DNA of 64,000 bases from Fidelibacterota bacterium (GTDB taxonomy: Bacteria > Fidelibacterota > Marinisomatia > Marinisomatales > Marinisomataceae), in assembly GCA_019654715.1 (NCBI GenBank), contig BPEH01000004.1:1-64000 (forward strand), read 5' to 3'. Below the pieces are notes generated by a model that did not search any database, was not told the origin of the DNA, and saw only the letters and a program-made list of their open reading frames with translations. Positions 1 through 64,000 of this stretch are shown piece by piece. Numbering within the stretch: the stretch's first letter is position 1; every line of letters starts with the position of its first letter. Made by a program: the position numbers and the translations under genes.

Positions 1-168
1 ATAGAAATAAGTATTGTCTTCAGAAATCGAATTAATTCTACCAGGCTGACTATACATTTCCCAATCAAACGGATCAAAACGATTGTCTGGCTGAGCAATT
101 AAAGGGTTAACAGAAAAAGCTATAAACAGAAATAATTGAATTAATTTATTTTTTATTTCTTCTGCCAT
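1..168 (-). CDS. Exported protein, N-terminal part only (runs off window)
   Basis: An open frame starts with ATG at 168 and runs uninterrupted to the window edge, giving 56 codons. The first 25 or so residues form a signal peptide: a short polar start, the hydrophobic core LIQLFLFIAFSV, and a likely cleavage after LIAQ. The mature part begins PDNRFDPFDWEMY. It overlaps the end of the ABC ATPase gene by 23 bases, so the two are probably co-transcribed. The function cannot be told from this fragment; I do not recognise the family. Confidence 0.6.
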   Translation of the reverse strand, partial: MAEEIKNKLIQLFLFIAFSVNPLIAQPDNRFDPFDWEMYSQPGRINSISEDNTYFY

Positions 169-838
169 AATTTGATCGTTTATAACCTTTTCTAATTTTT
201 GATATATGCCCATTATCTAAGTATATAACTACATTTGCAAATTGTTTCAGAAAATAATCGCTATGAGATGAAAGAAGAATTGTTGTTCCTAAGACATCAT
301 TCATTTTGAGTAATTTTCTTCGAAAAATCATTTCACTTTTGTTGTCTATATATACACCATAATCATCAATCAATAAAACTCTTGGATCTTTCTCTAAACC
401 AATAACAATTTTTAACCAATGTTTTTGTCCATCGGATAATTTGTTAATAGCGGTGTTCCAAATCATTTCTAAATTAAATGATGCAAAATGACGTTTCTGA
501 ATCTCTTTGTATTTTGATGGAAATGTTTTCTTTATAAAGTTTCCTGCTGAAGAATTCGAATCCAACATATTCGCATTTATATAATAAATTTCTTTTTCGC
601 GTTTTATGTTCCCAAAAAGACCTTTTTTAAAGGGCGATCCTTGATATAATAAATCTCCCTTAGATTGAACCTCATGACCGGACAGAACCTTCATTAAAGA
701 AGTTTTACCAGAACCTAAATTTCCACATAGACCATAAATCAATCCATTGTGAAATTTTAAAGTATTTATATCTAAAACTTTTTTTTCACCATAATTCAGC
801 ATCAGAGTGCTGATATTATAAATCTGCTTAAGCTCCAT
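146..838 (-). CDS. ABC transporter ATP-binding subunit
   Basis: A 230-residue ABC ATPase. Walker A is GNLGSGKT at residues 39-46, the signature is LSDGQ at 134-138, Walker B is LLIDD at 155-159, and a switch histidine lies in SSHS near 194. The usual catalytic glutamate after Walker B is Asp159, followed by YG rather than a proline. The start at 838 is supported by a strong Shine-Dalgarno GAGGAGG just upstream. No permease is visible in the window; the downstream overlapping gene encodes an exported protein of unknown role. The substrate is unknown. ATPase identity is sure, transport function is inferred. Confidence 0.85.
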   Translation of the reverse strand: MELKQIYNISTLMLNYGEKKVLDINTLKFHNGLIYGLCGNLGSGKTSLMKVLSGHEVQSKGDLLYQGSPFKKGLFGNIKREKEIYYINANMLDSNSSAGNFIKKTFPSKYKEIQKRHFASFNLEMIWNTAINKLSDGQKHWLKIVIGLEKDPRVLLIDDYGVYIDNKSEMIFRRKLLKMNDVLGTTILLSSHSDYFLKQFANVVIYLDNGHISKIRKGYKRSNYGRRNKK

Positions 839-871
839 ATTGCCTCCTCTAGAGACAGCGAAACTATTCTT

Positions 872-1807
872 TTATAAACTTTCTAAATATTTTTCTGCAT
901 CCATAGCAGCCATACATCCTGTTCCAGCTGCCGTAACTGCTTGTCTATAATAACTATCTTGCACATCTCCACATGCAAAAACTCCGGAAATATTCGTTAT
1001 CGTTGATTTCCCTTTTGTTTGAATATATCCTTGCTCATCTAAATCGAGTACATTTTGGAACTGTTCGGTATTAGGATTATGTCCAATAGCATAAAAAACA
1101 CCATCACAATTAAACTTGCTTTCTTCTCCGCTTAATGTGTTGGTTAATAATACACTACTAACTCCATCTTTTTGTGATCCAAAAATATCACTTACAACAA
1201 CATTTTTGATAATATCAATCTTTGGATTATTGAGAGATCTATCGATCATTATTTTTGATGCTCGAAACTCCTCTCTCCGATGAAGAATAGTAACTTTATT
1301 TGCAAATTTTGTTAAAAAATTTGCTTCTTCCATTGCCGAATCTCCTCCACCTACAACTACTATCTCTTTGTCTTTAAAAAAGTACCCATCGCAGGTAGCA
1401 CAGGTACTTACCCCATGTCCCATCAGTTCGTTCTCCGCATCGAGCCCTAATAATCTTGCAGATGCACCAGTAGAAATAATAACTGATTTGGTAAGATGTT
1501 CTTCATCTTCAACATAGACTTTAAATGGAGAGCTTGAAAAATCCACTCTCGATACATGTTTATAAAAACATTGAGCTCCAAATTTCTGAGCTTGTTTACG
1601 AAATAAATCCATCATATCTGGTCCTAAAACTCCGTCTGGAAATCCAGGATAATTCTCCACATCTGTGGTAATAGTTAGTTGGCCACCGGGTTGGTTTCCT
1701 TCAAAAACAATTGGATCTAGATTAGCACGCGCTGCATAAATCGCAGCAGTAAGTCCAGCTGGACCAGAACCAATAATGATGGTTTTATGAATAGTTTTAT
1801 CTGTCAC
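872..1807 (-). CDS. trxB: Thioredoxin reductase
   Basis: NADPH-dependent flavoprotein that reduces thioredoxin in the cytoplasm. The 311 residues fit the family. The FAD-binding GSGPAG lies at 13-18, the redox-active CATC at 136-139, and the NADPH-binding GGGDSA at 153-158. A C-terminal segment with GVFACGDV is the second FAD contact typical of the family. It lies directly downstream of its substrate gene trxA (19-base gap, same strand), so the pair is a self-contained thioredoxin system. No frameshift or missing residue is seen. Confidence 0.97.
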   Translation of the reverse strand: MTDKTIHKTIIIGSGPAGLTAAIYAARANLDPIVFEGNQPGGQLTITTDVENYPGFPDGVLGPDMMDLFRKQAQKFGAQCFYKHVSRVDFSSSPFKVYVEDEEHLTKSVIISTGASARLLGLDAENELMGHGVSTCATCDGYFFKDKEIVVVGGGDSAMEEANFLTKFANKVTILHRREEFRASKIMIDRSLNNPKIDIIKNVVVSDIFGSQKDGVSSVLLTNTLSGEESKFNCDGVFYAIGHNPNTEQFQNVLDLDEQGYIQTKGKSTITNISGVFACGDVQDSYYRQAVTAAGTGCMAAMDAEKYLESL

Positions 1808-1826
1808 TAAACTAATTTGTTTAATA

Positions 1827-2159
1827 TTAACTTTCTACAATTTGGGTAATATTATCTACTAATGTCTGCTTAGATTGAAGACCAACTTCTTGTCGTGTTA
1901 TTTCTCCATTACTAAAAAACAATAAAGTTGGTATACTACGGATACCGTATTTTACGGGTATTTCTTTAACTTCATCGACATTTACCTTGCCTATAAGGAC
2001 TTTATCGCCGAATTCATTAGAAATTTCATCTAGAATTGGTGTTATAGCTTTACATGGACCGCACCATTCAGCCCAAAAATCTACAATTACAAGTTTTTCT
2101 GACTTGAGTACAAGTTTTTCAAAATTGCCATCTGTGATTTCGACAGTATTATTAGACAT
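1827..2159 (-). CDS. trxA: Thioredoxin
   Basis: A 110-residue classical thioredoxin with the active site WCGPC at residues 32-36 and the cis-proline loop SIPTLL in the second half. No signal peptide or membrane segment, so it is cytoplasmic. It is followed by trxB, forming a two-gene reductant module. It starts at 2159 (MSNNTVEITDGNF). An 88-base gap separates it from tyrS upstream and contains a weak hairpin that may end the smpB-tyrS transcript. Confidence 0.97.
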   Translation of the reverse strand: MSNNTVEITDGNFEKLVLKSEKLVIVDFWAEWCGPCKAITPILDEISNEFGDKVLIGKVNVDEVKEIPVKYGIRSIPTLLFFSNGEITRQEVGLQSKQTLVDNITQIVES

Positions 2160-2219
2160 AAATTCCCTAAATCGTATTTAAATAACTACCGAATTTATGA
2201 GAATAATTCACTTTGGGTA

Positions 2220-2250
2220 ACAAAAAAATAAGATAAAACTAATTTTATTA
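2220..2250 (-). terminator. Weak rho-independent terminator after tyrS
   Basis: Read on the minus strand, a six-pair AT-only stem (ATAAAA / TTTTAT, plus-strand 2233-2238 and 2243-2248, four-base loop) is followed by CTTATTTTTTTG. It overlaps the tyrS stop codon. The stem is weak, so termination may be partial. Confidence 0.4.
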
Positions 2251-3459
2251 GCTTAATACTCTTAGAAAACGTCTTTTTCCAACCTTAATTACAAATTCGC
2301 CACAACCTTTTTTGAGAATATGCGCTAGATCGTTACAAACTTTCCCATCTATTTTAACCGCATTTTGTGTCATTAGACGCTTGGCTTCTGCTTTGCTTGA
2401 AACAAGATTCTGCGATACAAGAATATCAATCATATTAGAATCTGTATCAATAGTGAGGGTTGGAATATCATCTGGAATGTCTTTTTTAATAAATATTTTG
2501 TCAAATGCATCTTCAGCTTTCTTTGCTTTATTATCGTCATAATAACGGGAAACTAAATCTCTTGCTAAATCTCGCTTGATATCACGTGGATTTATTGAAG
2601 AATCGCTCAATTTTTTATCGATAGAAGCTAATTTATCTCTATCGGCAAAAACAGCTAATTTGTAGTATTTTTTAATCATATCATCACTAATTGATAATAA
2701 TTTTCCATACATATCTTCTGGAGAATCATCGAAAGCAATATAATTATCATATGATTTCGACATCTTCTCTACCCCATCAGTCCCCTCTAATAAAGGAAGA
2801 GTAACAATAATTTGAGGATCTTGATCATACTCTCTTTGTAAATCTCTACCAACTAATAAATTAAACTTTTGATCGGTACCACCCAATTCCACATCTGCAT
2901 TAATCTCAACCGAGTCCATTGCTTGTGCCAAAGGATACAAAAATTCATGCATTGAAATAGGAATTTCGGATTCAAAACGTTTTGTAAAATCATCACGCTC
3001 AATCATACGAGCAACAGTATACTTACTACTCATATTTATCACATCTTCGAATGTCATTTTGTTAAGCCAAGTACTATTGAATAAGACTTTAAGGCTTTTT
3101 ACATCAAGTACTGCTTTAGATTGCTCAATATAGGACTTTGCATTCACTTTTGCTTCATCTATGGTAAGCTGCGGACGTGTTTTATTGCGTTCAGAAGGGT
3201 CTCCAATCATGGCTGTAAAATCACCAATAACTAGTATTGCTTGGTGTCCTAAATCTTGAAAGTCTCGTAGTTTTTGTAATACAACAGCATGCCCAATATG
3301 TAAATCTGGCCTACTAGGATCACAACCTAACTTAACAATAAGTGGGGTGTTCTCGTCGATAGATTGCTCTAATTTCTTACGAAGATCTTTAAGCGGAATA
3401 ACCTCTTCTGTTCCCCTCGAAATGATTTCTAATTGGTCATCAACAGGTAAAAAACCCAT
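2248..3459 (-). CDS. tyrS: Tyrosyl-tRNA synthetase
   Basis: Class I aminoacyl-tRNA synthetase charging tRNA-Tyr, 403 residues. The nucleotide-binding HIGH is at residues 54-57 and KMSKS at 232-236, which places it in the KMSKS-type bacterial TyrS group. The last roughly 60 residues form an S4 RNA-binding domain. The stop codon of smpB and the start codon of tyrS share a base (TAATG), so translation is probably coupled. The frame is intact from start to stop. Confidence 0.96.
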   Translation of the reverse strand: MGFLPVDDQLEIISRGTEEVIPLKDLRKKLEQSIDENTPLIVKLGCDPSRPDLHIGHAVVLQKLRDFQDLGHQAILVIGDFTAMIGDPSERNKTRPQLTIDEAKVNAKSYIEQSKAVLDVKSLKVLFNSTWLNKMTFEDVINMSSKYTVARMIERDDFTKRFESEIPISMHEFLYPLAQAMDSVEINADVELGGTDQKFNLLVGRDLQREYDQDPQIIVTLPLLEGTDGVEKMSKSYDNYIAFDDSPEDMYGKLLSISDDMIKKYYKLAVFADRDKLASIDKKLSDSSINPRDIKRDLARDLVSRYYDDNKAKKAEDAFDKIFIKKDIPDDIPTLTIDTDSNMIDILVSQNLVSSKAEAKRLMTQNAVKIDGKVCNDLAHILKKGCGEFVIKVGKRRFLRVLS

Positions 3460-3914
3460 TACCTTTTCCTCATTTCTCGTCGAGCTTCTCTTTCTAAGTC
3501 TTTGATTTTCAAGGCTTCTTTTTTCTGATATGTTTTTTTTCCTTTAGCAGTAGCGAACTCAACCTTTGCTACGCTACCTTTAAAATACACTTTTAAAGGG
3601 ACAATAGTTAATCCTTTTTGTGCAACAATATCTTTTAAGCGAAGGAGTTCTTTTTTATGTAACAATAGTTCACGGTTTCTCGTCGGGTGATGTCCTTCAA
3701 ATCCGGTGTGTGAATAACGACTTATATGGGCTCCAATTAGCAAGATTTTGTTATCTTTTATAGCAATAAAACTATCCTTTAAATTTAGCTTTTTTTCGCG
3801 CAAACTTTTAACCTCACTACCTAAAAGAACCATGCCTGCTTCATAGCGATCAAGGATAGTATAGCGATAAAATGCTTTTTTATTGTTACTAATTATCTCT
3901 ATATTTTCGTTCAT
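3459..3914 (-). CDS. smpB: SsrA-binding protein SmpB
   Basis: Protein partner of tmRNA in rescue of stalled ribosomes. The 151 residues contain the family landmarks: an N-terminal NKKAFYRYTILDRYEAG strand, GSEVKSLREKKLNLKDSF, the GHHPTRNRELLLHK region and a basic C-terminal tail with KGKKTYQKKE. It is first in a two-gene unit with tyrS and overlaps it by one base. No ssrA gene is recognisable in the window. Confidence 0.96.
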   Translation of the reverse strand: MNENIEIISNNKKAFYRYTILDRYEAGMVLLGSEVKSLREKKLNLKDSFIAIKDNKILLIGAHISRYSHTGFEGHHPTRNRELLLHKKELLRLKDIVAQKGLTIVPLKVYFKGSVAKVEFATAKGKKTYQKKEALKIKDLEREARREMRKR

Positions 3915-4060
3915 AAAAAAAGTTAAGCAATTTTATAATTATTTTCTTAAATTAAAATATTGTTGAATATAAGAAGTTTTCAACATTATGTGGAAAATAA
4001 TTGTGTGTTAATATATTTTGTATCATATTCTAATAAAAAGTTTAAAAAGAAATTATCAAT

Positions 4061-4549
4061 ATGAGTAGTATTTACAAACGAAAAAGAAATGGAAAAAATG
4101 ATGGATATATTATGTATTCAATTTATGCGTACGATCCATTAAAAAATAAAAAAAGATATTTTAATATAACTTTGGGAAAACTCGGCCCTACCCTAACTTG
4201 GAAAGATTGTTTAAAACAGCAAAAAGAGCTAGATCGAGTATTTGACATCAAAAAAGGCGGCAAAGAAGAACTCACCCTCAATAATGCAATAAAAACCTAT
4301 CTACAGCATAAAAAGATTCATTTTAGGACAAAACCACCGAAGCCATCCACGATTACGCTAATTTCCTATCATTTAAACACCTTGCAAAATGCCATAGCTA
4401 CCCGATATGGACGAGGCATTATGATTAAACACCTCTCTCCTTCAATTCTAGATTGGTATTGGAACATAAGGAAAGAAAGATTAAAGCCTAGTTCTATCAT
4501 AGTTCATGAAAGAATCGTAAAAAGTTTCCTGGACTGGACTAAAAACTAG
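4061..4549 (+). CDS. Tyrosine-recombinase N-terminal fragment (DNA-binding domains only)
   Basis: 162 residues resembling the N-terminal half of a phage-type tyrosine recombinase. There is a basic arm-binding-like start (IYKRKRNGKNDGY) and then a SAM-like core-binding domain around 72-160 (TLNNAIKTYL, PSTITLISYHLNTL, SSIIVHERIVKSFLDW). The catalytic R...HxxR...Y domain is absent. The stop codon falls six bases before the 3' end of tRNA-Gly on the other strand, so nothing more of an integrase can follow. It may be a relic left at an attachment site, or a stand-alone DNA-binding protein. The assignment rests on general resemblance. Confidence 0.55.
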   Translation: MSSIYKRKRNGKNDGYIMYSIYAYDPLKNKKRYFNITLGKLGPTLTWKDCLKQQKELDRVFDIKKGGKEELTLNNAIKTYLQHKKIHFRTKPPKPSTITLISYHLNTLQNAIATRYGRGIMIKHLSPSILDWYWNIRKERLKPSSIIVHERIVKSFLDWTKN

Positions 4550-4555
4550 CTATTG

Positions 4556-4627
4556 AGCGAGTGACGAGATTCGAACTCGCGACCCCAACCTTGGCAAGGT
4601 TATGCTCTACCACTGAGCTACACTCGC
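4556..4627 (-). tRNA. tRNA-Gly (GCC)
   Basis: The minus strand folds as a full cloverleaf. The acceptor stem is GCGAGTG / CACTCGC, the D-arm carries AGCTCAGTGGTAGAGC, the anticodon loop reads CTTGCCAAG with anticodon GCC, and the T-arm holds GTTCGAATC. CCA is not encoded; the 3' flank reads TCAATAG. The 3' end abuts the integrase fragment, a common integration target. Confidence 0.96.
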
Positions 4628-4700
4628 ATGTGTTGTCCATAATAAAAAAGAATTATCGTTTTTCAAAAGAAAAATCCCTTGTTATGAGTCTAATTTTGAA

Positions 4701-5834
4701 TTAGTGCTGATGACCGTCTTCTTCAAAGGGAAAATCAGCATTATCTGCTACTTTTTTGACAAAAGCAGCAACTTTTTTATCCTCTTTCATTGATTTTTCA
4801 AGAGGAATAATCGTGAAAAGATTGAAATTATTACTGTTGAATTCTTTCTTTAAAAATTCCTCGAGATCTTTAGCTTCTTTTTTATAATTATTTATCAATT
4901 GTAACATACCTGGTTGGCCAGCATAAATTTCGTTAAGTGTTTTTGAAGGATCCCTGCTTTTATATCTATTCAAACTATTGCTTATATAATTTATTCTAGA
5001 ATATGACGGTGAAGCATCCGTTATGGGCATTTTAGGATCTTTCAAATATAGATTAACAATACTTAGACGTTTTCCTTGGATTCCACCTGCATAAATGAAT
5101 GGACCATCTTGTCTTTGTTGGGTCTTTGGTTCAGTAAAATATTTTACGCCGCTTAAAAATATATAGTCCGCTCTGGGAAAAGCATTTGCTAAATCGATAG
5201 TATTATTATCGCTGATATCAATCAGAATCACCACAATATCAACAGAATCAATAATTTTATCAATATTCTTGTTTCCTTCAGATACAAAATCTTTATTTAT
5301 CACTGAATTATGTTTTGTTGCTTCACTCAACCCAACAATACCAATATCTACCCCTTTAGAAGAAACAATGTGGTAAGGTGAAAACAATAATTCTTCATTT
5401 TTGTCATATAAGTTTGCAGATACAAACTTGATTGTTGTTCGAGAAGTAACATCTTTAAGAAAATCTAAACCTCCTTTAAAGTCATTAGAACCAACATTGA
5501 TTACATTATGGTTTAATAATTCCATGGCCTTAACCAAATTCTCTGCTTTATATTTCTTATCTTTAAGAGAAAGTTGGTCTGGATTAACTTCATTGCTGTC
5601 AAACAGCATATTTCCAGCATCAAGCAAAATTGGGTTTTGCTTGCTCATATCTATCATTGCTGTATTGATAAAATGAGCCTTTCTGGCTAACCCACCAAGA
5701 GGATTGTTTGGACAACCACAATCATAGAATTCAGAAAAAACATTCGAAGTAGATACCATCGTAATGTGAGTCTGATTAATATTAGCCTGAGCAATAAGAA
5801 CGCTACATAAAAGTAATAAAATAGATTTTTTCAT
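4701..5834 (-). CDS. Exported metallophosphatase / 5'-nucleotidase-like protein with altered metal motifs
   Basis: 377 residues with a signal peptide (KKSILLLLCSVLIAQA). The overall pattern follows the UshA/YfkN-type calcineurin-like phosphoesterases: an opening strand, the segment DCGCPNNPLGGLARKA at about 38-53, then LLDAGNMLFD and NVGSNDF where canonical enzymes have GNHE. The usual opening D-x-H metal ligands are not visible (STSNVFSEF) and GNHE is GSND, so activity may differ. Cys39 and Cys41 belong to a CGC variant group known from some exported members. It overlaps the upstream PepSY-TM gene (TAATG), suggesting joint expression. C-terminal residues are His-rich (DGHQH). Confidence 0.6.
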   Translation of the reverse strand: MKKSILLLLCSVLIAQANINQTHITMVSTSNVFSEFYDCGCPNNPLGGLARKAHFINTAMIDMSKQNPILLDAGNMLFDSNEVNPDQLSLKDKKYKAENLVKAMELLNHNVINVGSNDFKGGLDFLKDVTSRTTIKFVSANLYDKNEELLFSPYHIVSSKGVDIGIVGLSEATKHNSVINKDFVSEGNKNIDKIIDSVDIVVILIDISDNNTIDLANAFPRADYIFLSGVKYFTEPKTQQRQDGPFIYAGGIQGKRLSIVNLYLKDPKMPITDASPSYSRINYISNSLNRYKSRDPSKTLNEIYAGQPGMLQLINNYKKEAKDLEEFLKKEFNSNNFNLFTIIPLEKSMKEDKKVAAFVKKVADNADFPFEEDGHQH

Positions 5835-6346
5835 TATTTTAATTTACTCTTTTTACCTCTTACCGACAACGGCAATAAAAACATATAGATACCCGATAAA
5901 GACATAATAATTAATAAGATTCCTGCAGGTAAAAACCAACCAAATTTGACATAATTAGTAAAGAAAGAACCGTCGTGTACAGATTCAATAACATCGGACC
6001 TTCTATACTCAACAGATAATACTTCCTTAGTTTCGTTGTCAATTTGAATTTCCCATCGATTATGTGATTTAATTTTTGATATTCCATCAGTTGGACGAAC
6101 GTCTATCCTATCAATATCTGCCCAGGATTTAATCCCTGCTTCTGGAATAGATTTTGCCGCTTCCAATATTTCTTCAAATTCGATAGATGGAATACTATTA
6201 ACTCCTTGTTGAATTGGCGGCTGAATCCAATCAGATTGTTTCTTTAATTGTAATAAAACTCCCGTCGAAAAAATCACCAAAACAGGTATAAAGATAAAAG
6301 GAGATATCCAATAATGAATTTTGCGTAGCTGTTTATTTAATTTCAA
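5834..6346 (-). CDS. PepSY-associated transmembrane protein
   Basis: 170 residues with two membrane spans, one near 12-33 after the start RKIHYWISPFIFIPV and one near 138-160 (FLPAGILLIIMSLSGIYMFLLPL), with a roughly 100-residue periplasmic part between them. The R-K-I-H-x-W start, the GVLLQLKK exit and the HDGSFF segment before helix two are typical of PepSY-TM proteins, which occur in iron-reductase-like or periplasmic inhibitory contexts. It is coupled to the downstream metallophosphatase-like gene by a TAATG overlap. The specific role is unknown. Confidence 0.7.
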   Translation of the reverse strand: MKLNKQLRKIHYWISPFIFIPVLVIFSTGVLLQLKKQSDWIQPPIQQGVNSIPSIEFEEILEAAKSIPEAGIKSWADIDRIDVRPTDGISKIKSHNRWEIQIDNETKEVLSVEYRRSDVIESVHDGSFFTNYVKFGWFLPAGILLIIMSLSGIYMFLLPLSVRGKKSKLK

Positions 6347-6364
6347 TTTCGCGCACTTCTAAAA

Positions 6365-6964
6365 CTAGTTATCTAATACTTCGCTTTTTGTTGTAATGCG
6401 AACTGTCATTTCAACTTTATCCAATGGATTATCATTTTGATCTCTATCAACATTCACAACTGAATCAATCACATCTAACCCATCAATTACTTTCCCAAAA
6501 ACGGTGTAATTATTATCAAGTAAATTTGCATCATCATGACAAATAAAAAACTGGCTAGATGCGCTGTTAGGATCGTTGGTACGTGCCATCGATAAAATAC
6601 CTTTTACATGTGAAATTTCGTTGAATTCTTGAGGGATTAACCATGTATTTGAATCATTTTCATCTCCAATACCAAAAAACTTACCAGCTCTACCTCCAGT
6701 TCCATGCGTTGATCTATCTTCATTTTTTGAGTTTGGATCTCCTCCCTGAATCACAAAACCCGGGATAACACGATGAAATGTAGTCCCATCAAAATATCCT
6801 TCATTTGCTAATACAGTAAAACTTTCAACATGCATTGGAGCCACATCTGGATAGAATTCTACCACCATATCTCCAAATTTTGTTGAAATTACTGCAACAT
6901 TCTCTTCTTTTGCGCAACCCATAAATACACTCCCCAATATTAAAAAAGCGATTATTTTTTTCAT
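6365..6964 (-). CDS. Cyclophilin-type peptidyl-prolyl isomerase, lipoprotein
   Basis: 199 residues. A lipoprotein signal ends in the lipobox GSVFMGC (Cys16), so it is probably anchored in the periplasm. The cyclophilin fold follows: YFDGTTFHRVIPGFVIQGGDP, then SMARTNDPNSASSQFFI and the TVFGKVIDG strand, which include the active-site F-H-R and S-S-Q-F-F-I patterns. It should catalyse prolyl cis-trans isomerisation in exported proteins. The start overlaps the stop of the PHP-domain gene upstream (TAATG). Confidence 0.93.
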   Translation of the reverse strand: MKKIIAFLILGSVFMGCAKEENVAVISTKFGDMVVEFYPDVAPMHVESFTVLANEGYFDGTTFHRVIPGFVIQGGDPNSKNEDRSTHGTGGRAGKFFGIGDENDSNTWLIPQEFNEISHVKGILSMARTNDPNSASSQFFICHDDANLLDNNYTVFGKVIDGLDVIDSVVNVDRDQNDNPLDKVEMTVRITTKSEVLDN

Positions 6965-8101
6965 TATTTAATCTTTAAGCTAATAACAGGGTGTTTTCGA
7001 GGTGCAGAAATAGCATTTTGTACTTCAAATTCTAAAGAAAATGATTCCAATACTCCTTTTGTTAGTACTGATAATTTGATAGTATCTTGGGCTGGAATTT
7101 CTACTAAATCGCTATTAGCAAAGAAATTAAAACTACTATTATTCTTTAATATAAAACGAACATCTGATTTATTCTTGATCCTTATATGAGCGGCATCTCT
7201 TTTATACTCCACAGACACAACTTCTAAACTTGCATAAATTAATGGCAATAACCATTCTCTCTACCAATCAATGTATTCCTATTCCAAACAACGGTTTGCT
7301 TTTTAAATAAAGCTTTCTTTATTGCTTTCTCACTTTTTTCTTTGGCAAAAACCAATGTCACAGGACGGTGTCCCCTTCTGAAATTTCATAATCCCAATCA
7401 ACCAAACCATGAATATCTGAATTGCCAATAATAGTCAAATCGTAGTCTAAAGCTATTTGTAATGCTTCCTCAGAATATTCGAACTCATTTACTACCTCTA
7501 TTCCATGTAAATACCCTTTGCTAAACAATGTCTTGTGCATTTCTATGATTTTCACATCTCCATACTGTTCTTGTCTCCAAGTAGGATGATTCCAAAAAAC
7601 AAATGCTTTTTGTTTATTTGCTGCTTTAAAAGGTCTCATATCATCTTTTGGTACAATACCAGCAATTTCATCTGCACTATGTAACTTATTCGCATCTTCT
7701 AGAAAAATTGCATTGGCGTGTCCTAAAGGCATTCTTCTTGTTATTTCTGCTCCATTAATTACTAACAAATCACTATTACTATATTTTTTCGCTAATTGGT
7801 AAGATCGATTGCGATCAAGATGTGGAATATCGTCAATATGTGGTTGATATTCTAAATGTTCTGTCACAGCTAAAACATCAATTTTATCTCGCTGAGCTTC
7901 CTCTACACGTATGTCAGGCCAGACACTTCCATCTGAAAAAACGCTATGTGTGTGAAAATCACAGACTAAGGTCAGATGATTATCAAGATCTGGAAAGGTA
8001 ATCTCTCGATTTGAAGATAGTTGCTGTGCGTGCAATACAGCACAGCAACTAATAATCAATAGGATATTTTTGCTATTATTCAGCAGAAATCTCTCTCGCA
8101 T
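6964..8101 (-). CDS. PHP-domain phosphoesterase-like exported protein, frameshifted
   Basis: One gene split by two one-base frameshifts. The N-terminal part (8101 to about 7366) has a signal peptide (ILLIISCCAVLHA) and the PHP motif FHTHSVFSDG, with further HADEI-like, WNHPTW and GNSDIHG metal-site segments. After SEGD the frame must shift at a GGGG run near 7366 to read GHRPVTLVFAKE and on to NTLIGRE; a second shift near 7253 gives WLLPLIYASLEVVSVEY and the beta-rich tail ending at 6964. This joined order matches homologous PHP proteins as I know them. The ATG at 8101 is preferred over one at 8137 because it begins the signal peptide; it overlaps the upstream gene by 26 bases. The substrate is unknown. 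Confidence 0.8.
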
Positions 8102-9065
8102 ATTGTTCAACACCACTAATTTTACCTTCAAGGTCAAAAAAGAATAATTCTACTAAATCCTTTTCCCATACTGTCCCATCTTTCATTACTCTTTTCTCTG
8201 TAGAATATACAGTAACTCCTGATTCTGGATCAGTATCATATATCTTAAGTGGAGTCATAGAAAACGGTGTCCACTGTACAGACTCTAGACTATCAAAAAT
8301 AGATTTCATATCTTCGCTAGTTCTTTGAGAAGTTCCGCCAGTCGCTGCTCTAAAAGTCCATTCATCTGCAAAATACCCAGCAACAGCTTCTCCATCCATA
8401 TTATTGTAATCAGCAAAAAACTGTTCTAAAGTTTGCACTTCTCCTCTATTAGAAAAAACAAGTGGTCTACCTGAATATTCAGATTCAGTTCTTCCGAAAT
8501 ATTTCCCACCTACCGGTAATCCATGATCAGTACTTCCGTCCCATCGATGTGAATGCCATTGACTAAAACCGCTAATCTTTCCATCAGAATCATTCACAGC
8601 AAACACTTCCATCAAATCAATGGTTTCTTTAGAACCATTTTTCCATACTCTATCTTCAACAGACCAACTTAAAACAAGTGTTCTGTCATCTTCTTGCAAT
8701 CTAACTGGAATCATAGCCCACGGGTTCATTGACAAGGTTTCCATTGATTCATGCCATTGTCTTGTTCCGTTTACTCTAGCTTCTGTTTTAAAATCATCAG
8801 AATAGTAAGAAAGTTCCTTATCAGAATCTTTAGCATTATAAGCTGCGACTGATTCTAGAACTAAGTTCATAGCATCATCACTACCTAAAACATATGCATT
8901 GCCTTTCAATGTTTCATTCTTGGGATGTGTGCTTTCTGGATTGCCCGTGAATTTACCAGCAGAAGCTACATTATCCAATTGCACCGGACCCGGATTAAGA
9001 CAGAATGTGGCCACTACAATCAAAGCAATCGTAATTAAAAGTATCAAATTATTATTTAGTTTCAT
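8076..9065 (-). CDS. Exported protein with two tandem NTF2/SnoaL-like domains
   Basis: 329 residues. An N-terminal hydrophobic segment (LILLITIALIVVATFCL) is followed by a linker and two repeats of an NTF2-like fold. The first is near 65-175 (AAYNAKDSDKELSYYSDDF ... VFAVNDSDGKISGFSQW), the second near 215-325 (ADYNNMDGEAVAGYFADEW ... LFFFDLEGKISGVEQY). The repeats align in order, including the DG-KISG turn, showing an internal duplication. A good Shine-Dalgarno GGAGG precedes the ATG. It is probably anchored or exported; the ligand is unknown. The PHP-domain gene follows with an overlap. Confidence 0.65.
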   Translation of the reverse strand: MKLNNNLILLITIALIVVATFCLNPGPVQLDNVASAGKFTGNPESTHPKNETLKGNAYVLGSDDAMNLVLESVAAYNAKDSDKELSYYSDDFKTEARVNGTRQWHESMETLSMNPWAMIPVRLQEDDRTLVLSWSVEDRVWKNGSKETIDLMEVFAVNDSDGKISGFSQWHSHRWDGSTDHGLPVGGKYFGRTESEYSGRPLVFSNRGEVQTLEQFFADYNNMDGEAVAGYFADEWTFRAATGGTSQRTSEDMKSIFDSLESVQWTPFSMTPLKIYDTDPESGVTVYSTEKRVMKDGTVWEKDLVELFFFDLEGKISGVEQYAREISAE

Positions 9066-9134
9066 CTATATCCTCCATTGCGTCTAACATTTTAAATAAA
9101 ATATACCAAGATTGCACTAGGTAATATTTTAGAG

Positions 9135-9207
9135 TGGAGCCGATCGGGATCGAACCGACGACCTCATGAATGCCATCCACGCGCTCTCCCAACTGAGCTA
9201 CGGCCCC
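9135..9207 (-). tRNA. tRNA-Ala (GGC)
   Basis: On the minus strand: acceptor stem GGGGCCG / CGGCTCC with one G-U pair and discriminator A, D-arm AGCTCAGTTGGGAGAGC, anticodon loop ATGGCAT with anticodon GGC, T-arm GGTTCGATCC. CCA is not encoded. The anticodon stem (CGTGG / TCATG) has two G-U pairs but folds. Confidence 0.96.
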
Positions 9208-9246
9208 AGGGTTTAGAACTTAAACAAAATTTTTGTAAATTGGATA

Positions 9247-9462
9247 ATGAAACGTTTCATCCCACTTATGATATTGTTTTTTATTGCTTGCGAAGACAAT
9301 GAAAATCAAGATGACTGCATTGATGAGAGTTTAATTAATCCCGATGCAGTATGCCCTACAGTTTGGGATCCAGTCTGTGGATGCGACAATGTGACCTATG
9401 GCAATGATTGTGAAGCACAAAAAAATGGAGTAACTTCATGGGTTAACGGAGAATGTGAGTAA
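9247..9462 (+). CDS. Kazal-type protease-inhibitor lipoprotein
   Basis: 71 residues: a lipoprotein signal ending LMILFFIAC (Cys15), an acidic linker, then a Kazal domain. The conserved spacing is visible in AVCPTVWDPVCGCDNVTYGN followed by DCEAQ and the final GEC. Kazal domains inhibit serine proteases by presenting the loop before the CGxDGxTY core; here the core is CGCDNVTYGNDC. It would face the periplasm or the cell surface. The next small membrane gene starts five bases after its stop. It opens the plus-strand envelope cluster. Confidence 0.85.
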   Translation: MKRFIPLMILFFIACEDNENQDDCIDESLINPDAVCPTVWDPVCGCDNVTYGNDCEAQKNGVTSWVNGECE

Positions 9463-9466
9463 TATT

Positions 9467-9661
9467 ATGAACTTGAAATCATTTTTATTTTTAATTGCGA
9501 TGATCTTTTCAGCGGTATCATTAATTCATCTGGTAAGAATTGTGCTAAACACTGACGTTATGATAGGCAGTTGGACCATTCCTATCTGGATGAGCGTAGT
9601 CGTTGTGATCGTGGGAGCTATCATTGCTTGTAAATCATTCAAATTCAGTAAAAATAATTAG
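9467..9661 (+). CDS. Small two-span membrane protein
   Basis: 64 residues from the ATG at 9467 (MNLKSFLFLIAMIF); an ATG at 9455 is possible but overlaps the Kazal gene. Two hydrophobic helices flank a short loop (RIVLNTDVMIGSWTIP), ending in a basic tail CKSFKFSKNN. This loop and helix pattern recalls small conserved membrane proteins of marine bacteria, but no function is known to me. It lies between the Kazal lipoprotein and another membrane gene. Confidence 0.6.
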   Translation: MNLKSFLFLIAMIFSAVSLIHLVRIVLNTDVMIGSWTIPIWMSVVVVIVGAIIACKSFKFSKNN

Positions 9662-9675
9662 CTTTAGGAGGAATC

Positions 9676-10041
9676 ATGAATAACGCTTTTCAAAAAATTG
9701 CTTTGGGTTTAATTGTACTTGGTATAGGATCTTATTTTATTAGCGAGAGCAGAAGCCCTTCGGCATTCATCCCGTCTATCTTAGGACTTATTGTATATGG
9801 ATTTGTATTCTTAGCTGGAAAATTTCCAAATCAACACAAACATTTTGCTCATGCAAATTTATTTGTATTTGCTATGGGTTGTGGTGGAACTTATAAAGCA
9901 GTTCCTAAGATTTTTTGTCATCTGTTTTGTGAAACACCCTTAGAGAATTTTGCTCCAATTGCACAGTTTACAGCATTTGTATTGTGTTTAGCAGCCATCA
10001 TTTTAGGTGTAAAATCATTTGTTGATGCTCGGAAAAAATAA
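9676..10041 (+). CDS. Membrane protein with four predicted helices
   Basis: 121 residues. Hydrophobic stretches lie near 8-24, 33-49, 57-72 and 95-113, with a short K/R tail. The loop NQHKHFAHANLF and the segment MGCGGTYKAVPKIFCHLFC carry histidines and cysteines. A perfect AGGAGG sits four bases before the ATG, unusually strong for this window. The function is unknown. It precedes the ECF sigma gene by 40 bases and may share a transcript with it. Confidence 0.6.
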   Translation: MNNAFQKIALGLIVLGIGSYFISESRSPSAFIPSILGLIVYGFVFLAGKFPNQHKHFAHANLFVFAMGCGGTYKAVPKIFCHLFCETPLENFAPIAQFTAFVLCLAAIILGVKSFVDARKK

Positions 10042-10080
10042 TTTTTTACTTTTTACCAACTACTAGAGTCATATAACTAA

Positions 10081-10611
10081 ATGCCAGCAAAAGATCACGA
10101 TTTGATTAAACAGTTTAATCGCGGCAATCGTGAGGCTTTTAACAGATTGGTGAAAAGATATATGAACGATACCTACAACTATTATTATTCGATTACACAA
10201 GATCCGTTAGACGCGGATGAATTAACACAACAAGTATTTGTACAAGTCTTTAAATCGTTAAAAAAGTTTAGGTATGAAGCTGCATTTTCAACTTATTTAT
10301 ATCGTATTAAAGTCAACACATTAAATTCTTATTTTTCTAACAATAGATGGCGTTCATTTTTAGGCCTTGATCAAATGCCTGAATTAGAAACAACTGATGA
10401 AGATTTTGACAAAAAAACATTGAGCGTTGAATTATGGAAAGCCATTGAACAGCTCCCAAAAAAACAACGTAGTGTTATTAGTTTGCGTATTACAGATAAT
10501 TTAAAATTTAAAGAAGTGGGTGAAATTTTGAAAATTTCAGAAGATGCTGCAAAAAATAATTATAGTCATGGGATTAAATCGTTACAAAAAATAATGGGTA
10601 AAAAGAGATGA
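10081..10611 (+). CDS. ECF-type RNA polymerase sigma factor
   Basis: 176 residues with only sigma regions 2 and 4. Region 2 lies near 8-80 (AFNRLVKRYMNDTYNYYYSIT, DADELTQQVFVQVFKSLKKFR, FSTYLYRIKVNTLNSYF). Region 4 lies near 120-170 (LPKKQRSVISLRITDNLKFKEVGEIL with a helix-turn-helix). The last codons overlap the next gene in an ATGA arrangement, as in sigma/anti-sigma pairs. It is likely to direct transcription of the Spy-like and lipoprotein genes that follow. No extension or receiver is present. Confidence 0.93.
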   Translation: MPAKDHDLIKQFNRGNREAFNRLVKRYMNDTYNYYYSITQDPLDADELTQQVFVQVFKSLKKFRYEAAFSTYLYRIKVNTLNSYFSNNRWRSFLGLDQMPELETTDEDFDKKTLSVELWKAIEQLPKKQRSVISLRITDNLKFKEVGEILKISEDAAKNNYSHGIKSLQKIMGKKR

Positions 10612-10904
10612 AAACAGAGAACCAACTAGAACAATTACATTACAAAAGCAATGCATCAATTGATTCCGATGCCTTTCTGACAAGATTAAACAACAAAATC
10701 GATGAAAGTGATTCAAATCGAGGACGCAATCAAGGTTTGATTCTCTCATCATTGGCAATTGTTTTAATGCTTTTTATGATGCCAATACAAGAAGATTTAG
10801 ATGATTCTATGGAAATGTATGGTCAATACCTAAGTGAATATGGAACCGATACATATGAGATGATTGCATTATTATCTGAAAATGACTTAACTTTTGAACA
10901 ATAA
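10608..10904 (+). CDS. Short single-span membrane protein coupled to the sigma factor, candidate anti-sigma
   Basis: 98 residues: a charged N-terminal cytoplasmic half (residues 1-44), one membrane helix near 45-60 (LILSSLAIVLMLFMM), and an acidic C-terminal part (EDLDDSMEMYGQYL). The start overlaps the sigma gene (ATGA), the usual layout for a sigma factor and its membrane inhibitor. No zinc-binding HxxxCxxC motif is present, so if it is an anti-sigma it is not of the ZAS type. Function is inferred from position only. Confidence 0.6.
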   Translation: MKTENQLEQLHYKSNASIDSDAFLTRLNNKIDESDSNRGRNQGLILSSLAIVLMLFMMPIQEDLDDSMEMYGQYLSEYGTDTYEMIALLSENDLTFEQ

Positions 10905-10913
10905 AGGATAGAT

Positions 10914-11492
10914 ATGAGAAAAATACTAATAGCATCGTTACTAATTACTGGATTGTTTGCTCAGGATCGCGGTGAAAGACAGCGACCAGAACAAAGAGGT
11001 CCAGAAGATCAGAAAAAACAAGAACAAAGAGATAATAGGAAACAAGTGTGGCTGGTAGCAACACAAACAGAGCACTTAAAATTAACTCCTGAACAAGCAG
11101 AAAAGTTTTTTCCATTACAACGCGAATACCATGCTAAAGTGGAAGAGCTTAAAAAAGGACATAGAACAAGACTATCAAGATTAAGAACAGCTGCTAAAGA
11201 TGATCGTTCTAAATTTGACGCAGATGCTGCGTTGAAGGTGCAAATGTCTGTAAAAAGAGCAATGTTGGATGAACATGAAAAATTCTTAAATAGTGCAAAA
11301 AATGTACTTGAAAAAGACCAATGGGTAAAACTAATTTACTTTGAGGACACTATTAGAAAAAAAATGTCCGAAGGAGCAAAGAATAAACAACAAGATATGA
11401 AAAAAATGAGACCAAACAACCACAGACCTGATTCTAAAAGTAAAAGCGGATGGCAACAACGTGGTCGTGGACCTATGAGAGGAACAAGATAA
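10914..11492 (+). CDS. Spy/CpxP-like periplasmic protein
   Basis: 192 residues. A signal peptide (ILIASLLITGLFA) is followed by a highly charged Q/R/E linker, then a helical core with the LTxxQ-type segment LTPEQAEKFFPLQREYHAKV near 62-81 and a long amphipathic helix through about 145. The C-terminal 40 residues are basic and rich in R, G and N. Proteins of this type (Spy, CpxP, ZraP) act as periplasmic chaperones or stress modulators, and commonly sit in ECF regulons. The ATG follows an AAGGA about six bases upstream. The stop codon shares a base with the next start (TAATG). Confidence 0.7.
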   Translation: MRKILIASLLITGLFAQDRGERQRPEQRGPEDQKKQEQRDNRKQVWLVATQTEHLKLTPEQAEKFFPLQREYHAKVEELKKGHRTRLSRLRTAAKDDRSKFDADAALKVQMSVKRAMLDEHEKFLNSAKNVLEKDQWVKLIYFEDTIRKKMSEGAKNKQQDMKKMRPNNHRPDSKSKSGWQQRGRGPMRGTR

Positions 11493-12504
11493 TGAAAAGA
11501 ATATTAAGCTTATTACTTATTACTTTATTTATTGTCTCATGTGAAGACAATGGAATGAATTACTCACATGCAGATTACTTAAAGATGATGGCAGCAATTA
11601 ACCTAGATGAAATGGTTGGTTTGGATGCAATAGATGATGATGGAGTACAAGATGAAGATTATGATGAAGTACTATATGATATGGACTTTACATCATCTAG
11701 AATAGATCCATTCCCTACCGATGGTTCTGCTGTCTTTAGATTTGGAAGAAAGGTTGAAGATAGAACAAGAGACGTACAATTTGATTGTACAGATTGTGAT
11801 GTAGCAATTGCAACTATTACTGAAACCCATTCAGGAACGTTCTATGCGAAGGCATATAACAAAGAAACTAAAGAAGAAATTGATTCTTTTGAGAAGGCTT
11901 TCAGTGAAACTTTTGTAAAACAAGCACGACTTGAAAAGAGAGATAACGCTGAAAATCCTGATGGATATGTATGGGGTATTACTGGCGTTAGCATTGGAAT
12001 TGGTGGATCTGGATCAAAATTATCTGTTGATGAAGTACGAATTTATACTCCAATGGATTCTGACGAAGCAGCATATACCTTAAATGCGTCTGATACCAAC
12101 TTAATAGATAGAGAAAATATGCCAAAACTTGCTATCGGAGAATCTTTCCGTGTTGAAGTAAGTGTTTCTAATAGCGATCCTATTTTAGACTTCAGAGGTG
12201 GCGAAGCAGTAAATCTACATATAGGAAAAAGCACAAAAAACATAAAGCACGAAGAGGTCTTCGTGATGGGGTTCAAGCAGATGATGGAACAATAACATAT
12301 GATAATGTATTTGTTAGACATCTCAAAGTTCCTAGAGGTGCTGGTAGCAATTCAAAACATAGACGTCCATTAAAGATGCATTTTGGTGCTTTAGACTTTG
12401 GTACTATGTTAGATTCTGATGTGGATTACCACTCTTCAGTATTGGCTTTTCCATTCCATGTATACAATGAAGGAGATGATCCTCGCGGTACTCGTGGTGA
12501 ATAA
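11492..12504 (+). CDS. Acidic lipoprotein of the ECF module, frameshifted
   Basis: The start is the ATG at 11492, giving a lipoprotein signal ending LFIVSC. The mature protein is acidic (AIDDDGVQDEDYDEV) and probably beta-rich. The initial frame ends at 12295, but a one-base shift in the A-rich stretch 12227-12239 restores reading as KKHKKHKARRGLRDGVQADD and continues cleanly to a stop at 12504, about 70 residues further. A CTDC motif (DVQFDCTDCDVA) may be a disulfide or metal site. I do not recognise the family. Co-transcription with the Spy-like gene is very likely; a terminator follows directly. Confidence 0.65.
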
Positions 12505-12523
12505 ATATAACTAAAGATTGAAT

Positions 12524-12556
12524 AAAAAAGGCTACTTCGGTAGCCTTTTTTTTTTG
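12524..12556. terminator. Bidirectional rho-independent terminator with UUCG loop
   Basis: The stem GGCTAC / GTAGCC (12530-12535 and 12540-12545) closes a TTCG tetraloop. It is preceded by six A and followed by ten T. It ends the plus-strand ECF cluster, and, read on the other strand, the aromatic operon; the tyrA stop codon lies inside the stem. Confidence 0.95.
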
Positions 12557-13266
12557 TCTAAACTATTAACAATCTTTTTAAAACTCTGATTAAGATCAGT
12601 AATCATAGATTCTGTGTAAGGATTAAATTTTTGAATATCTTCAAACAATTCCCAAGAATCATTACAGGTTTGATTAACTAATTTATGAAGTGCTTGATAA
12701 CCAACGGTATCAATATTTGTTTTCTGAGTTCCAAAATCATTTATTACCCGTCCAATCAAGTGCGTAAGACCTTGTGATTTGGCTGCCATCATATCATGCT
12801 GATCAGCAGTAATTTCTTCTATAATAATATTCTGACTTCCAAAATAAGATTTCCAAAAACCATATCGATCATGTTGATCTCGTACTTTTTCCATCATCAT
12901 TACTGAACCCGTTCTTGAAAAGAATCAGGCCCAAATAACGGATGGGTTGCAATAATATCAACTTCTTGGGATAAATGTTCTATCATCATATTTTTTGGGT
13001 GATTTTTACAGAACAAACATCAATAACTGTCTTGTTTCCTTGTATTTTTGTGGAAAGATCTTTCATTAATTCCTCAAAATCTCTTATAGGTACTCCCAAA
13101 AAAATGGTATCATTTTTTAACACATCCTCTAAAGAAACAAAAGGAACTGATTCGGTTTCATTATTAGAATCAATATCGAATACGTCTACTTCAAACCCTT
13201 TTTGCAATAATTCGTATAAAAAATTTTCCCAAAACGTCCAAAACCAATAATGCTAACCTTATTCAT
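12532..13266 (-). CDS. tyrA: Prephenate dehydrogenase, frameshifted
   Basis: NAD(P)-dependent oxidative decarboxylation of prephenate on the way to tyrosine. The gene opens at the ATG at 13266 (MNKVSIIGFGRFGK), a Rossmann GxGxxG nucleotide site. It needs a shift in the T-run near 13220 to reach LLQKGFEVDVFDID, another near 13003 to read NMMIEHLSQEVDIIATHPLFGPD, and one near 12903 to join MMEKVRDQHDRYGFWKSYFG. The HPLFGP motif is a family hallmark. The end (KKKRLPK) is encoded within the terminator hairpin. It is the last gene of the aromatic operon and overlaps pheA by eight bases. Confidence 0.85.
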
Positions 13267-13834
13267 CCCCATCCAACCTTTCTATTGCAAGAAATAATGT
13301 TAAATTTTTCTTTAAATCATGAATATCATGTTCAATAATGTTTAATCCGTACTTTTCTGCACATTGTTTGCTTGCAATTACTGCAACATTGTCTGACAAT
13401 TTATTCAAAGAAAGGTCTTGAGCAGATTTTGCAGTATCATCTGTTTCAACAAGTTTCTTGGACCAAAACTTCTCGGCAAGATAATCTTTACATTGTTTCA
13501 GTGCTTGTTCATGAGAATGCACCTCTTCAATTTCTCCAAGGGATATATTCTCTTTTGGGCCCTAAAATTTTGGCTAATTTCTATATAAAACATATCAAGA
13601 TTTTACATTTATTCTCTGCCAAGCTTCTACGCTTTCTATTACAACGCCCCCTTGCGCATTTTCCATCGCAAAAATACCTACATCAATGGTATTATCGCTT
13701 ATGCCATTTAGTACATTCATTGAGCTTACTAAATACGCTAATTCAAAATCATTTATATCAAATTTATCGCAATAAAATTTTGCTGCTTGTTCACTAAAAC
13801 TCCCCTCTAATCCTTGAATACCTACCCTTTTTTA
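13259..13834 (-). CDS. pheA: Prephenate dehydratase, catalytic domain, frameshifted
   Basis: Converts prephenate to phenylpyruvate for phenylalanine synthesis. Joining frames gives VGIQGLEGSFSEQAAKFY, then GIFAMENAQGGVVIESVEA (the substrate-binding E-N-x-x-G-G region), KILDMFYIEISQN, LGPKENISLGEIEEVHSHEQAL and a C-terminal TAKSAQDLS / AVIASKQCAEKYGL part. At least two shifts lie at about 13560-13625. The start is uncertain: no ATG is seen where MKK-VGIQG would begin near 13834, suggesting another error in ATAAAAAAGGG. No ACT regulatory domain follows before tyrA, so the enzyme would be about 190 residues and not feedback-sensitive through ACT. Confidence 0.75.
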
Positions 13835-14261
13835 TTTTGTCTCCAATATATGCTTAATTGCTGTTATGTATCCTTGTTTTCCCTCACCAACAACTTGGGC
13901 CAAACAAACACTTTTTATAACTGAAATTTTTCTAAAATTTTCACGATTATGAATATCAGACAAGTGGATCTCAACAGCTTTCATATTTGTACCAGCAATT
14001 GCATCCCTAAGCGCATAAGAATAATGTGTTAATGCTCCAGGATTAATCACCAGATGATTGACTTCTTTTCTCTTAGAATGAAGAAAATCAATAATTGCTC
14101 CTTCAGAATTTTGATTGAAAAAATTCTAAATCGAGATTCTGACAAATATCGTGATTTTTAATCCAATCATTAATCTCATCTAAGGTATCAGAACCATAGA
14201 TTTCTGGTTCTCTTTCACCTAACAGATTTAAATTGGGTCCATTTACTATAATTATCTTCAT
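13832..14261 (-). CDS. aroQ: 3-dehydroquinate dehydratase, type II, frameshifted
   Basis: Third shikimate step. The start at 14261 reads [23 protein letters not shown], the classic type II opening with the catalytic tyrosine. One extra base near 14117 breaks the frame in [14 protein letters not shown]. The second part holds [33 protein letters not shown] and a C-terminal [10 protein letters not shown]. The full length of about 142 residues is normal. It sits between aroB and pheA in the operon. Confidence 0.9.
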
Positions 14262-14295
14262 AAAACACTTAAGCTTTCTTTAATATTGTCCAATG

Positions 14296-15314
<1,019 letters not shown>

Positions 15315-15315
15315 T

Positions 15316-15823
15316 TTATCCATGAATATGTTTGGTTATTGTTACACAATTTTCTTTTATAGAAGAATTATTAGTATCTATTTTTATTGTCGATAATGTT
15401 TCATATCTAGATTGCCTATCCTCAAAAATATTTTGCAATGCTTCACGTTTATTTCCATTTGATAATAACGGTCTTGAATCATCATGTTCTAATCGCTGAC
15501 AAAGACTATCAATTGAAGCATATAAATACACACAGAATGATTGTTTTAATATCTCATGGTTTGATTCATCTAGAACAATCCCTCCACCTGTGGAACATAC
15601 AATACAGTCTTTTAACGCTATTTCTTTTAACTTCTTTGTTCCTGTTCACGGAATTGAGGTTCTCCATTTATAAACATATCACTTATCGACAAATTATGAT
15701 CCTTTTCTAGTTCATTATCAAAATCATAAAATGTCCAATTTAGGAATCTGCTAATGCTTTTCCTGTAGAAGACTTTCCAGAACCCATCATGCCTATTAAA
15801 AAGATTTGATTAATATTTTCCAC
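15316..15823 (-). CDS. aroK: Shikimate kinase, frameshifted
   Basis: ATP-dependent phosphorylation of shikimate. The likely start is GTG at 15823, overlapping the aroC end, giving (M)[25 protein letters not shown] with the P-loop GMMGSGKS. Several shifts between about 15750 and 15540 break the middle, where fragments such as FDNELEKDHNLSISDMF can be read. The C-terminal frame from 15531 reads YLYASIDSLCQRLEHDDSRPLL, the family lid region. The joined length of about 168 residues is normal. Confidence 0.82.
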
Positions 15824-16964
15824 TGCTTTTTATGTGTTTTTTTTTAAATTTTTCTAAACTATCTCCACCGAATTTCTCCAACAACGCATCCGCTAGCACA
15901 ATTGTTAACATACTTTCGCCAATAATAGATGCAGCAGGCACGGCACAAGAATCTGTTCTTTCTTTGTGTGCTAATTTTGGTTCCATTGTGTTCAAATCAA
16001 TAGATCGAAGTGGTTTTATAAGCGTTGATAACGGTTTCATGCTTACTTTGACATGAATTGGTTGTGCATTGCTCATCCTCCTTCAATTCCGCCAGCATTA
16101 TTGCTTGATCGAGTAATTTGTCCATCTTCATAGAGTATCTCGTCATGCAATTCACTACCAAACACCGCTCCCGAAGCAAATCCAGCCCCTATTTCTACAC
16201 CTTTAAATGCATTCACAGACATCATTGCTTGTGTAATCGTGCTTGTAATTTTCCGTCCGCGTTAATATAGCTACCAAGTCCATAAGGCAACCCGTTAGCA
16301 ATCACCTCAAATGAACCCCCTACAGAATCTCCATTTTCTTTTGCTTGATCAATTATGCAATCATTTTTTTTCTGTTTTTTTATCAAGACATCTGACAGGA
16401 GATTTATCCACTGTTTTATTTAATTTTTCAAGATCGTATTTCTTTAACAGATGTATCTCTACCACTTATGGATTTGATAAACACGGCTACCAACTGTAAT
16501 TCCTACTTCTTCCAATAATCTTCTACACACCGCACCAATAGCAACTCGCATCGCTGTTTCTCGTGCAGAAGAACGTTCTAATACATTTCGAATATCATCA
16601 AAATCTACTTCATAACCCCAGCTAAATCGGCATGTCCTGGACGAGGCATACTGACTTTTTTATGCTCTTTTTTTGGTGTCCCAACGGGCCCTTCTATCTT
16701 CCCAGTTTACCCAGTCCAAATTTTTAATTAATAAGAAATTGGGAACCCAATGTAATTGCATGACGCACACCTGAAAAAAAACTCGGCATAATCTTTCTCA
16801 ATTTTCATACGTTTTCCTCTACCATGTCCTTGCATTCTTCTAAACAAATCTTTGGCAATATACTCTTCGGTAAGATGCATTCCAGCCGGAATCCCTTCTA
16901 TAATCCCAATTAATCCTTTTCCGTGTGACTCTCCTGCGGGCATATACGATATTTTTTTCAACAT
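15810..16964 (-). CDS. aroC: Chorismate synthase, frameshifted
   Basis: Final common step, making chorismate from EPSP with reduced FMN. The N-terminus at 16964 has [19 protein letters not shown] and [15 protein letters not shown], both diagnostic. The C-terminal frame has [31 protein letters not shown], also diagnostic. Between about 16760 and 16080 the frame changes several times; the middle is only partly readable but still coding-like. The start overlaps the aroE end by seven bases. The joined length of about 384 residues is normal. Confidence 0.88.
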
Positions 16965-17785
16965 AATACGTTCTCCAATTGTTTTTTGATTGAATCCAGT
17001 TTTGGGCCCACATTATAAGTAGTTTCTGTCCAAATTTCAATAGACTTCAGCGCTTGAAAGATGAGCATATCCAATCCATTAATAGACTGCTTGACATTAT
17101 CTTTGTATTTGTCCAAAAAAAGCGTGTGATTGGATGTATAAATCAAGTCAATAAGAATACTGTCTTGATGTATAGGAATATTAAAAAAATTATCCTTATC
17201 ATCTTGTTGATACATTCCAAGTGGTGTGGTATTAATCGCCAAATCAAATTTGATGTCAGCTTTATCAAATATCTGAATATCTATGTCAGAAATTGCTTGT
17301 GCATATGCTTGTATTTTTAATGCATTTTCCATTGATTTATTTTTGATAGTAATGGATGCTGCATGCGCATCAATTAATGCTTTTACAATCGTCTTAGAAG
17401 ATCCTCCTGCGCCCAATACAAGACAGTGTTTTGATTCCACGCTAATATCATTATGATGGAGCATCATTTCAAATCCATATAAATCGGTATTATACCCTTT
17501 TAGACTGTTCCCTTTTCTTGTAATACAATTCGCATTGCCTAAGATTTTCACACTTTCATCCAATTCGTCCACAAACTCTAAACCATGTTCTTTGTGTGGG
17601 ATGGTAATATTGATTCCATCAAATGCTCCTGCCTTAAAAGCATCAAAAAAAGAAGATAGTTCTTCAGAAGAAATATCATTCTTCTCATAGGTACAATCTT
17701 CCAAATTGAAGGTATCAAAAAGAATTTTTTGTAACTCTGGGCTAATGCTTTGATGCACTGGGGTTCCTATTAATCCTAATTTCAT
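16958..17785 (-). CDS. aroE: Shikimate dehydrogenase
   Basis: NADPH-dependent reduction of 3-dehydroshikimate. The 275-residue frame is intact. The substrate site shows HQSISPELQ at the start and NITIPHKE near 60, with the catalytic Lys; the Rossmann nucleotide loop is LGAGGSSKT near 128-136, and INTTPLGMY is near 190. The ATG at 17785 overlaps the aroA stop (ATGA), so translation is coupled. It is one of only three undamaged genes in the operon. Confidence 0.95.
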   Translation of the reverse strand: MKLGLIGTPVHQSISPELQKILFDTFNLEDCTYEKNDISSEELSSFFDAFKAGAFDGINITIPHKEHGLEFVDELDESVKILGNANCITRKGNSLKGYNTDLYGFEMMLHHNDISVESKHCLVLGAGGSSKTIVKALIDAHAASITIKNKSMENALKIQAYAQAISDIDIQIFDKADIKFDLAINTTPLGMYQQDDKDNFFNIPIHQDSILIDLIYTSNHTLFLDKYKDNVKQSINGLDMLIFQALKSIEIWTETTYNVGPKLDSIKKQLENVLC

Positions 17786-19028
17786 GATTGCATCACCTCG
17801 ATTGTATTAAAAAACCCTGGTAAGGAGATATTGATGCATTCCTTATTATCAATCTCATATTTCCCAAATGCGGCAATACTTAGCACAATAAATGCCATTG
17901 CAATACGATGATCATCAAACGATTGCACTGTTGCCATAGTTGGATGACCGCCCTCTACAATAAGACTATTATCTTCTTCGTATGCATTAATCCCAAAATT
18001 CTTCAGATTATCTATAATTGCTTGCAAACGATTGCTTTCTTTGAATTTTAATTCTTCTACTCGGTTAAAGACGGTTTTACCATCTCCAAATGCAGCTAAT
18101 ACTGCTAAAATTGGTATTTCATCAATAATCGATGGAATAATGTAGGCTGGAACCTCAAAACTGTTAATTGGGGATGAAATAAACTCAACATCTCCGCATA
18201 ATTCTCCATGATATAATGTTGATTGGATATATTCATCTGAATATTAATTTTTTCCAACACATTCATAAACCCAATACGGGTTGGATTAAGCAACATATTA
18301 CGAATGGTAAGCCTTGAATCTTTTGCCAAAATTGCCAATGCAATAAAAAACGATGCAGAAGAAGGATCAGATGGAATCTCCAAGTTAATAGGAGTTAGCG
18401 GTGATGAAAGTGGTTCCACCCTAATATCATTATCGTTTACTAAAATGGTTGCACCCATATCCTGTAACATAATTTCGGTATGGTCTCGTGAACTGTTTAA
18501 CTCCGAAACATTAGACGATGATTCTGCTCCTAATCCTGCTAACAAAATAGAGGATTTTACTTGGGCACTTGCCACAGGCATTTTGTAGTTAATTCCATTT
18601 AATGGATTCGATGCATCTACTGTTAATGGAAGCAATCCATCGTTGGATTCAATACTACACCCCATTTCTGTAAGTGGGACGATAATTCTGTTCATTGGTC
18701 TTGCAGATAAGGAAGCATCTCCTGTCAACGAAAACTGAAGACGTTGGGAAGACAAGAGCCCAGATAACAATCTCGCACTTGTCCCTGAATTTCCACAATC
18801 AACAGGTTCGTCAGGATTTCTAAGTTTTGTTCCTGTAATAACAACCTTTTCTCCATTTTGATCAATAGAAGCACCGCATGCTCGTAAGGCTTGAATGGTG
18901 GATTGTACATCTTTTCCATCATTGAGATTAGTAATTTCACTTACCCCATTTGCAATCGATGCTAACATCACTGCCCGATGGGAGATAGACTTGTCTCCTG
19001 GTAAAGAAATAGTAGTATTAATGGCCAT
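17782..19028 (-). CDS. aroA: EPSP synthase (3-phosphoshikimate 1-carboxyvinyltransferase), one frameshift
   Basis: Transfers enolpyruvate from PEP to shikimate-3-phosphate. The start at 19028 (MAINTTISLPGDKSISHRA) is chosen because it opens the mature enzyme and overlaps the DAHP synthase end by 11 bases. LPGDKSISHRAVM, DCGNSGTSARLL and the later SAQVKSSILLAGL and SRDHTEIML are family signatures. One missing base near 18240 splits the gene; beyond it the frame reads DEYIQSTLYHGELCGDVEF, ESNRLQAI and GGHPTMATVQSFDDHRIAMA. Full length is about 415 residues. Confidence 0.93.
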
Positions 19029-20367
19029 TTTTCTCCATCTCTTCTGCAATATTAAAAGAAAGCTCTAACGCTTGATTGGCATTCAATCGGGGATCACAAT
19101 GGGTGTGATATCTTGAGTGCAAATCTTTATCACTGAGCTTATATAATCCGCCAGTACATTCGGTAACATTTTGACCAGTCATCTCGAGATGAATCCCTCC
19201 TAAATGGGACCCTTTCGACTTTAAGATATGAATGGCCTTAGTGGTTTCATTTAAAAGGGATGAAAAGTCTCTTGTTTTAAGCCCTTCTGAAGATTTCACT
19301 GTATTCCCATGCATTGGATCTGAAATCCATAATACTGTCTTGTTATGTTTATTGATTGTATCTACTAGAACCGGTAAATGTTGATCGATATTTTCTTCTC
19401 CATATCGGAAGATGAGCGATATTTTTCCAGCTTCATTTTCGGGATTTAATATGTCAATAATCTTGAGTAATTCATCCGGATCTAATGATGGCCCACATTT
19501 GATTCCGATTGGATTATTAATCCCTCGACAAAATTCTACATGTGCACTATCAATAAATCGGGTTCGATCTCCAATCCAGATAAAATGGGCTGAGGTACAA
19601 TAAACTTTATTGGATAGTGAATCAACACGGGTTAATGCTTCTTCATAAGGTAAATGCAACCCTTCATGACTGGTATAAAAATCAACGGTGTTTAAATCAA
19701 TGACTTGTTCGGTATTAATTCCTACTGCGTCCATAAAATCTAAATATTCTGTAATTTGATTCGCAATTTTCTCATATTTCTTTCCTTCTTTACTGCTCTT
19801 CACAAATCCCATATTCCATGAATTCACTTTACGTAAATTGGCAAACCCTCCTTGCGCAAAAGATCGCAATAAATTCAAGGTAGAAGCAGATTGAGAATAA
19901 GCACGCAACAAACGTTCTGGATCAGGTTCTCTTGCTTCTTTGGTAAACTCTATCCCGTTTACAGAGTCTCCATAATAGCTATTTAAGGTCGTTCCATTCA
20001 CAGTTTCTGTGTCGGAAGACCTTGGTTTCGTAAATTGACCGGCAATACGTCCCAGTTTAATCACGGGCACCTTCATTTCAGAAGTAATGACCGCACTCAT
20101 TTGCAAAATGACACGAAACGTATCTCGAATGTTATTGGCAGAAAATTCCTTGAAGCTTTCTGCACAATCTCCTCCTTGTACTAAGAATGCTTTGCGTTCT
20201 GTTGCCTTGGCTAGTTCTGCTTTTAAATTGTTACACTCTCCAGCAAATACTAATGGTGGAAAGGTATTTAATCGTGCAATAATCTTATCAAGTTTGTTTT
20301 GATCTTTATAAGGAGGAATATGTTTTATTGTACAGTCTTTCCAAGAATCTTTTTTCCAATTTTTCAT
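19018..20367 (-). CDS. DAHP synthase, class II (plant type)
   Basis: First committed step: PEP plus erythrose-4-phosphate to DAHP. The 449 residues fit class II enzymes. Signatures include FAGECNNLKAELAKA, FLVQGGDCAESF, KLGRIAGQFTKPRS, GIKCGPSLDPDELL, WISDPMHGNT and GGIHLEMTGQNVTEC; the metal and PEP ligands are in these segments. The frame is intact. One base separates it from the chorismate mutase gene upstream, an association often seen because the mutase can work with or regulate DAHP synthase. Confidence 0.95.
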   Translation of the reverse strand: MKNWKKDSWKDCTIKHIPPYKDQNKLDKIIARLNTFPPLVFAGECNNLKAELAKATERKAFLVQGGDCAESFKEFSANNIRDTFRVILQMSAVITSEMKVPVIKLGRIAGQFTKPRSSDTETVNGTTLNSYYGDSVNGIEFTKEAREPDPERLLRAYSQSASTLNLLRSFAQGGFANLRKVNSWNMGFVKSSKEGKKYEKIANQITEYLDFMDAVGINTEQVIDLNTVDFYTSHEGLHLPYEEALTRVDSLSNKVYCTSAHFIWIGDRTRFIDSAHVEFCRGINNPIGIKCGPSLDPDELLKIIDILNPENEAGKISLIFRYGEENIDQHLPVLVDTINKHNKTVLWISDPMHGNTVKSSEGLKTRDFSSLLNETTKAIHILKSKGSHLGGIHLEMTGQNVTECTGGLYKLSDKDLHSRYHTHCDPRLNANQALELSFNIAEEMEKNGH

Positions 20368-20368
20368 C

Positions 20369-20626
20369 TTATTTCTCCGCCTTTTTTGATTCGGTGATAA
20401 TGGATTGATAAATATTTTTTAAAAACGTGGCTTCTTTTTCAGAAAACAAGGATTCAATCTTCTCATAAATCGCATTTTCTCTACTTTGATCCAAAATGGG
20501 TAATCCTTCTTGTTTTTTCACCTCTCCGATGGCTGTAACTGCTTCTAATCGATCGATTAATAATTGAAAGACTTCCCTATCAATGGTATCAATCTTTTCT
20601 CGTATTGTTCTAATTTTTTCGTTCAT
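20369..20626 (-). CDS. Chorismate mutase, AroQ class
   Basis: 85 residues from the ATG at 20626, which follows an AAGGG about eight bases upstream; an ATG at 20647 lies within the leader and is less likely. The all-helical AroQ pattern is visible: IREKIDTIDREVFQLLIDRL at the start with the active-site arginine, AIGEVKKQEGLPILDQSRE in the middle, and IYQSIITESKKAE at the end. It rearranges chorismate to prephenate and is the first gene of the ten-gene aromatic operon. Confidence 0.93.
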   Translation of the reverse strand: MNEKIRTIREKIDTIDREVFQLLIDRLEAVTAIGEVKKQEGLPILDQSRENAIYEKIESLFSEKEATFLKNIYQSIITESKKAEK

Positions 20627-20643
20627 TCTTATCCCTTTATATA

Positions 20644-20674
20644 ACAAAAAACCCCAGTGGGGTTCACTGGGGTT
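20644..20674 (-). terminator. Attenuator terminator before the aromatic operon
   Basis: A ten-pair GC-rich stem (AACCCCAGTG / CACTGGGGTT) with a five-base loop, followed by TTTTG. It lies only 18 bases before the chorismate mutase start, so it would block the whole operon when formed. Confidence 0.85.
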
Positions 20675-20740
20675 TATGTAGTTTTCTATATGGTCCTATT
20701 CTTAGGTCCCTACATAACCCCTTCCATTAAAATAATAGTA
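20646..20740 (-). promoter_or_regulatory. Operon leader with antiterminator and terminator alternatives
   Basis: The minus-strand leader can form two exclusive folds. The antiterminator pairs GGGGTTATGTAG (plus-strand 20710-20721) with CTACATAAACCCC (20669-20681), 12 pairs with one bulged base. The terminator pairs AACCCCAGTG (20665-20674) with CACTGGGGTT (20650-20659). Both need the CCCC at 20669-20672. The antiterminator loop contains GGACC twice, eight bases apart. A -10-like TATTAT lies just upstream near 20733. A five-codon ATG-GAA-GGG-GTT-ATG-TAG frame is present but has no aromatic codons. The ligand is unknown. Confidence 0.65.
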
Positions 20741-20805
20741 AAAATTTTGATTACTTTTCATATTGAACAATATTACGGAATAGATAGGACAGTTGGCAAG
20801 GAAAA

Positions 20806-21501
20806 TTAATTATTTAATATTCTATTAATGGCATTTTCTGCAAGCAATGACATCACTTGATATCCCTTTTTGTTGGGATGAACACCATCATAACCATACT
20901 CTTTTTTTAAGGCATTATCTTCATCTACCATTGAAGAATAATAATCAAGATATATGATACCATTATCATTAGCAAATTTTTCTATTATTGTGTTCACAGC
21001 CAAAATTTTTGGAGGAGGATTCATTCCTGGATTCCAGGGAAAATTTTTTGCAGGTAAAATTGAGCAAATAATAACATGAATATCGTTGCTTTGTGCCAAT
21101 TCTGCCATAGACATAATATTATTGGTAATCATTGTTACATCAGCAGGACCTGTATTTCCTGCAATATCATTAATGCCAGCTAAGATTAAAACCACCTTTG
21201 GTTCAAGGGCAATCACATCAGCACGAAATCTAACTAACATCTGAGGGGTTGTTTGTCCACTAATCCCTCGGTTAACATAAGGTTTGCCCTCAAAAAATTC
21301 AGGAAACAAAAGAGACCATCCTTCGGTGATTGAATTCCCCATAAACACCACTCTTTTTTCATGTTCTAAGGGAGACCCTAATTGGGCATTATCCAATTTA
21401 TATCGGTTTAAATTAGACCAATCCTGATCAGGTGTATAATCTCTTGATTGAGCAATCAAAGAGGTAATAGAAAAAATGAATGTGATTATAATGATTCGCA
21501 C
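20806..21501 (-). CDS. Exported SGNH/GDSL-family hydrolase
   Basis: 231 residues with a signal peptide (IIIITFIFSITSLIAQ). The four SGNH blocks are present: VVFMGNSITEGW (nucleophile Ser near 56), VNRGISGQTT (Gly), LILAGINDIAGN (Asn) and DGVHPNKKGY (Asp and His near the C-terminus). These esterases or acetyl-hydrolases act on carbohydrate esters or lipids; the substrate cannot be told. The frame is intact. It follows arcC by 11 bases on the same strand. Confidence 0.9.
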   Translation of the reverse strand: MRIIIITFIFSITSLIAQSRDYTPDQDWSNLNRYKLDNAQLGSPLEHEKRVVFMGNSITEGWSLLFPEFFEGKPYVNRGISGQTTPQMLVRFRADVIALEPKVVLILAGINDIAGNTGPADVTMITNNIMSMAELAQSNDIHVIICSILPAKNFPWNPGMNPPPKILAVNTIIEKFANDNGIIYLDYYSSMVDEDNALKKEYGYDGVHPNKKGYQVMSLLAENAINRILNN

Positions 21502-21512
21502 TACTACACCTT

Positions 21513-22463
21513 TTACGAATTATCTTTTATAATGGTTGTTCCAGCATTTCCATCAATAGCATCTTGAATATTTTCAATATTTGTAATGATGGCTTTTTCT
21601 CCATGATGTTTTAAGAAATGGATCGCAGATCGAATCTTCGGCCACATACTTCCTTGTTGAAAATGCCCTTCTTCTTGCAATTGTTTTGCCTCGGTGTCTG
21701 TCATCTGATTAATCGGAGATTGTTCTGGTGTATTATAGTCCTTATACACTTGATCTATGTCCGTAATAATATAGTATTCTTGTGCTCGGATTACCCTACC
21801 AAGTTTTGCCGCACTTAAGTCTTTATCCACAACAGCATCAATTCCTTTTAGCTTTTGATCATCGGTATTGTATACTGGAATTCCACCACCTCCAGCTGCA
21901 ATCACAATGGTGCCAGACTCAACCAAGGTACGAATACTAAGACCATGCATTACAAATTCAGGATCTGGGGAAGGAACAACCCTTCTCCACTCTCCAGGTT
22001 CTTGTTCTTTAATATCCCATCCCAGTTCTTTGGATAACGCCGTTGCTTCTTCTTAGAGTATCGTTTTCCCACAAATTTTGATGGATTCTTTAAAGATGGA
22101 TCTTCTGGATTAATAATTACTTGAGTCACAAGTGTAACGACCTCTTTATCAATATTTTCTGCACGCAATGCATTTTGGAAGGTCTGTTGAATCATATATC
22201 CCATCGTCCCTTGCGTTCCAGCCACACAAACACCCAAAGGCAAAGGAGGAACTGTCTCACGAGTTAAATCCATTCGTAGTAATTCATCCCCTACTTGTGG
22301 ACCATTTCCATGTGTAAGACATATGTTGTAATCGCGACGTAAAAATTCCATAATTTGTTCAAACGAATGGCGGGTATTATTGAATTGTTCAGCAATAGTC
22401 CCTGCCTGTTTTTTTCTGAGACAGAGCATTTCCTCCAAGAGCGATAATTGCAGTCTTACTCAT
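21513..22463 (-). CDS. arcC: Carbamate kinase, frameshifted
   Basis: Makes ATP and carbamate from carbamoyl phosphate and ADP. The start at 22463 reads MSKTAIIALGGNALSQKK, then a shift near 22405 leads to QAGTIAEQFNNTR, and on to CLTHGNGPQVGDELLRMD and GVCVAGTQGTMGYMIQQT. Another shift near 22050 in an A/G-rich run, and one near 21950, join GLSIRTLVESGTIVIAAGGGGIPVY and the C-terminal AIITNIENIQDAIDG. The full length of about 315 residues is normal. No ornithine carbamoyltransferase or deiminase is nearby. Confidence 0.88.
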
Positions 22464-22466
22464 ACC

Positions 22467-23463
22467 TTAATCAGACAATAAATGTTTAGTAAAAAATTCT
22501 TTTGCAAACGCAAAGGATTGTTCACGTGCATCCGCATTGCCTCCAAAACTTGGTCCTCTACCTGCACACGTCATCAATGCCAATTTTTGCATCAAAGGAG
22601 TATTGATAGGAATCTTCCAAGATTCACTAAACAAAGTTGTTCCTTCCTCATTCATTGGAAAGCGACAATCTCCTAGCGTATATCCGTCTTCCACTACGAC
22701 AATTTCTGTACTTCTTTTATCGAATGAATGGTGAGAATCCTTATAAATGGTTAAATCGATATTCATTGCAAATCCACTTGCTTCCATTTTGTCCAATAAT
22801 TCCGTACACGCAACCGCAGGAACCCAATTATCCAATTCTCCAATCAAAATATGAATAGGAGCATCACTAAATTGCATATTTTCAGCAGGATGCGGATAGA
22901 TAACACAAGGCGGATAAATCGGCAAATGTGCTGCAAACATAAACTCACCACCATTAATGGCACTCACAAGCGGTAGCCATGCAGAATATAAAGATACCGC
23001 ACCACCTAAGCTCCACCCAGTAATCCCTGCGCGATCTACATCAATGTTGGGATGAGTACTCAATGTTTCTAACGCACGATAACTATCTAGAATTACCATA
23101 GCAGTTGTTACTTCGACTTGTGTCCCTACTGTGGACTGTATATCACGACTATCAAAGCTTTGTACTTGGAAAGTAGCAAATCCCATTTCTTGGTACATGG
23201 CTAAATAATCTAGATGATGAGTAGACCAATTTAAACTTGCCTGGGGCCCCCTATAATTAATGGATATTTTGTATCGGGATCATAATCATTAGGCAAAGTT
23301 AATGTACCAAAAAACTTCCGGGACATTTTGGGTTTTTCCCAAAAATCCACAATAATTTCTTCAAATGAGAATGGATTTGCACTTTGAAAGGTAATGTTTT
23401 TCTTGATTGGTATTTTGTCCCCATCACTATAGATATCATTCCAATTATTATAAATCGTATCAT
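22467..23463 (-). CDS. Alpha/beta hydrolase (dienelactone-hydrolase-like), frameshifted
   Basis: The main frame from 23198 holds the nucleophile elbow GWSLGGAVSLYS, LIGELDNWVPA with the acid residue, and DSHHSFD with the histidine, so the catalytic triad is present. An N-terminal frame (NITFQSANPFSFEEIIVDFW, GTLTLPNDYDPDTKYPLII) joins it after a shift near 23230. The start is probably the ATG at 23463, preceded by GGAG, giving the exported-looking MIRFIIIGMIS, with another shift near 23415. The substrate is unknown. Confidence 0.75.
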
Positions 23464-23492
23464 TTTTTCTCCAATAGGGTTTTAAGTAAGAT

Positions 23493-23950
23493 TTAAACAA
23501 AAAAACCTCCACTGCCGCTATATCCTCCCAAATCACCGCTACTCTTAATCACGCGGTGACATGGAATCACAATAGGGAAATTTGGGTTGGCCCACTTGCA
23601 CGCCCCCCCCCCTCTCCATGCAGAAGGTCGTTTTACTAAATTTTTCAATTTCTTTATAGCTTTTTGTTTTCCCTAGGGAATTTTTTTCAATTCTAGCTAA
23701 GACTTTTTTTGGAAAAAAACACTTCCTTTAAGAGTGCAAGGAATATCAAATTTTTTTTTAAATTTTTTTTGAAAATATGCATCCAATTGTTCTTGGACAT
23801 GTTTTGCAAATTTTAGGTTTTTACCTTTTATTAAATTTTTTAAAGGGAAAACTGTGGGTTAATCAAATCTTTTTTCTGATGTGAAAAAATTTTTAACCCT
23901 TTAAAAAAGGAAAACTTTCGAGTAAAAAAATCTTAAAATGAAAGTGATCA
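23493..23950 (-). CDS. ogt: Methylated-DNA-protein cysteine methyltransferase, heavily frameshifted
   Basis: Repairs O6-alkylguanine by transferring the alkyl group to a cysteine. The C-terminus is clear: PIVIPCHRVIKSSGDLGGYSG with acceptor Cys in PCHRV and the end GSGGFFV. Fragments upstream read HVQEQLDAYFQKKF, FDIPCTLKGSVF and KTKSYKEIEK in the right order for the family. A ten-C run at 23602-23611 and many T/A runs break the frame at several points. The start is not resolved and the left limit given is approximate. Confidence 0.75.
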
Positions 23951-23974
23951 ATGTGGAATATTTTTTGATACATT

Positions 23975-24284
23975 TTACAATTTAACTGCAGTACCATAAA
24001 TAAAAATTTCTGAGCCCCTTGTTGTAACATAGAAGTTGTAAAACGACTCCTACAATTGCATCTGCACCCAACTCTGTTGCATGAACTTTCATTCTATCCA
24101 TTGCTTGTTCTCTTGATTCTGCCATTAGCTTAGAGTATTCTGTAATCTCTCCACCCACCAAATTTCTAAAACTAGCTAGAATGTCTTTCCCAACATGCCT
24201 GGCTCGTATTGATTGGCCGCTAACAACGCCTAAAGTTTGAGAAATGGTTCTGTGTTCTACTCTCTCTTGTGTGGTTACAATCAT
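23975..24284 (-). CDS. YbjQ/UPF0145 family protein, frameshifted near the end
   Basis: About 103 residues of the YbjQ fold: VTTQERVEHRTISQTLGVVSG, then the segment IRARHVGKDILASFRNLVGGEI, and HATELGADAIVGV. After GVV the frame must shift near 24042 to read RFTTSMLQQGA and again near 24020 to read EIFIYGTAVKL with a stop at 23977. That joined tail is the family pattern. Members form pentamers; the cellular role is not firmly known. The start overlaps the upstream gene end by four bases. Confidence 0.85.
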
Positions 24285-24502
24285 TTCTTAATCTCCTTAG
24301 AATAATAGTCATCTTCTTTATTGTTTAAACGCTCTCGTAATACCTTGATAAATAACACAAATAATCCACCATAAATCAAGACAATAATTAACCCATCTGG
24401 ATAAAATTCATTTACAAGTGATAGACCATAGAGTTGATCTAAGGCGAGATAAGTAACAAGAACAAAAAATCCTGTGATTAAAAGATATCCTAATTTTTCC
24501 AT
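24281..24502 (-). CDS. Small two-span membrane protein
   Basis: 73 residues with two helices (LGYLLITGFFVLVTYLALD and GLIIVLIYGGLFVLFIKVL), then a charged C-terminal tail with KEDDYYSKEIKK. The stop overlaps the YbjQ start (ATGA), so the two are coupled. No family recognised. It may anchor or assist YbjQ, but this is only an inference from position. Confidence 0.55.
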   Translation of the reverse strand: MEKLGYLLITGFFVLVTYLALDQLYGLSLVNEFYPDGLIIVLIYGGLFVLFIKVLRERLNNKEDDYYSKEIKK

Positions 24503-24566
24503 TTTAAATTCCTTTTTATAAATTTAACTTGTTTACATTCAAAAAGGAAATATTTAGGATGAATTC

Positions 24567-25196
24567 ATGGCCAAAATGATAAAATTAGCAAACTATCAAG
24601 GATTATTAATAATCCTTGTAGGAGCATTAGCATACCTTTCGTATACCAACTACAATCTCGAACAAGATTTAGAAGAGTATAAAGGATATTACAAAACTAT
24701 TGCCATTAAATATGTGCAAGAAATTATGGATAAACCTGAACTTTCTGCTCCTGATCCAGAAGAAATGGAGGTTACAACCATAGATTTTGAATCCAATATG
24801 TTGCTTTTTAACGATTTAGAAGGAAATGAATTTTCGTTAAGAAATTTTGAAAACAAGGTATTATTTATTAATTATTGGGCAACATGGTGCAATCCTTGTT
24901 TAGCAGAAATGCCAAATATGGCAGAATTATACAATCAGTACAAAGAAAACGATAATATTGTATTTCTTTATTTATCCAAAGAAGATGCTGATACAATCAT
25001 TGATTATATCCCTAAAGATGATTCTTTAGGGCAACTTCCTATATATAAAGTAGTCACAGATGATGACTTATTTAGTACTCGTGGCATCCCAACCACATTT
25101 ATTGTTAATCGCAATGGGGAAATTGTAATCAAAGATGTCGGATCTGCAGTGTGGAACGATCAATCTGTTGTCGACTATCTTGATAAACTCTTATAA
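24567..25196 (+). CDS. Membrane-anchored TlpA/ResA-like thioredoxin
   Basis: 209 residues. An N-terminal helix near 10-26 (GLLIILVGALAYLSYTN) anchors it and a thioredoxin fold follows from about 75. The active site is WATWCNPC near 107-114, and the cis-proline loop is GIPTTFIV. These match extracytoplasmic reductases used in cytochrome maturation or in thiol reduction. AGGA lies eight bases before the ATG. Six bases after its stop begins the IDO-like gene on the same strand, so the two are probably co-transcribed. Confidence 0.9.
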   Translation: MAKMIKLANYQGLLIILVGALAYLSYTNYNLEQDLEEYKGYYKTIAIKYVQEIMDKPELSAPDPEEMEVTTIDFESNMLLFNDLEGNEFSLRNFENKVLFINYWATWCNPCLAEMPNMAELYNQYKENDNIVFLYLSKEDADTIIDYIPKDDSLGQLPIYKVVTDDDLFSTRGIPTTFIVNRNGEIVIKDVGSAVWNDQSVVDYLDKLL

Positions 25197-25201
25197 TTGT
25201 C

Positions 25202-26815
25202 TTGAAAAAAAATATTACAATTAATTATAGTAATGGTTTTCCTTGTTTGGGAAATGGAATTGATTTCACGGAAGAATGCTTTGGATTGCAATTTAATGCT
25301 GCATTAATTCAACAGACTTCCGAATTAATTTGGAAACCAAACTCAACCTTGCCAAATACCACAGCACAATCGCTTCCAGCTCCTTTTAATGTCTTAAGTG
25401 ATCTTGGAAAAGCAATGACCGTGAATCTTAATGGAAATACTGGATTGATTGGCAACAAACAACTATTAAATGAAGTAAAGCTACTTGATCATAGCTTGAT
25501 GGATAATTTCATCACACACGTTACAAACCACATTGCAAATCCAACAAAAGAATCAGCACAATTAATTGCTGATATTCGTTGTTGGACTTCTTGGATTGCC
25601 AATGGTATTAAAATCGAACCTATCTTTAATGGAGAATTACGAGGGTGTTCTTTCATTCCTTGGCCACTGTCTGGATTACTACTACTATCTTCTAGAATTA
25701 CCGGGCAACAGCCTGAGTTTGAATACGCAGCAGACTATGTATTGCGTTCTGGAATCTTACCCGAAATTGATATGGAAACATTAAAAGATGAAAAAACCAT
25801 TATCGACTATATCCGTGCTATTAAACCAGTTGTTTCTTTTCACGATCTTGATGGTAATGAACAAGGGTTTCGTATGACCCATCTTGCGATGGAGAATACT
25901 GCCAGTATGATGATTCAAAATGCATTGGGTGCAGTAAATGGAGATAACGTATCAGACAATTTAGAAAAGGTAGAACATGCCCTAATGCTATCAAATAAGA
26001 TATTTAATTGTATGTGGAAAGTAAGTGATCCACTGCTATACAATAAAGAGGTGCGTATTTTTATTCAGGGATTATATGGCAACCAAGGCAGTATCTATGA
26101 TAAGCAAGGATTATTCTTTGAGCAATGCGGAAACACCCATAGCGAAACATACAATACAAAAGGGTGTTATATATCCAATTTGCATGGACAAACAGGTGCA
26201 AACAGCTCTTACCATCCATTAGGTGATGAAATCACTGGTATTGGAGATCACACCAAGGCATATATGTGCGATGATGTGGATTGTGCCATTATTGAAAATA
26301 TTCTTACAAAAGGATTTGTTACTGATGAAGAATTATCATGTTCTATTGATTCTTTGACAAAATTGCTTAAATCATTCCGAGTTGGTTATCGTCCTCCTGC
26401 TCACCATGCAATGATTGTCAATATGAGAACAAAACTTCAAAATTCCTCTTATTTTCAAACGATTGAATCCAGTCCTGAATTAAGAAGGCAATTGGCAGAA
26501 TGTGTTAGATGGCTTATCCAACATCGTATTGACCATTATAAAATGGTGGTGTCTTATATATTACGTTCCCCTGACCCATATAGACATCAAACAAAAGCAA
26601 AAGGAACGGGTGGTTCTCCTACCCCATCATTTTTACCAAAAATGTTTACCAACAGCATTGATAGGTTGAAAGATCTTATTGGTGATTCAGATGTAGATTG
26701 GGCAAACAAATTGCTTTCTATTACTGAAAATCATGAGGATTCGATGAATCGATTTAGAAAAATAGCATTGAAAGTAGAAGAAGAAGATTCTAGTAAAAAT
26801 CGTTCTTTATCTTAA
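25202..26815 (+). CDS. Indoleamine 2,3-dioxygenase-like haem protein
   Basis: 537 residues, longer than usual bacterial IDOs. The C-terminal half has the family blocks in order: YRPPAHHAMI (near 392-402), SPELRRQLAECVRWLIQHRIDH with candidate haem-ligating His445, VVSYILRSP, and KGTGGSPTPSFL at 467-478. An earlier block, GFRMTHLAMENTA, recalls the IDO distal region. No signal peptide is seen, so it is cytoplasmic unless exported otherwise. The start is TTG at 25202, six bases after the TlpA-like stop, without a clear Shine-Dalgarno; the next in-frame ATG is about 70 codons in. IDO enzymes open the indole ring of tryptophan; activity here is inferred. PrnB-type relatives are an alternative. 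Confidence 0.75.
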   Translation: MKKNITINYSNGFPCLGNGIDFTEECFGLQFNAALIQQTSELIWKPNSTLPNTTAQSLPAPFNVLSDLGKAMTVNLNGNTGLIGNKQLLNEVKLLDHSLMDNFITHVTNHIANPTKESAQLIADIRCWTSWIANGIKIEPIFNGELRGCSFIPWPLSGLLLLSSRITGQQPEFEYAADYVLRSGILPEIDMETLKDEKTIIDYIRAIKPVVSFHDLDGNEQGFRMTHLAMENTASMMIQNALGAVNGDNVSDNLEKVEHALMLSNKIFNCMWKVSDPLLYNKEVRIFIQGLYGNQGSIYDKQGLFFEQCGNTHSETYNTKGCYISNLHGQTGANSSYHPLGDEITGIGDHTKAYMCDDVDCAIIENILTKGFVTDEELSCSIDSLTKLLKSFRVGYRPPAHHAMIVNMRTKLQNSSYFQTIESSPELRRQLAECVRWLIQHRIDHYKMVVSYILRSPDPYRHQTKAKGTGGSPTPSFLPKMFTNSIDRLKDLIGDSDVDWANKLLSITENHEDSMNRFRKIALKVEEEDSSKNRSLS

Positions 26816-26840
26816 TCGTTTAGAAAAACATTGCTAACAT

Positions 26841-28055
26841 CTAACTACCATCATTATTAGCAGGTACAACACCTAGAATTTTGCACATCATTTCATATAA
26901 ATGAATATTGTGAATCTCTGGACCAGAAAATCCAGATTTGAATGCAGGACCATGTGCAATAAAAATCCCGTTCATTGACTGATAGTCTGGATCGTAACCA
27001 TGTGATCCAGCAATAGGAGTACGTCCTGGAGTCATTATACTCCAATGTTCATCTGCAAGAAGAAGTATCGGTTCAATACGATTATTATTTTTGTAGTTAA
27101 ATTTATCAGGAATATCCTCTTTTTTAAAAACTTGCGTATTGTCAATATTTTGCAAAGCCTGATAAACAGATTCCAACTTACCTTCATTTGGACGAATTTC
27201 CATGAATGGACCTCCTCCAACTGTTACAACGTCATCTAAATTAATATAATCAGCAATATTAATAACTTTTGTATCAGGTGTTTCCGTCATTCCATGATCT
27301 GAAACAATCATAATATTTACCTCATTCAGAATATTTTGTGCTTCTAATCCATCTATCAAATGCCCAATGGCTTTATCAACAACTCTAATAGCTTCAATTG
27401 TTTCATCTCCATCTGGTCCATATGAATGCCCTTTACTATCCACTACACTGAAATATGAGGCTAAAAATGATGGTCTAGCATTTCCAGTATGCAAGAGCCA
27501 TGAAAGAATTTGATCCATACGATCAAGATTAGTCGGATCTTCGTTATATACATAATATTTTGATGGACGGATACCCATGATTTCAGCATCAGACATCGGC
27601 CAAAACATAATCATAGCTCTTTTAGCTTGTTTTTCAATAGTAACCCAGATTGGTTCAGCATCAATCCATTTACCATCTTGAGCAGCTGTACTTCCTGCTC
27701 CTATATAAAAATATTCGTCAAAGTCTGCATCATAAAAATAATTTGAAATAATACCATGGTTAGATGGATAATTCCCTGTAACAATACTGATATGATTAGG
27801 AAAAATTTTTCTAGGATAACTTGTTTTTAATCCATCTGCTTTGGAACCATTGGCAATAAGTCGATCAAAATTGGGAGTCTCCACCTTATCAAAATAGTCC
27901 CATCTAAAACCATCAATTGATATCAATATTAACGGGGTACTGGGTTTTGCCATAGTAAGATAAATCTGTTCCAGAACTTGACCCATGTATTGTCTCATTA
28001 CTTGATTGCATGATGTAAGAAAGAATACTAGAAAGACTAGAAAATTATTCTTCAT
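26841..28055 (-). CDS. Nucleotide pyrophosphatase/phosphodiesterase-family lipoprotein lacking the usual nucleophile
   Basis: 404 residues with a lipoprotein signal (FLVFFLTSC, Cys16). The type I phosphodiesterase fold is clear: LISIDGFRWDYF, the loop YPRKIFPNHISIVTGNYPSNHG, DSKGHSYGPDGDE, VSDHGMTE and AGSHGYDPD, which carry the metal-binding Asp and His residues. In the nucleophile loop, families have KTFPNH with a catalytic threonine; here the residue is isoleucine (codon ATT). A single C-to-T change would explain it, so it may be a sequence error or a real loss of activity. The start overlaps the DPP IV end by 11 bases, suggesting co-expression. Confidence 0.85.
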   Translation of the reverse strand: MKNNFLVFLVFFLTSCNQVMRQYMGQVLEQIYLTMAKPSTPLILISIDGFRWDYFDKVETPNFDRLIANGSKADGLKTSYPRKIFPNHISIVTGNYPSNHGIISNYFYDADFDEYFYIGAGSTAAQDGKWIDAEPIWVTIEKQAKRAMIMFWPMSDAEIMGIRPSKYYVYNEDPTNLDRMDQILSWLLHTGNARPSFLASYFSVVDSKGHSYGPDGDETIEAIRVVDKAIGHLIDGLEAQNILNEVNIMIVSDHGMTETPDTKVINIADYINLDDVVTVGGGPFMEIRPNEGKLESVYQALQNIDNTQVFKKEDIPDKFNYKNNNRIEPILLLADEHWSIMTPGRTPIAGSHGYDPDYQSMNGIFIAHGPAFKSGFSGPEIHNIHLYEMMCKILGVVPANNDGS

Positions 28056-30413
28056 TAGATAAATGACTCATAAGAAAATTGATCATCTTTTTGTATAAAT
28101 GTTCTCTATTCTTCCAACCATCTGCTTTATTTTCAGCAGTTAAGAAATTATTATTACTCATTCCATGATTACCATTTGGATACAAGAAGAGCTCCATTTC
28201 CTTTCCATGTTCGGCATAAGCTTTTGCTAATTGAATGGAATGTTGGTGATGAACATTATCATCTGCAGTCCCATGAATCTGAAGTAAATGCCCTTTTGCA
28301 TTTTCTACATGGGTTAATACTAAAGGCATTTTTATATCCTTCTGGGTTCTCTTCTACCAATCCCATATATCTTTCTGTCCATATTGTGTCATATAATAAT
28401 GGATCCACTTTTGGAGCAATTGAAACACCTGCCTTAAAATAATCGCTTGCAAGAGTCATACACATGTTGGTTAAATAACCTCCACCGCTCCATCCCCAAA
28501 CACCAATATTATCACCATCGACGTAAGGAAGGCTTTGAAGATATTTTGCAGCTTCTATGTGATCTTTTACAATATATTTTCCGTAATCACCATAGGCCAT
28601 ATCTTTAAAAGCTTTTCCTCTACCACCTGTCCCTCGATTATCAAAGGAAAAGATGATAAATCCTCTTTGAGAAAAATATTGGTGAAAAACGTGATTACCT
28701 GCACCCCATCTGTTGTTTACCATTTGGGATCCTGGACCACCATAATTGTAAAGAATCACAGGGTATTGTTCCATGGAATCAAAATTATGTGGAAGAGTAA
28801 TAATTGCATTCAAACGTTCTCCATCATCTGTAAAGAGATTCATTAAGCGTGGATAGGTAAATCCATACTCATCAAATTGGGTACGATCTGTCTCTGCAAG
28901 CATACGTTTTGATGTCCCAGAATTGCTTCTCAAAATGGTTTTGGATGGAGTAGTAAAATTAGAATAAGAATCGATAAAAAAGTTTGTAGTTGGTGAAAAT
29001 CTAGCTGAATGAGTCCCTTGTTCAGATGTTAAACGTTTTAATTTTGATCCATTAAATCTAACCGAATAAATATGGTTCTCAACCTCTGATTCTCTTTTTC
29101 CTGAAAAATAAATAATCTCATTTTCAACATCGATCGCATTCATTCCATTTACTTCCCATTTTCCTCTTGTAATTTGGTTAATAAATTGGCCATCAGGACG
29201 ACTTCTATAGATATGTTTGAATCCATCACGTTCGGATATCCAAATAATTTCATCATTATCAAGAATATCTATATTAAAAGTACCTGATGTTCCAAAAAAA
29301 TCATAAGCATCTACCCAAGTATTATTTTTATCATTTAATACTAATGTTGTTTCATTATTATCGATATCATATCTAAAAAATTTCAAATCATTTTGTTTGC
29401 GATTCAGTGTGGTGATATAAAAATTATCTTTGTTTTTATGCCATATAGCATTTGGAATATAATAGGTATCTTCAGGCAATGGAATCCAAGTAATGTGTGA
29501 AGCTTCAGGTGATAACTCTGGAACAACTTCTTCTACAATTTTCCCCCACTAATTCCAATACAACTTCTTCTGTTGCTGGCATCTCTTCTACAACTTCCTC
29601 TTGAACCAAAAGTTCTTCCACAAATTCTTCTTCGATAGGAGCTTCAACAGTGTATGGTAATGCATTTAAATCAATAATACCAAGCTTCACTGTCGGATTT
29701 GTCTGACCAGCCTTTGGATAATAAATATACTTAACTACTGGATATTTTGATGCATAGTCAATTAGTGGGTATTTTTCCACTTGAGATTGATCTTCTTGCC
29801 AAAAAACAATATAATTGCCAGAAGGACTCCATCTATACGCATCATAGCTTCCAAATTCTTCTTCATATACCCATCCAAAGTGTCCATTAAGTGTTGTTTC
29901 GCTTCCATCGGTTGTCAATTGAACTTCTTCTAAATCTTCTAATGAAAATAAATAAAGATTATTGTCGTTTCTTACATAGGAAACATATTGATTGTCTGGA
30001 GAAATTTTTACATTTCTTAAACTATCAGGATTAGCAGAAACTGGAGTAATTGTATCATTAGCAATATTATAAACATGGTACGTACCATATGAAGAATGTC
30101 TCCATATACTAACATTATTTGTTTTGAGTAGTAACAATGTTTGATCTTTACTAAAACTATGACTAAAGCGATCTAATTGGTCTTTTTTGATACTAAAAAC
30201 TGTGGTTGTATCACCTCTAGCTAAATCATATCTATGAAAATTTTTCCCAAGAGAATCGCTATCAGAAAAATAATAGGCATCTTGATTGTTAATCCATTGA
30301 TAACTCCCAATTCTATCGTAGCGGAATGTCCCTCCCATTACATCTTTGAGTTCAATAGTCTTTTCCTGAGGGAAAATAATGGTGAAAAACAATAAAATTA
30401 CAATTTTGCGCAT
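28045..30413 (-). CDS. Dipeptidyl peptidase IV, S9 family, frameshifted
   Basis: An exported serine peptidase removing N-terminal dipeptides. The signal peptide is RKIVILLFFTIIFPQ. The beta-propeller half carries WVYEEEFGSYDAYRWS, the Glu-Glu motif that binds the free N-terminus. The catalytic half has GWSGGGY (Ser), HGTADDNVH (Asp) and NGNHGM (His). Shifts near 29535 (in GGGGG/AAAA) and near 28325 split it into three frames that together cover about 788 residues. Within the propeller a 50-residue E/V-rich insert (EEEFVEELLVQEEVVEEMP) is unusual. The neighbouring phosphodiesterase overlaps its end. Confidence 0.92.
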
Positions 30414-30495
30414 TAATAGATAATAAAGAAATTTTTAAAGAATATCACCTAAATAGTTTTGCATTCACGTATATGCTTCTATAAATTGCACACTT

Positions 30496-32325
30496 ATGGG
30501 AATCATTACAGGTATGCGCAATCAGATGCAGGTAGTCATGTGGATTATCCTTGTTCTATTTATTGTCAGCATGGCAATCGGTGGATTGGTAGGTGGCGCA
30601 AATATTGGTGATATATTTGGCCAAAATTCTTCTAATAATGTTGGTTCATTAAATGGGAAACCAATCTTGCATGAAGATTTTAATCGATTGGTATTTGATG
30701 AAATTGGTCGTCTTGAATCTCAGTCTGGTCAAACCATGTCTGATGAAGATAGAGAATATGTTAGAGCGGTTGTTTGGGAAAGATTGATTCAAGATCTCTT
30801 GATTCAGGAACAAATTGAGGAAAATGAAATTGTGATTGGAGATGAGGAAGTCTTGTACCAATTAACAAACAATCCCCCTCCTTTCTTACAAACTGCTTTT
30901 CAAAAAGATGGTCGGTTTGATCTAGAAACATATATGGAAGCAATTCTTAATCCACAGGGCGATGAATGGCTTCCTGTTGAAGAATATATGCGAAACATTT
31001 ATCTGCCACATTATAAACTACAACAACTAATTATTCATAGTGCTTCAACAGCAGAAGAAGATATTCGCAATAGCTATATACAGAGATTTGTTAACTATAA
31101 TATTGAAGTGCTCCATATAACAGATAAAGTGCTTGAGGAAGAAACTCCTCAACCATCCGAAAAAGAATTAATGGCAGCTTATAATGAAAATATTGATGAT
31201 TATGAACAACCAGAAATGCGATATATGAAATATGTCAAATGGCCTATTGTTTCTAATTACAATGATTCTTTACGTGTTCAATTAGAAGCAGGAGATCTAA
31301 TACGACGCATTCATCAAGGAGAAAGTTTTGCAGATATAGCAAACGCGTACAGTGAAGATCCAGGCAATATCGTAAATCCGGACTCTCTTAATGGAGGAAG
31401 GCTTGGTTGGTTTAATAAAGGGCAAATGGTCAAAGAATTTGAAGAGGCAGCTTTTAATGGTAAAATAGATGAGGTAGTCGGTCCTATTCTAACACAATTT
31501 GGATATCATATTATTAAAATTAACAATAAGAGACCATTTGAAGATGGAGAAGAACAAGTAAATGCATCACATATCCTACTAACGGTTACACCAGGTAAAG
31601 ATACAGAAAATGAATTACGAAATTTATCAAGCATTTTTTCTTTAGAAGCTAAAGAATATGGGTTTTTTGATTTAGCAGACTCTCTTAATATGGAAATAAA
31701 TGATGCAAATGGGGTTCAAAGAGCATCTATATTTATAGAAGACATCGGGGTAGCAAGAAATGCAGTACAATTTGCTTTTAGTAGCGAAGAAGGTGAAGTA
31801 TCCGAATATGTAGAAAATGATAGTTATTTCCTTGTATTCTATCTGGATTCAATCTCACCATCAGAAGCAATGTCATTTGAAACTGTGAAAGAAAGTTTGA
31901 TAGAAGAATCCATTGTTGATATAAAAAAGAAACAAATTGAAGAAATTGCAAATAATCTTTTAATAGACAAGGAAAATGTCAATCTATCTGACTTAGCAGA
32001 AACCTACCCTAATTTTGAATATGTGGAAGAAGCAACAGGTACTTTGATTGGCAGTTTCACATCTATTGGAAAAAGTAACTATGTTGCCGGTGCATTGCTT
32101 AATGCTAAAGAAGGTGACTTTTTAGGCCCATTACAAACTATACGAGGACAAGCTTTCATCAAAGTATTGAGCATAGATGCAATCAATGAAGAAGATTTTG
32201 ATGAAAAAAAAGAATCGTTAAAATTTAGTTTAATTATCCAGAGACAGAATTTAATATGGAGTAATTGGTTACAAGCTCTTCGAGATGATTCTGATATTGA
32301 AGATAATCGATTTGATTTCTACTAA
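30496..32325 (+). CDS. ppiD: PpiD-like membrane-anchored peptidyl-prolyl isomerase
   Basis: 609 residues. One N-terminal membrane helix (VVMWIILVLFIVSMAIGGLVGG) precedes a SurA/PpiD-like chaperone domain (NGKPILHEDFNRLV, WERLIQDLLIQEQI) and a parvulin rotamase domain near 235-350 (YSEDPGN, GGRLGWFNKGQMVKEFEEAAF, FGYHIIKI). A second, degenerate parvulin-like region follows from about 355 (NASHILLTV) to 470. It should help fold outer-membrane and periplasmic proteins. The frame is intact. Its stop overlaps that of the convergent accA. Confidence 0.9.
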   Translation: MGIITGMRNQMQVVMWIILVLFIVSMAIGGLVGGANIGDIFGQNSSNNVGSLNGKPILHEDFNRLVFDEIGRLESQSGQTMSDEDREYVRAVVWERLIQDLLIQEQIEENEIVIGDEEVLYQLTNNPPPFLQTAFQKDGRFDLETYMEAILNPQGDEWLPVEEYMRNIYLPHYKLQQLIIHSASTAEEDIRNSYIQRFVNYNIEVLHITDKVLEEETPQPSEKELMAAYNENIDDYEQPEMRYMKYVKWPIVSNYNDSLRVQLEAGDLIRRIHQGESFADIANAYSEDPGNIVNPDSLNGGRLGWFNKGQMVKEFEEAAFNGKIDEVVGPILTQFGYHIIKINNKRPFEDGEEQVNASHILLTVTPGKDTENELRNLSSIFSLEAKEYGFFDLADSLNMEINDANGVQRASIFIEDIGVARNAVQFAFSSEEGEVSEYVENDSYFLVFYLDSISPSEAMSFETVKESLIEESIVDIKKKQIEEIANNLLIDKENVNLSDLAETYPNFEYVEEATGTLIGSFTSIGKSNYVAGALLNAKEGDFLGPLQTIRGQAFIKVLSIDAINEEDFDEKKESLKFSLIIQRQNLIWSNWLQALRDDSDIEDNRFDFY

Positions 32326-33267
32326 GCTTCTCTAAAAACACCAAGCTTATCATATCTTTCTATCCTAGAAGATAGATAATCTGTAATATTTTTTTCTTTT
32401 AACAAATTTATCTCATCTACTATAGTTTTCTTGAGAGTTTCAATCATCTCATCACAATGTCTGTGTGCACAACCTGTTGGTTCATAAACAATCATATTAC
32501 ATATGTTATGTTCCATTAAATCTTTAGGAGTCAGTCTCAAAGCACTTGCAGCCTCTGGTGCTTTTGAAAAAGTCTTGCCATAAAATTGATGCACAACCTT
32601 CAGGACTAATAACAGAAAACCAAGTGTTTTCTAACATTAACATTTTATCACATAATCCAATTCCTAAGGCACCACCACTTGCTCCTTCTCCAATAACAAT
32701 TGATAATATCGGGGTCTCGATTGATGCCATTTCAATAAGATTATTTGCAATAGCATATCCTTGTCCTCTTTCTTCTGCTGCAACTCCAGGATCAGCACCA
32801 GGAGTATCAATTAAGGTAATAACTGGTAAATCAAATTTTTCTGCCATTTTCATAATACGTAATGCTTTTCTATAACCTTCAGGCTTCATCATGCCAAAAT
32901 TTCTATACAAATTTTCTTTTGTATTCCTGCCTTTCTGTTGACCTATAATAACAACACGATGAGTATCTATAGTTCCAATGCCAGCGACAACAGCTTTGTC
33001 ATCAGAAAATGCTTTATCTCCATGCAGTTCAATAAAATCATCACACCAAGCTGATATATAATCAAGGGTATACGGACGATTAGGATGCCTAGCTAATTGA
33101 ACTGTCTGCCATGGATTTAGATTAGAAAAAATTTCTTTTTCTTTTTCTATCCTCATATTTTTTAGTTGATCCAATTTTTCTGATTCAGAATCAATGGAAA
33201 CTAAATTTTGAATTTCATCATCAAAATCCTTCAGAGGTTTTTCAAAATCTAAATAATGTTTTTTCAT
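32322..33267 (-). CDS. accA: Acetyl-CoA carboxylase carboxyltransferase alpha subunit, one frameshift
   Basis: Transfers the carboxyl group from biotin to acetyl-CoA in fatty acid synthesis. The N-terminal frame holds [63 protein letters not shown] and [12 protein letters not shown]. After EGCASILWQ an extra T in a T-run near 32569 breaks the frame; the rest reads [21 protein letters not shown], as expected. Joined length is about 315 residues. No accD is in the window. Confidence 0.95.
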
Positions 33268-33978
33268 TTATCTTTTTAACCTAAACAATCTCCAAAAACC
33301 AAACAACCATACTTTTAAAATTGCTTCTATTACAACAGATCTATCCATCTTGGATTCTCCAACAGTACGATCTGTGAAAGTTATTGGATGTTCTATAATT
33401 TTACAATTTTTTTGAGATGCACGAAATGTTGTTTCAATCTGGAAACAATATCCTTGGGATGAACATTCATTAAAATTTATAAGGTGCAACGTATCGCTTT
33501 TCCAGGCCTTAAATCCAGCTGTCAAATCTTTAATAGGCACACCTGTAATCAATCTAGCATAAAGATTAGCAAAATAACTTATATATAGACGACGCACTGG
33601 CCAATTTATCACCCTTAATCCTCCATGATATCTGCTACCTATTATTAGATCATTTTCTGATAAAAGTGCAAACATATGAGGAACTTCTTTTGGATCATGT
33701 GATAAATCTGCATCCATTTGTAAAATCAAATCATAATTATGTTTTAATGCCCAATTGAATCCAAACACATATGCAGAACCTAATCCATCTTTTGTTGGTC
33801 TTGTTTCAACATTAACAGATTCTTGGTAATGGCTTCTTACTAAATCTCCTGTTCCATCAGGAGAGCTATCATCTACAATTAATATATCCAGACTTATATC
33901 CAATGCCAAAAGCATGTCAATTGTCTTAATAATGTTTTTTGCTTCATTATATGTAGGAAGTATAACTAGTCGTTTCAT
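33268..33978 (-). CDS. Polyprenyl-phosphate mannosyl/glycosyltransferase, GT2 (DPM1-like)
   Basis: 236 residues of the dolichol-phosphate-mannose-synthase group. Signatures: VILPTYNEAKNI at the start, IVDDSSPDGTGD, LILQMDADLSHDP with the metal-binding DxD, and GSRYHGG. RTVGESKMDRSVV near the end is also diagnostic. No C-terminal membrane domain is present, so it is a short soluble type. The donor is probably a sugar nucleotide and the acceptor a polyprenyl phosphate. The end is one base from accA; the start is coupled to the DUF4837 gene. Confidence 0.92.
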   Translation of the reverse strand: MKRLVILPTYNEAKNIIKTIDMLLALDISLDILIVDDSSPDGTGDLVRSHYQESVNVETRPTKDGLGSAYVFGFNWALKHNYDLILQMDADLSHDPKEVPHMFALLSENDLIIGSRYHGGLRVINWPVRRLYISYFANLYARLITGVPIKDLTAGFKAWKSDTLHLINFNECSSQGYCFQIETTFRASQKNCKIIEHPITFTDRTVGESKMDRSVVIEAILKVWLFGFWRLFRLKR

Positions 33979-34996
33979 TATTTAACCCTAAAAGTTCTAG
34001 CAATCAAATCCATTTGTCTGATATAGAATGCTTTTCTTCCTCCTGGGTTATATACCAAATAAGTAATATAAAACGTTCTGTCTGATTCGTCGTCATAGAA
34101 AAGATGACCCTGAAAAGGGCCTCCTTTAGCTCCTTCGATGGATTCCCACAATCCTGATATTTTATAAGCAGCATCTTCCATATAATCATCAACCCAATCA
34201 ATTACCAAAAAATCGCTATTATACTGAATTGATTTAAAATATTCTTCAGGAAAATTATTTGCTAATTCGACTGCAGTTTCTTTTGAAAAATGGTTCCCTT
34301 CTCTCCAATAAACTGCTAACCATCTAAAAGGCATTTCTTGTCCAATCCATACAAAATTGGAAGCAGCTTCATTTCTAATCATCTCCCACCCCCAAGGCAA
34401 ATTGATGTTCCAACCATAGCTTTCTAATAACATCGACTCTTTGTCTTCTTGATGTTGCGCTTCTAAAAGATATTGGGATTGTTTTTTATCAAAATTTGCA
34501 TTGAATTGTGATTTAATCCATTCACCATTTTCTAAAAAATATTCTTCGATAGAATCAGAATCAGAACCGCTTACAATCATAAATAATTGATTTTTAGCAA
34601 ATTGGTCTTGAGATAAAATGACCGGATCTCCCTCAAGTGTTTCGTTAAATTTTTTAGTACCTAATAAATTTTTCACCAATTTGGTTGCAGGATTTAATTC
34701 AAAATCACCAATTGATGCAATTTTAAAGGGTTGGTTTGTGTCTTTAATGCTTGATAATTGACAGGATCAGAGAATTTTACTTTGTAGAATGACTCTGGCT
34801 CAGGAGTTAATAGGGTATCATTAAATACAATCGATAACAAACTCTCTATTTGTTTTCGATCTTCTTTGGCAGCTAAGACAACTAAATCGTCGCTACCTCC
34901 TATCGAATCTCTCTTTACCTCACAGTTAACAACAAAAATAAGGCAAATAAAGATAGATATTATCTTAATTGCTTTTTCTTCTATTAGAAATCTCAT
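33978..34996 (-). CDS. DUF4837-type lipoprotein, one frameshift
   Basis: Joined length is about 339 residues. The N-terminus has a lipobox (IFICLIFVVNC), then VVLAAKEDRKQIESLLSIVFND, which is the opening of DUF4837 proteins. A shift near 34725 leads to PFKIASIGDFELNPATK and the main frame, with DQFAKNQLFMIVSG, SYGWNINLPWGWEMI and GPFQGHLFYDDESDRTFYI. Family members occur in Bacteroidota and allied groups; the function is unknown. It overlaps the preceding gene on the same strand by 32 bases. Confidence 0.75.
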
Positions 34997-35697
34997 ATAA
35001 AAATACCAGTATTAAAGTTAGTATTAAGAAAATTAGCATTGGTTCCCATGTTAAGAAAGGATAGTTAATAAATTTTTCTCTTGATGTAATCATAGAACTT
35101 GGAGAAATAGAATTATCTGCACTTATATTTGCAGAATATTGTATCGACGTTAAACCATGCGGATTAAAATAACTTAGAGAAAGATTTATTGGTTTATTTG
35201 ATTGATAATTATTTATTAATCCCTTTCAAAAAATTTAGACCATTTTGATCTCTTATTTCTTCAAGATTAATATCATTTACCGATGCAATAAATTCTTCTG
35301 AGGCGAATGGTAGCTGAAATGCTATCATCAATGTTTTTACATCGCTTAATGATTCAAATTTATATGAAAAATCTCTTGGTCCAGGAACTTGACTGTACCT
35401 ATTTAAAAACAGATAAATCTTATGTTCACCATCTCTTTCAATCGAAGCAATAGGTTGGTCCTCAATTTTTAATACTTCCTCAAAAAATTCATCATTATTT
35501 GATACCAGATACAGAACCGAATCAATCTCAGTTGGCACTATAAATTGATGTTGGTTGGAAGAATCTGTATCAAATTTATACTCTACCATAATTCCTTGAT
35601 AATAATATTCTGGATAGATTGTAACCGACAAAGTATCAATAACAGATTGCGAAAATATACAGCCTATAAATAAAATAGAAACAAATCTCTTCTTCAT
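34965..35697 (-). CDS. Exported protein with C-terminal membrane helix, frameshifted
   Basis: The first frame (162 residues) has a signal peptide (RFVSILFIGCIFSQ) and a beta-rich domain. It stops at 35209 after GINK, but a one-base shift there continues as NNYQSNKPINLSLSYFNPHG for about 75 residues, to a membrane helix (MLIFLILTLILVFLY) and a basic end, with a stop at 34965. The longer product would be a membrane-tethered periplasmic domain. I do not recognise the family. Neighbours are DUF4837 and a CPBP protease. Confidence 0.6.
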
Positions 35698-35700
35698 CTT

Positions 35701-36393
35701 CTAAGTTAATAGAAAAATAACAAATATATCATAAAATGAATGAGTGATGGCAGTAATTCCAAAGCCTCTTTGAACATATAGAAATGCTAAAAATATACCA
35801 GCAATAAATCGGACAGCGAAAGCTTCTTGGTTGAATGATTCTGCTCCAATAAAATGAAATGAAGAAAACAAAATTGCTGAAAAAATTACAGCATAGAAAT
35901 TTGTAGAGAATTTACTTAATCGAAACAAAAATTTTATTGATTGGTAAAATATATAGATTAACAACACTCTGAAAATGAGTTCTTCATAAATACCAGCACC
36001 TAAAGACAATATTATATTACAATAGAGATCATTAGTAGAAACGTCCATTAAATAAAGATTGCCCATCAAAAAAAATAAGATAATAGCATATACAATAGAT
36101 TCAAGGAACATTCCCCTAAATATGGTCTAGAAATACTTAATGAATTAAAATGGTGCTTCTGATAATAAATAATTATTAATAGAACAAACAAAAAAATTAT
36201 TGATGATACATAAATAACGTCAAATCCTAACCTTAATATTGCTTGTTCAATCAATACATCGGCGCCATTCTGGATATAATTAAATTCTATTTCCTCATCC
36301 AAAAAATACCTAATTCATAGGTAAGGAAAATTGGCAAAGTGATAATAAAACTATAGAGAGGTGAACTAGATTTTTAAAATAATCTTTAATCAT
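35701..36393 (-). CDS. CPBP-family intramembrane protease, frameshifted
   Basis: Membrane protease-like protein of the CAAX/Abi group. The conserved motifs lie in the 35701-36111 frame: EELIFRVLLI (the EExxxR motif), FSSFHFIG and a C-terminal ITHSFYD. The N-terminal membrane helices are in other frames: MIKDYFKNLVHLS at 36393, then SFIITLPIFLTYELGIF, then DEEIEFNYIQNGADV to LIIIYYQKH. Shifts lie near 36348, 36305 and 36112. Substrates of bacterial members are mostly unknown. Confidence 0.8.
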
Positions 36394-36394
36394 A

Positions 36395-38176
36395 TCAAAT
36401 CTTCAATACAGCCAATAAAGCTTCTTGAGGAACTTCTACCTTTCCAATCATACGCATTCTTTTTTGCCTTTTTTTTGTTTTTGAAGAAGTTTCTTTTTTC
36501 GTGTTACATCACCGCCATATAATTTTTCAGTCACATTTTTTCTAAAAGGAGCAATATTCGTTCTTGCAATAACCCTAGTACCAATAGAAGCTTGAATAGG
36601 AATCTGAATTTGTTGTCTCGGAATAAGTTCTTTCAATTTTTGACACAATGCTAACCCACGATGATAAGAATCTTTCTTAGAACAAATCATTGATAAAGCA
36701 TCAACAGGTTCTTTATTAATAAGAATATCTAGTTTATCCAATTTGCTTTTTTTGTATTCTTTGAATGTATAATCAAACGACGCATAACCTTTTGAAGCAG
36801 ATTTAATGGAATCATAAAAATCAAAAATTATTTCACCCAATGGCAAATCATAAATTAATTGTACCTTAGAACTTGATAGATAGGAAGTTGATTGATAATG
36901 CCCTCTTCTATCTTGACAAATCTTCATCATATTTCCAATATATTCTGTTGGAGTTAAGATTTCCGCTGTAACAATCGGCTCTAAAATATCTTCTAAAATT
37001 TTTGGTGATGGTAATAAAGCAGGTCTATGAACCTCAACTTGAGTTTTATCTTTTAGATTTGCTAAATATTTCACGTTGGGACTTGTTGTAACAATCGAAA
37101 GATCGAATTCACGTTCTAACCTTTCTTGAATTATTTCCATATGCAATAATCCCAAGAATCCACAACGATATCCAAACCCCAAAGCATCACTCACTTCTGG
37201 TTCAAAAACAAGGGAAGCATCATTAAGTTTCAATTTCTCAAGCGCTGTACGTAAATCATCATAATCATCTGCATCAGAAGGAAATAAGCCTGAAAAAACC
37301 ATCGGTTTAATCTTCTGAAAACCAGGCAAAGCCTTAGAGCAAGGATTGTTAACGGTGGTAATTGTGTCTCCAGGCAATACATGCTCAATATCTCTAATAT
37401 TTGCTATAATATAACCGACTTCACCCTCTTCCAACGATGAAGCTTTTTTTCGATCAATTACGAAATGTCCAACTTCATCAACTTCATAATAAGTATCATG
37501 AGAAAAAAATTTAATTTTCATACCACGTTGAATAGATCCTTCATAAATACGAACATACGCAACAACCCCTCTATATTTATCAAAAATAGAATCAAAAATA
37601 AGTGCTTTTATTTTTTTATTCTTTGATATAGAGGACAAGGAATTGACTCAATAACTTTATTCAATATATTTTCAATTCCTTCACCAGTTTTCGCACTTGT
37701 TAATAAAATATCCTTCTCTTCACAATCGGTTAATTCAATAATTTGTTTCTTTACATTTCAATGTCTGCATTGGGTAGATCTACTTTATTAATTATTGGAA
37801 TTATTTTTAAATCATTTTCAACTGCCAACAAATAATTAGTTACCGTTTGTGCTTCGATTCCTTGAGCAGCATCAACAACTAACAATGCTCCTTCACTTGC
37901 TGACAATGTACGAGAAACTTCATATGAAAAATCAACATGGCCTGGAGTATAAATTTAAAGGTTCAAAATATGATCCTTAAAAGTCATTCTAATAGAATGA
38001 CTTTTAATGGTAATCCCTCTCTCACGCTCTAGGTCCATACTATCCAAAACTTGGTTTTTCATTTTTTTCTTTGAAATTGTACCAGTGAACTCTAGCAACC
38101 GGTCTGCAAGAGTAGATTTCCCATGATCGATATGAGCAATAATACAAAAGTTCCGAATGTATTGAATATCATTCAT
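36395..38176 (-). CDS. lepA: Elongation factor 4 (LepA), frameshifted
   Basis: Ribosome-associated GTPase. The start at 38176 reads [21 protein letters not shown] (G1 loop), then [12 protein letters not shown] shift near 37955 leads to [26 protein letters not shown], and further shifts near 37760 and 37630 join the main frame with [21 protein letters not shown]-like [14 protein letters not shown] and [12 protein letters not shown]. Near the end, a shift in an A/G run around 36475 replaces GKKECV with [22 protein letters not shown], the expected C-terminus. Joined length is about 595 residues. Confidence 0.95.
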
Positions 38177-39761
38177 GAAAATGATTTACAATAGGAAAAC
38201 GTCTACCCATACCGAATGCTTTTCTAGTAATGCGTAAAATTGGAGGTGTCTGTCTTCTTTTATATTCATTTTGATTAATTCTTCTGATTATCTCATCTGT
38301 TTCAGGAGTATTGTTATCAATAGATTCATTATAAATAACCTTATCAACAATTGGGCTAATCACGTCATAATCAAAGGGATCTACTTGATTTTCAGCTAAT
38401 TCTGCTGACGGAGTCTTTGAATACAACTAAAAGGGGAATAATATCTGTTGATACTGTATTTTTCCATTTGGCTAAATTGTATACATCTGTCTTTGATAAA
38501 TCACCAATAACTGATAACCCTCCACTCATATCACCATAAAGAGTGCAATAACCTAAGGCTAACTCAGTTTTATTCCCTGTTGATAAAACCAAACAACCAA
38601 ACTTATTTGAAAATCCCATGAGAATATTACCTCTGATTCTAGATTGAATATTCTCTTCAGCAACATTGCTCTCTAATCCCTTAAAATGTGGTTCCAAAAC
38701 TTGTAAATACTTTTCGAATAAATCATCTATATCAACTATATCAAAATTTGCATTTAAATTTTCTGCTAATGTTTTTGCATCAGTTTTACTGTGCTCGCTA
38801 GAAAATCTTGAAGGCATAGAAATCAAATAAACATTTTCTGGCCCCAGTGCATCAACAGCAAGACATGCTACGAGAGCAGAATCTATTCCACCACTCAAAC
38901 CTATTACTGCTTTTTATGATCTGTTTTAGAAAAATAATCCTTAATTCCAAGTGTCAATGCATTATAAATCTCTTTGTTTGGGTCTTCTTCTTTTTGATCA
39001 ATCGATGAGGAATTTAAATTTGCTACTATTAAATCTTCTTGAAATGATTTTCCTTCTTTTACTAGTTCCATATTAGAATTCAAAATGAGAGAATTTCCAT
39101 CAAAAATTAGTTCGTCTTGTCCTCCAACAATATTACAATATATAAATGGACAATTAGCGTTAGCAAATTTATCAAGAATCAACTTTCTTCGAATATTTTT
39201 GCGATTCTTATGATAAGGAGACGAAGAAATATTAACAATAAGATCAGGTTTTAAATCGATAATCTCTGTGGACAATTCTCTGTCATAATTGTCTTCCCAA
39301 AGATCTTCACAAATCTGTATAATACAATTTAATGATTCTCCATTTACACTAAGACTAAATTGACCAATTTCCGTTCCATTTTCAAAATAACGATCTTCAT
39401 CAAAAACATCATATGTTGGTAAAAGAATTTTATTATAAATATGTACAATTTCTCCATTTTCACAAATCGCTGCAGAATTAAATAATTTTCCATTTTTTTC
39501 ATTTACAAAACCAACAATACAAGTTTTAGAAACTTTTTTAGCAAAACGGTTTAAAGTAGATAGATTTTTCTCAATAAATTTTTTAGACAAAAGTAAATCT
39601 TGTGGAGGATAACCTGTCACTACCATTTCTGGAAAAACAACTAAATCAGGATTCTCTTTCAATGCTTCATTATAATTATGCAGAATTTTATCATAATTAT
39701 AATCAAAATTTCCCAAAATGGGATTTATTTGACAAAGTGCAACTTTTATTGAATTAGACAA
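38169..39761 (-). CDS. nadE: Glutamine-dependent NAD+ synthetase, frameshifted
   Basis: Amidates deamido-NAD using glutamine. The N-terminal nitrilase-type amidase domain (38904-39761) has [15 protein letters not shown] with the catalytic Glu, [14 protein letters not shown] (Lys) and [10 protein letters not shown] (Cys). The synthetase domain has [15 protein letters not shown] (P-loop), [13 protein letters not shown] and [17 protein letters not shown]. Shifts near 38900 and 38412 split the two domains and the C-terminal [19 protein letters not shown] segment. Joined length is about 530 residues. The end overlaps lepA by eight bases. Confidence 0.95.
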
Positions 39762-40207
39762 TTTTTAATCTCACCAATCAATGTGCTAATTGAATCTACT
39801 TGGATTGAATTTTTGATATCCCAACTTTTATAAGCAATTAGAGGCTTATCTTGTGCTAAGGTATATGCAATTTCACTTAAAGTGCCATAAGCGCCAGAAA
39901 TCGCGACTCCTACGTCACAATTATAGCTTATCATTGCATTCCTACTGATATCCATACCTGTTGCAATAGGAACTGATAAAAATTTGTTTCCTGTATTATA
40001 TTCTTTATCTTTTAAAATTCCTATACACACACCATTTTCCTCAGATACTCCTTTTGCAATAGCTTCCATCACTCCTTCTCCTCCACCACAAAAAACTAGC
40101 CAATTTTCTCTTGCCATTTGTCTACCAATTTCAACAGTATCATTATAGATTGATTCGGTAATATCTCTGCCTCCGAAAACAGCAATTCTTCCATTAAATT
40201 TTATCAC
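39746..40207 (-). CDS. TIGR00725 / LOG-like Rossmann-fold protein
   Basis: 153 residues with the nucleotide-binding start [10 protein letters not shown], then [21 protein letters not shown] and the segment [16 protein letters not shown], where related lysine-decarboxylase-like proteins have PGGxGTxxE. The PGG motif is ISGA here, as is typical of the TIGR00725 branch. The enzyme activity is not known. It overlaps both nadE (16 bases) and asnS (4 bases). Confidence 0.75.
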
Positions 40208-41494
40208 GGTTCAAGCCTTCCCATTGTTCTTGGGAAAGGAATTGTTTGCCTGATGTGATCAATTCCACATATCCAAGAAACCGTTCTTTCAAGACCTAAT
40301 CCAAAACCTGAATGGGGAACTGACCCATATTTTCTTAAATCTAGATACCACTTGAATGCATCCACAGGCAATTTGTGTTCTTTAATACGTTTCACTAATA
40401 AATCATGATCATCTTCTCTTTGACCACCGCCAACAACTTCTCCATAACCTTCTGGTGCAAGAACATCCACACCTAAAGCATATTTATCAGTCTTATCTCT
40501 TTTCATATAAAATGCTTTCGTCTTGTGTGGCCAAGAATGGATCATAACAGGTTTATCAAATTCAGAAGCAATTGCTTCTTCATCAGGAGCTCCAAAATCG
40601 CTTCCATATTTAAAATCACGGTTTTTATCTTTTAATATCTTTACTGCGTCATCATAAGAAATTCTTGGAAATGGACTAGAAATATTTTCTAATTTGGATA
40701 AATCTCTTTCGAGAATCTCTAATTCTTGAGAACAATGCTTTAAACAATCAGAAATTATGTATGATATAAACTCTTCAATTATGTCCATATTCTGATTGAT
40801 ATCACAGTAGGCCATTTCAGGCTCAACCATCCAAAATTCAGTAAGATGTTTCCTTGTTTTTGATTTTTCTGCCCTAAAACAAGGTCCAAAACAATATGTT
40901 TTCCCAAATGCCATAGCGGCAGCTTCTTGATACAATTGTCCGCTTTGTGTTAAATAAGCAGATCGATTAAAATAATCAGTCTCAAATAGAGTGGTAGTAC
41001 CCTCTACAGCATTACCAGTAAACATAGGAGAATCAATTAACACAAACCCTCTATCATCAAAAAAATCTCGTATTGCTTTTATTGTTCTTTGCCTAATTTT
41101 CATAATTGCGAATTGTCTTTTTGATCTTAACCATAAATGTCGATTATCCATTAAGAAGCTAACACCATGATCTTTTAGAGCTATTGGGTATTCATCAGCA
41201 ATATGAACAACATTAATGTTGCTAGCAATAATCTCGACGCCACCTTTAGATCTTTTATCTTCCTGAACAGTTCCTGTAATAGAAAGAGAAGATTCTTGAG
41301 TTAAAGTATTCTCTAGTTTAAAAAACATCTTCAGTAACATCATTTTTTGAGACAACACATTGAACATATCCAGTGCCATCTCTTACAATAACAAACCATA
41401 TTTTTCCAATCGATCTTATATTGTAAACCCATCCATTGATTTGGACTTCTTTACCAATAAATTTCTTTAATTTTTCTACATTTATTTGATTCAT
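40204..41494 (-). CDS. asnS: Asparaginyl-tRNA synthetase, one frameshift
   Basis: Class II synthetase. The N-terminal OB fold starts at 41494 ([27 protein letters not shown]); the frame breaks in a T-run near 41327 after VTEDVF and continues at [18 protein letters not shown]. The catalytic core has [56 protein letters not shown] and the final [13 protein letters not shown]. The TxSGQLY and ERxVxW patterns mark AsnRS rather than AspRS. Joined length is about 430 residues. Confidence 0.95.
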
Positions 41495-41498
41495 AATA

Positions 41499-42068
41499 TC
41501 ACCATGTTGACAGTACTGTGTTTACAATATCAACTGCAATTTTATTAATTGCAACATTAATTGCAAGCTCTCTTGAATCCCCAAATTCATCACTATCATT
41601 GCTATCAATTAATCCATCGTTATCATTATCTATTCCATCAGAAGAAGGGTCGCTATCAATACTATAAGTCCCAAATGAAGAGAAGTCTTTTTCAAACAAT
41701 GCTTTATCATTGCTAACATCAAGCCATATAGCCTTAACTTTAATTGAAAAACGATATTCACTAACTTGCTCATTATTATTAAAAGCATACGGACCATCTG
41801 AAACAGAAACTATCTCACCATCTATAATACTATCACTATCTGGACTGCTTACTATTTTAATAATATTTTGTTCACTAATTTGTTCAATAATTACGTTGGT
41901 CAATTTCTCTGAAAGCTCAAATTCAGGAGTTTGATTTACGAATAAAGGAACAGATACATTTCTAATGTTTGGAGGGATTGATCCCGCCATTGAATAATAT
42001 GCACATCCAAATAGCACAAAAATAAGATAAAGATTAGTTATCTTTATTAATCTTCTTTTCAATTCCAT
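41499..42068 (-). CDS. lptE: LptE-like LPS-assembly lipoprotein with an acidic insert
   Basis: 189 residues from the ATG at 42068 (MELKRRLIKITNLYL), with a lipobox LIFVLFGC. The core matches LptE-like proteins: YYSMAGSIPPNIRNVSVPLFVNQT, then KLTNVIIEQI, VSEYRFSIKVKAIW and a C-terminal AINKIAVDIVNTVLSTW. LptE plugs the outer-membrane LptD channel. Near 146-165 it carries an acidic repeat, DPSSDGIDNDNDGLIDSNDS, like calcium-binding thrombospondin type-3 loops, which is not normal for LptE. The start overlaps the sigma-54 activator end by 35 bases. Confidence 0.75.
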   Translation of the reverse strand: MELKRRLIKITNLYLIFVLFGCAYYSMAGSIPPNIRNVSVPLFVNQTPEFELSEKLTNVIIEQISEQNIIKIVSSPDSDSIIDGEIVSVSDGPYAFNNNEQVSEYRFSIKVKAIWLDVSNDKALFEKDFSSFGTYSIDSDPSSDGIDNDNDGLIDSNDSDEFGDSRELAINVAINKIAVDIVNTVLSTW

Positions 42069-43239
42069 AATCATTAATCTTTCTATATAGTGTTCTTTCA
42101 CTCATTCCAAGTGACTTAGCTGCTGCCCTTCTGTTGTTATTAAAGTACTCTAACGTGCGAAGAATCATTTCTTTTTCTAAATCTGTAGTCTTGAAACTAC
42201 CTATTGCTTGCTCTTTTAACAAAGTTTTATCTTCAAAATCACCAAATTCATTATCATGAATTTTATTACTGAAATTTTCATCAATATTTCTAGGCGAATT
42301 TAATATTGAAAAATCAGATTGTTTGAGCATTAGTTTGAGTTCTTCTATATCCTGTCTCAAAAATAATAATTGTCGTAAAATCAATTCTCTTTCGGCTTGA
42401 TCAGGGTTCTGATTTACTACAACAGGTAGTGCTGGATTATCAGAAAATTCCATCATTTTCTCATTTTGTAGTTGTTTCTCAATAATTTCTGCAGTAATTC
42501 TTTCTCCTTTCTCAAGAATTAAAATACTTTCTATGAAATTTCTTAATTCTCTTACATTTCCTGGCCAATCAAATTTCTGAATTACTTTAATTGCTTCAGG
42601 AGTAAACCCTTTATATTTAATTTTGTTTGTTCTACTAAATTGTAAAGCAAATCTTTCAACAAGTAGCCTAATATCATTTTTTCTATGTCTTAGTGCTGGA
42701 AGATTAATTGTAACTGTTTTTAACCTATAATAAAGGTCTTGTCTGAATTTTCCTTCTTTAACAAGTTTAGCCAAATCTTTATTTGTAGCAGCTATTACTC
42801 TAGTATCAGTTTTTTTAGATATAGAGTCTCCTACTCTCATATATTCTCCAGTTTCCAGTACTCTTAAAACCTTAACTTGAGTTTCTAGTGGCATATCTCC
42901 AATTTCATCAAGAAAAATTGTTCCCTTATTTGCAGTCTCAAAATATCCTTTTCTTGATTCACTCGCATCAGTATAGGCTCCTTTTTTGTGGCCAAATAAT
43001 TCACTTTCAATAATTCCTTCTGGAATAGCTCCACAATTAACAATAATTAAATCTTTGCTTGAACGCATACTTGCAGTATGAATAGCTTTGGCAACTAACT
43101 CCTTTCCTGTACCAGATTCTCCATTAATCAAAACGGAAATATCCACGCCGGCAACTTGAGATACCATTTCCAAAACCTGATTAATCTCTTCGCTTTCCCC
43201 GACAATTCCTGATTTTTGTTTAATTAGTTCAATGTTCAT
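42034..43239 (-). CDS. Sigma-54-dependent transcriptional activator without a receiver domain
   Basis: 401 residues. The AAA+ domain begins almost at once (SGIVGESEEINQVLEM), with Walker A GESGTGKE near 40-47, Walker B IFLDEIGDMP and the arginine-finger region FRQDLYYRL. The sigma-54-contact loop, usually GAFTGA, reads GAYTDA. A Fis-type helix-turn-helix is at the C-terminus (ATLEYFNNNRRAAAKSLGMSERTLYRKI). There is no N-terminal sensor, so activity may be set by expression or partners. The lptE gene overlaps its end. Confidence 0.92.
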   Translation of the reverse strand: MNIELIKQKSGIVGESEEINQVLEMVSQVAGVDISVLINGESGTGKELVAKAIHTASMRSSKDLIIVNCGAIPEGIIESELFGHKKGAYTDASESRKGYFETANKGTIFLDEIGDMPLETQVKVLRVLETGEYMRVGDSISKKTDTRVIAATNKDLAKLVKEGKFRQDLYYRLKTVTINLPALRHRKNDIRLLVERFALQFSRTNKIKYKGFTPEAIKVIQKFDWPGNVRELRNFIESILILEKGERITAEIIEKQLQNEKMMEFSDNPALPVVVNQNPDQAERELILRQLLFLRQDIEELKLMLKQSDFSILNSPRNIDENFSNKIHDNEFGDFEDKTLLKEQAIGSFKTTDLEKEMILRTLEYFNNNRRAAAKSLGMSERTLYRKINDYGIEKKINKDN

Positions 43240-43248
43240 TTTATCCTC

Positions 43249-45249
43249 TTAGTTAACAATTTTAATTTCTTTCTGTAGATTTGTGATTTCATCTCTTAGG
43301 CTTGCTGCCTTTTCAAACTCCAAATTCTCAGCTGCTTCTAACATTTCCTGTCGAATCATCTCAACAGCAATCTTTTTGTCCTCTTTTAGGAATCTATCAG
43401 TCTTGATATCACGTTTGATTTGAATTTCATTTTCTTTAAACGCCTCTGCAACCTTAGTCGCTCCTAATATCTCATCTGTTGATTTTTTAATCGATTTAGG
43501 AATAATATTATTTTCTTTATTAAAATGCTCTTGTATCTCTCTTCTACGACTAGTTTCATCAACCAAATACTGTATAGAATCAGTTTTTCGATCAGCATAC
43601 AGTATAACCTTACCTTTTACATGTCTAGCCGCTCTACCAGCAATTTGTACCAAAGAACTTTTTGATCTTAGAAATCCTTCTTTATCCGCATCAAGAATTG
43701 CAACCAATGAAACTTCTGGAAGATCAAGCCCTTCCCTTAATAAATTAAACCCAACTAGAACGTCAAAATCCCCTAATCGTAGATCTCTTAGAATCTTGAC
43801 TCTTTCAATTGTTTTTATCTCGGAATGGAGATATCTCACTCTGATATTCATTGTGCTAAGATATTCTGATAAATCTTCAGCCATTTTTTTTGTTAGAGTC
43901 GTTACTAGACATCTTTCTTTTTTAATGGCACGTTTTTTAATTTCATTAATTAAATGATCAATTTGTCCTGATGATGGCCTTATGCTAACCATTGGATCTA
44001 ATAGCCCAGTTGGTCTATTGATAAGTTCTGTTACTACTCCTGAAGATAGATTTAATTCTTTCTCAGCTGGTGTAGCAGAGACATAAATCATTTGATTCTG
44101 AATTAATTCAAATTCATCGATTGTAAGAGGTCTGTTATCATAAGCAGCGGGAAGCCTAAAACCATGTTCAATAAGATTTTCTTTTCTCTTTTTATCTCCA
44201 TTATACATTCCTTTTATCTGGGGGAAAGTAACATGAGATTCGTCAATGATAGTGATAAAATCTTTAGGAAAGAAGTCTATTAAAGTCCATGGTCTTTCAC
44301 CCGGTTTTCTTCCATCAAAATATCTTGAATAATTCTCAATACCTGAACAATATCCTACTTCATCAATCATTTCTACATCAAAATTAGTTCTTTGGCTTAA
44401 TCGTTGTGCTTCAAGTAGCTTTTCGTTCTTATTAAAATAATCTAACCTATCTTTTAAATCTTTTTTTATCTCCTTAGTTACCTTTTTATTTTTTCCTTTA
44501 TCAGATACAAAATGTCTTGCTGGATAGAGAAAGATTTCTTCAATTTCTTTGCCTTCCTCTCCGGTTAGAGGATTAAAAGTAACAATTGACTCCAGTGTAT
44601 CATTGAAAATATCAACTCTGATTGCATTTTCTTCATAAGCCGGAAATATTTCAAAAACATCCCCCATAATTCTAAAATTACATCTTTCAAGAACCTGATC
44701 ATTTCTTTGATAATAAATATCAACCAAAGATTCTGTTAATTCTCTACGATTAATATTATCATTCTTTTTAAGATGAATAACTTGATTTTTGTATTCGTCA
44801 GGAGAGCCTAATCCATATATACAAGACACTGAACTAACTACAATTACGTCATTTCTCTGTATTAAAGAACTTGTGGCTCTGAGCCTCAGCTTATCAATTT
44901 CTTCATCCATTGAAAAATCTTTTTCAATGAATGTATCTGTAACGGGCATATATGACTCCGGCTGATAATAGTCATAATAGCTTATAAAATATTCTACTGC
45001 GTTATTAGGAAATAAATTTTTGAATTCTCCATAAAGTTGGGCTGCCAATGTTTTGTTATGAGATATAACCAATGTTGGTCTTTGGATTTTTTCAATAACC
45101 TTTGCAATAGTATAGGTTTTTCCAGATCCAGTAACACCTAATAAAGTTTGATGTTTTGTATCAGAATTTAAACCATTTATAAGTTCATCTATTGCTTTAG
45201 GTTGATCACCAGAGGGTTCAAAATTAGAAATTAGCTTAAAGTCTGCCAT
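43249..45249 (-). CDS. uvrB: Excinuclease ABC subunit B
   Basis: DNA-damage verification helicase of nucleotide excision repair. The 666-residue frame is intact. Walker A GVTGSGKT is at 38-45, the beta-hairpin YYDYYQPESYMP near 91-102, DESHVTFPQ further on, and the C-terminal UvrC-binding UVR domain (MIRQEMLEAAENLEFEKAASLRDEI) at the end. It is a useful control: 2 kb without a frameshift in a region where neighbours are damaged. Confidence 0.98.
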   Translation of the reverse strand: MADFKLISNFEPSGDQPKAIDELINGLNSDTKHQTLLGVTGSGKTYTIAKVIEKIQRPTLVISHNKTLAAQLYGEFKNLFPNNAVEYFISYYDYYQPESYMPVTDTFIEKDFSMDEEIDKLRLRATSSLIQRNDVIVVSSVSCIYGLGSPDEYKNQVIHLKKNDNINRRELTESLVDIYYQRNDQVLERCNFRIMGDVFEIFPAYEENAIRVDIFNDTLESIVTFNPLTGEEGKEIEEIFLYPARHFVSDKGKNKKVTKEIKKDLKDRLDYFNKNEKLLEAQRLSQRTNFDVEMIDEVGYCSGIENYSRYFDGRKPGERPWTLIDFFPKDFITIIDESHVTFPQIKGMYNGDKKRKENLIEHGFRLPAAYDNRPLTIDEFELIQNQMIYVSATPAEKELNLSSGVVTELINRPTGLLDPMVSIRPSSGQIDHLINEIKKRAIKKERCLVTTLTKKMAEDLSEYLSTMNIRVRYLHSEIKTIERVKILRDLRLGDFDVLVGFNLLREGLDLPEVSLVAILDADKEGFLRSKSSLVQIAGRAARHVKGKVILYADRKTDSIQYLVDETSRRREIQEHFNKENNIIPKSIKKSTDEILGATKVAEAFKENEIQIKRDIKTDRFLKEDKKIAVEMIRQEMLEAAENLEFEKAASLRDEITNLQKEIKIVN

Positions 45250-45312
45250 ATTGTCCCTTTAATTTAAGTTTTATTAACAAATAAAACAATTCATAAAGTA
45301 TGACAATAAGTT

Positions 45313-45864
45313 TTATTTTTTAGTGCTTAAAATATAAAAAACACGCAAATAATCCAATAAACTGAGGAATAAAAGAGCCGTAGCAATATAAATCAAGAAT
45401 GGAACAAAACTAAATAAAGATTCAATCTTTATTACATATATTCCAAGCCCAAGAGTAAGAAATCCAACACCCCATTTTCCAACTATATTGGATCCATATA
45501 CTGAGTCAGCTCTTGGAAGGAAAGTCATGGATAAGATAAGAAGTAAAAATTGTCTACAAAAATAAAAGATACAGAACCAAGGATCTATAAGATCTTCAAA
45601 ATATAATACAACCGAAAACGTAAACAGGATTAATCCATCAGCTATAGGGTCAAGAAGTTTGCCTAAATCAGAAATTTGATTGAGACGTCTTGCTAAAAAA
45701 CCATCTAGAAAATCTGTTAGAATAACAACTCCTAATAATACATAAAGATAAATCATACAATCAAAATAATAGGACATAACCAATGGAACAATTAGGACAA
45801 GCCTAAGAATAGTAATTAAGTTAGGAATAAGAAAAATATCGCTAGATTTAAAAAGTTTACCCAT
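45313..45864 (-). CDS. pgsA: CDP-alcohol phosphatidyltransferase (phosphatidylglycerophosphate synthase-like)
   Basis: 183 residues, five to six membrane helices. The CDP-alcohol motif DxxDGxxARxxxxxxxxGxxxDxxxD is complete: DFLDGFLARRLNQISDLGKL followed by LDPIADG. The N-terminus (IPNLITILRLVLIVPLVM) is typical of PgsA, which makes phosphatidylglycerol phosphate. A cardiolipin or other head-group synthase cannot be excluded. It overlaps waaA by eight bases. It lies in a lipid and LPS gene run. Confidence 0.85.
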   Translation of the reverse strand: MGKLFKSSDIFLIPNLITILRLVLIVPLVMSYYFDCMIYLYVLLGVVILTDFLDGFLARRLNQISDLGKLLDPIADGLILFTFSVVLYFEDLIDPWFCIFYFCRQFLLLILSMTFLPRADSVYGSNIVGKWGVGFLTLGLGIYVIKIESLFSFVPFLIYIATALLFLSLLDYLRVFYILSTKK

Positions 45865-47131
45865 CTAGTATCTCTGATATTAATTTTTTAGTTGATCCGA
45901 GATTGTTATCAATAACATTTTTTGATGCATCGCTCGCAGACAAATAAAAATCTCTGTCTAAGAGCTTATTAAATGTATGCATTAATTCTTCAGATGAACT
46001 TACCTCAAACGCGGCTGATTTATTTAATAACTGGCTTGCTTCTAGAAAATTTGAATTCGAATGATTTGGACCAAAAATAACAGGATTACCAGCAACCGCT
46101 GGTTCCATAATATTATGAATTCCATTCTTTGAAAATCCTCCGCCAACATAAGCAATATATGCTTGCCAATATAATTTATATAGAATCCCAACTGTATTGA
46201 TGATAATAATGCTTGCTTCAATATTTCTTAGATCCATATATGTATCAACAATCTTATAGGATAAATTATTTTCCTCTACTTGGTCTATATAATAATTAGT
46301 TATGCTATCTGATAATTCATGTGGAACAAGAACAATTTTTGAAGATTCATTATTTTTTAATAAATCAAATATTGTTGGAAATAAAATTGAATGGTCTTCT
46401 GGCCATAGGCTTGCAAATAAAAACAATTTTTTTTGGATTCTCTTATCATAAGAAAGCTTGATATCAACTCCTTGCGATTTATTACTAGCTACGTCAAAAC
46501 GAGGATTTCCCATAGCCACAAATTTCTTATCATTAATAATTTTTCTAAGATTACTTAAATCCCTTGTAGAAACAGTAAAAATTTGATCAATTGATTGATA
46601 AGTAGATTTATATAAGCTTCTTCCCAGAAGAGACAGTTTAAAGCTATTAGAATGAATTCTTAGCGATATTAGCATAGTTTTGATGTTCAATAATTGAGAT
46701 ATAAAAACAGTATTTGGCCAAACATCATAAGATGCAAAAATTAATTTTGAAGGTTGAACAATCTTTAAAGACCTATACAAAGATAAAAAGAAATCAAACG
46801 GCAGATAAATCTTACAATCAATATTTTCATTATGGACATTATTAAATCCAGATGGAGAAAAGAAAGATACAATAACCCCTTTATTTTTATCTCTTTTTAT
46901 TTCTTCAATTATAGATTGAATTTGCTGGAATTCTCCATGAGATGAGACATGAAACCAATAAATTTCTGAGAAAGAAGTATTATTTTTAAAATCAGCTAAT
47001 TTTTTTCTAGTTTTCAATCTACCGATAAAACCATCTCTAATTTTCTTATTAAATGGAATGAGTAGAATAGTCAGAATAAAGAATAAGGGATAAAGAATTA
47101 GATTATATAATATAAACCAAAACAATCTCAT
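45857..47131 (-). CDS. waaA: 3-deoxy-D-manno-octulosonic-acid transferase
   Basis: Adds Kdo to lipid IVA at the inner membrane. 424 residues: an N-terminal membrane helix (FILYNLILYPLFFILTILLI), then WFHVSSHGEFQQ with the conserved glutamate, FASYDVWPNTV, GNPRFD, SLWPEDHS and the C-terminal AYVGGGFSKNGIHNIMEPA and VIFGPNHSN signatures of GT30. The frame is intact. It overlaps both neighbours (pgsA by eight, GT9 by four bases), so it belongs to one transcript. Confidence 0.95.
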   Translation of the reverse strand: MRLFWFILYNLILYPLFFILTILLIPFNKKIRDGFIGRLKTRKKLADFKNNTSFSEIYWFHVSSHGEFQQIQSIIEEIKRDKNKGVIVSFFSPSGFNNVHNENIDCKIYLPFDFFLSLYRSLKIVQPSKLIFASYDVWPNTVFISQLLNIKTMLISLRIHSNSFKLSLLGRSLYKSTYQSIDQIFTVSTRDLSNLRKIINDKKFVAMGNPRFDVASNKSQGVDIKLSYDKRIQKKLFLFASLWPEDHSILFPTIFDLLKNNESSKIVLVPHELSDSITNYYIDQVEENNLSYKIVDTYMDLRNIEASIIIINTVGILYKLYWQAYIAYVGGGFSKNGIHNIMEPAVAGNPVIFGPNHSNSNFLEASQLLNKSAAFEVSSSEELMHTFNKLLDRDFYLSASDASKNVIDNNLGSTKKLISEILDG

Positions 47132-48129
47132 GATTTTACAACCTGATTTAAGTTATTAAAGACAACATTGCTATCAATTGTTGACAAGCAATATTGTTCT
47201 TTTCTATAACACTTTCTACTACCATTCTGAGAGCATGGCCTACACCATAAACTATCGTTTTCTACAATTCTAGAATTATTCAAAACAACATTTGCGCCAG
47301 TTTCCTTTGATGTAGGTCCTAAAATCATTGTAACAGGAGTGTCAAGTGCTTCAGAAATATGCAATAAGCCTGTATCACTACCTATGGTATGATTGGATAG
47401 CTTGAGAATTGACATTGCCATTCTTAATGTTGTTTCACCTTTAAGATTAATAATCCTATCATGTGTTGAAAGCTGATCACAGATGATATCTTTTTTGGAC
47501 CCAAGAATAACAACTTTAAATGAAAATGTATTCAGAATTCTATCAATTAAATCATTATAATTTTTAACAGACCATTGCTTTTGTTCCCATGCAGCACCAG
47601 GAACAATTGTAATAAATTTCTCATTAACACCATTGCTAGATAAATATTGTTTTGTTTTTTCTATCTCACTATTAGAGACGCTTAACTTAGTTTTTGGCAA
47701 ATTTTTAGTCATATCTAGTAAAGAATGATACATTTTAATGTGTGAAAAATCTTTTTTGAAAAAATTTTGATATGTATAGAATAGTAGCCATCTTTTTAAA
47801 CGTGGTTTTCGAATCTGTTTAAAAGAAGAGACTTTAAAGAAAAATGATAAAAGTTTTGTTCTAAAGACATTATGTATGTCATATACAGCATCATAATTCT
47901 TATGCTTTAGTGCTTTGCCAACAGAAATAAGGCCATTAATCCCAGATTGCTTATCATAAGTAATAATATTATCAATTAAAGGATGATGGTGAACAATATC
48001 AGAGAATTCTTCCTTGATAAGAAAGTCAATTTGTGAATTAGGAAATTTATTCTTTACTGACTCAATAAATGACGTTGATAAAACAATATCCCCAATTGAA
48101 CTCATTCTGATAATAAGAATTTTTTTCAT
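47128..48129 (-). CDS. Heptosyltransferase, GT9 family
   Basis: 333 residues: ILIIRMSSIGDIVLSTSFIE at the start, FLIKEEFSDIVHHHP, VPGAAWEQKQWSVKN in the middle, and TIGSDTGLLHISEALDTPVTMILGPT with the conserved nucleotide-binding signature, then CRPCSQNGSRKC. The substrate is probably ADP-heptose onto the Kdo core. Placement next to waaA supports this. Start and stop both touch neighbouring genes. Confidence 0.93.
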   Translation of the reverse strand: MKKILIIRMSSIGDIVLSTSFIESVKNKFPNSQIDFLIKEEFSDIVHHHPLIDNIITYDKQSGINGLISVGKALKHKNYDAVYDIHNVFRTKLLSFFFKVSSFKQIRKPRLKRWLLFYTYQNFFKKDFSHIKMYHSLLDMTKNLPKTKLSVSNSEIEKTKQYLSSNGVNEKFITIVPGAAWEQKQWSVKNYNDLIDRILNTFSFKVVILGSKKDIICDQLSTHDRIINLKGETTLRMAMSILKLSNHTIGSDTGLLHISEALDTPVTMILGPTSKETGANVVLNNSRIVENDSLWCRPCSQNGSRKCYRKEQYCLSTIDSNVVFNNLNQVVKS

Positions 48130-48852
48130 TACTCTTCTTGATTAAATAACCTATTCGCAAACCAGGAAATGAAAATACTAATCTCATATAGAATAACCAT
48201 TGGAATAGACATAATTATTAAGCTTATAGGATCTGGAGGAGTAATAATAGCCGACAATACAACAGTAATCATAATTGCTTCTCTTCTATATTGTCTTAAA
48301 AAATCAGGAGTGACAATACCAATGGATGAGAAAAGGAATGAAACAACTGGTAATTCAAAAATTACACCTGAACCAATAATTAATGCTAAAACAAAACTAA
48401 AATATCTATGAATATCAAAGTTATTATCAATATTTTCAGTTACCATCCCTGCAAAAAAATTTAAAGAATATGGAAGAATTACCATATAAGCAAAGATACC
48501 TCCTATAATAAAACATAGAAAAGCTGTTATTATAAGAGGAAGCAATATTTTTTGTTCTTTGTCATAGAGTCCTGGAGAAACAAATTTCCAGATTTGAACA
48601 GTTATGACTGGAATGGACAAAATTACTCCTCCAATAAGAGCAAGATTCCATTTTAACATGAACATCCTTGAGGAGTAAGTGTCTGCAAATTGATTCCTCT
48701 ATTATCAGCAGGATTGTAAGAATATAAACTAAATAATCTGCAAAATTAAAAGTAAGAATAGCCATTACTAAGATTGAAGCTAGAGATTTTAGTATTCTCC
48801 ATCTTAATTCCTCAAGATGGTTAATAAGACTCATATCTTTGGAATTATTCAT
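48129..48852 (-). CDS. tatC: Sec-independent protein translocase TatC, frameshifted
   Basis: Receptor of the twin-arginine pathway. The N-terminus (DMSLINHLEELRWRILKSL) carries the HLEELR signature. Shifts near 48722 and 48668 are needed to read SYNPADNRGINLQTLTPQG and then MFMLKWNLALIGGVILSIP. The remaining helices follow in the main frame (VTVQIWKFVSPGLYDKEQK, FELPVVSFLFSSIGIVT, ITPPDPISLIIMSIPM). Joined length is about 240 residues, a normal size. No tatA or tatB is in the window. Confidence 0.93.
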
Positions 48853-49791
48853 TATAAATCTTTTATTTTATCAACCATATCATAAGGTGATTCAAGTTTA
48901 GCGTCTTTTGATTCATTTTCTTAAGAAATTTCTTTCTCTTCTCTGTCCAAAAACCTTCAATAATATCATTTTCGATAATATTCTTTACTCTTCTAGAAAA
49001 ACGTAACATCTGACGAGATTTTACACTTTCATTCTTTTTTATTGAACTATAAAATTTAATTAATGCATTTGCAAATCCTTCAACTCCATCACCAGTTTTA
49101 CAACGGGTTTTTAAAAAATTGGGGATTTGAGAAGCATCTTTCTTTGTTGATGAGATAATATTCTTTATTGATCGTACCATTAAGTTTGCATCTTCTCTAT
49201 CATATTTATTCACAACAAATATATCTGCTAATTCTAATATGCCTGCTTTCAATAATTGAATTTCATCTCCTGATTCCGGAACAAATACTAATGCAGTCAA
49301 ATCTGTAATCTCAGAAACGCTATATTCTGATTGTCCAACTCCAACTGTTTCAATAAAGACAATATCTTTGCCCTAAAGGCAAGAATATCAGAAAAATCTT
49401 CAGCAAGCTCCGTAATGCCCCCTAATTCAGCACGTGAACCCATACTTCTAACAAATACATCTTTATCATCAATCGCATTCTTTATTCGTACACGATCACC
49501 CAAAAATGATCCACCTGTAATTGGACTAGAAGGATCAATTGCAATAACACCGACAGATAATTTATTATCTCTCAATATAGGAATAAGCATATTCATTAAT
49601 GAGCTTTTACCAGATCCAGGTGGACCTGTGATACCTATTTTTATAGCATTAAGAGAATCTTTAAAAATGTGTTTAGATATCTCACGTCTAGAAAATTTTC
49701 CGGTCTCAATTCCAGTCATAAGTTCTGAAATTGATATAAAATCATTTTTCTTTGCCTTTTCTAATATTTTCTCTAAGGTTTTTAAAGCCAC
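48852..49791 (-). CDS. meaB: MeaB/ArgK-type G3E GTPase, frameshifted
   Basis: GTPase chaperone that loads and protects B12-dependent mutases such as methylmalonyl-CoA mutase. N-terminal frame: GITGPPGSGKSSLMNMLIP (P-loop), VIAIDPSSPITGGSFLGDR and VRSMGSRAELGG. A shift near 49370 reads through IVFIETVGVGQSEYSV to ALVFVPESGDEIQLLKAGILE and FVVNKYDR (NKxD). A last shift near 48920 gives a C-terminus ENESKDAKLESPYDMVDKI, ending at 48852 in a TAATG overlap with tatC. The partner mutase is not in the window. Confidence 0.9.
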
Positions 49792-49886
49792 CTACTAATT
49801 TAAGTTGTACAATTTTTAAAACAATAATCAAAACTAGAAATTTATTGACATCGATTTCGGAATAAGATAAGTTGCTTACGCAATTT

Positions 49887-50144
49887 ATGGATAGACATAA
49901 ACAACAAATAAAACGCGATAGACAAGATTTAAAACGTAGAGAAATTAATTCTCAAAATAAATCTAGAATGAGGACATTAATTAAAAGTGTTCTTTCTGAA
50001 AAAGATGCCAATAAAGCAAAAGATCTATATGGAAGTGCTGTATCTTTTATAGACAAAATGGCTAGCAAAAATCTAATTCATAAAAACAATGCTGCTAGAC
50101 AAAAATCAAAAATTACTAATCACTTAAATTCTTTAAGTAAATAA
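49887..50144 (+). CDS. rpsT: 30S ribosomal protein S20
   Basis: 85 residues from the ATG at 49887 (MDRHKQQIKRDRQDLKRREIN), which lines up with the family start; a TTG at 49872 would add five atypical residues. The protein is basic and helical, with the S20 pattern NKSRMRTLIKSVL and DKMASKNLIHKNNAARQKSKI. It binds 16S rRNA. It is divergent from meaB and convergent with guaB, whose stop lies in the next base. Confidence 0.93.
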   Translation: MDRHKQQIKRDRQDLKRREINSQNKSRMRTLIKSVLSEKDANKAKDLYGSAVSFIDKMASKNLIHKNNAARQKSKITNHLNSLSK

Positions 50145-51614
50145 TTATTTATTACTACGGCCTTGATAATTTGGCGCTTCTTTAATAATGCTCACTTCAT
50201 GCGGATGATTTTCTTTCACACCTGCAGAAGAAATTTGTATAAATTTTTTGTTCTTATGGAATAACTTAAGATTCTTAGCACCACAATACCCCATGGATGA
50301 TTTTAAACCACCAATCAATTGAAAAATTGTATTTTTGACAGGACCTCTAAAAGGTACCATGCCTTCGATTCCTTCTGGGACAAGTTTTAACTCATCTTTT
50401 TCTTGCTGAAAGTACCTATCTCCTCCACCTTCTTTCATTGCAGCCAATGAACCCATACCTCGGTAAGATTTATATCTTCTTCCTTCGTAAACAATAGTTT
50501 CACCAGGACTTTCATCCATTCCTGCCAGCACACCACCTAACATGACAACATTTGCGCCTGCTGCTAATGATTTCGCAATATCACCGCTAAATCTTATTCC
50601 ACCATCTGCCACAATTGGAACATTATGCTTCTTTGCAGCTTCTACACAGTCAATAATAGCAGATAATTGGGGAACACCAACACCTGAAACAATTCTTGTT
50701 GTACAACTCGAACCAGCACCAATACCAACTTTAACACAATCAGCACCAGCCTTGATTAAATCGATTGTTGCTTCAGCGGTTGCTACATTACCAGCTATAA
50801 TTTCTAGCTTAGGAAATTTCTTTTTAATCTTTTTTACCAAATCTAAAACATACACCGAATGACCATGTGCAGTATCAACTACAACTGCATCAATTCCAAC
50901 TTTGACAAGGGCAGATATTCTTTCGCTCCAGTCCTCTCTAACACTTACTGCAGCTGCAACACATAGTCTTCCCTTTTTATCCTTGGAGGAATGAGGAAAT
51001 TCTTCTTTTTTCGTAATATCTTTTACAGTAATAAGACCGGCTAAATTCTTTTTACTATCAACAACCAACAAACGCTCAATACGATGTTTTTGTAAAATTG
51101 ATTTTGCTTGTTCGTTCGTTGTATCTGGCTTAACAGTAACAAGATTTTTAGAAGTCATTCGATCTTTTACTAACACATCTAAATCTTGTTCAAACCTAAT
51201 ATCTCTTCTTGTAATTATTCCAACCAATTTGTTATTTGAAAGAACTGGTAATCCACCAATAGAGTATTGCTCCATTAGTTGTTTTGCGTCTCGAATCGAT
51301 TTATTTTTATCCAACGTAATTGGATTAGTAATCATACCGCTTTCATAACGCTTCACCTTATCAACCATCAATGCTTGTTCTTCAATGGTTAGATTTTTAT
51401 GTATGACCCCAATACCTCCTTGCCTAGCAAGAGCAATGGCCATCTTTGACTCAGTCACAGTATCCATTGCTGCACTCATAACTGGAATATTTAACTTAAT
51501 ATTTTTTGTTAAAAATGTGGAACAATCAACTTCTTTTGGAAGCACAGATGATTTTTGAGGTACTAATAGTACATCATCAAACGTTAGAGTTTTTTTAATA
51601 GTGTTTTTAGCCAT
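50145..51614 (-). CDS. guaB: IMP dehydrogenase
   Basis: Oxidises IMP to XMP with NAD, the committed step to GMP. The start at 51614 (MAKNTIKKTLTFDDVLLVPQ) follows a CGGAG eight bases upstream. 489 residues: N-terminal barrel part, two CBS domains near 90-210 (MITNPITLDKNKSIRDA, MTSKNLVTVKPDTTNEQA), then the catalytic loop GAGSSCTTRIVSGVGVPQ with the active cysteine and the flap region YRGMGSLAAM. The frame is intact. Confidence 0.98.
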   Translation of the reverse strand: MAKNTIKKTLTFDDVLLVPQKSSVLPKEVDCSTFLTKNIKLNIPVMSAAMDTVTESKMAIALARQGGIGVIHKNLTIEEQALMVDKVKRYESGMITNPITLDKNKSIRDAKQLMEQYSIGGLPVLSNNKLVGIITRRDIRFEQDLDVLVKDRMTSKNLVTVKPDTTNEQAKSILQKHRIERLLVVDSKKNLAGLITVKDITKKEEFPHSSKDKKGRLCVAAAVSVREDWSERISALVKVGIDAVVVDTAHGHSVYVLDLVKKIKKKFPKLEIIAGNVATAEATIDLIKAGADCVKVGIGAGSSCTTRIVSGVGVPQLSAIIDCVEAAKKHNVPIVADGGIRFSGDIAKSLAAGANVVMLGGVLAGMDESPGETIVYEGRRYKSYRGMGSLAAMKEGGGDRYFQQEKDELKLVPEGIEGMVPFRGPVKNTIFQLIGGLKSSMGYCGAKNLKLFHKNKKFIQISSAGVKENHPHEVSIIKEAPNYQGRSNK

Positions 51615-51645
51615 GTGAAACTCCGAGCGCAAGATGTCGAATAGT

Positions 51646-51680
51646 TAGTAAAAATAACTTTTTAGAATAAAAAGTTTTTG
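51646..51680 (-). terminator. Likely terminator after the membrane-protein gene
   Basis: An eight-pair AT-rich stem (AACTTTTT / AAAAAGTT, 51656-51663 and 51669-51676) with a five-base loop. On the minus strand it is followed by ATTTTT. It would end the transcript that includes the NSS transporter and separate it from guaB. Confidence 0.5.
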
Positions 51681-51734
51681 TTGTGGTCAACATTGGACAA
51701 TTTAACAAAAAAGATAAAAAAATCCATCAGATTA

Positions 51735-52493
51735 TTAATTGCTATCGAATTTTAACCAATTATATTTCTCGTTCGATGTAAAATAATAATAAGAGTGAAA
51801 GAATAAGAAATATCCAAGACCAATTAATCCGAACCATAATTCTTTTGTAAATAAAAATATAAATAGAATTAATAGCAGATATTTTTGGGCATAATGAAGA
51901 TATTGTTCCGACTTTGCTATTAATGCAACCACTAACAATGGCAAATAAACCATTGTAGCAGTAGATACAATAGGTTCATCTTGGCGTAAGGATAGAATGA
52001 GAGCTACAATAGTTAATAGAATAGATATAATCTTAATTTGCATACTACTTGAACGATATAATAAATATAATACTAAGATTAATAATGCCAATGGAAACAT
52101 CATTCTACCAAATATCATTACATCAATAAGTGAATAAATTGATAAAAATAATAAAAAATTGGTTTGAGAATCCATTTTGACAATTCGGAATAAACCAAAA
52201 GATTCAAATCTTTTCATTAGCCAAAGAAGGACTATAGAATGAATAAGAATATTAAAAACACCAATCAAATCTTCTCTAATCATTGAAAATAAATAATCTC
52301 TATTTAAATCAATCTCCATAAATCGATAAACTGCTATATCATAAGATTTGATTAAGTAATGTTGGAAAGCAAACATTATCCACATTGGAAAAAATATTTC
52401 AAAACGATTCAGTGAATCTGTATCAATTTTTTTAAATAAGTTACGAAGTAATTGATATTGATTTGATTCGACTGGAAAAATTCTTTTAAGCAT
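51735..52493 (-). CDS. Multi-span membrane protein of unknown function
   Basis: 252 residues with about six hydrophobic helices, for instance near 33-48, 78-94, 109-140, 151-170, 177-193 and 203-230. The start lies within the transporter end (overlap of eight bases), so it may be an accessory of the NSS transporter, but nothing else supports that. There are few charged loops and no motif I recognise. Confidence 0.6.
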   Translation of the reverse strand: MLKRIFPVESNQYQLLRNLFKKIDTDSLNRFEIFFPMWIMFAFQHYLIKSYDIAVYRFMEIDLNRDYLFSMIREDLIGVFNILIHSIVLLWLMKRFESFGLFRIVKMDSQTNFLLFLSIYSLIDVMIFGRMMFPLALLILVLYLLYRSSSMQIKIISILLTIVALILSLRQDEPIVSTATMVYLPLLVVALIAKSEQYLHYAQKYLLLILFIFLFTKELWFGLIGLGYFLFFHSYYYFTSNEKYNWLKFDSN

Positions 52494-53952
52494 CTAGAAC
52501 TTCTTCTACAGGAGCAACTTCCTGTTCAACCGGCATTTCTTCTTTAGGTGGATCTGTTTTTAATCCTTCTGAAATGGCATAAAGTAAAACAAGAATGATT
52601 AGAACCGGACTTAAGAATTTTATTAAAACCCCAAAAATTGATTTATTTGACGATGATCTAAGGATTGAATTACTAAAATAAACTGATTGGGAATCTCCTT
52701 TTAATAGTTTTTTGACAACCTCATCAATACCCCAAACATATCCTGCAAAAACAGCAATAAAGAATCCACCAAGAGGCAACAATAGATTAGAAGCAAGAAA
52801 ATCTGCTACATCAAAGAAAGTAAATCCTTTGTCTTGAACAAAAAGTTTTACGTCTTCAAGTGCATTAAAAGATAATGCACATGGAATGGCAGCACAATAA
52901 ACTAATATACTCATAATCAAAGTTGCTTTTTTTCTAGAATATTTAAACTCATCTACAAGATAAGCAACACTAACTTCTAAAATGGAAATTGCAGAAGTAA
53001 TTGCTGCTATTGTTAACAGTACGAAAAAGGAAATTCCAAAAAAGTATGCTCCGGGGAGCTTTGCAAGCGATGTCGTTAAGACGTTAAATATTAATCCAGG
53101 ACCTCCAGCAGGTTCACCGCCAGCTGAAAATACAACGGTGAAGATAGCTACGCCTGCTAAAATAGCAATGAATGTGTCAAGAAATACTATGATGTAAGAC
53201 GCATTGACAATATCATCTTTATTAGACAAATAACTTCCGTAAGTCATCATAGCACCCATACCTAGACTTAATGTAAAAAAAGCATGTCCAAGTGCTTTTA
53301 GAAAAGTTTCTCCATTAACCGCTGACCAATCTGGGTTAAATAGAAATGATACTCCTTCGTTTGCACCATCTAGCATTAAACCTTGAGCTGCTAAAATGAT
53401 TAAAATTAACAACAAAGTTGGCATTAAGAATTTACTTGCTTTCTCTAGTCCAGATTTGACACCCAATAGTATGATACCAACTACCATGAGAAAGAATGCT
53501 GTATGATATCCTATTATCCATTTAACATTACTAACACTTTCTCCAAAGAACTTCTCAGAAATCTCAAGAGTTTCGAAGGCAGAAAAAGTTCCTTTGAATG
53601 CTTCTACGGTATATCCTAAAGACCATCCTCCAACAACACTATAAAAAGATAAAATTGTAAAGCTAGCTAATACCCCTAATGCACCCGCATATTTCCAAAT
53701 TGAAGATTTACCTGCTATAGATTTAAATGCTCCAACAGGATTTTTCTGTGTTTCTCTACCTAATAATATTTCAACATTAAGTATTGGTAATCCAATAGCC
53801 ACAATACAAATAAGATAAATAAACAAAAAGGCTGCTCCGCCATTTTCTCCTGCGATATAAGGGAATTTCCAGATATTACCTAATCCAACAGCTGAACCAG
53901 CAGCAGCTAATATAAAACCTGTTCTTGAACCCCATTGTTCTCTATTGTTCAT
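52486..53952 (-). CDS. Sodium-dependent transporter, NSS/SNF family
   Basis: 488 residues from the ATG at 53952 (MNNREQWGSRTGFILAAAGSAVG). The first helix has the family signature GSAVGLGNIWKFPY followed by NGGAAF, which form the sodium and substrate sites. About 12 helices follow (SLGMGAMMTYGSYLSNKDD, AAITSAISILEVSVAYL). The C-terminal tail is acidic and E/P/V-rich (PPKEEMPVEQEVAPVEEVLDA). Substrates of bacterial members are often amino acids. Upstream it overlaps a small exported protein gene by 11 bases. Confidence 0.95.
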   Translation of the reverse strand: MNNREQWGSRTGFILAAAGSAVGLGNIWKFPYIAGENGGAAFLFIYLICIVAIGLPILNVEILLGRETQKNPVGAFKSIAGKSSIWKYAGALGVLASFTILSFYSVVGGWSLGYTVEAFKGTFSAFETLEISEKFFGESVSNVKWIIGYHTAFFLMVVGIILLGVKSGLEKASKFLMPTLLLILIILAAQGLMLDGANEGVSFLFNPDWSAVNGETFLKALGHAFFTLSLGMGAMMTYGSYLSNKDDIVNASYIIVFLDTFIAILAGVAIFTVVFSAGGEPAGGPGLIFNVLTTSLAKLPGAYFFGISFFVLLTIAAITSAISILEVSVAYLVDEFKYSRKKATLIMSILVYCAAIPCALSFNALEDVKLFVQDKGFTFFDVADFLASNLLLPLGGFFIAVFAGYVWGIDEVVKKLLKGDSQSVYFSNSILRSSSNKSIFGVLIKFLSPVLIILVLLYAISEGLKTDPPKEEMPVEQEVAPVEEVLDA

Positions 53953-54376
53953 CGCTATCTTCTTCCGTTGTTGGATCATTCTCTTCGACAATCCTGTCAA
54001 AGTCATCTAAATGCGCTTCAACAACCGCATCTAGAATCCCATAAAAATACAAACCTATAGCAATCCATGCAAATCGATTTCTTTCTCGTAAATAATAATT
54101 GCGAGAATGTTTATCTGATTCTTCATAATTGCTATACTTTTCTCTATTCTCATTAAAGCTCCATAAAGCCAATATTTCCCCAGCTATTAATACATACCCT
54201 TTTATATTTTGATCATTATATATCTGACCAGCACCAGGAAAAATTAAAGAACGTTTCATCGCAGTTCTTGGATCTTTTAATTGCTCACTTTCAGAACGAA
54301 AATCCATTTTCTCTTGAGGAAATACAACCGAACTAATAAAACAAACAAAAATTAATGTTCTAATTACCCTAGACAT
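53942..54376 (-). CDS. Small exported DUF5683-like membrane protein
   Basis: 144 residues with a signal peptide (TLIFVCFISSVVFPQ). The segment TAMKRSLIFPGAGQIYNDQNIKGYVLIAGE resembles the DUF5683 pattern RSLxxPGxGQxYN found in Bacteroidota and relatives. A helix near 63-75 and another near 103-118 follow, then an acidic tail (EENDPTTEEDSDEQ). The function is unknown. It overlaps ridA by 13 bases and the transporter gene by 11. Confidence 0.65.
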   Translation of the reverse strand: MSRVIRTLIFVCFISSVVFPQEKMDFRSESEQLKDPRTAMKRSLIFPGAGQIYNDQNIKGYVLIAGEILALWSFNENREKYSNYEESDKHSRNYYLRERNRFAWIAIGLYFYGILDAVVEAHLDDFDRIVEENDPTTEEDSDEQ

Positions 54377-54735
54377 TCAATTTCTACCCTAGCACCCATT
54401 GGCAAAGCTGAAACTTGAATCGTTGAACGTGACGGATATTCGCTTTTTATTCTTTTCTCAATCTCGCTATTAATTAAAGGAGTATAACTTAAATCAGTAA
54501 CAAAAACGGTGAATTTTTTAACATCGTTTAAGTCTTTATTGTTATCCGATAAAACAGCTTCAATATTATCAAATACTTGAACAATCTCATCTTCGATAGT
54601 AGCATTATTCAACTTTACTGGATCAGAATTGGGATCAATTGGAATTTGGCCAGCTGTAACCCAACCACTATCCCTACTCAAATGCCTAAACATTGAATAT
54701 GGTCCAACAGGTTTTGGTGCTTTTAATTTATTCAT
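54364..54735 (-). CDS. RidA/YjgF family enamine/imine deaminase
   Basis: 123 residues. RidA pattern: APKPVGPYSMFRHL at the start, GWVTAGQIPIDPNS, QVFDNIEAVLSDNNKDLNDV, KFTVFVTDL and a C-terminal RSTIQVSALPMGARVEIECLG with the arginine of the active site. It hydrolyses reactive enamines from PLP enzymes. The gene is intact and sits between the PPC protein and a membrane protein in a tight cluster. Confidence 0.93.
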   Translation of the reverse strand: MNKLKAPKPVGPYSMFRHLSRDSGWVTAGQIPIDPNSDPVKLNNATIEDEIVQVFDNIEAVLSDNNKDLNDVKKFTVFVTDLSYTPLINSEIEKRIKSEYPSRSTIQVSALPMGARVEIECLG

Positions 54736-54747
54736 TACTATATCCTT

Positions 54748-55176
54748 TTAAAGTTTGCATAAATTTAATGTAGCTAATCCTATATTATCATCAATTTCTC
54801 TATAAGTTTTCTGATTAAAACTATGTAATATGAATTCTCCGACTGCTCCTACTTTCATCTCAAAAAGATGTCCTCCAAATACCTGCATATTATGATCTCC
54901 AATGGCAATATGAGCATGAATAAATGGTTGATTATCTTTTAATGCTATATTGCCTTGAAATGAAATTAATTCATGCATATCATCAAATAATTTATGGTGA
55001 TATTTTTTTGCTTTAATATCATATATACCCATATCAATGTTTTTAACAGCTCCTATACCAGAAATTTGACCAGAATGTATATTATGATCGATACAAAAAT
55101 TTGTAAGTGTATCCATCACTTTTTCTTCTTTTTCTACATATACCATATATGAATTATCAATTTGTTGAAATTCCAT
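54748..55176 (-). CDS. PPC-domain (DUF296) protein
   Basis: 142 residues with the PPC/AHL-type fold: a start FQQIDNSYMVYVEKEEKVM, then HSGQISGIGAVKNIDMGIYD, PFIHAHIAIGDHNMQVFGGHL with the clustered histidines, and GEFILHSF. In plants such domains bind DNA with an AT-hook; bacterial stand-alone forms have no known role and may bind metal. The stop and alaS start arrangement (end of alaS at 55176) suggests co-transcription. Confidence 0.85.
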   Translation of the reverse strand: MEFQQIDNSYMVYVEKEEKVMDTLTNFCIDHNIHSGQISGIGAVKNIDMGIYDIKAKKYHHKLFDDMHELISFQGNIALKDNQPFIHAHIAIGDHNMQVFGGHLFEMKVGAVGEFILHSFNQKTYREIDDNIGLATLNLCKL

Positions 55177-57713
55177 TAGATCTTCTTTAATTCATTTTTT
55201 ATTATTTCATCAATAACAGATTGAATTTGATCTAAAGAAAATTCCGATGATGTACCAGCCATAGCAAAATCATCTTTACCACCACCGCCTCCACCTAACT
55301 TTTCAGCAATACATTTTGCTAGATGACCAGCAGATAATGATTTTTCAATCAAATCCTTCGATACGCTAACTGATATCGTTTTATTTTCATTAATAGACGT
55401 TGAAAAAACTGCGATACCTGACTTAAACTTTGTATTTAATTTTTTATTTAACTTTTTCAAACCATCAGTTGATTCTAAAGCGACTTCTTCATTTATGAAT
55501 GGGATATTATCTAGATGTTTTTGATTCTCAATCATTTGATCAATATCAATAGCATTTAACATATCTGATTGATTTTTTTTCTCAAGCTCCCTCTTGTCAG
55601 AAGCTTCTTGTAAGCGACTAGTAGCATCCATTTTACTTTCAAGATAAGAACCAATATATTGTCCAGTAAGAGCATGTACTCTTCGAACTCCAGATGCAAT
55701 AGCTTTGTCTTGTGTTATCATAAATTTATTGATTTCTCCAGTAGCTGAAACATGAGTTCCTCCACATAATTCTTTTGAGAAAGAACCCATAGTTAATACT
55801 CTAACTTTTTCTCCATATTTTTCACCAAATAAAGCCATAGCCCCTTCTTGTTTTGCTTCTTCCAAGGTTTTTATTTCTGTTTTTACCGATATATTTTCAG
55901 CAATCTTATCATTAACGAGTAAATCAATTGCCTCAATATCTTTCTCAGCAAGTTTATTAGGGTGTGTAAAATCAAATCTCAAATAATCTGGACCAACAAG
56001 TGATCCTGCTTGATTAATATGAGAACCAAGAATATCTTTTAATGCTTGATGCAATAAGTGTGTAGCAGAGTGATTAGCTTTAATATCTTTTCTTCGTGAA
56101 GAATCGATTCTACAATCAACATTCAGGTCTTTACTTAATGAACCTCTTTCTAAATCACAAATATGAATTATAGAATCACCGCTCTTCTGAGTATCAACAA
56201 CCTTTAAAGAAAAATCTTTATTTTCTATAGAACCTGAATCACCAATTTGTCCTCCAGATTCTGCATAAAAAGGAGTTTTATCTAAAACAACAAAAACTTG
56301 GCTATCCTCATTGCCCCATTTCACTATTTTGCTTTTACTTTCCTCAGAATCATAACCAACAAACTCTGAATGACTCCCTTTATTGTCTAGCATCCATTTA
56401 ACATTGCTTCTATCAAAAGTAAATTTTTGACTACTTTTAGCAAGATCTTTCTGTTTTTGCATCTCTTTGTCAAAACCTTTTTTGTCAACATTCATGCCTT
56501 GCTCATCTGCCATCAATTCTGTCAAATCCAAAGGAAATCCATAAGTATCATACAATTTAAATGCATCTGAACCGCTTATAGTGTCAGAAGAATTCTTTAC
56601 AATTTTTTCAAATTGAATGACTCCTCTTTCAAGAGTAAGAAGGAAAGATTCTTCTTCATTTAATATGGTTTGTTCTTTTGTGTGTTTGTTTCTCTTTCAA
56701 TTCAGGATAAGCGTCAGACATTGTGGAAACAACTGATTGGACCAATTTATATAATATTGGTTCCTTTTAAAATCAAGATTCATCACAAATTTAGATGCTC
56801 TTCTTAGTACTCTTCTAACAACATAGCCTCTACCTTCATTTGATGGCAATACTCCATCGGCTATAGCAAATGATAGCATTCTAATATGATCGCATATAAC
56901 ATTGTATGTCACTTCATTGTCAATATATTTTGTTTTCGATATTTTTTCTAAATCTGATATAGTTTCTGAAAATAAATCGGTTTCATAGTTTGAATTCTTG
57001 CCCTGAAGAACAGAACAAATTCTTTCTAGCCCCGCTCCTGTATCAACATGTTTATTGGGCAAATCTTCCAGCGTTCCATCTTTTAATCTATTATTCTGAA
57101 TAAATACAAGATTCCACAATTCCCAATAATCAGATGAATTATTGACATGTTTCGCATTTTGATTCTCTAAGTCGTCTCCAACATAGTAATGAATTTCAGA
57201 ACAAGGACCACATGGACCTGTTTCTGCCATTTCCCAAAAATTATCTTTCTTTCCACATTTTATAATACGACTTTTATCAATATCAGTCTCTTTTTCCCAT
57301 AAATTGTATGCTTCATCATCATCTTTAAACACTGTAACCCACAGACGAGACTTATCTAACTTCCAAACTTCTGTAAATAATTCCCAAGCCCATTGGATAG
57401 CTTCTTTTTTATAATAGTCTCCAAAAGACCAATTACCTAACATTTCGAAAAATGTATGATGGAAACCATCTCTTCCAACTTCTTCTAAGTCATTGTGTTT
57501 TCCACTTACTCTAATACATTTTTGGCTATTTACTACTCTTATATATTTTGGTTTTTCTAAATCAAGAAAAATCGATTTAAACTGATTCATGCCAGCATTT
57601 GTAAACAACAAAGATTTATCATCATAAGGTAGAACAGGAGCACTTGCAACTTTATGGTGTTTTTTGTTTTCAAAAAATTTTATAAATGATTGTCTAATTT
57701 TCTTGCTATTCAT
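55176..57713 (-). CDS. alaS: Alanyl-tRNA synthetase, frameshifted
   Basis: Joined length is about 845 residues. The N-terminal class II core (from 57713) has [54 protein letters not shown] and [16 protein letters not shown]. Shifts near 56758 and 56690 lead through [21 protein letters not shown] and [18 protein letters not shown] to the frame with [15 protein letters not shown]. The editing domain has [12 protein letters not shown] and [12 protein letters not shown] (the zinc ligands). The C-terminal C-Ala part ends with [18 protein letters not shown]. Confidence 0.96.
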
Positions 57714-57812
57714 TGATAGACTATTTTACGAGAATCTAAACAAATATTATATGAAAAATAATGGAACAATGTTTTTTTAGATTCTGCTCACAAAAATTTC
57801 ATAAATTGCATT

Positions 57813-58409
57813 ATGTTCAGATTGTCTTTAATCTTTCTTCTATTTTGTTCCTTATCATTTGGACAGAATAATACCATAAATGATTTGAGCATTGATTCAA
57901 GAGAAAATGGAACGATTATTGAATTACAATCAACAAAAAAAGTAGATCTGAAAAATATTACTGCTTGGTATTCATCAGAATGGTTTTATTTAACTGTTTA
58001 CGATGCAAAAAGTGATAGTACAGAATTATTAAATACAGATTTTAGCAATCCAGTTAGAAAAATTGAAGTTGCCAATAGTGAAGAATCTACACAAATCGCT
58101 TTACAGTTTAATGAATCAATTGAATCATTTGAGATTATGCCACCATTGAAAAAAGGAGTTTCGCTTATTCTCCGTTTCCCACAAGAAGATATAAAAAATG
58201 ACTTAGCCAATACAAATGATCTGGAAGAATTTGCAGAATATAATGAACCAGCTAAAAATAATAAATTCAAAGACAGTCTAAGAAATAAAGGTAATCCAGC
58301 AAATAAACTAATGCCTTTTGTGGGAATGATTGTTGCTGTGAGTGATATCACTAACCCAGGAGTTTTTCTTGTTGGAACATTAATTGGGTTATCAAGCTTA
58401 TTCTTCTAA
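57813..58409 (+). CDS. Exported AMIN-like beta protein with C-terminal hydrophobic segments
   Basis: 198 residues. Signal peptide LSLIFLLFCSLSFGQ, then a beta-rich domain (GTIIELQSTKKVDL, WFYLTVYDAKSDSTELL, VRKIEVANSEESTQIALQF) that recalls AMIN-type domains of secretion and cell-wall proteins. Two short hydrophobic stretches at the end (MPFVGMIVAVSDITNPGVFL and VGTLIGLSSLFF). Its stop is adjacent to the convergent pip stop. Family assignment is uncertain. Confidence 0.5.
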   Translation: MFRLSLIFLLFCSLSFGQNNTINDLSIDSRENGTIIELQSTKKVDLKNITAWYSSEWFYLTVYDAKSDSTELLNTDFSNPVRKIEVANSEESTQIALQFNESIESFEIMPPLKKGVSLILRFPQEDIKNDLANTNDLEEFAEYNEPAKNNKFKDSLRNKGNPANKLMPFVGMIVAVSDITNPGVFLVGTLIGLSSLFF

Positions 58410-59354
58410 TTAAAGACTAGAAAACTTTTCTGTATACTCCAGAATCTTATCTTTTATTCCTTCTTCAAATATAGAATGTCCAGCATCTGGAATAATGTGT
58501 AAATCTGCTTCTGGCCATGCTTGATGTAAATCCCATGCTTGTACAACCGGGCAAATAATATCATACCTTCCATGAATAATGACTCCAGGAATATGTCTAA
58601 TCTTATCTACATTTTCTATAAGATGATTATTAGAATTAAACCAACAATTATTCATAAAATAATGGCATTCAATTCTAGCAAATGCCTCCGCAAATTTTTC
58701 GTCTGAAAAATCAGAAATAAAATTCTCATCTTGCATCAGTCTTACAGTACTTCCTTCCCATGTACTCCATGCTTTTGCTGCTTCAATTTTTTTGGAATGA
58801 TCGTCACCAGTCAAGATTTCATAGTAAGCTTGCATTAAGTTATCTCTTTTTTCAACAGGAATAGGTGCTAAAAAAGATTCCCATCTATCTGGGAAAATAT
58901 TATTAGCTCCCTCCTGATAAAACCAATCTATCTCTTTCTTTCGCACTAGAAAGATTCCCCTAAGAATTAAACCTTTACATGAATTAGGGTAAGTCTGACT
59001 ATATGCTAGTGATAATGTGCTCCCCCAGCTACCACCAAAAACAACCCAATTATCAATAGAAAGATGATTACGAATCTTTTCAATATCATCTACTAAATCC
59101 CATGTAGTATTTTCTTTTAATTCTGCAAAAGGAGTGCTTTTTCCACATCCGCGTTGATCAAACATGATAATGCGCCATTTATCTGGATTAAAATATCTTC
59201 TATATTTTGGATCTACTCCTCCCCCTGGTCCACCATGTAAAAAAATGACAGGTTTACCATTTTTATTTCCTGACTCTTCTACATAGATAGTATGTAAATC
59301 AGAGACTGGTAAATGAAAGGTATTAAAAGGTTCAATATTAGGAAATAATTCCAT
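58410..59354 (-). CDS. pip: Proline iminopeptidase
   Basis: 314 residues of the S33 alpha/beta hydrolase family. The oxyanion loop HGGPGGG is followed by FDQRGCGKSTP, the nucleophile elbow GGSWGSTL (Ser near 110), HGRYDIICPV (Asp) and DAGHSIFE (His). WSTWEGSTV and AFARIECHYF in the cap are typical of proline iminopeptidases, which remove N-terminal proline from peptides. No signal peptide, so cytoplasmic. The frame is intact. The gene may be functionally linked with the DPP IV for peptide use. Confidence 0.93.
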   Translation of the reverse strand: MELFPNIEPFNTFHLPVSDLHTIYVEESGNKNGKPVIFLHGGPGGGVDPKYRRYFNPDKWRIIMFDQRGCGKSTPFAELKENTTWDLVDDIEKIRNHLSIDNWVVFGGSWGSTLSLAYSQTYPNSCKGLILRGIFLVRKKEIDWFYQEGANNIFPDRWESFLAPIPVEKRDNLMQAYYEILTGDDHSKKIEAAKAWSTWEGSTVRLMQDENFISDFSDEKFAEAFARIECHYFMNNCWFNSNNHLIENVDKIRHIPGVIIHGRYDIICPVVQAWDLHQAWPEADLHIIPDAGHSIFEEGIKDKILEYTEKFSSL

Positions 59355-59412
59355 AGTAAAATTTAATAATTTATCCTAATATAATGCTCGGAAAACATTG
59401 AAAGTTTGAAAA

Positions 59413-60536
59413 ATGAACATTGGTGTATTAAAAGAAACAAAATCGCTTGAAAAAAGAGTGGCTATTATTCCTTCTACGGTTAGTGATTTAACAAAAAAAG
59501 GTTACTCGTTTTGCGTAGAAAAAGATGCTGGCAATCTTTCACATTATTCAAACCAATCATTTATCGATGCTGGCGCTAAATTGGTAGAAAAGAATGATGT
59601 ATTTAATTGTGATATAATTGTAAAAGTTAATACCCCAACTGAAGATGAAATGCGTTCATTAAATTCAAATTCTTTACTGATTTCATTATTTCAAACAATT
59701 AAAGATATTGATTTAGTCAAAACACTAAAAGAAAAACAGGTTTCTGCTTTTTCATTAAATCTACTTCCAAGAACTACTCTAGCTCAAAAAATGGATGTTT
59801 TAAGTTCTCAAGCTAGTATTGCTGGTTATAAAGCAGTATTGATTGGAGCAAACCATATTGGAAAATATATGCCTTTATTGATGACACCTGCTGGAACAAT
59901 TTCTCCAGCAAGAACATTGGTAATTGGAGCGGGAGTTGCCGGATTACAAGCAATTGCAACTTCAAAAAGACTTGGATCGAAAGTAGAAGCATTTGACGTA
60001 AGACCAGAAGTAAAAGAACAAGTAGAAAGCTTAGGAGCAAAATTTGTAGAAGTAGAAAATGATGGCGGAGATGGAGTAGGTTCAGGTGGATATGCTAAAG
60101 AAACAAGCGAAGAGTATAAAAAACGTCAACAAGAAGTAATGAAAGAAAGAATTGCCAAATCTGACTTAGTTATTACAACAGCATTGGTTCCAAATAGACC
60201 TGCACCAACGCTAATTCCTACCAGCATGGTTGATTTAATGCAACCAGGATCTGTTATTATGGATTTAGCTGCTGAAAATGGAGGAAATTGTGAACTTTAA
60301 AAACAACAGATGAAGTTGTTCATCACAACGGTATACTAATTGATGGAAATAGTAACTTTCCAAGCACTATGGCAACACATGCTAGCCAACTTTTCTCAAA
60401 AAATATTCAAGCTATTATTGAACATTGCCATACTGAAAATGGGTTTGAGCTTAATAAAGAAGATGAAATCATTGATGGAATGCTTTTTATCGAAAAAGGT
60501 GAAGTCAGACATGAACCAACCAAAGAGGCACTATAA
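59413..60536 (+). CDS. pntAA: NAD(P) transhydrogenase subunit alpha part 1, one frameshift
   Basis: Domain I of the proton-translocating transhydrogenase, binding NAD(H). The first frame runs to 60300: NIGVLKETKSLEKRVAIIPS, AGTISPARTLVIGAGVAGLQAI (Rossmann) and VDLMQPGSVIMDLAAENGGNCE. A one-base shift in a T-run near 60297 continues as LKTTDEVVHHNGILIDGNSNFPSTMATHAS to the stop at 60536, for about 373 residues. It overlaps the next gene by one base (TAATG). Confidence 0.94.
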
Positions 60537-60817
60537 TGTTAGATCCAGGAACAATTAATTTATTAACAATTTTTATATTAGCAATCTTTGTTGGTAATGA
60601 AGTGATTTCAAAAGTTCCACCAACTCTTCATACCCCTTTAATGTCTGGTTCTAATGCTATTTCAGGAATTGCGGTCGTCGGAGCAATACTTGCAATACAA
60701 ACAGAAGGAACATTAGGCACTTATCTTGGTTTAGCCGCATTAATTTTTGCAACTATTAATGTTGTAGGTGGATTTTTAGTAACTGATAGAATGTTAAGGA
60801 TGTTTAAGAAAAAATGA
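60536..60817 (+). CDS. pntAB: NAD(P) transhydrogenase subunit alpha part 2
   Basis: 93 residues with three membrane helices (LLTIFILAIFVGNEVISK, ISGIAVVGAILAIQTE, YLGLAALIFATINVVGGFLV) and VTDRMLRMFKKK at the end. This is the small membrane part of the three-gene transhydrogenase. It is intact and overlaps both neighbours. The split into pntAA, pntAB and pntB is the layout of the three-subunit form. Confidence 0.96.
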   Translation: MLDPGTINLLTIFILAIFVGNEVISKVPPTLHTPLMSGSNAISGIAVVGAILAIQTEGTLGTYLGLAALIFATINVVGGFLVTDRMLRMFKKK

Positions 60818-62166
60818 ATTTATTTTATCTCATAGCAGCAGTATGTTTTATTATTGGGCTTAAACGTCTATCTCATCCAAAAACAGCACGCAGTGGAAAT
60901 TTTATTGCAGCTATTGGAATGTTGGTAGCAATTGCAGCAACACTATTCTCTTCAGGAAAACTAGACTTAGAATTAATCGTTATAGGGTTTATCATTGGTG
61001 GTAGTATTGGTGCATTATTTGCTACACGAATCCAAATGACCGAAATGCCACAAATGGTAGCTATTTTTAATGGATTTGGTGGTGGCGCATCAGCATTGGT
61101 TGCATCTTCAACATTTCTTACTCCACCTGAAAGTAATTTTTTGATTGTATGTATTAGTGTATTAATTGGGACTTTAACATTTTCTGGAAGTTTTATTGCA
61201 TTTGGTAAACTACAAGGTTTCATATCAGGAAAACCAATTGTCTTCAAAGGACAACAATTTCTTAATGCCTTAGCTTTCAGTGCAATTATCATCCTATTAT
61301 CTATTAATAATCTAGGAATTCTTGATAGCCAATCAATATTCTATGCTATACTAGCATTGTCTTTCTTCTTAGGTATTGGTTTAGTTATTCCAATTGGTGG
61401 TGCAGATATGCCTGTTGTTATATCATTACTGAATTCATATTCGGGCATAGCAGCAACTGCAACAGGATTTTTAATTGGAAATAATGGGTTAATTATTAGT
61501 GGATCTTTAGTGGGTGCTTCAGGACTGATTTTAACCAATATTATGTGTAAAGGCATGAATCGTTCTTTAGCGAATGTTATTTTTGGAGCGGTCGGACTAG
61601 AAGTAGCAAGTGGTGATGGTAGCCAAAAGGAAATGAATATTAAGAGCTATTCTACCACTGAAGCAGCAATGATTATGGATGCAGCTGAAAAAATTATTAT
61701 TGTTCCAGGTTATGGACTTGCGGTTGCAAAAGCGCAACACGTTGCAAGAGAAGTGGCTGATACTTTAGAAGCACAAGGCAAAAAAGTTCTGTATGGAATC
61801 CATCCAGTGGCTGGAAGAATGCCAGGTCATATGAATGTACTATTAGCTGAAGCTGATGTTTCTTATGATTTATTAAAAGATTTAGATGAAATCAATCCAG
61901 AATTTGAGGATTGTGATGTTGCCTTAATTCTTGGTGCAAATGATGTAGTTAATCCAGCAGCAAGGCACGATCAATCTAGCCCTATTTATGGAATGCCTAT
62001 CCTTGATGTCGATAAATCTCGTACGGTAATTATCAACAAGAGAAGTATGAATCCTGGATTTGCTGGCATACAAAATGAATTGTTCGGATATGATAATTCT
62101 ATCATGGTATTTGGTGATGCCAAAGATATGTTGAATGATTTATTAAAAGAAATTAAAGAATTATAA
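60814..62166 (+). CDS. pntB: NAD(P) transhydrogenase subunit beta
   Basis: 450 residues: about nine membrane helices through residue 270, then the NADP(H)-binding domain III with IIVPGYGLAVAKAQHVA, GIHPVAGRMPGHMNVLLAEA, LILGANDVVNPAARHD and IINKRSMNPGFAG. The complex couples hydride transfer between NADH and NADP to the proton gradient. The frame is intact. It is the third gene of the pnt unit. Confidence 0.97.
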   Translation: MNLFYLIAAVCFIIGLKRLSHPKTARSGNFIAAIGMLVAIAATLFSSGKLDLELIVIGFIIGGSIGALFATRIQMTEMPQMVAIFNGFGGGASALVASSTFLTPPESNFLIVCISVLIGTLTFSGSFIAFGKLQGFISGKPIVFKGQQFLNALAFSAIIILLSINNLGILDSQSIFYAILALSFFLGIGLVIPIGGADMPVVISLLNSYSGIAATATGFLIGNNGLIISGSLVGASGLILTNIMCKGMNRSLANVIFGAVGLEVASGDGSQKEMNIKSYSTTEAAMIMDAAEKIIIVPGYGLAVAKAQHVAREVADTLEAQGKKVLYGIHPVAGRMPGHMNVLLAEADVSYDLLKDLDEINPEFEDCDVALILGANDVVNPAARHDQSSPIYGMPILDVDKSRTVIINKRSMNPGFAGIQNELFGYDNSIMVFGDAKDMLNDLLKEIKEL

Positions 62167-62186
62167 TTTTTCTTTTAAATTAAGAG

Positions 62187-62678
62187 ATGTCATTACCCAC
62201 CTTATACGAACTCGCAGACGAATTTAAAGATGCATTAGAAAATCTAACTGAACTCGAGGATCAAGCAGTTGTAGATACATTGGAATCATTGGAAGGTGAA
62301 TTCAAACTTAAAAGTACAAATGTAGCTAAATACATTAGAAATCTAGAACATACTCTTGAAGGCATCAAAGAAGTGGAATCAAAAATGCATCAGAAAAGAG
62401 CTTCGCTAGAGAAAAAGATTGGGCATATGCGTGAATATTTAAGGCACAATTTGGAAAAAAGCGGAGTCAAAAAGATTGATAGTCCTGAAATCAGTATCTC
62501 TATTCAAAAAAATCCATATAAAGTAGTCATTACTAATGAAAAAGAAATTCCAGCAGAGTTTGTTGATAGCAAGGCAACAGAAACCATTAATAAAGAAAAA
62601 CTAAAAGAAGCTCTAAAAAGTGGTATAGAAATTCCTGGATGTGAGCTCGTACAAGAAAATCGACTCACAATCAAATAG
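62187..62678 (+). CDS. Siphovirus Gp157-family protein
   Basis: 163 residues, largely coiled coil and charged helix. The pattern LYELADEFKDALENL, then ESKMHQKRASLEKKIGHMREYLRHNLEKSG and KKIDSPEISISIQKNPYKV matches the phage Gp157 family, often linked with host protection or replication functions in siphoviruses. No other phage gene is in the window. It starts 21 bases after pntB. Family assignment is by remembered pattern. Confidence 0.75.
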   Translation: MSLPTLYELADEFKDALENLTELEDQAVVDTLESLEGEFKLKSTNVAKYIRNLEHTLEGIKEVESKMHQKRASLEKKIGHMREYLRHNLEKSGVKKIDSPEISISIQKNPYKVVITNEKEIPAEFVDSKATETINKEKLKEALKSGIEIPGCELVQENRLTIK

Positions 62679-62679
62679 C

Positions 62680-63279
62680 ATGCTAAACTATCTTATCAGA
62701 AAAAGAATACTGTTATCAAGAATATTTGGTTTTTCTATGATACCTATCATTCTTCTGAGTGATAATTTCAGTATTTATACTCTAGATATTACCAAGATGC
62801 AATCAGTAGGATTGAGTATAATTGGATTTACTCTTGTAATAATTGGAGGCTTTGGAAGGTTATGGGCATCTTTATATGTTGAGGGATTTAAAACAAAAAC
62901 CTTAATTAAAGAAGGGCCATATTCTATGGTAAGAAATCCATTATATTTCTTCAACTTCTTTACGTTATTAGGGTTTTGCTGTGTGGTAAAGTCTATTCCG
63001 GTTGCAATTGCACTTTTAATTACTTTTTCCCTATTGCACATTCCAGCTATTCTAAATGAAGAGAGAAAACTATTATCACGACACGATGATCTATACAAAA
63101 ATTACTACAATAGTACACCAAGACTAATTCCAAATCCTTTTAAATACAGAAAAACAAAATCAACAGATAGAATTGAAGTAAAGATTAAGAGAATTAACAA
63201 TGTGATATGGGAAATAATAGGCTATATATTCTTATATACAGTAATAGATTTAGTTCATTTTTATCAGATTTTTCAGTAA
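62680..63279 (+). CDS. Isoprenylcysteine carboxyl-methyltransferase-like membrane protein
   Basis: 199 residues from the ATG at 62680. Four to five membrane helices. The C-terminal SAM-binding signature of the family is seen: LIKEGPYSMVRNPLYFFNFFTLLG, then HIPAILNEERKLLSRHDDLYKNYYNSTPRLIPN. Bacterial members methylate or reduce small lipid or quinone substrates in some cases; the substrate here is unknown. Its last 30 bases overlap the convergent homocysteine methyltransferase gene. Confidence 0.85.
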   Translation: MLNYLIRKRILLSRIFGFSMIPIILLSDNFSIYTLDITKMQSVGLSIIGFTLVIIGGFGRLWASLYVEGFKTKTLIKEGPYSMVRNPLYFFNFFTLLGFCCVVKSIPVAIALLITFSLLHIPAILNEERKLLSRHDDLYKNYYNSTPRLIPNPFKYRKTKSTDRIEVKIKRINNVIWEIIGYIFLYTVIDLVHFYQIFQ

Positions 63280-64000
63280 TTCTATATGTTTAGGATTAGA
63301 TCCACAACACCCACCTACTACAGTAGCACCTAACTTTACTGCATTTTTGGTCAAATCGATGAATTCAGTATCCGAGTGATAATCTTTAATAATACCATCT
63401 GGAGAAGGCTCTCCAACGCCAAGATTGGGATAAATACCCCATTTACCAGAACAATAACGTGCAAGAGTCTCTAACGCACTGAATGTACGATTTAAGGGAT
63501 TACAGTTTAACAAAATACAATCAACAGAAAATTTATCCACCATTTTGATTGCACTTTTCAACGATTCACCAGATTGAATATGGTCTGAGTCTAAAAGATT
63601 AAAGCTAACCCATATAGGAAGTTTATATTTTTCCACAACATCTAAACAAGTTTTTGTTTCAAGAATATTATTCATGGTTTCAAGTAAAAAAATATCAATT
63701 CTTTCATCTGCTAGCCATTCTGCAATCACTGAAAATTCTTTTGTAGCTAAATCTGCACCTGGAAAAAGATCAGGAGAATAACAATCTTCCAAAGGAGCAA
63801 TCGATCCTAATATTTTTATGCTATCATTACTTGCTTTTCTAGCCATCTGAACTGCATTATGCATTGAAATCTTAGCAGTGCTATGTGCTTCTTTATATGA
63901 TAATCCTGTTTTTTGGTATGCTCTTGGCGTAGTTCGAAAAGTATTAGTTGTAAGATAGTCTACACCAGCATTGACATATTCTTGATGAATACCATATAGT
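63250..64000 (-). CDS. Homocysteine S-methyltransferase-family protein, partial
   Basis: The frame is open from the window edge; the 5' part lies outside. It shows DYLTTNTFRTTPRAYQKTG, then ISMHNAVQMARKA, ILGSIAPLEDCYSP, LLETMNNILETKTCLDVV and the zinc cysteines in VVGGCCGSNPKHIELL. Such proteins use zinc to methylate homocysteine from SAM, SMM or other donors. There is no sign of a B12 domain in the part seen. Visible length is about 249 residues. Confidence 0.92.
   Translation of the reverse strand, partial: LYGIHQEYVNAGVDYLTTNTFRTTPRAYQKTGLSYKEAHSTAKISMHNAVQMARKASNDSIKILGSIAPLEDCYSPDLFPGADLATKEFSVIAEWLADERIDIFLLETMNNILETKTCLDVVEKYKLPIWVSFNLLDSDHIQSGESLKSAIKMVDKFSVDCILLNCNPLNRTFSALETLARYCSGKWGIYPNLGVGEPSPDGIIKDYHSDTEFIDLTKNAVKLGATVVGGCCGSNPKHIELLKNLIKMN

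Follow-up and report, generated by a model that had tools for sequence, protein, structure and literature searches.

What controls the Phe/Tyr operon found on the minus strand of the 64,000-nucleotide stretch of DNA analysed here (the whole of which is referred to as the window), and what does the short leader in front of it respond to? A sequence-only reading had placed, at 20646-20740, a candidate attenuator or new riboswitch ahead of a ten-gene aromatic operon, and all ten genes indeed lie within positions 20632 to 12559 of the window (Table 1). They make up the complete Phe/Tyr route, without the Trp branch, and the same operon, with exactly ten genes, is present in an intact relative (G023; DAHP synthase (DAHPS) and chorismate mutase assigned by homology). 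In the window, aroA, aroC, aroK, aroB, the dehydroquinate dehydratase gene and tyrA are split by frameshifts (12559-19049); the copies in relatives are intact, and the frameshifts probably reflect errors in the sequencing behind the source assembly and not pseudogenes. The close relatives of the DAHP synthase all come from uncultured Marinimicrobia (Neomarinimicrobiota), the nearest being AG-426-A04 (91%). A DAHP synthase 57% identical to that of the window is also encoded on a contig labelled Pelagibacteraceae AG-909-E04 (CACFYB010000007.1, L057), and in one genome from the genus of the window species (G012; L027/L030, at about 263-265 kb on C1) the genes for DAHP synthase and TrpA contain many stops and frame changes, reflecting either decayed genes or poor assembly.

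Table 1. Leader elements and operon genes in the window, listed in the direction of transcription.
Feature	Position	Strand	Remarks
Predicted -35 box	20794..20799	-	TTGCCA; consensus scan
Predicted -10 box	20770..20775	-	TAATAT; 8 nt before leader ATG
Leader ORF	20702..20761	-	19 codons, MKSNQNFYYYFNGRGYVGT then stop; ATG 20761-20759, TAA 20704-20702; no Shine-Dalgarno motif
Regulatory codons 7-11	20729..20743	-	TTT TAC TAT TAT TTT (Phe-Tyr-Tyr-Tyr-Phe)
Antiterminator 5' arm	20710..20721	-	GGGGTTATGTAG; within last codons of leader ORF
Antiterminator 3' arm	20669..20681	-	CTACATAAACCCC; its CCCC (20672-20669) doubles as terminator 5' arm
Intrinsic terminator hairpin	20650..20674	-	arms AACCCCAGTG (20674-20665) and CACTGGGGTT (20659-20650); T run to 20646
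aroQ-type chorismate mutase	20369..20626	-	first structural gene; PF01817
Class II DAHP synthase	19018..20367	-	PF01474
aroA (EPSP synthase)	17782..19049	-	frameshifted in this assembly
aroE (shikimate dehydrogenase)	16958..17785	-	
aroC (chorismate synthase)	15813..16964	-	several frameshifts
aroK (shikimate kinase)	15322..15823	-	frameshifted
aroB (3-dehydroquinate synthase)	14302..15323	-	frameshifted
Type II 3-dehydroquinate dehydratase	13835..14261	-	frameshifted
pheA (prephenate dehydratase)	13262..13831	-	
tyrA (prephenate dehydrogenase)	12559..13272	-	frameshifted

The element is very probably a ribosome-mediated transcription attenuator, with a 19-residue leader peptide as the sensor of Phe and Tyr. 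The open reading frame, its codons, the two RNA structures, their conservation and the target pathway are all read from sequence. It had been claimed that the only short leader frame is without Phe, Tyr or Trp codons; this does not hold, as a 19-codon ORF, whose ATG lies 21 bases outside the interval considered, on the upstream side, contains the run FYYYF just upstream of the antiterminator. As is characteristic of attenuators, these clustered codons specify amino acids whose synthesis the operon encodes. When the region was dinucleotide-shuffled 5000 times, a run of five out of five Phe/Tyr codons in an ATG-initiated ORF never arose. An equivalent Phe/Tyr-rich ORF (e.g. MKNFFNYYYFRSRGTVEA, MSKFYNYYFYFRSRGTVEA and MKNFNYYYFYFRCKGTIGA) is present in 18/18 leaders found in the genus of the window species (L001-L017 and L025, all located ahead of aroQ-DAHPS). 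A further 24 leaders from more distant genomes have one too, bringing the number modelled to 42. In the genus, 14 leaders have the same length; among these, the aromatic run has undergone synonymous or Phe-to-Tyr and Tyr-to-Phe changes only, and L003-L006 differ in length by one codon, in frame. Across the whole genus leader, the codon-position test gave no third-position excess (9/12/11), since constraint acts on the aromatic run alone and all other residues are free. One of the genus-type leaders (L006/L043; G059:C76) comes from a contig that is assigned to another genome of the same order and whose DAHP synthase shares 85% identity with that of the window; this contig is probably misbinned from the genus of the window species. 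The reading frame is conserved; the leader would be translated, and read-through would respond to charged tRNA. Since the Phe/Tyr-rich peptide is present and conserved, classic peptide attenuation, which had earlier been dismissed, explains the element.

The second part of the same dismissal, that a T-box does not account for the leader either, is borne out by our data. Aromatic operons of Firmicutes are under T-box control, which speaks for direct sensing of uncharged tRNA by such a riboswitch; it is, however, extremely improbable here, as there is no Rfam T-box match even at an E value of 10, the leader is not long enough to hold a stem I and a conserved coding leader peptide is present instead. 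In the Rfam search of the leader, no family, T-box included, reaches its gathering score, and the sub-threshold matches to His_leader (26.8 bits vs 49), PyrR and Phe_leader most likely reflect chance or a generic similarity between terminators.

The antiterminator and terminator described previously were recovered at exactly the same coordinates on the minus strand, and the CCCC segment common to both makes the two folds mutually exclusive. Both are more stable than dinucleotide shuffles (z -2.7 and -3.4). In an alignment of 17 genus leaders, 99.3% of antiterminator cells are paired and one G-C pair, which in the window joins 20713 to 20678, is replaced by A-U, with both sides changed, in four species, whereas in the terminator four pairs are doubly changed; sliding the partners destroys the pairing of both helices. 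Compensating changes in the antiterminator are seen again in a second alignment, made from other families. The covariation check suggested for related leaders thus came out in favour of conserved pairing and supports an attenuator, not a ligand-binding fold. The same two structures could in principle be toggled by a metabolite or a bound protein, with two GGACC copies in the antiterminator loop serving as contacts, and the existence of two mutually exclusive structures that are not accounted for by any Rfam family fits such a model. The GGACC copies are present as described (20709-20705 and 20696-20692), but a contact role is not borne out: even among leaders of the genus they lack conservation, the antiterminator loop that contains them is among the most variable parts of the leader, and no conserved ligand-binding core was found in this would-be sensor region between the antiterminator arms. 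Conservation falls instead on the peptide, with its coding run, and on the two helices, and the leader codons change with operon gene content (see below), which a ligand-binding fold does not predict. We therefore regard a new riboswitch or a protein-binding RNA as very unlikely, and retain the peptide attenuator.

In the proposed mechanism, plentiful charged tRNA-Phe and tRNA-Tyr would allow the ribosome to pass FYYYF and reach the stop codon, where it would cover the antiterminator 5' arm, leaving the terminator to form and the operon off. With either charged tRNA scarce, the ribosome would stall in FYYYF, just upstream of this arm; the antiterminator could then form and the polymerase would continue into the ten Phe/Tyr synthesis genes. 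Whereas stalling and the response of the cell are things we infer, the switch itself was modelled: a ribosome, with its footprint assumed to be that of E. coli, was moved codon by codon over the 42 leaders, and the ability of the free RNA to sequester the terminator 5' arm was read out at each position. In all 42, the arm can be sequestered as long as the A-site lies within the run of aromatic codons (modelled probability about 0.5-1.0); sequestration falls once the last or the penultimate of these codons is reached and is low until the stop in most of the leaders. In the model, a stalled ribosome hence frees the antiterminator arm and a terminating one covers it, from which it follows that a stall for charged tRNA-Phe or tRNA-Tyr would allow read-through and a finished peptide would permit termination. 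The stalled and passed states are separated less cleanly for two leaders (G030 and G024), and the last Phe codon of the window run is a position where the model already breaks the antiterminator. Since the modelled antiterminator forms without a ribosome on the ORF, no protector hairpin is predicted.

The window species can also form an alternative 7-bp hairpin (GAACCCC-ACU-GGGGUUU, -8.4 kcal/mol), which adjoins the U-run and is compatible with the antiterminator, so that antitermination might be leaky and read-through perhaps incomplete in this species. Because this hairpin could terminate transcription even in the antiterminated state, it lends some credit to a simpler view, namely that a constitutive, leaky intrinsic terminator tunes the level of the operon and that the upstream ORF is incidental. 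We give this view a very small chance, as the antiterminator is conserved, the aromatic run is kept at a constant distance and the choice of codons fits operon content in several families; a codon-sensing attenuator remains our reading. A nearly complete relative (G019) was scanned genome-wide, over 1.02 Mb and 307 terminator-like sites, for short ORFs that contain an amino-acid run and lie ahead of a terminator and a gene; the aromatic leader locus was the only convincing match. The other candidates look like chance matches, with GTG or TTG starts or positions inside genes.

How the leader ORF is translated is suggested by its promoter. In 33/42 leaders, a -10-like TAWHHT hexamer ends 6-8 nt ahead of the start codon (shuffle mean 3.1, maximum 10), a -35-like hexamer is located 16-18 nt from the -10 position in 22/42 (maximum 4 in 500 shuffles), and Shine-Dalgarno motifs are almost absent from the 42 leaders. 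The layout in the window, TTGCCA-N18-TAATAT-N8-ATG, is also that of a distant genome (G031). From promoter spacing, the predicted transcript start is most likely the leader ATG itself or a position no more than about 2 nt away, so the leader ORF would probably be translated as a leaderless mRNA. Across the phylum (245 genomes), TTAATAT-N8-ATG usually outnumbers the reversed motif used as a control, which hints that leaderless mRNAs may be widespread in Marinimicrobia.

Across the order, the leader codons tend to follow operon content. In other families, the DAHP synthase gene sits in trpEGDCFBA-pheA-tyrA-DAHPS-aro supraoperons, and the leaders of these trp+phe+tyr supraoperons typically encode YYSWYWFF, as in G031. 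Leaders of trp-less operons, which start at pheA, read, for example, YYSLYRFF (G087), FYSLYWFF (G101), YYSGYWFF (G081), YFSSYYFF (G090), YFSGYYFF (G092) or YYSSYFFF (G091). Trp is found in the run, alongside Tyr and Phe, in 12/12 leaders with trp genes vs 3/16 leaders that lack them (Fisher p 1.5e-5). A tree built on PheA+TyrA+DAHPS implies about 10 switches of trp state and about 9 of the presence of Trp in the run; of six supported independent pairs, 4.5 on average point in the same direction and 0 in the opposite one (sign test p about 0.06). By raw counts, the association between leader codons and operon content is hence strong, and it is consistent, but once shared descent is corrected for it is no more than borderline. 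An operon of a different composition, trpEGDCFBA-DAHPS without pheA or tyrA, is preceded by the leader MKLILKSIKTTNQLIWWYNYGGTL and a strong terminator (L142 in G095, upstream of trpE at 3422). This leader is Trp-led and without Phe, yet two Tyr remain, so the codon rule is a tendency rather than exact. In G079, no aromatic leader was found upstream.

The loss of trp genes has left traces in some of these genomes, which are metagenome-assembled (MAGs) or single-amplified (SAGs). No trpA match above the family cut-off was found genome-wide in genomes with trp-less operons, save for a remnant in G081. In both G081 and G054, the start of trpE is joined to the end of trpA, and these fusion scars, taken as assembled, lie between an intact aromatic leader and pheA (L037 in G054, 2719-3066; L146 in G081, near the leader). 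Their junctions differ, and the trp genes would therefore have been deleted in place at least twice. The G054 leader keeps both Trp codons and the G081 leader keeps one.

Within the genus of the window species, trpA was not found in 18/24 genomes, including G001, G019 and G023 (95-98% completeness). Four species with trp genes (G006, G010, G011 and G018) have these directly upstream of the Phe/Tyr-controlled operon, under an attenuator of their own before trpE, with the GTG-start peptide VKNSLKTWKWYFQVGGSVL or close variants (WKWYF), a terminator of the form CCCCG..CGGGGTTTTTTTT and again a -10 box near the start. The Phe/Tyr leader then precedes aroQ, such that one genome contains two operons with two codon-matched leaders. 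The trpE leaders are found at L161 (G011, from 7421) and likewise at L162-L164, with a GTG start and ..TWKWYFQ.. in the peptide. We think it likely that Marinimicrobia control the whole aromatic pathway by a family of leaderless, multi-aromatic attenuators, whose codons are rewritten with the operon: Trp+Tyr+Phe leaders would serve supraoperons, Trp codons would give way to codons for Leu, Gly, Arg, Ser or Phe/Tyr once the trp genes are deleted, and split operons would have separate leaders.

If true, this family is a natural mutation series for a codon sensor that tracks its regulon. The two scarred genomes are rare intermediates beside relatives without any Trp codon, and the scar series makes the decay rate of regulatory codons after gene loss directly testable. 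It also yields a sequence-based prediction for streamlined, uncultured cells, namely that Phe and Tyr are sensed and that many of them, in which trpA was not found, are Trp auxotrophs. The attenuation mechanism is a textbook one and the element therefore adds no new class of RNA switch; the mechanism is apparently undescribed in Marinimicrobia, no report of a leader-peptide attenuator from this group being found in the open-access literature searched (subscription papers were outside its scope). Leader-peptide attenuation would thereby be extended to an uncultured marine phylum, with one peptide sensing two amino acids, or three in relatives.

Like the E. coli pheA leader and the trp, his and phe attenuators of Proteobacteria, the window leader combines a short ORF containing a regulatory codon run with an antiterminator and an intrinsic terminator that compete for one segment, upstream of genes that make the sensed amino acid. 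In contrast to the E. coli pheA leader, it would sense Tyr as well, controls the whole common pathway and both branches, and lacks a predicted protector hairpin; its score against Rfam RF01859 (Phe_leader) is below the gathering cut-off (20.4 bits vs 55). In 2010, leader peptides were known only from Proteobacteria and Actinobacteria, to which a survey of that year added Firmicutes (PMC2965389); the histidine leader peptides of Firmicutes (PMC2965389) and the leader peptides of Actinobacteria (PMC1262725) are likewise cases of attenuation outside Proteobacteria, and for Actinobacteria no conserved RNA elements are reported ahead of Phe or Tyr operons (PMC1262725). The Sinorhizobium meliloti trpL attenuator RNA is leaderless, its 5' end being the ATG of its leader ORF (PMC7298713); it is likewise a leader-peptide attenuator but, unlike the window leader, whose leaderless start is predicted from promoter spacing, it senses Trp only and belongs to Alphaproteobacteria. 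In the Mycobacterium tuberculosis ilvB1NC attenuator, a ribosome at the leader stop codon masks the antiterminator and the cognate codons are LVVI (PMC13236596). The window leader has in common with it the two-structure, stop-codon-masking design and the use of several different cognate codons, whereas the amino acids and the phylum are others and the mycobacterial leader is not described as leaderless there (PMC13236596).
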